Positions 1 through 26,228 of a DNA stretch of 26,228 nucleotides are shown one piece after another. Under the pieces are notes generated by a model. That model was not told the DNA's origin and searched no databases. It saw only the letters and a list, made by a program, of their open reading frames with translations. The stretch comes from Lachnospiraceae bacterium (GTDB taxonomy: Bacteria; Bacillota_A; Clostridia; Lachnospirales; Lachnospiraceae), in contig JAILPG010000300.1 of NCBI GenBank assembly GCA_024699595.1, forward strand, positions 1 to 26,228, given 5' to 3'. The position numbers were made by a program, and so were the translations under genes. Each line of letters begins with the position of its first letter. Positions within the stretch are counted from its first letter, which is position 1.

Positions 1-1982
1 GTGATATTGTCAAGTGCAGAGGTAGCCTCATCAAACATTAGTATCTTAGGCTTACCGACAATGGCTCTTGCGATCATGAGGCGCTGCCTCTGCCCGCCGG
101 AAATGCCTCCCTGCCCCTCTGACAGCATCGTATTCATTCCCATCGGCATATTCCTTATATCATCGGCAAACCCTGCCGTCTCAGCTGCTTCCCATGCATC
201 ATTGACTGTAAGCCAAGGTGCTGAGATCACGATATTTGAATACACATCACCGCTTAGTAACTTCCCATCCTGCGTAACAGAGCCGATACGTCTTCTTAGA
301 GACTGCGGATCGAGGCTGTTCAGATCACGGCCGTCATAGTAGACAGCTCCCTTCTGTGGCTTTTCAAATCCTAACAGTATGCGCATGAGAGTTGATTTGC
401 CGCAGCCTGTTTTTCCTACGATAGCAACATACTGCCCCGGACGGATCTTAAGGCTTACGTTATCAAGGATCAGGGGCATGTCTTTACGGTAACGGAAGGA
501 TACATTATTAAGCTCTACCCCTCCGCGCAGGGATGTGACCATGATCTTGTCCTTACCGGTCTCGGGAACGGTATTGAGGATCGGCTTTGCCATTTCAAGA
601 GAAGGCTTTATCTGCGCTATACCGGTCGCGACCCTTGAAAGCGACAGGAATGCTCCGTCTACCATTCCGTATGCTGTAGTGAAGGCATAATACTCTGCCA
701 CGGAGACGCCGCTTTTTATCGCGCCATAATATAACACCATGGCTCCGATCATCGTTATCGCCATGATGATCACACCGCTAACCCTTAACATCATGGGCGG
801 ATTATAGGTAAAAGCAGCACATTTTGCATATATATCTGCCCATTTTGCAAAGGCTCTCTTCTCAGCGCCCGAAAGGCGTATCTTCTGGATGCCCGTGATA
901 TATGAGTGGCAGATGCTGCTCTCCTTAACGGAGATGCCCATCTGGCTTCTCAGGACCCGGATCTGCAGCATGACGGTCAAAAGCGATACGAGGACTGTAA
1001 GGAGTGTAATGGTAAGAGACGGTATTACCAGGGCCGGCGCGTACTTGAATATCTGTGTGATATATACAAGCGAGAATATGCTCGACAGTCCGGTTGAGAG
1101 AGCCATGCTCACCATCTTGTCGGAAAGCGTGCCGAGGCTTCCCACTCTGCCTGCGAGCTCACCTGCACTGAAGCGTTTGAAAAAAGAAGGCGGCAGTGAC
1201 AGTATTCTCATCATCGAAGCTGCTTCCACGGAAATATTAAGCTTTGTGCTGATCCTTGCGGATGCAAATCCCTGCAGGATGCGAAACATAAGCAGCGAGA
1301 GGGATATGGATATCATAACTAGCCCCATCCCTGCAAGCATCCGGATGCTTCCTGATCTGAGCACATCCGAAAAGAGTATCGCGTTTAGCTTTGGAAGGAG
1401 CATCCCCACACAGGTTGCGGCTGTCATTGCCAGGATAAGCATGAAGATATCTATGGGTGAGATCTGCTCCGTCATATACCTGATCAGATCAGAGGTGTTC
1501 ATCGCCTTATTTGGGAAAGGTCTGTAAAAAGCTATCGCCTCATTTTTGATCTCATCTTCATTATGTCCGTTAACCGTCACATATTTTCCCTTATTTCTGT
1601 CATAGTAACGGTATCTGCCCGGACCCAAGGGGATCAGAGCCACCACACTGTCATCATCCTTTTTGGTGCCAAGCATTGCTCCCGCCGCATCTTTGTACCA
1701 GCCTTTGTCAAGCCTTACGTTTCGCCTCATAAAGCCTTGCGGATGTAAAAGATATTCAAGCACCTCGTTCATATCGGTAAGACTGTCCGGAACCTCGGAA
1801 GGCTTTAACTTATAGTATTTAAGGATCTCAGCGATAGCATCGGTGCTTAACTGCCTGTTGTGATTCAGGGCTTCGCTCATATGATCGCCCGTCACGGCGT
1901 TTGCGATGTTCTGCAGGGATTCCGCAATAGATTCTGTATCTGTTTTTTTTCTCTTGTTTATCTGTTCGTCAAACCAGCCCAT
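1..1982 (-). CDS. NHLM-type (peptide-leader export) ABC transporter permease/ATPase, second subunit; 3' end cut by window
   Basis: Translation of the minus strand from the ATG at 1982 (starts MGWFDEQINKRKK) stays open to the window edge, giving 660 codons with the end missing. About 165 N-terminal residues have no peptidase motif. A multi-helix ABC exporter membrane domain follows from about residue 175. The nucleotide-binding domain has Walker A GKTGCGKST near residue 521, signature SGGQRQR near 626 and Walker B ILMFDEATSALD near 647; the H-loop lies outside the window. An AGGTGG ribosome site sits 10 nt before the start, and only 27 nt separate it from the stop of the upstream C39 transporter, so the two are co-transcribed. 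Layout and partner match the second ABC family (TIGR03797-like) that accompanies C39-ABC proteins in NHLP peptide export. It probably forms a heterodimer or a paired exporter with its neighbour (inference). Confidence 0.85.
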   Translation of the reverse strand, partial: MGWFDEQINKRKKTDTESIAESLQNIANAVTGDHMSEALNHNRQLSTDAIAEILKYYKLKPSEVPDSLTDMNEVLEYLLHPQGFMRRNVRLDKGWYKDAAGAMLGTKKDDDSVVALIPLGPGRYRYYDRNKGKYVTVNGHNEDEIKNEAIAFYRPFPNKAMNTSDLIRYMTEQISPIDIFMLILAMTAATCVGMLLPKLNAILFSDVLRSGSIRMLAGMGLVMISISLSLLMFRILQGFASARISTKLNISVEAASMMRILSLPPSFFKRFSAGELAGRVGSLGTLSDKMVSMALSTGLSSIFSLVYITQIFKYAPALVIPSLTITLLTVLVSLLTVMLQIRVLRSQMGISVKESSICHSYITGIQKIRLSGAEKRAFAKWADIYAKCAAFTYNPPMMLRVSGVIIMAITMIGAMVLYYGAIKSGVSVAEYYAFTTAYGMVDGAFLSLSRVATGIAQIKPSLEMAKPILNTVPETGKDKIMVTSLRGGVELNNVSFRYRKDMPLILDNVSLKIRPGQYVAIVGKTGCGKSTLMRILLGFEKPQKGAVYYDGRDLNSLDPQSLRRRIGSVTQDGKLLSGDVYSNIVISAPWLTVNDAWEAAETAGFADDIRNMPMGMNTMLSEGQGGISGGQRQRLMIARAIVGKPKILMFDEATSALDNI

Positions 1983-2009
1983 TATCAGAAAGCCACCTGT
2001 AAAAGAGTA

Positions 2010-4187
2010 TCATTCATTTGCAACCAGACGGGCATACATCCCGTTTTGCGCCATCAGTTCGTCATGTGTTCCGCGTTCCGCTACTTTTCCGTTATCAAGC
2101 ACGATGATCTCATCACAGTCCCTCACGGAGGAAAGCCTGTGCGCGATCACCACGCAGGAGATGCCCCGGTTCTTGATGGACTCCACCACGCCTGATTCGG
2201 TAGCGGCATCGAGCGCACTGGTAGCCTCATCAAGGATGATCATTGTGGGGTCCTGAGCAAGCACGCGGGCTATTTCAAGGCGCTGTCTCTGACCGCCCGA
2301 CAGATCCTTTCCGCCCTCCATGAGCCTGCAGTTGTAACCGCCGTCACGCAGCATGATATCCTCATGCAGCTTTGCGTCTCTTGCGGCAAGGATCATCTCA
2401 AAATCCTCTATAGTGTTGTCCCACATTTTTATATTATTGGCTATGGTATCTCCGAATATCGTTATATCCTGATCCACCACGGCAACTGAACCCGTAAAGA
2501 TGCTTCGGTCTATCTCGGAGATCGGGATGCCGTCAAAGAGTATCTCACCGCTCCAGGGCCTGTAAAGTCCGCTTATGAGCTTTGCAAGAGTTGATTTGCC
2601 GCAGCCGGTGCTTCCGACAAAGGCCACTCTCTGTCCCTTTTTAAGCTCCATGTTAAAATCTGTGATAAGAGGCGGTGCAAGCTTCGAATAACCGAAGGTC
2701 ACATGCCGCATTGACAGTGTGCCGTTTAGCTTTGCATATTCAACAGGCTCTTTTTTTTCCTCAAATACCGGATCATCCGGATACTTCATCACATCCTCGA
2801 CGCGTTCCATGTCGGTCCGCATCTCCTGTATGGTCTGACCGGCACTTACGAGCTGGTTTGCAGGCTGCATGAACGAATTCAGGAAGCCCTGAAATGCAAA
2901 TATCATACCTGCCGTGAAATGCCCCTCCATAGTAAGCCATACTCCTAAGATAAGGATCAGGCTGTTAAGGACCGTACTTACTGCAGAAGGTATCATGCCG
3001 AGATACTGATTGAGCTTCAGATATCTGATATTCTGGGTGTTGACGGAGGCCTGGTATCCGGCCCATTTTTCATAGCATCCGTTCTCGGCGGCGCTTGCCT
3101 TGATCGTCTCTATCATGTCAAATGTGTTCATTGTGGCGCCGGTGAGTCTGCCCCGGTCGCGCATGGAGACGCGTGTGATATTGATCCTCTTTGCGCTTAT
3201 AAGCCGTGACAGCAGTATGTTGATGATAAGGCTTCCCATCCCTATCATGGTAAGCAGCAGAGAGTATCTGACCATTACCACAAGATAGAAGACCATCATG
3301 CAGGTGTTTAGAAAAAGAGGCGCAAGAGTCTCAACCATCCTAGAAGCGATCGTTGCATTGCTGTCTTTTCTTGACTGGATGTCTCCGGACATCCTCTGGT
3401 TGTAGAATATCATGGGGAGTTTCAGAAGCTTCCACATAAACGACGTATTTCCGAATGCAGCTAACTTGCCGTTTATGCGTAGCATATAGACCGCCTCTAT
3501 TAAGGCGGCGGTCAGCCGGATGATGATCAGTATGGTCATTCCGGTAAAAAAAGGTTTGAGCCAGGCAGGATCTGCTCCTGTTAACAGCTGATCTATGAAT
3601 ACTCTTGAGAATCCGGAAGATATGATCTTTGTTAATGCGCCTGCCATGGTGGTAAGCGTCACGAAGATGACAGCAGGTCCGGCACCTGATAACCTCTCGC
3701 GCACATAGCCTGCCATCGATCTGGGCTTTCCGCCGGGCTCAAAGTCCTCTCCGGGCTTTAACAGGATCGCGATGCCGGTGAATGCCTCGTCGAAGCGCTC
3801 AAAGGTTATGCTGTAATTTCCCTTTGCCGGGTCGTTTATATAGACCCTGTCTCCCTTGAAACCGCACAGGACTACGAAATGATTGAATTCCCAGTGGATG
3901 ATGCACGGGAAAAAACCGTCCTCTTTAAGATCTTCGGGTTCGAGGCGGTATCCGTCCGCCTCCATTTTGTAGTTTCTTGCAGCCTTTAAGATGTTTCCCG
4001 CACAGGAACCGTCTCTGCTGACTCCGCAGTCTGTACGCACCTGCTCGAGAGGTATCCATTTGTTATAGTATGCCATGATCATGGCAAGGCAGGCCGCTCC
4101 GCACTCCAGAGCTTCCATCTGCATGATCACGGGCACTTTTGCAACACCTTTTACGGGATTTTTTATCTTTTCATCTGTCTGCAGCAT
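2010..4187 (-). CDS. C39-peptidase ABC exporter (NHLM/PCAT type) that cleaves double-glycine leaders
   Basis: This 725-aa protein has the three parts of a peptidase-containing ABC exporter. The N-terminal C39 peptidase (about 1-130) shows the triad Cys29 (in LECGAAC), His103 (in FNHFVVL) and Asp119 (in INDPA). A transmembrane domain of about six helices spans roughly 160-440. The ATPase has Walker A GSTGCGKST near 524, signature LSGGQRQR near 627 and Walker B MIILDEATSALD near 650. Length fits the family (TIGR03796-like, about 710 aa). Such proteins cut a leader after Gly-Gly and pump out the remainder. The ATG at 4187 follows AAGGA closely. The CAP protein just upstream on the same strand carries a matching GG leader and is the likely substrate. 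No HlyD-type adaptor is visible; in a Gram-positive it may not be needed, or it may lie beyond the window. Confidence 0.92.
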   Translation of the reverse strand: MLQTDEKIKNPVKGVAKVPVIMQMEALECGAACLAMIMAYYNKWIPLEQVRTDCGVSRDGSCAGNILKAARNYKMEADGYRLEPEDLKEDGFFPCIIHWEFNHFVVLCGFKGDRVYINDPAKGNYSITFERFDEAFTGIAILLKPGEDFEPGGKPRSMAGYVRERLSGAGPAVIFVTLTTMAGALTKIISSGFSRVFIDQLLTGADPAWLKPFFTGMTILIIIRLTAALIEAVYMLRINGKLAAFGNTSFMWKLLKLPMIFYNQRMSGDIQSRKDSNATIASRMVETLAPLFLNTCMMVFYLVVMVRYSLLLTMIGMGSLIINILLSRLISAKRINITRVSMRDRGRLTGATMNTFDMIETIKASAAENGCYEKWAGYQASVNTQNIRYLKLNQYLGMIPSAVSTVLNSLILILGVWLTMEGHFTAGMIFAFQGFLNSFMQPANQLVSAGQTIQEMRTDMERVEDVMKYPDDPVFEEKKEPVEYAKLNGTLSMRHVTFGYSKLAPPLITDFNMELKKGQRVAFVGSTGCGKSTLAKLISGLYRPWSGEILFDGIPISEIDRSIFTGSVAVVDQDITIFGDTIANNIKMWDNTIEDFEMILAARDAKLHEDIMLRDGGYNCRLMEGGKDLSGGQRQRLEIARVLAQDPTMIILDEATSALDAATESGVVESIKNRGISCVVIAHRLSSVRDCDEIIVLDNGKVAERGTHDELMAQNGMYARLVANE

Positions 4188-4222
4188 ATATCCTTATGGT
4201 TGTTTCAAACCTGATAAATAAC

Positions 4223-4258
4223 ATCAAAGGAAACGCAGATATGAGCGTTTCCTTTGAT
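4223..4258 (-). promoter_or_regulatory. 14-bp perfect intercistronic hairpin between CAP cargo gene and its exporter
   Basis: ATCAAAGGAAACGC (4223-4236) and GCGTTTCCTTTGAT (4245-4258) are perfect inverted copies around an 8-nt loop. On the minus strand the hairpin lies after the CAP stop and before the exporter start. No clean U-run follows (GTTATTTATC), so it is more likely a partial terminator or 3' stabiliser, which would make more cargo than exporter mRNA, than a full stop. Confidence 0.7.
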
Positions 4259-4331
4259 AAGTGTAGCATACCCGTATTTTTGCGTCAAAACAGGAGAGAG
4301 TGGACAGATGGAGATTACAGGCTTAATGATC

Positions 4332-4826
4332 TTAGTTATCTGTATTTCCTCCGTATCCGGATTCCTGCGACCAGTAGTGGAGGCCACCGTTATCTTCATA
4401 TACAGCTATATCGCCTTTCACAAAATCATCGTACGTAATATTTTCACGGTGTGCCGGCGAATCCATCCAGTCATCGATGACCTGCTGTTCATTATCAAAG
4501 CCAAATTGAAGATTCTCTCCTCCCTGAATGTCGGAATTGACCTGGTTCCATGCCGCTCCGCCCGGCCTTTCATGATTCCAGGTTTCCTCAGCCGCTTCTT
4601 GTCTTGCTTGGCCAACATCTTCCAGATTGAGATCCCAGTCAAGCTCTGAAAGCCCTGCCTGATTACGCTCTTCATTGATGATATTACCCGCGTCCATGGC
4701 AAGCGCTCTCAATTCACTGTCTTGTCCGTCACTGACACCGCCGTATACAGTATCAAGATCTTCCTGACTTATCTTTTTGTTACTGAGTCTGTCTGTATCT
4801 GCATCGTTCTGATTCTGTCTGCTCAT
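4332..4826 (-). CDS. CAP/SCP-domain protein with N-terminal double-glycine export leader
   Basis: The protein is 164 aa. Residues 1-30 are charged, have no hydrophobic signal peptide, and end in ISQEDLDTVYGG, the classic double-glycine leader pattern (I -12, L -7, V -4, GG -2/-1). The remaining 134 residues are a CAP (cysteine-rich secretory/PR-1) domain. Visible CAP landmarks are IINEERNQAGLSELDWD, then WNHERPGGAAWNQV, GENLQFGF, WMDSPAHRENI, and a closing DIAVY...HYWSQ strand. The ATG at 4826 is chosen because AGGAGG lies 4 nt before it; a longer reading frame to 4865 would translate through that ribosome site. The gene directly precedes the C39 exporter. CAP domains usually leave by Sec, so a GG leader is odd and points to export by the adjacent exporter. 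What the released domain does (wall binding, ligand binding or other) cannot be read from the sequence. Confidence 0.85.
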   Translation of the reverse strand: MSRQNQNDADTDRLSNKKISQEDLDTVYGGVSDGQDSELRALAMDAGNIINEERNQAGLSELDWDLNLEDVGQARQEAAEETWNHERPGGAAWNQVNSDIQGGENLQFGFDNEQQVIDDWMDSPAHRENITYDDFVKGDIAVYEDNGGLHYWSQESGYGGNTDN

Positions 4827-4954
4827 GATTCCTCCTGAGGGGATGTGGATATATATTGAAATCATTTATGATACCTGTGCATGGCTCCGAGGCTGGTTGC
4901 TCCCGCCATCATATTTATATACGAAGCGGTAGCTGCCCTGGCAGAAAAAAGTGG

Positions 4955-6001
4955 TCACTGCAGCGCTATCTCCGTAGAGCCGATATCTGAGAAGGTGTTG
5001 TAGTTGTCATGTATCGTAAGTGTGAGCGGTGAGGTCTTGTTTACAAGCTTTACGGTGTAGCAGGCCTCGACCGAAGCGCCGTTTGAGATCTTCTGATCCT
5101 TATTGTAGAGCTCATCGGGAGGCTCTGACAGTGCTGCAAAGGTTTCGCAGCTCTGGCCTTCCTGGGTTACAAGCGGGACATATACCTCGGACATCGACAG
5201 TTCATCGGCGGTCCTGTTTTCAAAGGTAAAGTAGATCACGGCAGCAGGATTGCCGTCAATGTCATCCGTAAGCTGGACCTTGGTACAGGTCAGCGCAAAC
5301 TGCTCGTTGTTCACATTTACCGAACCGCTGTTGCCCTCTGAGGAGCTTTCCTGCGAGGTATTCTTGCCCATGGCGTCTGCTATGTCGAAGTCCTTGTTGT
5401 TAAGCTTCAGTACAAAGTGGATGAGTACGCACAAAAGGCCAATGAATACGATCCCTTCTATGGTCAGGATGATCGCGCTCATGATCTTAAAACGCTTATC
5501 CTTCTGTTTCCGTTCATAGGCTCTTGAATAGTGGGCTACATCCTCCTCATTGAGATCATTTATGAGCTTTTTGTCTCTGCTCTTATCATCAGAGGTCTTT
5601 TTTCTTTTTCCTGTTTCTTCGGCGTCTCTCTTTGACTTGTCCTCGTTGAACTTCTTTGCGGGGTTGGTCATGTCAGAGGTCTTTACATGCTTATTCCGGG
5701 ATGAGCTGCCTGCTCCCGTTTTGTAAGGATCCGTCCCGTAGCCTGCACCTGCTCCTGTTTTGTAAGGGCCTGCCTGATAGCCTGCACCGGTGTTGTATGC
5801 ATCCATCCTGCCTGATCCCTGAGGAGAGGGTGAGCTGTTCATATTATTGACAGCAGCTGGGTCGTTATGATCAAGGACACTGTCACCTACTGAAAAATCG
5901 ATGGATGAGCCCTGTTTCTTGTTTCCCTTCTGCTGTTTTTTTCTTGCCTTTATTTCTTCCGGCGTAAGCTTACGCCTTACGATCTTTTTGTTTTCTGCCA
6001 T
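4955..6001 (-). CDS. Membrane-anchored protein with extracellular DUF5067-like domain
   Basis: A 348-aa protein in three parts. The cytoplasmic N-terminus (1-170) is lysine-rich and low in complexity, with repeated PYKTGAG-like segments around residues 68-98 and many K/R/D/E between 105 and 170. One transmembrane helix lies at about 174-199. The extracellular remainder (about 215-348) resembles DUF5067, with beta-strands reading AAVIYFTFENRT and ASVEACYTVKLVN. DUF5067 domains are Ig-like modules of Firmicutes surface proteins with no assigned function. The ribosome site is weak (GGAAC). The start lies 20 nt after the stop of the 140-aa gene, so the two probably share an mRNA, and the CAP gene follows 128 nt downstream. 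A role as surface partner of the exported CAP protein is possible but is inference from position only. Confidence 0.75.
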   Translation of the reverse strand: MAENKKIVRRKLTPEEIKARKKQQKGNKKQGSSIDFSVGDSVLDHNDPAAVNNMNSSPSPQGSGRMDAYNTGAGYQAGPYKTGAGAGYGTDPYKTGAGSSSRNKHVKTSDMTNPAKKFNEDKSKRDAEETGKRKKTSDDKSRDKKLINDLNEEDVAHYSRAYERKQKDKRFKIMSAIILTIEGIVFIGLLCVLIHFVLKLNNKDFDIADAMGKNTSQESSSEGNSGSVNVNNEQFALTCTKVQLTDDIDGNPAAVIYFTFENRTADELSMSEVYVPLVTQEGQSCETFAALSEPPDELYNKDQKISNGASVEACYTVKLVNKTSPLTLTIHDNYNTFSDIGSTEIALQ

Positions 6002-6021
6002 GTTTGTTCCGTTCTTTTCAT

Positions 6022-6444
6022 TCAGGATTTCGAGGGCTTGGTAAAACAGCTTTTTTTGCCCTCATAGTCTGTGCCGGTCTCCGACCTGAAATGCTCGAAA
6101 TACAGCTCGGGATCCTTCATTACATCATACATCGTGAAGTATGCTTTAAGGATCATCTCGGAGGGGTTGTACTTAAGTCCGAACTTGCCCTCGTCGATCG
6201 CGGCCTTGAAGCGGTCTGTCTGCCACACGAGGATGTCGACAACCGTCATTCCCTTTACGTTTAGGCTGCAGAGGAAATCCTCATGCAGACGGTAATAATC
6301 GATCTCCTCATAGAGCTCATGTTCACTGAGCACCCTTGACATCAGCTCCTCCGCAAAGGAAGGATCATCCGTAAAATCAAGGGATTTCTTTTTTATCCAT
6401 TCATACAGTTTTCTCTGTGCGTCGGTCAATGTTTCGGGTTTCAT
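6022..6444 (-). CDS. Hypothetical 140-aa soluble protein
   Basis: I do not recognise this family. The product is 140 aa, acidic and predicted mostly helical, with many aromatic residues (for example EEIDYYRLHEDF and AYFTMYDVMKD) and no signal peptide or membrane segment. It opens with LTDAQRKLYEWIKKKSLDF and ends in a basic tail, GKKSCFTKPSKS. It precedes the DUF5067-like gene by 20 nt on the same strand and so belongs to that transcription unit. The ribosome site before the ATG at 6444 is poor. The 35-bp tandem repeat that begins 24 bp upstream occupies the place where its promoter or operator would be. Confidence 0.65.
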   Translation of the reverse strand: MKPETLTDAQRKLYEWIKKKSLDFTDDPSFAEELMSRVLSEHELYEEIDYYRLHEDFLCSLNVKGMTVVDILVWQTDRFKAAIDEGKFGLKYNPSEMILKAYFTMYDVMKDPELYFEHFRSETGTDYEGKKSCFTKPSKS

Positions 6445-6467
6445 ATGTCTGTACTGCTTAGTTTGTG

Positions 6468-6582
6468 CGGATTTCGTTAATCCGTTTGCTAGCTGCGTAT
6501 AGCGGATTCCACTAATCCGTTTGCTAGTTGCGCATAGCGGATTTCGTTAATCCGTTTACAGGATGTGTATAGCGGATTAAGA
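6468..6582. repeat. 35-bp tandem repeat, 3.3 copies, each with CGGATT/AATCCG inverted arms
   Basis: Units start at 6468, 6503, 6538 and (partial) 6573, exactly 35 bp apart. Each complete unit opens with CGGATT-N5-AATCCG, a 6-bp inverted repeat. The 5-nt centre varies (TCGTT, CCACT, TCGTT) while the arms are unchanged. The rest of the unit is close to TTTGCTAGCTGCGTATAG. It lies directly upstream of the 140-aa minus-strand gene. Possible roles are an operator array, a hairpin series or a minisatellite. Confidence 0.85.
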
Positions 6583-6596
6583 AAGCAGGTGAGCTG

Positions 6597-6800
6597 CTAA
6601 TGATTAATTCGCATAACTATGATCATCGTATCAATGACAGTATAGCACATATCGTATAAATCTTCTCTTTCCATTTTTGGCTGTATTTTTCTATTGAGAT
6701 AATATTCAAATTCTTGTATTATGATGCTGACTGTGAAAAGAATAATTCCGATTCCAGCGCATTTTATGCCTAATTTAATACAAATCTTTGATTTAGCCAT
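6597..6800 (-). CDS. Small single-pass membrane protein, function unknown
   Basis: 67 aa starting MAKSKICIKLGIK, with one strongly hydrophobic helix at about residues 12-32 (GIGIILFTVSIIIQEF), then a charged segment (NRKIQPKMEREDLYD) and a shorter hydrophobic tail. The ATG at 6800 has AAGAAGGA about 7 nt upstream, a good ribosome site; a TTG one codon earlier is less likely. It matches no family I know. Its 3' end borders the 35-bp repeats and its 5' side faces the 74-bp array. Its first bases, ATGGCTAA, are the same 8-mer that forms the arm of that array, which may be chance or may mean the array arose from this start region. Confidence 0.5.
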   Translation of the reverse strand: MAKSKICIKLGIKCAGIGIILFTVSIIIQEFEYYLNRKIQPKMEREDLYDMCYTVIDTMIIVMRINH

Positions 6801-6913
6801 CAAAAATCCTTCTTTTCAACACAGTATCAATCAGTAAATATGCCTAAATTAAATAATAATCGAGGTTTAGTCATTATTTTTTCCATATTCCGGGTAATAA
6901 TGCCGGCGGGATT

Positions 6914-7170
6914 ATGGCTAAATTTAGGAGAAACTACGAATTAGCCATAAAAAGCAATTTCTGATAGAGAGAAAAGCTGGTGGAAACATGGCTAAAATGA
7001 GAAAAAACTATGAATTAGCCATAAAAAGCGATTTCCGCCGTGGAGGAAGGCCGGTGGAAACATGGCTAAAATGAGAAAAAACTACGAATTAGCCATAAAA
7101 AGCGATTTCCGCCGTGGAGGAAGGCTGGCGGGGCCATGGCTAAAATGGGGAAAAAACATGAATTAGCCAT
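6914..7170. repeat. 74-bp tandem array, four 35-nt inverted-repeat units with three related 39-nt linkers
   Basis: Units begin at 6914, 6988, 7062 and 7136, exactly 74 bp apart. Each unit is 35 nt and bounded by ATGGCTAA at the left and TTAGCCAT at the right, a perfect 8-bp inverted repeat around an A-rich centre. The 39-nt linkers (6949-6987, 7023-7061, 7097-7135) are related to each other: all begin AAAAAGC and linkers 2 and 3 are nearly identical. That excludes CRISPR. Copy 1 and linker 1 are the most diverged. Since 74 is not a multiple of 3, no single frame runs through the array. Confidence 0.9.
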
Positions 7171-7301
7171 AACACATCTATTTTCAGGAACACTTCTTAA
7201 TTCGACTGCCTGAATGATTGCCTCAAATGATGTATATAAACGGATCCAGGCATAAAGATGGTCAGGTCTTTAACGCATTTCTGCAGAAAGGAAGATTTAT
7301 C

Positions 7302-8099
7302 ATGAAAGAGATCATTGTACGATTACAAATGAGAGCGGTTATTTTGAAAAAAGCCATAGCAAAGGCGAAAAAGGATACAGGCCCATATCCCGAGGGAAAT
7401 CTGCGAATATCGTCAAATAAAAAACAGGTGCGTTACTATCATATTACGCGTAAAGGAGACACACAGGGAAAATATATAGAACGGGAACATCGGGATATTG
7501 CTGCGGCTCTCGCCCAAAACGAGTATAATAAGCAATTCCTAAAGAAAGCTGAGCATGAACTGGCAATGATAGAGCGGACCATCTCTCAGTTTTCCAGAGT
7601 TAACACAGATATGATATACGAGAATCTATCTATACATCGGCGTAACCTGATCAGGCCCTATATATTAACAGATGAACTGTATGCTGCAGAGTGGCAGTCC
7701 AGAATCATCAGGGAAAATCCCTACATGCCCGAAAACAGGATATATGACACCAGAAAGGGTGAGAGAGTTAGATCGAAATCAGAGGCAATCCTTGCGGATA
7801 TGCTTTATGAGCTGGGGATTCCATATCACTATGAAAAACCGCTGAAATTGATAAATGGAAAGATCAGATATCCCGATTTTACGATGCTGAAAAAAAGAAC
7901 ACGAGAGGAGATTTATCTTGAACATTTCGGACTTATGGACAATGAAGAATATCTTACCGGAAGCCTGAAGAAATTGGATGAATATAGAAATAACGGAATA
8001 TATCCCGGAAAAAACCTGATGTTTACATATGAAACACAGGATGATCCGTTAGACATAAAAGGCATTAGAACAATGCTGAAGGAAATACTGCTTAAATAA
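7302..8099 (+). CDS. PD-(D/E)XK nuclease-fold family protein
   Basis: 265 aa. The N-terminal half (1-150) is helical and basic, with a coiled-coil-like stretch around residues 60-100 (IAAALAQNEYNKQFLKKAE). The C-terminal half looks like a restriction-endonuclease fold: a helix with SKSEAILADMLYELGI, Asp192 in RYPDFTML, then Glu207 in IYLEHFG, and a late strand NLMFTYET. This D...E arrangement with an E-H-F-G ending recurs in an uncharacterised Firmicutes family. The usual ExK lysine is not obvious, so catalysis is uncertain. The ATG at 7302 is preferred over one at 7218 because AAAGGAAG lies 7 nt before it. It stands alone, between the 74-bp palindromic array and an independently promoted gene. 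DNA cutting is inferred from fold motifs only. Confidence 0.65.
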   Translation: MKEIIVRLQMRAVILKKAIAKAKKDTGPYPEGNLRISSNKKQVRYYHITRKGDTQGKYIEREHRDIAAALAQNEYNKQFLKKAEHELAMIERTISQFSRVNTDMIYENLSIHRRNLIRPYILTDELYAAEWQSRIIRENPYMPENRIYDTRKGERVRSKSEAILADMLYELGIPYHYEKPLKLINGKIRYPDFTMLKKRTREEIYLEHFGLMDNEEYLTGSLKKLDEYRNNGIYPGKNLMFTYETQDDPLDIKGIRTMLKEILLK

Positions 8100-8109
8100 C
8101 GATACCGTG

Positions 8110-8138
8110 TTGTGAACAACTGTGAAAGAAACTATAAT
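8110..8138 (+). promoter_or_regulatory. Sigma-A promoter for the threonine-aldolase gene
   Basis: TTGTGA (8110-8115), a 17-bp spacer and TATAAT (8133-8138). A short palindrome, GTTGTGAACAAC (8109-8120), covers the -35 box and could be an operator half. The gene starts 40 nt downstream. Confidence 0.7.
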
Positions 8139-8177
8139 AACAGCAAGAAATAAAGGCTATACAGGAGAGAATGACCG

Positions 8178-9212
8178 ATGAGTACGAAGCTTAACTTTGC
8201 CAGTGATTATACAAGAGGAGCACATCCGGATATCCTTAAGAGAATGGTCGAAACAAATATGGAAAAGACCGCAGGATATGGGACGGATGAGTATACCGAG
8301 TCGGCAAAAAACAGGATAAGAAAAGCCTGTAAGTGCGAAAACGCCGAAGTGGAGCTTTTGGTGGGCGGCACCCAGACAAATGCGGTCATGATCGACGCTT
8401 TTCTTAGATCCTATCAGGGTGTGATAGCCGCTGAGACCGGACATATAAGCGTGCACGAGGCCGGGGCCATAGAGTCGGACGGCCACAAGGTGCTCACGCT
8501 GCCTCATGACCTTGGGAAACTGCAGCCTGAGAGTGTGGAAAAATACCTTGAGAGCTTCTATGGCGATGAAAACCATGAGCATATGGTAATGCCCGGGATG
8601 ATATATCTGTCCCAGCCCACCGAGTTTGGGACGCTGTACACACTTGACGAGCTGAAGAGCTTCAGACAGATCTGCGACAGATACGGTCTGTCGCTGTATG
8701 TGGATGGCGCAAGGCTTGCCTATGCACTTGCCTGTCCCGAAAATGATGTTACTCTTCCAAAACTTGCCGAACTTTGCGATGCGTTTTACATAGGAGGGAC
8801 GAAGTGCGGCGCGATGTTTGGAGAGGCAGTGGTCGTCCCTGACCCGGATAAGCTCCCACATCTGTTTACGATCATCAAACAGCACGGAGCCCTGCTTGCA
8901 AAGGGACGGCTTCTTGGGATACAGTTTGACGAGCTCTTTAAGGATGATCTGTATCTAAAGATCGGAGCTCCCGCCATACAGGCAGCGCAGATCCTTAAAA
9001 AAGCACTGAAGGAGAAGGGCTATAACCTGTTTTTTGACTCGCCGACTAACCAGATCTTCTGCATAATGGAAAACGATGCCCTAAAAAGACTCGCAGAGAA
9101 GGTTACGTATTCTTTCTGGGAAAAATATGACGAATACAGTACAGTCATCCGGTTCGCAACAGACTGGGGAACCACAGAGGAAGAAGTGAGGGCACTTACC
9201 GATATCCTGTAA
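8178..9212 (+). CDS. Low-specificity L-threonine aldolase family (PLP-dependent, beta-eliminating lyase fold)
   Basis: 344 aa, the usual length for this fold-type I PLP family, which splits L-threonine or L-allo-threonine into glycine and acetaldehyde in the cytosol. Visible marks: N-terminal NFASDYTRGAHPDI, the cofactor region LLVGGTQTNAVM, ETGHISVHEAGAIE, LYVDGARLAYAL holding the PLP-ring Asp, and the Schiff-base Lys209 in YIGGTKCGAM. AGGAGAG lies upstream of the ATG at 8178 at normal spacing. It has its own promoter and is probably monocistronic, since another promoter-like -10 follows it. Some relatives act on other beta-hydroxy amino acids or are amino-acid beta-lyases, so the exact substrate is not fixed by sequence. 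Confidence 0.88.
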   Translation: MSTKLNFASDYTRGAHPDILKRMVETNMEKTAGYGTDEYTESAKNRIRKACKCENAEVELLVGGTQTNAVMIDAFLRSYQGVIAAETGHISVHEAGAIESDGHKVLTLPHDLGKLQPESVEKYLESFYGDENHEHMVMPGMIYLSQPTEFGTLYTLDELKSFRQICDRYGLSLYVDGARLAYALACPENDVTLPKLAELCDAFYIGGTKCGAMFGEAVVVPDPDKLPHLFTIIKQHGALLAKGRLLGIQFDELFKDDLYLKIGAPAIQAAQILKKALKEKGYNLFFDSPTNQIFCIMENDALKRLAEKVTYSFWEKYDEYSTVIRFATDWGTTEEEVRALTDIL

Positions 9213-9223
9213 ACATATTTCCC

Positions 9224-9268
9224 AAATGTGACAAAAGTGTTTCCTTTTGTGACATTTTAGGCTATAAT
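9224..9268 (+). promoter_or_regulatory. Palindromic operator overlapping the chemoreceptor promoter
   Basis: AAATGTGACAAAAG (9224-9237) and CTTTTGTGACATTT (9244-9257) form 14-nt inverted arms with one mismatch around 6 nt; TGTGACA occurs in both arms in direct orientation as well. A TATAAT -10 box follows at 9263-9268. No good -35 hexamer is present at the right distance, and the right arm occupies that position, which suggests activator- or repressor-controlled transcription. Confidence 0.55.
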
Positions 9269-9272
9269 GGTT

Positions 9273-9335
9273 AGGGCAATTTAACAATAATATACCCTTT
9301 CGTTCAAGGTGCCCTGAAAGGGTGAATATTTTTTG
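9273..9335 (+). promoter_or_regulatory. Structured 5' leader with possible attenuator hairpin
   Basis: ACCCTTTC (9294-9301) pairs perfectly with GAAAGGGT (9316-9323) and a T-rich run follows (9328-9334), resembling a leader terminator. The loop base string TGCCCT (9310-9315) is complementary to AGGGCA (9273-9278), which would give a pseudoknot or an alternative fold. It matches no riboswitch class I recognise. The predicted transcription start is near 9275, so the upstream strand may be only partly transcribed. Confidence 0.4.
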
Positions 9336-9369
9336 TGTTTTTGTGTAATTGGAGGAGGATTATAATCAA

Positions 9370-11856
9370 ATGGGAAAAGCAGCTAAAAAACAGCGTCAGA
9401 GCAAAGATAAACTGACATTTTTCTCAAAGATGAGCACAAAGATCACACTGCTTATCAGTGCGATCGTATTTCTTACAGTTGTCGTACTGGTATTTCTTGC
9501 TACCGGACGGGCAACGTCTACGATGGAAAAGACATATCTGAACTACGCACAGAATCTTGCGGAAGAGGCTGCGATCGGAGTTGACTTTGCAACCGATTTT
9601 GGTGAGGAGTCCTATGGCGGATATACCAAGAACCTTGCCGAGGAAGCTGCGGTTTCCATTAATTTTTCCAGAGAATTCGGTGAGACAGTCTACAAAGCCT
9701 ATGCACAGAACCTTGCCGAGGAAGCTGCAAAGGCCGTGGATCTTGCAGACGTCGAGATAGCCGCTGACGGAGAAGATGCTGATGTGGCAGCAAATGCAGG
9801 TGCTTTAGACGGAGTTCTCGGAAATGTGAAGATCATCGGAGTAGAGGGATCTTATGCATACATGGTATCCCCTGACGGAACAATGTTATGGCATCCCAAT
9901 GCAGAAAAGATCGGCAATCCTGTAGAAAATGCTGCAGTTAAGGGAATAGTTGCAGATCTGCAGGCAGGCAAGACCGTTGAGAACGGATCCGTACTGTATG
10001 AATATAAGGAAGCATTAAAGCTTGCCGGATATGCGTTTACCAAGGCAGGAGACATCCTCATAGTAACAGCTGACTATGACCAGTTCATGAAGATCGATTA
10101 TGATACCCTTCTTGGAAACATCACAATAGACGGAGTCGAGGGTTCATATGCATACATGGTATCCCCTGACGGAACGATGTTATGGCATCCCAATGCAGAG
10201 AAGATCGGACAGCCTGTAGAAAATGCCGCGGTTAAGGGAATCGTTGCAGACCTTCAGGCAGGAAAAACAGTTGAAGACGGCTTTGTAGTATATGACTACA
10301 AGGGTGCCTTTAAGATGGCCGGTTATTCATTTACCGACACCGGAAACATCGTGCTTGTTACTGCCGATTACGATAAGCTCATAAGGATCGACTATGACAG
10401 CCTGATCGGTGCGATCGAGATATCAGGTGTAGCAGGATCATACGCATACATGGTATCTCCTGACGGAACGATGCTGTATCACAACAATCCCGAGAAGATC
10501 GGACAGCCTGTTGAGAACGCTGCAGTTAAGGGAATCGTAGCAGATCTTCAGGCAGGAAAGACCGTACCTAACGGATCGGTCGCTTACGAGTACAAGGGAT
10601 CCTATAAGGTTGCCGGATATGCATTTACCAAGGCCGGAAACATCATAATAGTAACAGCTGACAGAGACGTGATGATGGCAGAAGTAACTCATATGAGAAA
10701 TCTGCTCATCCTTGCCGGTATCATCTGCCTTGTAGCATCTCTGATCCTTGTAGCAGTATTTACGATGCTGATGCTTAAGGCTCTCGAACAGCTCGTTCCT
10801 GTTATCAATAAGACAGCCAATTATGACTTTACTGAAGACAGTGCCTCACGCAGGCTTGAGAAGAGAAGCGACGAGGTTGGTCTTATCGCGAAGTCACTTT
10901 CACAGACCAGGAACAACCTAAGAGATATGGTTGAGATGATAGCCCGTGCCGGCACAAGTATTGATACCAACGTCGGTGTACTGCAGGCTACGATCAACAA
11001 GGTCGGCGGCATCTGTGAAGACAACTCGGCTACAACCGAAGAGCTTGCGGCAGGTATGGAAGAGACTGCAGCAACCACGACAACCATTGCCCAGAATGTT
11101 GAAAACGTTCAGGAGAATGCACGCGGTATCGACGATCTGGCTAACGAGGGAACAAAGCTTTCGAATGAAGTATACGAAAGAGCCAACGAGCTTGCAGCTA
11201 CGACCGAGAAGGCAAGCAGAAAGACGATGGAGATATACGAGGAAGTCAAAGTCAAGTCCGAAGATGCCATCAATGCTTCACATGCGGTTAACAAGATCAA
11301 TGAACTTGCAGACGCTATCATGGCTATCTCATCACAGACCGGTCTTCTTGCACTGAATGCTTCCATAGAGGCAGCAAGAGCTGGTGAAGCCGGACGTGGA
11401 TTTGCAGTAGTTGCTACCGAGATCGGTAATCTTGCAACCCAGACTTCGGAGGCAGTAAAGAATATCGGAAGCATCGTTGCCGAGGTTAACAGTGCGGTTG
11501 ATCAGATGTCAGAGTGCCTGACGCAGACAACCTCCTTCCTCGAGACCAACGTATTATCCGATTATCAGGAGTTTGGCAAGGTCAGCGTACAGTACAGAGA
11601 AGATGCGGATACCTTCGGCAACAGCATGGATAACATTAAGAGGAGCGTTGAGAGCCTGGCTGCCGATATCGAAAAGATCGTTAACGCCATCGGCGGTATC
11701 GATACGACCGTTTCAGAGACCTCTCACGGTGTTATTGACATAGCTGAAAAGACTACCGATATGGTCAGCGAGACCTCAGACAGCGCAAGCAAGGTTATCG
11801 AGTGTCAGGAGGCTGTAGCTGATCTTAATGACATCATCAACAAGTTCACTCTGTGA
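9370..11856 (+). CDS. Methyl-accepting chemotaxis protein with triplicated Cache sensor
   Basis: 828 aa. TM1 is at about 25-46. It is followed by three 26-aa helical repeats, each with (Y)xxNLAEEAA, whose copies start at 9544, 9622 and 9700. Then come three 98-aa Cache-type repeats (about 149-436) with near-identical cores [35 protein letters not shown] and [10 protein letters not shown], spaced exactly 294 bp. TM2 is at about 444-469, then HAMP, then the signalling domain with the conserved tip [20 protein letters not shown] near 655. No C-terminal CheR-tethering pentapeptide is seen. The ATG at 9370 follows GGAGGAGGA; an upstream TTG at 9349 would include that site. Such receptors sense small extracellular ligands and control CheA; Cache repeats often bind amino or organic acids, but the ligand here is unknown. 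metF follows with almost no gap. Confidence 0.93.
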
Positions 11857-11879
11857 TCAGAAAGGACCGATTCTTTGGG

Positions 11880-12764
11880 ATGAAGATCACGGATATATTA
11901 AAAAGGGATGAATACGGCCTGTCATTTGAGGTGTTTCCGCCCAAGACGGACAGCAAATATGACAGTGTAAAGACGGCTACGGAAAAGATAGCCGATCTGA
12001 AGCCTATCTTTATTAGTGTGACTTACGGAGCGGGAGGGGGTACGAGCCAGTATACCCTCGATATAGCAAAAAATATCAGGGACCAGAAGAATGTTCCCTC
12101 CCTTGCTCACCTGACCTGCGTGTCATCAAGCAGAAAGACCGTGATGGAAAGGATCGAAGCCATGAAAGAGGCGGGGATAGAAAACATCATGGCCCTAAGA
12201 GGTGACCTGACTCCGGAGCTTATGGAAAGCGATCCCTCAGAGAGGGAGTACAGATATGCAACGGAGCTGATAGAGGATATTAAGAGCATAAGCTCTGACT
12301 TCTGCATAGGAGGAGCCTGTTATCCCGAGATCCATCCCGACAGCATCAACCAGAGAGAGGATATAAAGCATCTTAAGGAAAAAGTTGATGCGGGAGCGGA
12401 GTTTCTGACCACGCAGATGTTTTTTGACAACAATCTGTTTTATAATTTTCTGTATAAGATCAGGGAAGCGGGGATCACCGTTCCGATCTTACCCGGCATC
12501 ATGCCGATAACAAATGCCAACCAGGTAGACAGAGCCATAAAGCTTTCTGGCTCATTCATGCCGCAGAGGTTTAAAAGCCTTGTGGACCGCTTCGGAAACG
12601 ATCCGGATGCGATGAAGCAGGCGGGTATCGCCTATGCTACGGACCAGATAATAGATCTGTATGCTAACGGGATAAAAAATGTGCACGTCTACTCGATGAA
12701 CAAGCCGGATGTAGCGGCAGCGATAAAGGGCAACCTGTCAGACATACTTGGAAAGGCGTTCTGA
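11880..12764 (+). CDS. metF: 5,10-methylenetetrahydrofolate reductase
   Basis: 294 aa, typical of bacterial MetF, a FAD-containing TIM barrel that reduces methylene-THF to methyl-THF for methionine synthesis and, in some anaerobes, for acetogenic carbon flow. Seen here: SFEVFPPK with the catalytic-type Glu17, TYGAGGGTS, LTCVSSSR, NIMALRGDLTP with the conserved Asp, GGACYPEIHPD, and FLTTQMFFDN. The ATG at 11880 has AAAGGA 13 nt upstream, somewhat far. A GTG at 11853 overlapping the receptor stop would extend the frame but lacks a ribosome site and adds non-conserved residues. It lies 23 nt after the chemoreceptor stop, so it is probably co-transcribed with it, and a strong terminator follows. 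No MetH or MetV gene is nearby. Confidence 0.95.
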   Translation: MKITDILKRDEYGLSFEVFPPKTDSKYDSVKTATEKIADLKPIFISVTYGAGGGTSQYTLDIAKNIRDQKNVPSLAHLTCVSSSRKTVMERIEAMKEAGIENIMALRGDLTPELMESDPSEREYRYATELIEDIKSISSDFCIGGACYPEIHPDSINQREDIKHLKEKVDAGAEFLTTQMFFDNNLFYNFLYKIREAGITVPILPGIMPITNANQVDRAIKLSGSFMPQRFKSLVDRFGNDPDAMKQAGIAYATDQIIDLYANGIKNVHVYSMNKPDVAAAIKGNLSDILGKAF

Positions 12765-12777
12765 ACAGATAAAAAGC

Positions 12778-12812
12778 AAGGGCTGTGAAGATTTTCTTCA
12801 CAGCCCTTTTTA
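12778..12812 (+). terminator. Rho-independent terminator after metF
   Basis: GGGCTGTGAAGA (12780-12791) and TCTTCACAGCCC (12795-12806) form a perfect 12-bp stem with a 3-nt loop, flanked by A-rich and T-rich tracts (TTTTT at 12807-12811). The symmetric A/T flanks could let it work for the convergent XRE gene as well. Confidence 0.95.
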
Positions 12813-12948
12813 GGTTGTTTTATAGCAAATGCAATCGATGATCGCTTTTACTATAGCAGGATCCGGGATGAGGTGATCCTGCGATCCGGTATGTAAATCT
12901 CCCCATTTACATATCAGCGTTTCTGAAACCAACAAATGAGGTTAACAG
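12813..12948. other. Convergent intergenic stretch with two small hairpins
   Basis: Between metF and the minus-strand XRE gene there is no ORF. It holds GCAGGATC/GATCCTGC (12856-12863, 12875-12882) and ATGTAAAT/ATTTACAT (12891-12898, 12905-12912). The second may be a weak terminator for the XRE transcript, but no U-run follows either one. Confidence 0.5.
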
Positions 12949-13266
12949 TTACGTCTGTCTCTTCGGTGCACGCTTCCCGGCAAGCAGCTCCTCATCCTGC
13001 AGAGCCCTTCCGTAAGCGTCTTCCTTAGCTATCAGTAACAGATCTTCATCGCTGTTATTAAGAGCATGAAGAACTGCAGCATATGCTCCCATTGATACCT
13101 TGGATGAACCTTTCTCAATAGCCCATACCGTTGTCCTGCTTATCCCGGCCTGTTGGGCCACTTCCTCCACAGGAAGCTTCCTTCGAAGCCTTGCAAGCTT
13201 TATCTGTTTGCCCATCCTGTCAAGAATGGACACGGTACCGGGCTCAAGCACTACAGCCTTTTGCAC
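12949..13266 (-). CDS. HipB-like XRE family transcriptional regulator (orphan)
   Basis: 105 aa. A helix-turn-helix of the XRE/HipB type covers about residues 19-75: GKQIKLARLRRKL, VEEVAQQAGISRTTVWAIEKG with the recognition helix ISRTTVWAIEK, then VSMGAYAAVLHAL. The tail LLLIAKEDAYGRALQDEEL is the conserved C-terminus of HipB-like antitoxins, and the lysine-rich end may touch DNA. The start is a GTG at 13266 with only a weak ribosome site; an internal ATG (Met18) is the alternative, but the N-terminal residues resemble those of relatives. No HipA kinase is adjacent. A consensus promoter at 13360-13388 drives it, and an array of 11-bp boxes covers that promoter, suggesting autoregulation. The divergent gene is a Ser/Thr kinase, which may be co-regulated. 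Confidence 0.8.
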   Translation of the reverse strand: MQKAVVLEPGTVSILDRMGKQIKLARLRRKLPVEEVAQQAGISRTTVWAIEKGSSKVSMGAYAAVLHALNNSDEDLLLIAKEDAYGRALQDEELLAGKRAPKRQT

Positions 13267-13295
13267 CTGAACACCCCATGATCTTTATACCCCTG

Positions 13296-13340
13296 AAACT
13301 GAAACCGGAATTATCCCCGTGGTGATCCCGGTTTCAGTTT
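13296..13340 (-). promoter_or_regulatory. 13-bp perfect hairpin in the XRE 5' leader
   Basis: AAACTGAAACCGG (13296-13308) and CCGGTTTCAGTTT (13328-13340) are exact inverted copies around 19 nt. The hairpin lies between the XRE promoter and its start codon, 30 nt from the start. No U-run follows, so a role in translation control, mRNA stability or protein binding is likelier than termination. Confidence 0.65.
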
Positions 13341-13348
13341 TATTCCCT

Positions 13349-13437
13349 CAACGTTTGTAATTATAAACATTATTGAGGATAATGTCAATATAAATAAACA
13401 TAAATACGAATAATGTTTATTTATATAAACGTTATCC
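13349..13437. promoter_or_regulatory. Array of alternating ATAAACRTTAT boxes (likely XRE operator)
   Basis: Full boxes ATAAAC(A/G)TTAT occur at 13363-13373 (+), 13410-13420 (-) and 13425-13435 (+). Weaker ones are at 13349-13359 (-), 13379-13389 (-) and 13394-13404 (+). Orientation alternates and centres are about 14-18 bp apart. Part of the array forms a 25-bp inverted repeat (13377-13401 and 13413-13437, 22 of 25 matching). It overlaps the XRE promoter. Confidence 0.75.
13360..13388 (-). promoter_or_regulatory. Perfect-consensus sigma-A promoter for the XRE gene
   Basis: On the minus strand TTGACA (13388-13383), a 17-bp spacer and TATAAT (13365-13360), a full match to consensus in all 12 positions. 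A promoter this strong overlapped by operator boxes is the usual design of a tightly autorepressed regulator. Confidence 0.85.
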
Positions 13438-13519
13438 GGCAGAAGGCTTTTACGGCAGGCGGCAAAGAAACAAACGACAAAGATCTTCCCAACGTACCGC
13501 CTGCAGTCTTGCATTTTTC

Positions 13520-13548
13520 TTGAAGGTCATATGGAAAAAAAGTATAAT
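13520..13548 (+). promoter_or_regulatory. Sigma-A promoter for the kinase operon
   Basis: TTGAAG (13520-13525), a 17-bp spacer and TATAAT (13543-13548). The first kinase-frame ATG is 37 nt downstream. It lies about 85 bp beyond the box array, so the XRE protein may affect it only at a distance. Confidence 0.75.
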
Positions 13549-13653
13549 AGGTTTGTTGGTTGCCACAGAAGGTAAACAGCACATATGGGAGGAACCGGTG
13601 TCGGAGCGGATCGTTTGGCGCTGCATATTCCTCACCGGGACAGGATGAATACT

Positions 13654-15687
13654 ATGGAACAGGATATTATCAACAAAGTCTGGCCAAAATGGCAGACGGT
13701 AAGAAAGCTCGGAGCGGGGTCATATGGCAGTGTCTATGAGGCCGTCAGACAGGATCATAATCTGGAAAGCCGTGCGGCAGTTAAGATCATTTCTATTCCG
13801 CAGAATGCAACCGAGACAGACAGCTTAAGATCAGAGGGCATGTCCGATGACAGCATAAAAGCATATTATCAGGGACGCGTGGATGATTTCGTAAATGAGA
13901 TCAAGCTCATGGAGTCCTTAAAGGGTACGCAGAATATAGTAAGCGTCGAGGATTATGCCGTTGTTGAGAGGGAAGGTGCCTTCGGCTCGGACATATATAT
14001 CCGCATGGAACTGCTTACACCTTTCATTAAATATATGGAAGGAAAGACCCTGACACAGTCAGAGGTCATAAAGCTCGGAGCAGATATGTGCATGGCACTG
14101 GAGCTGTGTTCAAAAAGGGGCATCATCCATCGCGATGTCAAGCCCGAGAACATATTTGTCAATGATTTCGGAGATTATAAGCTTGGAGATTTTGGCATAG
14201 CAAGACGTTTCGATGAAGCATCCGGTGCGCTGTCACAGAAGGGAACCTACAATTACATGGCTCCCGAGGTGGCAAAGGGCGAGCGCTATGATGCATCGGT
14301 AGATATCTACTCACTCGGCGTAGTCATGTACAGGCTCTTAAATGAAAACCGCATGCCGTTTCTGGAAACGGAGGCCGAACAGGCTGATCACAATACGAGG
14401 ATGCAGGCTATACAGAGGAGACTGAACGGAGAGCCTCTGCCCCGGCCAAAATGTGCGTCTGCGGGCCTTTCAGAGATAGTACTTAAAGCCTGTGATCCGG
14501 ATCCGAAAAAAAGATACGGATCACCTGAGGAGATGAGAGAACAGCTGATGAATGCAATGAATGAGAATAATGAGATAAATGAAAACGGAACCGGAGATGT
14601 TGATGTCAATAAGACGGTATCCGTAAGACAGGCACCGCAGGGCGGGGTGAATACGGATCAGTCTCACAACATAGCGATGGGTGCGATCGCACGGGCCGCA
14701 GATCCGGGAACCTTTACCCCTTCATCCGGATCAGGAAAAGGCACGGATAAGAACAGGATGATCCCGATCCTCATCGGAGTTATCGCAGTTCTTGCAGTCT
14801 TAGTAGCCGTTTTAGCCATCAGATCGGGAAAAAAAGATGACACACAGACCGCTACGGCTAATACCGTTAAGGAAGAGGAAGAGCTTACCGAAGATACGGA
14901 AATGCTTGCTGATGCTGACAGCGTGAGCGATGTATCTGATACAGAAGATGCCTCTGCAACAGATAATACGGAAAAAACGGACAGCGAGACCACGGATAAT
15001 ACCTCAGCACTCTTAAGTGCCGAAGGCTCAGGAAACAACACGGTAACGGCAAACGTTTCGGATAACGGCAACGATGTTTCTGACAATGCAGATGTTTCAG
15101 ACGATGCTTCAGAGGGAAAGATGACCCGTGAGCAGTTTGATTCGATCATTTCCGAATATGACCAAAAGTATTCAAATACAAGCAAATTTCTGCGGGCAAG
15201 CGCCAATTCATATGAACTGTTATTCATTGACGATGATGATATCCCGGAGCTTCTGTACAGTGACAGCAATTCTCTGTGTATAGTGAATTCTGAGGGCAGG
15301 GAATTATTCTTAAGGGACAATATCCGCGATAGCGAAACGGAGCTGTATTATCTGGAAAAGGAAGGGATGATACTCCTTGTAGAGACTATTCCGGACCAGA
15401 CATGGTACGTAAGGGATTACTATTATTACAAGCAGGCTGTAAACGGAGTAATGACTACTTCGGAGGCGGATAGATTCCTAAAATACACTTCATACGAGGA
15501 CAGTACGGTGGTTACCTACAGGAATGCCGCGGTAAATGATGCCCCTAAGGAAATGTTTGATGACTATCTGGTAAAATATGAATCAGATAACAATAAATTC
15601 AAAAAGATCCCGCTTGATTATTCGGAAATGCATCACCGGATAAGCGAGGCAGGGGATGATTTTTACAAAGAGCATTTCGAAAACTGA
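13654..15687 (+). CDS. Transmembrane Ser/Thr protein kinase with non-PASTA extracellular domain
   Basis: 677 aa from the ATG at 13654 (AGGA 8 nt before). In-frame ATGs at 13645 and 13585 are alternatives. The Hanks-type kinase domain spans about 13-295: glycine loop LGAGSYGSVY (19-28), Lys44 in AAVKI, HRDVKPEN with Asp161, DFG at 179-181, and GTYNYMAPEV in the activation segment. A linker carries DVNKTVSVRQAP with Thr321, a good phospho-site. One TM helix lies at about 369-390. A serine/threonine/aspartate-rich stalk (395-485) leads to an extracellular domain (490-677) containing LLFIDDDDIPELLY, a motif of Clostridia surface proteins, in place of the usual PASTA repeats. Such kinases relay envelope signals. 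It heads an operon with the zinc-ribbon protein and lipoprotein, which may be substrates or co-sensors (inference). Confidence 0.92.
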   Translation: MEQDIINKVWPKWQTVRKLGAGSYGSVYEAVRQDHNLESRAAVKIISIPQNATETDSLRSEGMSDDSIKAYYQGRVDDFVNEIKLMESLKGTQNIVSVEDYAVVEREGAFGSDIYIRMELLTPFIKYMEGKTLTQSEVIKLGADMCMALELCSKRGIIHRDVKPENIFVNDFGDYKLGDFGIARRFDEASGALSQKGTYNYMAPEVAKGERYDASVDIYSLGVVMYRLLNENRMPFLETEAEQADHNTRMQAIQRRLNGEPLPRPKCASAGLSEIVLKACDPDPKKRYGSPEEMREQLMNAMNENNEINENGTGDVDVNKTVSVRQAPQGGVNTDQSHNIAMGAIARAADPGTFTPSSGSGKGTDKNRMIPILIGVIAVLAVLVAVLAIRSGKKDDTQTATANTVKEEEELTEDTEMLADADSVSDVSDTEDASATDNTEKTDSETTDNTSALLSAEGSGNNTVTANVSDNGNDVSDNADVSDDASEGKMTREQFDSIISEYDQKYSNTSKFLRASANSYELLFIDDDDIPELLYSDSNSLCIVNSEGRELFLRDNIRDSETELYYLEKEGMILLVETIPDQTWYVRDYYYYKQAVNGVMTTSEADRFLKYTSYEDSTVVTYRNAAVNDAPKEMFDDYLVKYESDNNKFKKIPLDYSEMHHRISEAGDDFYKEHFEN

Positions 15688-15774
15688 CAGATAACATTAT
15701 AAGACGGGATTTTGACCCCGACATCATATACAATACAGGGATACTTGAAAAACAGAGACATGGGAGGGAACAAG

Positions 15775-17718
15775 ATGAAATGTATTCAATGCGGCGCTGA
15801 GATCGAGGACGGGAGCATCTTCTGTTCAAAATGCGGAAAGCCGACAGGCATTCAGCCTGCAGGCGGAGAGCCGGCGGGCGGACAGGACGTAAATATGCAG
15901 CAGATGAACGGACAGCAGGCAGGTGCAGATACAAGCATGCAGCCCGATTTTGATCTGGATCAGACTGTAAGTGTCAGGGTTGCACCGCCTGAAGGAGCGC
16001 AGGCAGGTGAGATACCGGCGGATGAAAAGAAGATCGACATCCTGACGGGCGATAACCACGCGGATTCGAGGCGTTTTAAAAGACCCGGAGGATCCGACGC
16101 CATGAGAAGGAAAAGGCGAGACGAGGCTGATGATTTTGAAGAGAGAGAGAATAAGCTTTTCGGCTTCAAACCGGGCGTGCTTATAGGTGTCATAGCTGCA
16201 GTGGTCGTTGTCTGTGTGATCATAGGCCTTATGTCCAAGGGCGGCAACAAAGCATCTGTCAGCTCCAGAGATGAGATAGCGGTCACAGCCTGTGTTGACA
16301 ATAACGATACGGCATATATCCCGCTCATGAACGGAAAACATGTGGATATCGATGATGTTACATCCGCGATGATATCTCCTGACAGAAATACGATAGTAGT
16401 TTTAGACAAATCAGGCGAGCTCTACACCACAGATCCCGCCAAGAAGAATAAAAAGGTAGTAGAAGAAGAGCTTGAAAACGGCGGTTTTTCCTATGTGGAC
16501 AATGACTGTGTGATCTATACAAAGGACAATAAATCGTACATATACAGATACGGAGACGAAGAGCCGATCGCTCTCGGTGACGGCGTGATCGACGGATCTT
16601 ACAAGGTAAATGGCGGCAATCTGCTCTTTTCAATGGATCAAAAGGTCTATCTGCTCACAAGGGATCTTACCGATAAGGAAAAGATCGGAAGCTATGATTA
16701 CGGCTGCAGGACCCTCTATATAAGCAAAGACGGAAAGAGGATGTACTGGGCTCAGGAAGAAGATACGAACAGCTACAAGATATATACCTACAAAAACGGT
16801 GACAGGGAACAGATATGCACCTATTCATCACCTTATTATCCCGAGATTTACTTTAATGCCGATGAAACCTACGGACTGCTTGGATCAAGCCATGGAGAGA
16901 CCTTCTACATACTTGATTCCAAGGGAAATGCGACCAAGGTCGGCATGGGCAATCCGCTGATCTTTTACGCATTCAGGCTCTTCACCGCAAACGGTTATCT
17001 GATCGATGATACTTCGGCTTCATTCCAGGGGGCTTACGTAGTGGTCGACGGAGGCGAGAATGCGGAATTCAAGATGGATTATGATGAGCTGAACCTTTAT
17101 TACATCAACAAAAAGGGTGAGAGGGAAAAGAAGATGATGACCGGCCTTTCGGAACTCTCCATTCAGAACGGTCTTCTCTATTATCTTGAGGATGATGAGC
17201 TGCACTGCGCAAAGCTTTCCGGTCCTGAGGTAAAAAAGGATGACAGGATAGCGCAGGATGTTGACTACCTGATCGATGCAAGAGGCAATAACGTATTCTA
17301 CATTACGGATTCATATACCTCCGGAGAAAATGAATACTGGACGATATATGTAAGTGAAAGAGGCGGAGATCCCGTAAAGGTGCGCGATGAAGTATATGGT
17401 GTGGGATATTATATAAGCGCAGACGGAAATACACTGTATTATTTCAGCGAGCCGGACAACAGTGCCCAGAATTCCTATGCCAGCGCGACCCTGTACAAGT
17501 ATGACGTTTCAAAGAAGAAATCCGAGAAAATATCCGACTCTGTCTGCATCGGAATGCTCTCTGACGGAAAGAACCGGATCGGAAGCAACTCCAGGATCCT
17601 TGATGATTCCTTCATATTCTACAAGCAGGTGGACAGCGATGACATCCACTGGATATATTATGACGGCAAAAAGTGCAACGCCATGGTCGAAGGGCTGGAA
17701 AGCGACAACCTGAGATAA
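15775..17718 (+). CDS. Zinc-ribbon membrane protein with extracellular beta-propeller-like (DUF5050-like) region
   Basis: 647 aa. An N-terminal zinc ribbon uses Cys3, Cys6, Cys17 and Cys20 (KCIQCG...FCSKCG). A Gly/Gln-rich linker follows, then DLDQTVSVRVAPPEG with Thr64, closely matching the kinase linker peptide. A basic stretch and one TM helix (about 135-153) put the remaining 490 residues outside. That part has repeated strands such as NTIVVLDKSGELYTTD, CVIYTKDNKSYIYRYG, KRMYWAQEEDT, NVFYITDSYT and NTLYYFSEPDN, like a six- or seven-bladed propeller of the DUF5050 kind. The ATG at 15775 follows GGAGGGAA; an upstream ATG at 15712 has no ribosome site. It lies 87 nt after the kinase in the same operon. 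A role as kinase substrate and extracellular sensor is inference. Confidence 0.82.
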   Translation: MKCIQCGAEIEDGSIFCSKCGKPTGIQPAGGEPAGGQDVNMQQMNGQQAGADTSMQPDFDLDQTVSVRVAPPEGAQAGEIPADEKKIDILTGDNHADSRRFKRPGGSDAMRRKRRDEADDFEERENKLFGFKPGVLIGVIAAVVVVCVIIGLMSKGGNKASVSSRDEIAVTACVDNNDTAYIPLMNGKHVDIDDVTSAMISPDRNTIVVLDKSGELYTTDPAKKNKKVVEEELENGGFSYVDNDCVIYTKDNKSYIYRYGDEEPIALGDGVIDGSYKVNGGNLLFSMDQKVYLLTRDLTDKEKIGSYDYGCRTLYISKDGKRMYWAQEEDTNSYKIYTYKNGDREQICTYSSPYYPEIYFNADETYGLLGSSHGETFYILDSKGNATKVGMGNPLIFYAFRLFTANGYLIDDTSASFQGAYVVVDGGENAEFKMDYDELNLYYINKKGEREKKMMTGLSELSIQNGLLYYLEDDELHCAKLSGPEVKKDDRIAQDVDYLIDARGNNVFYITDSYTSGENEYWTIYVSERGGDPVKVRDEVYGVGYYISADGNTLYYFSEPDNSAQNSYASATLYKYDVSKKKSEKISDSVCIGMLSDGKNRIGSNSRILDDSFIFYKQVDSDDIHWIYYDGKKCNAMVEGLESDNLR

Positions 17719-17826
17719 ATCCTTGGAAAAACTTAGCTGTTACGGAAATAAACAATCTGCGGCAGTGCAGTAAGAACAGAGGATACGCAGATAGAACTGC
17801 TGCAGAAAAGAGAGGAAATCTAACTC

Positions 17827-19218
17827 ATGAAAAGAACATCGGTCATGGTGTTGTGTTTAGTGCTTGTGACAGGCATGTTTGCAGGCTGCGGATCAAAGGA
17901 TAAGATCGATAATGCCGGCAGGACACATGTTTTATCCGATCCCGAAACGGGAGAGGTTTTGGCAGAGTATTCGGAAGAGGAATGGCAGAAAAGGAAGGCT
18001 GAAGAAGAGGCCTCCAAATGCCATCATCCGAATCTGGATGCAAACGGCTTTTGCGAGGATTGCGGTGAGGATGTCGGTTTTGAGATCAGGTTTGATGAAG
18101 CCGAGACATACTTTAATATTGCACTCTCCGGTAAAAAAGAAGTGACACAGGAATGGAATGGTACGACTTCCGGATACTTTGAGTATCATATAACGCCCAA
18201 TCCCGAATATAAGGACTGCCGCTTTACGAATGTCATGGTCACCATATACGGAACAACCGATGATGGTACTACAAGGCACATAAATGAGGATCTTGGAACG
18301 GGAGTGATCGACGAAACCGGTGAAGGTTATATCACCGGATACATGTATAATGTGTGTAATGTAAATGCGCCAAATGGAATGAAGGTGCTTTCAAACGGAA
18401 GCGGTACAACCCCACGGATACATTATAAGAGCGGAACAAGTAAGGCTAACGGACCCTCAAAAGATGCAGATCCGGATATCGATGTTTCCGACAGTCCCGT
18501 ATACGAACCGGTACCGGTGAATGCGGAGGCGACACCCGAGCCCGTACCGGAAACCAAGCCTGATATCTTAAAGATCCCCATCGGGGAAGATGAATTTGAC
18601 AAATATTTCACCATACAGAATTCAAAGGGCTGGTACTATGCCGTAGTCCCCAAACAGGAATACATCAACTGTACGTTCGAAAATATTGATGTTGAGCTGA
18701 CGGTAACCCTTGTAAAGGATAATTACACCTATGACGAACTGCTTCATCTGCAGGATGACGGTTCGGCTTATCACTTTACCGATGGTGTTGAAGTAAATGT
18801 TGATTGCGTAAACAGAGTCACGGCTCACGATCCTTATGTCGGTAAGCCCTGTATATATATTTCAGAGGAAAAGGTATCTGAAATTAAAAAAGCATCCGAA
18901 GCCGAAAGCATAGTGCTTAAGGAAGGTGATTTTGACAAATATATGATACTGACCGAGTTGAATCTTGAAGACCCTGACGGCGGCCATATATACGCGATAG
19001 ATCCCAAGCCCGAATACAAAGACTGTCGTTTTGAGAACATTAATATAAAGGTTTCAGGTAAGCAGAACGGTAAATATGTTGATGAACTTGGAAGCTGTGG
19101 CCTTCCGTCAGACGCGAGATGCTCGATATATTTAAGCTCCGGTAACCTCACGGACCTGGAGGTTCATATCCTCCCGCATAATAAGGAAGACGGCGATCCC
19201 ATGATCTATATACAGTGA
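17827..19218 (+). CDS. Lipoprotein with CxH/CxxC motif and three diverged repeat domains
   Basis: 463 aa. A lipoprotein signal peptide ends in MFAGC with Cys21 as the lipid-bearing residue. A short charged helix (45-62) precedes a zinc-knuckle-like motif with Cys65, His67, Cys76 and Cys79 (KCHHPN...FCEDCG), unusual outside the membrane. Three copies of a roughly 100-aa beta-rich domain follow at about 84-205, 250-355 and 363-463, each with a core like NPEYKDCRFTNVMV, KQEYINCTFENIDV or KPEYKDCRFENINI and ending in IHY/IYI. A Pro/Glu linker (PVYEPVPVNAEATPEPVPE) separates copies 1 and 2. I know no name for this domain. It is third in the kinase operon, 108 nt after the propeller gene, and a terminator follows. 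It is probably an external partner of the two membrane proteins. Confidence 0.78.
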   Translation: MKRTSVMVLCLVLVTGMFAGCGSKDKIDNAGRTHVLSDPETGEVLAEYSEEEWQKRKAEEEASKCHHPNLDANGFCEDCGEDVGFEIRFDEAETYFNIALSGKKEVTQEWNGTTSGYFEYHITPNPEYKDCRFTNVMVTIYGTTDDGTTRHINEDLGTGVIDETGEGYITGYMYNVCNVNAPNGMKVLSNGSGTTPRIHYKSGTSKANGPSKDADPDIDVSDSPVYEPVPVNAEATPEPVPETKPDILKIPIGEDEFDKYFTIQNSKGWYYAVVPKQEYINCTFENIDVELTVTLVKDNYTYDELLHLQDDGSAYHFTDGVEVNVDCVNRVTAHDPYVGKPCIYISEEKVSEIKKASEAESIVLKEGDFDKYMILTELNLEDPDGGHIYAIDPKPEYKDCRFENINIKVSGKQNGKYVDELGSCGLPSDARCSIYLSSGNLTDLEVHILPHNKEDGDPMIYIQ

Positions 19219-19274
19219 TGCCGTTTCTAAACTGAGCTGATCCCGACTTCTTGCGAGCACTTTGGACGATCTGT

Positions 19275-19323
19275 AAAGGGAAACTGATGTATCCGGGTGA
19301 TATGAGGTTTCCCTTTATTTTTT
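19275..19323 (+). terminator. Rho-independent terminator of the kinase operon
   Basis: AAAGGGAAAC (19275-19284) and GTTTCCCTTT (19307-19316) form a perfect 10-bp stem, followed by ATTTTTT. The 22-nt loop is longer than usual. Confidence 0.85.
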
Positions 19324-19550
19324 ACATTTTGTTGTTTTTATGATATAAATGATATAGACAGGCATCAAAGGTCATATATCTTAAGACGTGATCTTAAAAG
19401 AAATATGGCTTTGGAGGCCTGATAAACACGTGTATAGGATCGTCTTAAGGCTTTGATAAACAGCCTGCGACCTGCACAGGGTAAGCGAAGAAACACACTA
19501 ATTCATGTATAATCAATAATAATAACGCAGATAAAGGGAGCAATACAGAG
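19324..19550. other. Intergenic stretch with a 94-bp inverted-repeat element and a -10 box
   Basis: No ORF. ATCAAAG (19364-19370) and CTTAAGACG (19380-19388) recur inverted as CGTCTTAAG (19441-19449) and CTTTGAT (19451-19457), bounding a 94-bp element. TGATAAAC occurs twice inside or at its edge. A TATAAT at 19508-19513 lacks a recognisable -35 but is well placed to serve the SH3 gene. Confidence 0.5.
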
Positions 19551-20612
19551 GTGAGGAAAATGAAAAGAAGACAAAAAGCACAGCTTATGATGGTCATAGG
19601 ACTGCTTGCGCTGCTGATAATCATTATCGGCGTCATCATACTGCTTGTGGTAAACAGAAAGAAATTAGAGGGGCTGACACTGACGCCAACCTTTCAGGAA
19701 ACGGAGCTTGACGTTAATTCGGACTATATGTTCATAGTAACACCGGATCCTGACGGAATGAAGCTTAAGGATCTGCAGTTCTATGTGGATGATACGACAG
19801 CCGTATTCTCCACCGCAAGTGAAGACAACACGCAGGCAGCACTGCATACCGGAGCAGAAGGAACGCTGACCGTTTATGTACAGGAAGGCGATATCGTAAG
19901 TAATTACATATCCTTCTCGGTAGTAGACCAGACGGCTAAGGCCGAAGAGCTTGCAAGGCAGCAGGCAGAGGCGGACGCAGCAGCGGCAGCACAGGCACTT
20001 GAGATGCAGCAGGCAGCGGAAGAAGCAGCCAAGAAAGAATATGTAAAGACAACAGCAGACGTAAGGATCAGATCCACGCCTTCAACAGATGATTCCTCAA
20101 GCGTGCTCACGACCACCAAGACCGGAGACATGTTTGAAAAGGTAGAGGAAGTAGAAGACTGGACCAAGATCATATATAACGGTGCAGAGGGCTATATAAA
20201 GACCGAATACCTGACCACCCTTACCGAAGAGGAATATCAGGCAGCCCAGGCAGCACCTGCTGAGGAAGAAGAAAAGAAGGAAGAAAAGAAAGAAGAGAAG
20301 AAGCAGGATACAACAGCCCAGCAGACAACTCCGACACAGACACCTGAAGAGCAGGCGGCAGCAGCCCAGGCAGCGGTAGATGCAGCACTCTTACAGCAGC
20401 AACAGGAAATGCTTGCCTTACAGCAGCAACAGGCGGCTATGGCGGCCTTAGCGGGAACGCCAATAGCATGTAAAGATGGAACGTGCTACCTTACAGCAGC
20501 GCAGATTCAAACCGTACATGCTACTTGGGATTATACTGGAGATGCACTGGGAATGGCTACGCATCATTCCATTGCAGAACTTGAGGCTGTAGTTGGTCCT
20601 ACACAGCATTAG
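19551..20612 (+). CDS. Membrane-anchored extracellular SH3b-domain protein
   Basis: 353 aa from GTG 19551 (AAAGGGAG 10 nt before); ATG 19560 is an equally possible start. A short basic cytoplasmic tail precedes one TM helix (about 14-38). Outside lie an Ig-like/BIG-type region (about 43-125, ending YISFSVVD), an Ala/Glu/Gln-rich coiled segment (128-162), and a bacterial SH3 domain at about 163-221 with the family marks VRIRSTPSTDDSSSVL and GYIKTEYL. A Glu/Lys then Gln/Ala low-complexity stretch follows, and a C-terminal segment with two cysteines (IACKDGTCYL). SH3b domains usually bind peptidoglycan peptides, so this is probably a wall-contacting protein. It has its own terminator and likely its own promoter, and the position next to the kinase operon fits an envelope theme. 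Confidence 0.87.
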   Translation: MRKMKRRQKAQLMMVIGLLALLIIIIGVIILLVVNRKKLEGLTLTPTFQETELDVNSDYMFIVTPDPDGMKLKDLQFYVDDTTAVFSTASEDNTQAALHTGAEGTLTVYVQEGDIVSNYISFSVVDQTAKAEELARQQAEADAAAAAQALEMQQAAEEAAKKEYVKTTADVRIRSTPSTDDSSSVLTTTKTGDMFEKVEEVEDWTKIIYNGAEGYIKTEYLTTLTEEEYQAAQAAPAEEEEKKEEKKEEKKQDTTAQQTTPTQTPEEQAAAAQAAVDAALLQQQQEMLALQQQQAAMAALAGTPIACKDGTCYLTAAQIQTVHATWDYTGDALGMATHHSIAELEAVVGPTQH

Positions 20613-20625
20613 TATATAAATAAAG

Positions 20626-20652
20626 AAAGGCTGATCTGATCAGTCTTTTTTT
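20626..20652 (+). terminator. Rho-independent terminator of the SH3 gene
   Basis: AAAGGCTGAT (20626-20635), loop CTG, ATCAGTCTTT (20639-20648, one G-U pair), then a T-run to 20652. It lies 14 nt after the stop codon. Confidence 0.9.
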
Positions 20653-20699
20653 ATTTGTAATGAGATATGTTGATACGGATCCGATAATGTCGTACATAG

Positions 20700-20823
20700 A
20701 GCAGAATCACATGGCTGTCCGCATGGATGCCACAAAGCGAGTTCCGCAGACGCGGGCCTGTCCCGCGGCGAGGATGTCTGAGCGACTGGCGCCATGCGGA
20801 AGACATGTGAGGTAGATTTTGCT
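20700..20823. ncRNA. Candidate structured RNA or palindromic dispersed element with nested helices
   Basis: Five or six inverted segments nest in order: AGCAGAATC/GATTTTGCT (20700-20708, 20815-20823, one G-U), ACATG/CATGT (20709-20713, 20804-20808), TCCGCATGG/CCATGCGGA (20718-20726, 20792-20800), GCCA/TGGC (20729-20732, 20787-20790), CAGAC/GTCTG (20747-20751, 20776-20780) and GCGGG/CCCGC (20752-20756, 20762-20766). GC content is clearly above the flanks. A 34-codon ORF runs through it without a ribosome site. It matches no RNA class I recognise, and strand is undetermined. Confidence 0.5.
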
Positions 20824-20844
20824 CATATACATATTGACAAACTA

Positions 20845-20870
20845 TGAGGCCGGGAATGTTCCCGGCCTCA
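20845..20870. terminator. Palindromic, probably bidirectional terminator after MATE gene
   Basis: TGAGGCCGGGAA (20845-20856) and TTCCCGGCCTCA (20859-20870) are perfect 12-bp inverted arms, GC-rich, 31 bp beyond the MATE stop. T-runs are weak on both sides, so efficiency is uncertain. Confidence 0.65.
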
Positions 20871-20901
20871 CTTATATGGTTATATGTTATGGATACTTAC
20901 T

Positions 20902-22446
20902 CTACGATGCCTTCGCCCGCTTCATCCCGATATGTGTGATCCTTGCGATGAGATTGAGCATTCCGGATGCTCCTTTTCTTTCTTTATCGTCACTCTCATC
21001 CATATATTGTCTATTCACATCATCAGACAGATCCTCGCTCTCTTCTGTAAGCATTGCTTCTGCCTGCTTGACTTCCCCCGGCCCGGCATCCTCCGCCTGC
21101 TTCTTCTCCGCCGTATATCTCCACACTCCGCTCTTGTATCTTAACAGCCCGAGAATACCTGTGATCAGCCAGGTAAACGCTGTCGTAAGCCATACGCCCC
21201 ATACCCCTATGAAAGGTATCATCGTAAGTGGCTTTGCAAAGCAGATCCTTCCGATCATCTCCACTATGCCGTTCATGAACGCATATCTTGCATCGGAAGC
21301 CCCGTTTAACAGACCCCTTGTGACATATATGGTGCCGAGAGCCAGATAGAAGAAGCTCGTGATCTTAAGAGCCTTTCCGCCAAGTGTTATGACATCTGCA
21401 TCATCGACAAACAGAGCCACGATGTTCTCACCGAAGAACTGAGCAACAGGGATCATCAGAAGCGATACAACTGCCATCATCAGATACGCCCTTTTAAAGC
21501 CGAGCTTTACCCTGTCATATTTTTTTGCCCCTATATTCTGACCTGTATAGGTCGAGGTAGCCATCGCAAGCGAATTAAAGGGCTGCTGTACCAGACTGTC
21601 GATCCTTGAGGTGGCCGTAAACGCTGCGACAACCACAGACCCGAAGGTGTTTACCACGCTCTGCAGAGCCACACACGAAATCGCGATGAGCGAAGTCTGG
21701 AAAGCAAGCGGTACACCGATCCTTACACATTTCGATACGATCACCCTGTCATAATGCATATGCTCCCTGCCGAATTTAAACATCGGATTTTTCCTGAATG
21801 CAAATGCGATGCATGAAAGCCCCGATATCAGCTGGGATATAATGGTCGCGTAGGCAACGCCTGCGACACCCATGTGAAGAACACGTACAAAGAAAAGATC
21901 GAGCCCGACATTGATGATGCTTGACATGATCAGGAAATACAGCGGACTCTTTGAATCCCCGATGCCCCTCAGTATCGAAGATATGCAGTTGTAGATCGCC
22001 ACACAGATGGTTCCCGCGCAGATGATCTTCATGTATAAAACGGAATCAGCCAGTATGTTGGAGGGCGTGTGCAGAAATACAAGGATCGGTCTTGCAAGTG
22101 CAAAGCCCAGTAATCCCATGACGATACCGCATGCGGACATGATATATACCGCATTTATAATGGCCTTTTTAACGGACAGTTCATCACCGGCGCCGAAATG
22201 CTGGGAAATGACTATTCCGATACCGCTTCCCATACCGAAGCACAGTGAGAAGAACAGGAAATTGATCGATCCTGTCGCACCGACTGCCGCAAGCGCATCT
22301 GCTCCCACGAATCTTCCGACGATCACGGAATCCACCATGCTGTAGAACTGCTGGAAGATGTTTCCGACTACGAGCGGAAGAGCAAAAGACAACAGGAGCT
22401 TTGTGGGAGATCCGGTTGTCATATCTTTTACATATTTATTATTCAT
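20902..22446 (-). CDS. MATE family multidrug/toxic-compound efflux transporter
   Basis: 514 aa. Twelve hydrophobic helices occupy about residues 12-440. MATE family marks include PLVVGNIFQQFYSMVDSVIVG in the first helix region, the duplicated counterpart GVPLAFQTSLIAISCVALQS near the middle, and STYTGQNIGAKK just after it. MATE proteins expel cationic drugs or metabolites in exchange for Na+ or H+; the substrate here is unknown. The last 70 residues are unusual: a Glu/Asp-rich stretch (EESEDLSDDVNRQYMDESDD) then a basic amphipathic end (GMLNLIARITHIGMKRAKAS), an extension ordinary MATE proteins lack. The ATG at 22446 has AAAAAGG only one base before it, a poor spacing. The gene is expressed away from the second chemoreceptor, with a 267-bp repeat-containing gap upstream. 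Confidence 0.92.
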   Translation of the reverse strand: MNNKYVKDMTTGSPTKLLLSFALPLVVGNIFQQFYSMVDSVIVGRFVGADALAAVGATGSINFLFFSLCFGMGSGIGIVISQHFGAGDELSVKKAIINAVYIMSACGIVMGLLGFALARPILVFLHTPSNILADSVLYMKIICAGTICVAIYNCISSILRGIGDSKSPLYFLIMSSIINVGLDLFFVRVLHMGVAGVAYATIISQLISGLSCIAFAFRKNPMFKFGREHMHYDRVIVSKCVRIGVPLAFQTSLIAISCVALQSVVNTFGSVVVAAFTATSRIDSLVQQPFNSLAMATSTYTGQNIGAKKYDRVKLGFKRAYLMMAVVSLLMIPVAQFFGENIVALFVDDADVITLGGKALKITSFFYLALGTIYVTRGLLNGASDARYAFMNGIVEMIGRICFAKPLTMIPFIGVWGVWLTTAFTWLITGILGLLRYKSGVWRYTAEKKQAEDAGPGEVKQAEAMLTEESEDLSDDVNRQYMDESDDKERKGASGMLNLIARITHIGMKRAKAS

Positions 22447-22713
22447 ACCTTTTTACCCCGTTAAACATGGATCACAGCAAACAGCAAAGACATCTTTATG
22501 CCGTTGTCTGCAAAAAAAATACACATGATACCGGCTTAAAGATCATATATCAGGTCAGGCAACCTAAGCGACATAAGGGGCAACCTGAACGACATATGGA
22601 CTTTTGATACCGGTATCATGTATATAACACCGTGATAAAAAAAGTTAATGTATTTTTCGAAACAAATATGGTAGATTCATAACATTGTGAACGAATTGTA
22701 TCCGGTCGCGTTA
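22447..22713. other. Intergenic region with 21-bp direct repeats inside 12-bp inverted repeats
   Basis: Upstream of the MATE gene and downstream of the chemoreceptor stop. ACATGATACCGG (22523-22534) and CCGGTATCATGT (22610-22621) are perfect inverted 12-mers; the second extends to the palindrome GATACCGGTATC. Between them are two direct units at 22558-22578 and 22579-22599, 21 bp each with 3 differences, each starting GGCAACCT. Nothing else is recognisable in 22447-22522 or 22622-22713. Confidence 0.7.
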
Positions 22714-24396
22714 TTACTCCCTGAAGAAGCTGATCGCGCTCTTTAATTCGTCAGCGGATGTATTCATGTTACCCATACTTGCTGATACATCATTTACATT
22801 GCCTGCGACAAGGCTTGTGGAAGCTGATACTTCTTCATTGGTCGCGCTGGTCTCTTCCGATACGGCTGAGAGATCGGAAATGGCTGACAGGATAGTATCC
22901 TTGATATCCGAGAGCCTTCCTGTAATGTCCTCTACCTTATGGATGTTGTCGATAGATGAATTGATCTCCTCATTCAGCGTGCCAAACTGGGTCTTGGTCT
23001 GATCAAGAAGCTCCTGTTCCTCTTCAATGATGTTCTTAACGTTATCCGCCTGAGCCACGCAGGTTTTGGACAGATTACTGATCTCTCCGACTATGACCTT
23101 GATCTCATCTGCGGAATCAGCCGACTGCTCGGCAAGGTTCTTGATATTGTCTGCTACGACTGAGAATCCTCTTCCCGATTCACCTGCTCTTGCAGCTTCT
23201 ATGGATGCGTTTAAGGCAAGCAGATTGGTCTGCTCAGCGATCTCGGTTATAAGATTAACCATCTCGGCGATCTTGGTAACAGCTGCATTTGTTTCGTTGA
23301 TGCTTTCAGATATGTTCTGTACTGCCGTTACGGATCTGCCTGAGCTGTTTATTATGTTGTTGATGCAGGAAACGGCATCTTCATTTGCTTTGCCCATATT
23401 TCCTGAGGACTCTATGAGGGTGTTGACCGTATCCTGAGCTTCCTCAACGATGCAGCCCATATCTATAACATTGGTGTTTATGTCCTGTACCGAAGTGGCC
23501 ATATGCTCTGTTGTCTGTGCCAGTCCGTTCATTGCAGTTGATATCTGGGATGTGGAGTTTGATGATTCATTTGCAAGGTTTGTCGTTGATCCGATAAGCC
23601 CGTACAGGTCGTCCATGGAGCCATAGATCTTTCTTACAATATTTCTGAGAGCATCCGTGAGACTGTTGGTACTGTCTATAAGGATCGTTGTTTCTCTGAT
23701 CGATGATTCTGCATTAAGATCTACATTCACATCACCGTCTGACAGCTTCTGTATGCTTTTTGCCGTTTCTTCGATAGGATCGGCGATCTTTTTTGCCAGG
23801 ATGAATGCCAGTGCGCAGAATATTGCTATCAGGACAAGGCTTATGATTATGATCGTAAGAGCTATGCCTCTTTCTGCCGCCTGTATCTGTGTGGCAGGCT
23901 TTCCGGCAAATGCCATGCCGACAACCTGGCCCGCTGCATCCTTAAGAGGCAGATAGTATACGTAATAATCAAGTCCGCCTATTACAACATCTGTCGAGGA
24001 ATAATCCTTCCCGCTCTTTACGGCTGCCCACACCTCGGCGGAGCTTTCGGTTCCTTCGTTTCTGGATCCGTCGGCATTGCGTAACGATGTCATAAAACGG
24101 ATGTTGTCCTTAAACAGTGTCAGATGAACACCGGTCTTTTTGTTCATTGCATCTATGTATTCCTCGGGATTGTATTCTATAAATCCGTCGACGAGTGCGT
24201 TGTCATTTACAAGGTCATATGCGTAATAACATTCGAGACCCTTTGCCGCCACAAGGAGCTCTTCAAGAGTGGTCTCTTCAAGCTTTTCGGATATTGTTCT
24301 TATTGATGTGACCGCAAGTCCGATGATGGCAACGATCATAGGAACAATTACCATAATGATCAGCATCAGTTTCAGTGATATCTTCTTTTTCCCCAT
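22714..24396 (-). CDS. Methyl-accepting chemotaxis protein with single Cache domain
   Basis: 560 aa. TM1 is at about 10-30. An extracellular single-Cache domain (35-172) has [18 protein letters not shown] and [21 protein letters not shown], which are strands of that fold. TM2 is at about 178-202, HAMP at 203-256, and the signalling domain follows with the highly conserved tip [20 protein letters not shown] near 387, [18 protein letters not shown] after it, and a final segment [14 protein letters not shown] typical of a methylation region. No C-terminal pentapeptide. GGAGG sits 6 nt before the ATG at 24396. Its sensor is unrelated in architecture to the triplicated receptor at 9370, so the two read different signals. 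It is divergent from the LysR regulator, which may control it. Confidence 0.95.
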
Positions 24397-24440
24397 ATTA
24401 TGCCTCCATGCAATTAATTGAAAATATACTCAATGTTATG

Positions 24441-24506
24441 TTATCATTTTTTGTGCTATAACTGATAATGCAAATTTTGCATATAGGTATAATTTTTTGT
24501 TATACC
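24441..24506. promoter_or_regulatory. Divergent MCP/LysR control region with T-N11-A palindrome
   Basis: ATGCAAATTTTGCAT (24468-24482) is a palindrome holding a T-N11-A LysR box. TTATCA/TGATAA (24441-24446, 24463-24468) and GGTATAA/TTATACC (24486-24492, 24500-24506) are further inverted pairs; the last overlaps a TATAAT (24488-24493) that can serve the regulator gene. This is the usual place for LysR autoregulation and target control. Confidence 0.65.
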
Positions 24507-24522
24507 AAGGAGGAATCTGTTC

Positions 24523-25434
24523 ATGTCCCTATCACTTGATCATTACAAGGTTTTTTATTATGTGGCTACATACAGAAGCATCAGCAGAGCCGCCGTTATA
24601 CTGTCTGTGAGCCAGCCCGGTGTTTCACGTACCATAGCTTCGCTTGAACATGAACTCGGGGTGAAACTGTTTAACCGTTCATCTACGGGCGTGACCCTAA
24701 CTGAGGCGGGGGAGATCATTTTTTCCCATGTTGAGACCGCACTAAGACATTTAAATGCCGCAGAGGATGAGATCCGTACGACAAAAGAGCTGAAAAAAGG
24801 CATATTAACGATCGGTATCTCAACCGCCCTGACAAGGGGAGTCATCGAAGAACTGTTAGTACCAACATTTGAGGATTTTCACAGGAGGTATCCTGATGTA
24901 AGACTTGAAATGTTTCATAATTCAACACAGATCCTTACGAAGGATGTTGAGAACGGTTTTGTGGACATTGCTTTTATCCCTCACGATCTGATCGAAAGCT
25001 CCGGTTCCGGAAAGAAAAGCGAAAAGGTCATCTCTCTGTATTCATACAGTGATATCGTGATCGCGGGTCCTGAGTATTCGGATCTTACAGAGAGAAAGGT
25101 TTCGCTCGCCGAACTGGCGAAGTATCCGCTCATAGGACTTGAGGAGAGGACGGATACGTTTCAGTTTTATAAAGATTTCTTTTCAAAATACGGTCTGGAA
25201 TACAGGCCGTCGTTCAAAACGATAGGTACGGGCCAGATACTGATCTATACCATGCAGAACTTCGGTATAGGCTTCATCCATCCTAATGATGCGCAACAGG
25301 CACTTAAAGACGGACAGCTCGTGCAGATAAAACTGAAGGAAGAATTGCCCGTAAGAACAGTATCCATATTGAAAAATGCCAGAGAAAAAATTTCATCTGA
25401 CATTTTTGAAAAGATGCTGTATGATTCTTTATGA
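24523..25434 (+). CDS. LysR family transcriptional regulator
   Basis: 303 aa, standard length. The N-terminal winged helix-turn-helix (about 4-63) has the family pattern LDHYKVFYYVATYRSISRAA, SVSQPGVSRTIASLEHELG and LFNRSSTGVTLTEAG. The effector domain (about 92-300) shows KGILTIGISTALTRGVIEEL and GFVDIAFIPHDL, typical of the periplasmic-binding-like fold. AAGGAGGAA precedes the ATG at 24523. It is divergent from the single-Cache chemoreceptor with a T-N11-A box between them, so it probably regulates itself and that receptor. The co-inducer cannot be told from sequence. A membrane sensor gene follows 56 nt downstream on the same strand and may share its mRNA. Confidence 0.95.
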   Translation: MSLSLDHYKVFYYVATYRSISRAAVILSVSQPGVSRTIASLEHELGVKLFNRSSTGVTLTEAGEIIFSHVETALRHLNAAEDEIRTTKELKKGILTIGISTALTRGVIEELLVPTFEDFHRRYPDVRLEMFHNSTQILTKDVENGFVDIAFIPHDLIESSGSGKKSEKVISLYSYSDIVIAGPEYSDLTERKVSLAELAKYPLIGLEERTDTFQFYKDFFSKYGLEYRPSFKTIGTGQILIYTMQNFGIGFIHPNDAQQALKDGQLVQIKLKEELPVRTVSILKNAREKISSDIFEKMLYDSL

Positions 25435-25490
25435 TAGGTAACTGGTGTACACAGCGTGCATTCATCTGCAGTAAAAAGAGGGATTTTAAA

Positions 25491-26228
25491 ATGCCCAGAC
25501 GATGGGAAAATGGAATATCTCACCGAAGTATTCACATATGGCTGATAATCCTTATTGTGGTATGGTCGGGAACAGTGGTTTTTTTCACGATCCGCCTGAC
25601 TAATACTTTTTTATCGATCACGGGTTCCTCCAAGCAGACCATGGAGCTGCAGAAAGCTGCCCATGAACTGATGAATGCATCTGATTATCTGACTGAACAG
25701 GTACAGCGTTTTACGATAAACGGCGATATCGAATTTCTGGAAAACTATTTTACGGAAGCCTTTGAGTCTAAAAGACGTGAGGAAGCGATCTCCCGCATGG
25801 ATGTGGATGAGAGCACAAAAGCGGCTCTGAAACAGCTTAAGGAGGCAATGGACAATTCCGTAAAGCTTATGGATCTGGAGTACTATGCCATGCGTCTTGT
25901 CATAGATGCCAGGGGATATACGGACTATCCCGAAATCCTTAAGGGTATTGAGATAAACGAAGCTGATGCACTGCTTTCATCCGAAGATAAGATCAGACGT
26001 GCATCGGAGCTGGTACTTGGTGATGACTATTACGAACAGAAAGACCGGATCCGTAAGGACATGCAGGAAAGCCTTTCCGAGGTCGATAAGCTTGCAAAAA
26101 GAACAGAGGATGCCGAGCTTGCCTCTCTTAAGCATGATCTGCGCATCGTCCGCACGGTGATAATAATCCAGGCCCTGTTTATCTTCTTTATGCTCTGGCT
26201 CACCACTCATCTTGGGATCAAACCCATT
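25491..26228 (+). CDS. Two-TM membrane sensor protein, N-terminal part (output domain beyond window)
   Basis: Reading from ATG 25491 (AAGAGGGA just upstream) gives 246 codons open to the window end. TM1 is at about 15-37 (IWLIILIVVWSGTVVFFTI). An extracellular all-helical region (40-215) has LTEQVQRFTINGDIEFLENYF, EYYAMRLVIDARGY and several heptad-like helices. TM2 is at about 220-242 (VIIIQALFIFFMLWLTTHLG), ending at HLGIKPI where a HAMP or linker would begin. This architecture resembles the sensor halves of Lachnospiraceae diguanylate cyclases and hybrid histidine kinases; which output follows cannot be seen. The gene may be co-transcribed with the LysR regulator 56 nt upstream. Confidence 0.75.
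   Translation, partial: MPRRWENGISHRSIHIWLIILIVVWSGTVVFFTIRLTNTFLSITGSSKQTMELQKAAHELMNASDYLTEQVQRFTINGDIEFLENYFTEAFESKRREEAISRMDVDESTKAALKQLKEAMDNSVKLMDLEYYAMRLVIDARGYTDYPEILKGIEINEADALLSSEDKIRRASELVLGDDYYEQKDRIRKDMQESLSEVDKLAKRTEDAELASLKHDLRIVRTVIIIQALFIFFMLWLTTHLGIKPI

What the first reader, a model, noticed from the sequence alone, without database searches (positions are those of the whole stretch)
2010..4826. A whole CAP domain carried by a double-glycine leader next to its own C39/ABC exporter
The sequence shows a CAP domain preceded by ISQEDLDTVYGG and no Sec signal, directly before a C39 exporter with intact Cys29/His103/Asp119 and a second NHLM-type ABC subunit. GG leaders and NHLM transporters are known for small bacteriocin-like peptides, while CAP proteins normally use Sec. 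Inference: this is a dedicated export route for a 134-residue folded or foldable domain, a cargo class different from peptides.
Basis: partly seen in the sequence, partly recalled or inferred. Interest (0 to 1): 0.75.

Follow-up and report, generated by a model that had tools for sequence, protein, structure and literature searches.

The report
CAP-domain protein with peptide-exporter leader
A bacterium, probably from an animal gut, appears to send a whole 134-residue CAP domain out through an exporter normally tied to small peptides, using a double-glycine leader instead of the usual secretion signal, and related exporters seem to carry other small wall-binding domains in the same way.

Summary
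A 164-aa ORF (4826-4332, minus) has a 30-aa double-glycine leader (I-12, L-7, V-4, GG) and then a complete CAP domain (134 aa, 15.0 kDa). Downstream lie a C39-peptidase ABC exporter (TIGR03796, above cut-off) and a TIGR03797-type partner cut by the contig end. The 120 listed nearest CAP relatives all have a hydrophobic Sec, membrane or lipoprotein N-terminus instead. Best reading: the C39 domain cuts after GG and the pair threads the domain out without Sec (no experiment). The wider claim is partly supported. No second leader-CAP gene was found, and 0 of 43 exporters in 299 genomes has a CAP match within 50 kb. Protein-sized GG cargo has a published precedent (MAM of Faecalibacterium). New here: in related gut Clostridia the same exporter family accompanies GG leaders joined to LysM or CW_7 domains (7 genomes of a 250-genome sample, all 7 with the exporter, against 27 of 250 overall; 4 linked within about 6 kb). 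The CAP gene looks like one case of a leader-plus-wall-domain cargo class. A terminator-like hairpin separates CAP from the exporter, and the usual HlyD-stub gene is missing.

The parts
4332..4826 (-). GG-leader CAP protein, 164 aa
   Evidence: Pfam CAP E 1.6e-12; AlphaFold2 model on 74 sequences, ten-residue block means 86-97 over 41-70, 88-97 over 101-160, weaker 59-75 over 71-100; Foldseek best hits are CAP proteins 4d53, 4h0a, GAPR-1
4737..4826 (-). 30-aa double-glycine leader MSRQNQNDADTDRLSNKKISQEDLDTVYGG
   Evidence: profile score 20.5 against a null of 2517 GG sites; I-12, L-7, V-4 are the positions reported to dock in LahT and PCAT1; pLDDT below 50 over residues 1-33
4335..4736 (-). 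predicted mature CAP domain, 134 aa, 14.96 kDa, pI 4.05, no Cys
4831..4836 (-). AGGAGG ribosome-binding site, points to the ATG at 4826
   Evidence: sequence
4222..4259 (-). 15-pair terminator-like hairpin between CAP and ABC1 (attenuator or terminator)
   Evidence: 4 such sites found in 4000-6600, 2.4 expected; the 144-nt intergenic RNA folds with z -4.25, 0 of 200 shuffles as good
2010..4187 (-). ABC1: C39 peptidase-permease-ATPase, NHLM type
   Evidence: TIGR03796 898.7 bits; C39 domain 226 bits to LahT150, 6mpz
3747..4136 (-). C39 peptidase domain of ABC1 (residues 18-147)
   Evidence: Pfam PF03412 E 6.3e-35
3..1982 (-). ABC2: second NHLM permease-ATPase without peptidase, truncated by the contig end
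   Evidence: TIGR03797 602.7 bits over positions 10-621 of 686, below cut-off 709.4; 27 nt after ABC1

Best explanation
The CAP protein is a substrate of the neighbouring exporter. Its 30-aa leader docks by I-12, L-7 and V-4 in the groove of the ABC1 C39 domain, Cys29 cuts after Gly30, and the ABC1/ABC2 pair threads the unfolded 134-aa chain across the membrane, where it folds outside. It arose from an ordinary membrane-anchored or lipoprotein CAP of Lachnospiraceae that lost its Sec signal and gained a double-glycine leader just in front of the domain, either by fusion or by remodelling of the linker that was there. The exported domain most likely works at the producer's own wall or in its surroundings, as the LysM and CW_7 cargo of sister exporters suggests. 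Shown: sequence parts, homology, fold model, leader fit, neighbourhoods. Inferred: cleavage, export, pairing of ABC1 with ABC2, folding outside, origin of the leader, wall role.
For: The leader fits the C39 rules and the C39 domain is close to LahT150 (226 bits), which is reported to cleave diverse GG substrates. The domain is complete and the first helix of its fold begins at residue 37, just after GG30. 120 of 120 listed CAP relatives have hydrophobic N-termini; only the window lacks one. Near relatives of the exporter lie near other GG leader plus whole-domain genes: LysM 5, CW_7 4, acyl-carrier-like 1 among 71 chosen members, one of which is the window. GG-LysM or GG-CW_7 was read in 7 genomes of a 250-genome sample and all 7 hold ABC1, which is in 27 of the 250 (hypergeometric 8e-8; 5 of 5, 7e-6, without the two genomes from the exporter-selected set). 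By contrast 0 of the 26 other genomes with LysM-type matches (23 read without a GG leader, 3 not fetched) are among those 27 (tables). MAM is a published cargo of similar size.
Against: The gene is a singleton: 1 member sequence, 1 contig; the region 1-75 search found only itself among 3 candidates. No conserved linkage of CAP with the exporter. Hairpin and 144-nt gap make co-transcription doubtful. The HlyD-stub gene next to ABC1 in 111 of 120 relatives (114 counting three overlapping calls) is absent here, so the exporter may be incomplete, although the contig ends inside ABC2. In the Lachnospiraceae sample of 40 exporter loci the longest mature GG cargo is 66 aa. 20 of the 27 exporter genomes in the 250 gave no GG-LysM or GG-CW_7, and the co-occurrence test ignores kinship.
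Confidence: 0.72

Rival explanations
1. The exporter serves mainly other, smaller GG peptides encoded past the contig end; CAP is one of several passengers that has acquired the common leader.
For: In 63 of 120 relative loci GG cargo ORFs were found, often several per exporter and often downstream of ABC2 (155 ORFs at score 15 or more, median mature length 43). The window stops inside ABC2.
Against: At score 13 or more the only GG-leader ORF in the 26 kb is CAP, and it sits directly upstream of ABC1. Compatible with the main reading in all but the word 'dedicated'.
Confidence: 0.45
2. CAP acts inside the cell or is a dying gene: the leader is chance or a leftover and the protein is not exported.
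For: Singleton without a Sec signal; the hairpin separates it from the exporter.
Against: Leader score above all but one of 2517 null sites, strong ribosome-binding site, intact frame, residues H85, E104, H126 kept as in all 74 aligned sequences.
Confidence: 0.1
3. CAP is an accessory of the export system (protease, wall opener or chaperone for the true peptide cargo) taking over from the missing HlyD stub, in whose place it lies.
For: CAP lies where 111 (114 counting three overlapping calls) of 120 relatives have a short HlyD-stub gene; six of six such stubs tested match only about the first 42-58 positions of TIGR03794.
Against: It has a GG leader and no membrane anchor, and the stub profile found nothing in the window. 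A stub could lie past the contig end.
Confidence: 0.15
4. Leader and CAP were joined by mis-assembly of the metagenome contig.
For: One contig only; leader G+C 0.41 against CAP 0.48.
Against: In-frame join at the domain border with its own ribosome-binding site, followed by a colinear exporter; the leader core also shares two residues with the linker of some relatives.
Confidence: 0.04

Closest known systems
MAM (Microbial Anti-inflammatory Molecule) and its PCAT, Faecalibacterium duncaniae (PMC12184118; outline, abstract and passages seen)
   Same: GG leader of about 21 aa, about 113-aa mature protein, adjacent C39-ABC exporter, gut Clostridia; authors report MAM as the most abundant envelope protein; export inferred there too
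   Different: the authors report no known domain in MAM; here it is a recognised CAP domain with Sec-type relatives, and an NHLM pair ABC1/ABC2
NHLM (NHLP/Nif11) export system, Haft et al. 2010 (PMC2887384; passages seen)
   Same: TIGR03796 and TIGR03797-type exporter genes side by side
   Different: cargo is not an NHLP or Nif11 precursor by profile; no TIGR03794-like gene found in the window
LahT (Lachnospiraceae C6A11) and PCAT1 with CtA (PMC6363468, PMC6959990; passages seen)
   Same: C39 domain and the -4, -7, -12 docking positions
   Different: their substrates in those passages are peptides; PCAT1 cargo is disordered and estimated at about 9,000 cubic angstroms
YkwD-like Sec or lipoprotein CAP proteins, several named Lachnospiraceae (P0002-P0121)
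   Same: CAP domain, 41-61% identity in the local alignments listed
   Different: hydrophobic signal or anchor in 120 of 120 listed

Membership tests
NHLM peptidase exporter (TIGR03796) | score above the curated cut-off | tested here: met
   898.7 bits against 853.3
NHLM peptidase exporter (TIGR03796) | C39 catalytic Cys, His, Asp | tested here: met
   Cys29, His103, Asp119 align with 6mpz and 4ry2 in the CGAA, HFVV and DP.KG blocks
NHLM second subunit (TIGR03797) | score above the curated cut-off | tested here: inconclusive
   602.7 bits against 709.4, C-terminus cut by the contig end
NHLM export system | HlyD-like subunit TIGR03794 beside the exporter | tested here: inconclusive
   none in the window; contig ends inside ABC2; six relatives tested carry only an N-terminal stub below cut-off
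CAP/SCP family (PF00188) | profile match and fold | tested here: met
   48.8 bits against 21.1; Foldseek best hits CAP
YkwD subfamily (TIGR02909) | score above the curated cut-off | tested here: not met
   42.1 bits against 171
NHLP or Nif11 RiPP precursor (TIGR03793, TIGR03798) | leader profile match | tested here: not met
   no match for the CAP protein at E 1
C39 (PCAT) substrate | hydrophobic -12, -7, -4 and GG at -2, -1 | tested here: met
   I, L, V, GG (sequence); rule
C39 (PCAT) substrate | cleavage after GG and export | not testable with these tools
   needs a bench test

The most novel reading that the evidence does not exclude
NHLM-type C39 exporters of gut Clostridia form a Sec-independent route for stand-alone wall-binding domains: short GG leaders are set before CAP, LysM, CW_7 and perhaps zinc-ribbon and acyl-carrier-like domains, so that a cell exports a set of single-domain proteins that coat or probe peptidoglycan. 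The window's CAP gene is a recent recruit to this class.
Probability: 0.45. Interest if true: 0.72.

Novelty: new variant of a known kind. Interest (0 to 1): 0.52.

Why it matters
It shows a protein family that normally uses Sec moved to a peptide exporter by a change of its N-terminus, and it ties that to recurrent GG-LysM and GG-CW_7 genes beside the same exporter family. If true, exporters annotated as 'bacteriocin' systems in gut bacteria would also deliver wall-binding proteins, their cargo would be missed by Sec-signal predictors, and the size limit of C39-ABC transport (cargo larger than the PCAT1 cavity) becomes directly testable.

Tried and rejected
Tried: conserved CAP-exporter linkage. 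Rejected: one CAP ORF within the flanks of the 80 exporter loci kept (of 184 found), in L077 and of Sec type, and none in 40 more; in 299 genomes the only same-contig pair is about 55 kb apart (G251; read from the tables). Tried: other leader-CAP proteins by a region 1-75 search; only the query came back among 3 candidates, so the search was weak. Tried: a clean pasted-on leader. Not certain: the ungapped alignment runs on through the leader core, which shares D-8 and V-4 with the linker of some relatives, and some genome matches begin at query residues 6-14, so the leader may have grown out of that linker. Tried: first fold with 12 sequences, mean pLDDT 56, replaced by 74 sequences, mean 75. 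Tried: neighbours (DUF5067 protein 4955-6001, ORF 6022-6444); no match near other exporters. Tried: plasmids; exporter relatives at 38-43% in the 15 rows listed of 20, none of this group. Tried: phage and anti-phage families: for CAP a weak sporulation-protein family, for ABC1 two ATPase-type matches.

Papers: eight searches. Rows listed of papers found: 20 of 63; 25 of 27; 7 of 7; 2 of 2; 20 of 72; 8 of 8; 12 of 42; 20 of 134. No listed title or abstract start spoke of GG leaders on CAP, LysM or CW_7. The paper opened for joint 'double-glycine leader' and LysM (PMC5524665, passages) names the leader only in its reference list; PMC3482391 (passages) has C39 and LysM in other senses. Subscription journals are not held.

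Rows dropped before counts: of 106 CAP places, 50 were read (30 given as loci, 20 more with open frames up to 265 aa, not all of those); of 25 all 25. In one search five of 78 ORFs lacked a hydrophobic stretch: L101 borderline, L182 and one L123 piece cut by the locus end, the other L123 ORF and L125 without a visible N-terminus. Of 43 exporters, 40 were fetched (not fetched: the G001 copy, which is L001; G130:C52; G242:C106). The 80 and 40 loci may share genomes. The 71 members are the window and a selection of the rows, mostly with longer mature parts. Of 53 LysM-type places only those inside fetched loci were read for a leader (score above 12; the weakest counted scores 12.3). The 120 CAP relatives are the best listed of 5168, from a profile in which 11 of 12 rows have hydrophobic N-termini, which favours such relatives. 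A 316-aa GG ORF in L057 is probably not a gene.

Full report
What is there. The window is a complete 26,228-base contig (P0001 longest contig 26228); no genome is held for it. Its exporter is closest, 71%, to a Lachnospiraceae MAG. On the minus strand, in transcription order, lie an unknown 140-aa ORF, a DUF5067 protein (4955-6001), the CAP gene (4332-4826), ABC1 (2010-4187) and ABC2 (3-1982, cut by the contig end). AGGAGG stands four bases before the ATG of CAP. The protein has a 30-aa leader ending in ISQEDLDTVYGG and then a CAP domain (PF00188, E 1.6e-12). An AlphaFold2 model on 74 sequences (mean pLDDT 75, pTM 0.69) is confident over most of 41-160, weaker over 71-100 (block means 59-75) and under 50 for 1-33; its best solved-structure matches are CAP proteins: BB0689, SAV1118, GAPR-1. 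His85, Glu104 and His126 are invariant in the 74 sequences.

Is the leader more than chance? A 12-column profile from 36 GG leaders of related loci, window left out, gives the window 20.5 bits. Of 2517 GG sites deep inside long ORFs one scored more (25.7) and the next 12.3. The 36 were picked by a pattern, so this tests resemblance, not function. Independently, I-12, L-7 and V-4 are the positions reported to dock in the groove of LahT and PCAT1 (passages), and LahT tolerated Tyr at -3, which the window has.

A changed N-terminus. The 120 listed nearest CAP relatives all carry a hydrophobic Sec, membrane or lipoprotein N-terminus by a simple hydropathy rule; the window does not. Of 78 CAP ORFs read at 75 genome places 73 have such a stretch and none a GG leader. 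Strong similarity to the closest relatives begins at about residue 32, directly after GG. Two caveats. The profile search that gave the 120 favours relatives with hydrophobic N-termini. And the alignment runs ungapped into the leader core, where D-8 and V-4 agree with the linker of some relatives, so the leader may be a remodelled linker and not a pasted-on piece.

The exporter. ABC1 is NHLM_micro_ABC1 above cut-off; its C39 domain is close to LahT150 (226 bits) and Cys29, His103, Asp119 are kept. ABC2 is of NHLM_micro_ABC2 type, truncated and below cut-off. In 111 of 120 relative loci (114 counting three overlapping calls) a short membrane gene lies directly before ABC1; of the rest two have it elsewhere, three are cut by contig ends and one (L151) lacks it. 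Six of six tested match only about the first 42-58 positions of the NHLM HlyD family, below cut-off. The window has none; CAP lies in its place. Between CAP and ABC1 there are 144 nt with a 15-pair hairpin, so CAP may end its own transcript, or the exporter may be expressed less than its cargo.

Is it conserved? No. Of the 80 exporter loci kept none has another CAP beside ABC1. In 299 genomes of one family 43 exporters occur in 35 genomes and 106 CAP matches in 94; no pair lies within 50 kb on one contig. The protein is a singleton in the database.

A wider class. Around the 120 relative exporters I counted 155 GG-leader ORFs in 63 loci; median mature length 43, three above 100 (316, doubtful; 184; 132), so the window's 134 is near the top. 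In the random Lachnospiraceae part the longest is 66. Many have Nif11-type leaders (14 of 71 by Pfam, 19 by NCBIfam). But some are a GG leader plus a known domain: LysM 5, CW_7 repeats 4, one acyl-carrier-like domain (by eye the attachment serine is Gly), and many Cys-rich ribbon-like ones. In 250 genomes of the family of L051, GG-CW_7 or GG-LysM proteins were read in seven. All seven hold ABC1 against 27 of 250 overall: hypergeometric 8e-8, or 7e-6 without the two genomes that come from the exporter-selected set; kinship is not corrected. None of the 26 other genomes with LysM-type matches, 23 read without a GG leader and 3 not fetched, is among the 27 (tables). Against: 20 of the 27 exporter genomes gave no such protein. 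In four of the seven the cargo read lies about 1.0-6.2 kb from ABC1; in three it is on other contigs. CW_7 repeats are said to recognise peptidoglycan (title in the listing, PMC5705596).

Mechanism. Inferred: the leader docks, C39 cuts after Gly30, the chain is threaded unfolded and folds outside. The dry volume of the domain, about 18,100 cubic angstroms, is above the about 15,000 given for the PCAT1 cavity, so transport as a folded, enclosed domain is unlikely. Function outside is unknown; a role at the wall is inferred from the LysM and CW_7 cargo and the YkwD-like relatives.

Known or new. Protein-sized GG cargo has been proposed before: MAM of Faecalibacterium, 135 aa, leader of about 21, adjacent PCAT, most abundant envelope protein (outline, abstract and passages; the export step there is also inferred). 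NHLM exporters and LahT are described (passages). No listing of my eight paper searches showed GG leaders joined to CAP, LysM or CW_7 (partly capped). Hence: new variant of a known kind.

Noticed in passing
L051 2582-2920, 5090-5290, 5341-5619; L053 14666-15073; L078 8611-9021; L079 8403-8765; L037 14424-14696, 17726-18031, 21253-21471: GG-leader proteins that consist of LysM or double CW_7 domains near NHLM exporters; GG-LysM or GG-CW_7 read in seven genomes of a 250-genome sample.
   Followed up: partly
L064 15146-15445: GG leader joined to an acyl-carrier-like domain (PP-binding E 7.4e-6); by eye the phosphopantetheine serine is a glycine.
   Followed up: no
L010 7100-9578; also L016 14641-15908, L017 14495-14917, L019 9092-10833: Families of similar GG-leader Cys-rich, ribbon-like proteins (six or more in L010) beside the exporter.
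   Followed up: no
L198 near 340, plus strand: GG leader followed by a 126-residue part whose first 95 residues match no Pfam family, beside GG-LysM and GG-CW_7 genes.
   Followed up: no
relatives L001-L080 and L131-L170, upstream of ABC1: The NHLM HlyD subunit looks reduced to a membrane stub of roughly 70-200 aa (starts not curated) in these loci; six of six tested match only its N-terminal end.
   Followed up: partly
window 9349-11856 (+): Methyl-accepting chemotaxis protein in which a sensor segment is repeated at 98-residue spacing (motif at residues 167, 265, 363).
   Followed up: no
window 4955-6001 (-): DUF5067 protein (by eye a basic part and one membrane span) directly upstream of CAP; no match near other exporters.
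   Followed up: partly
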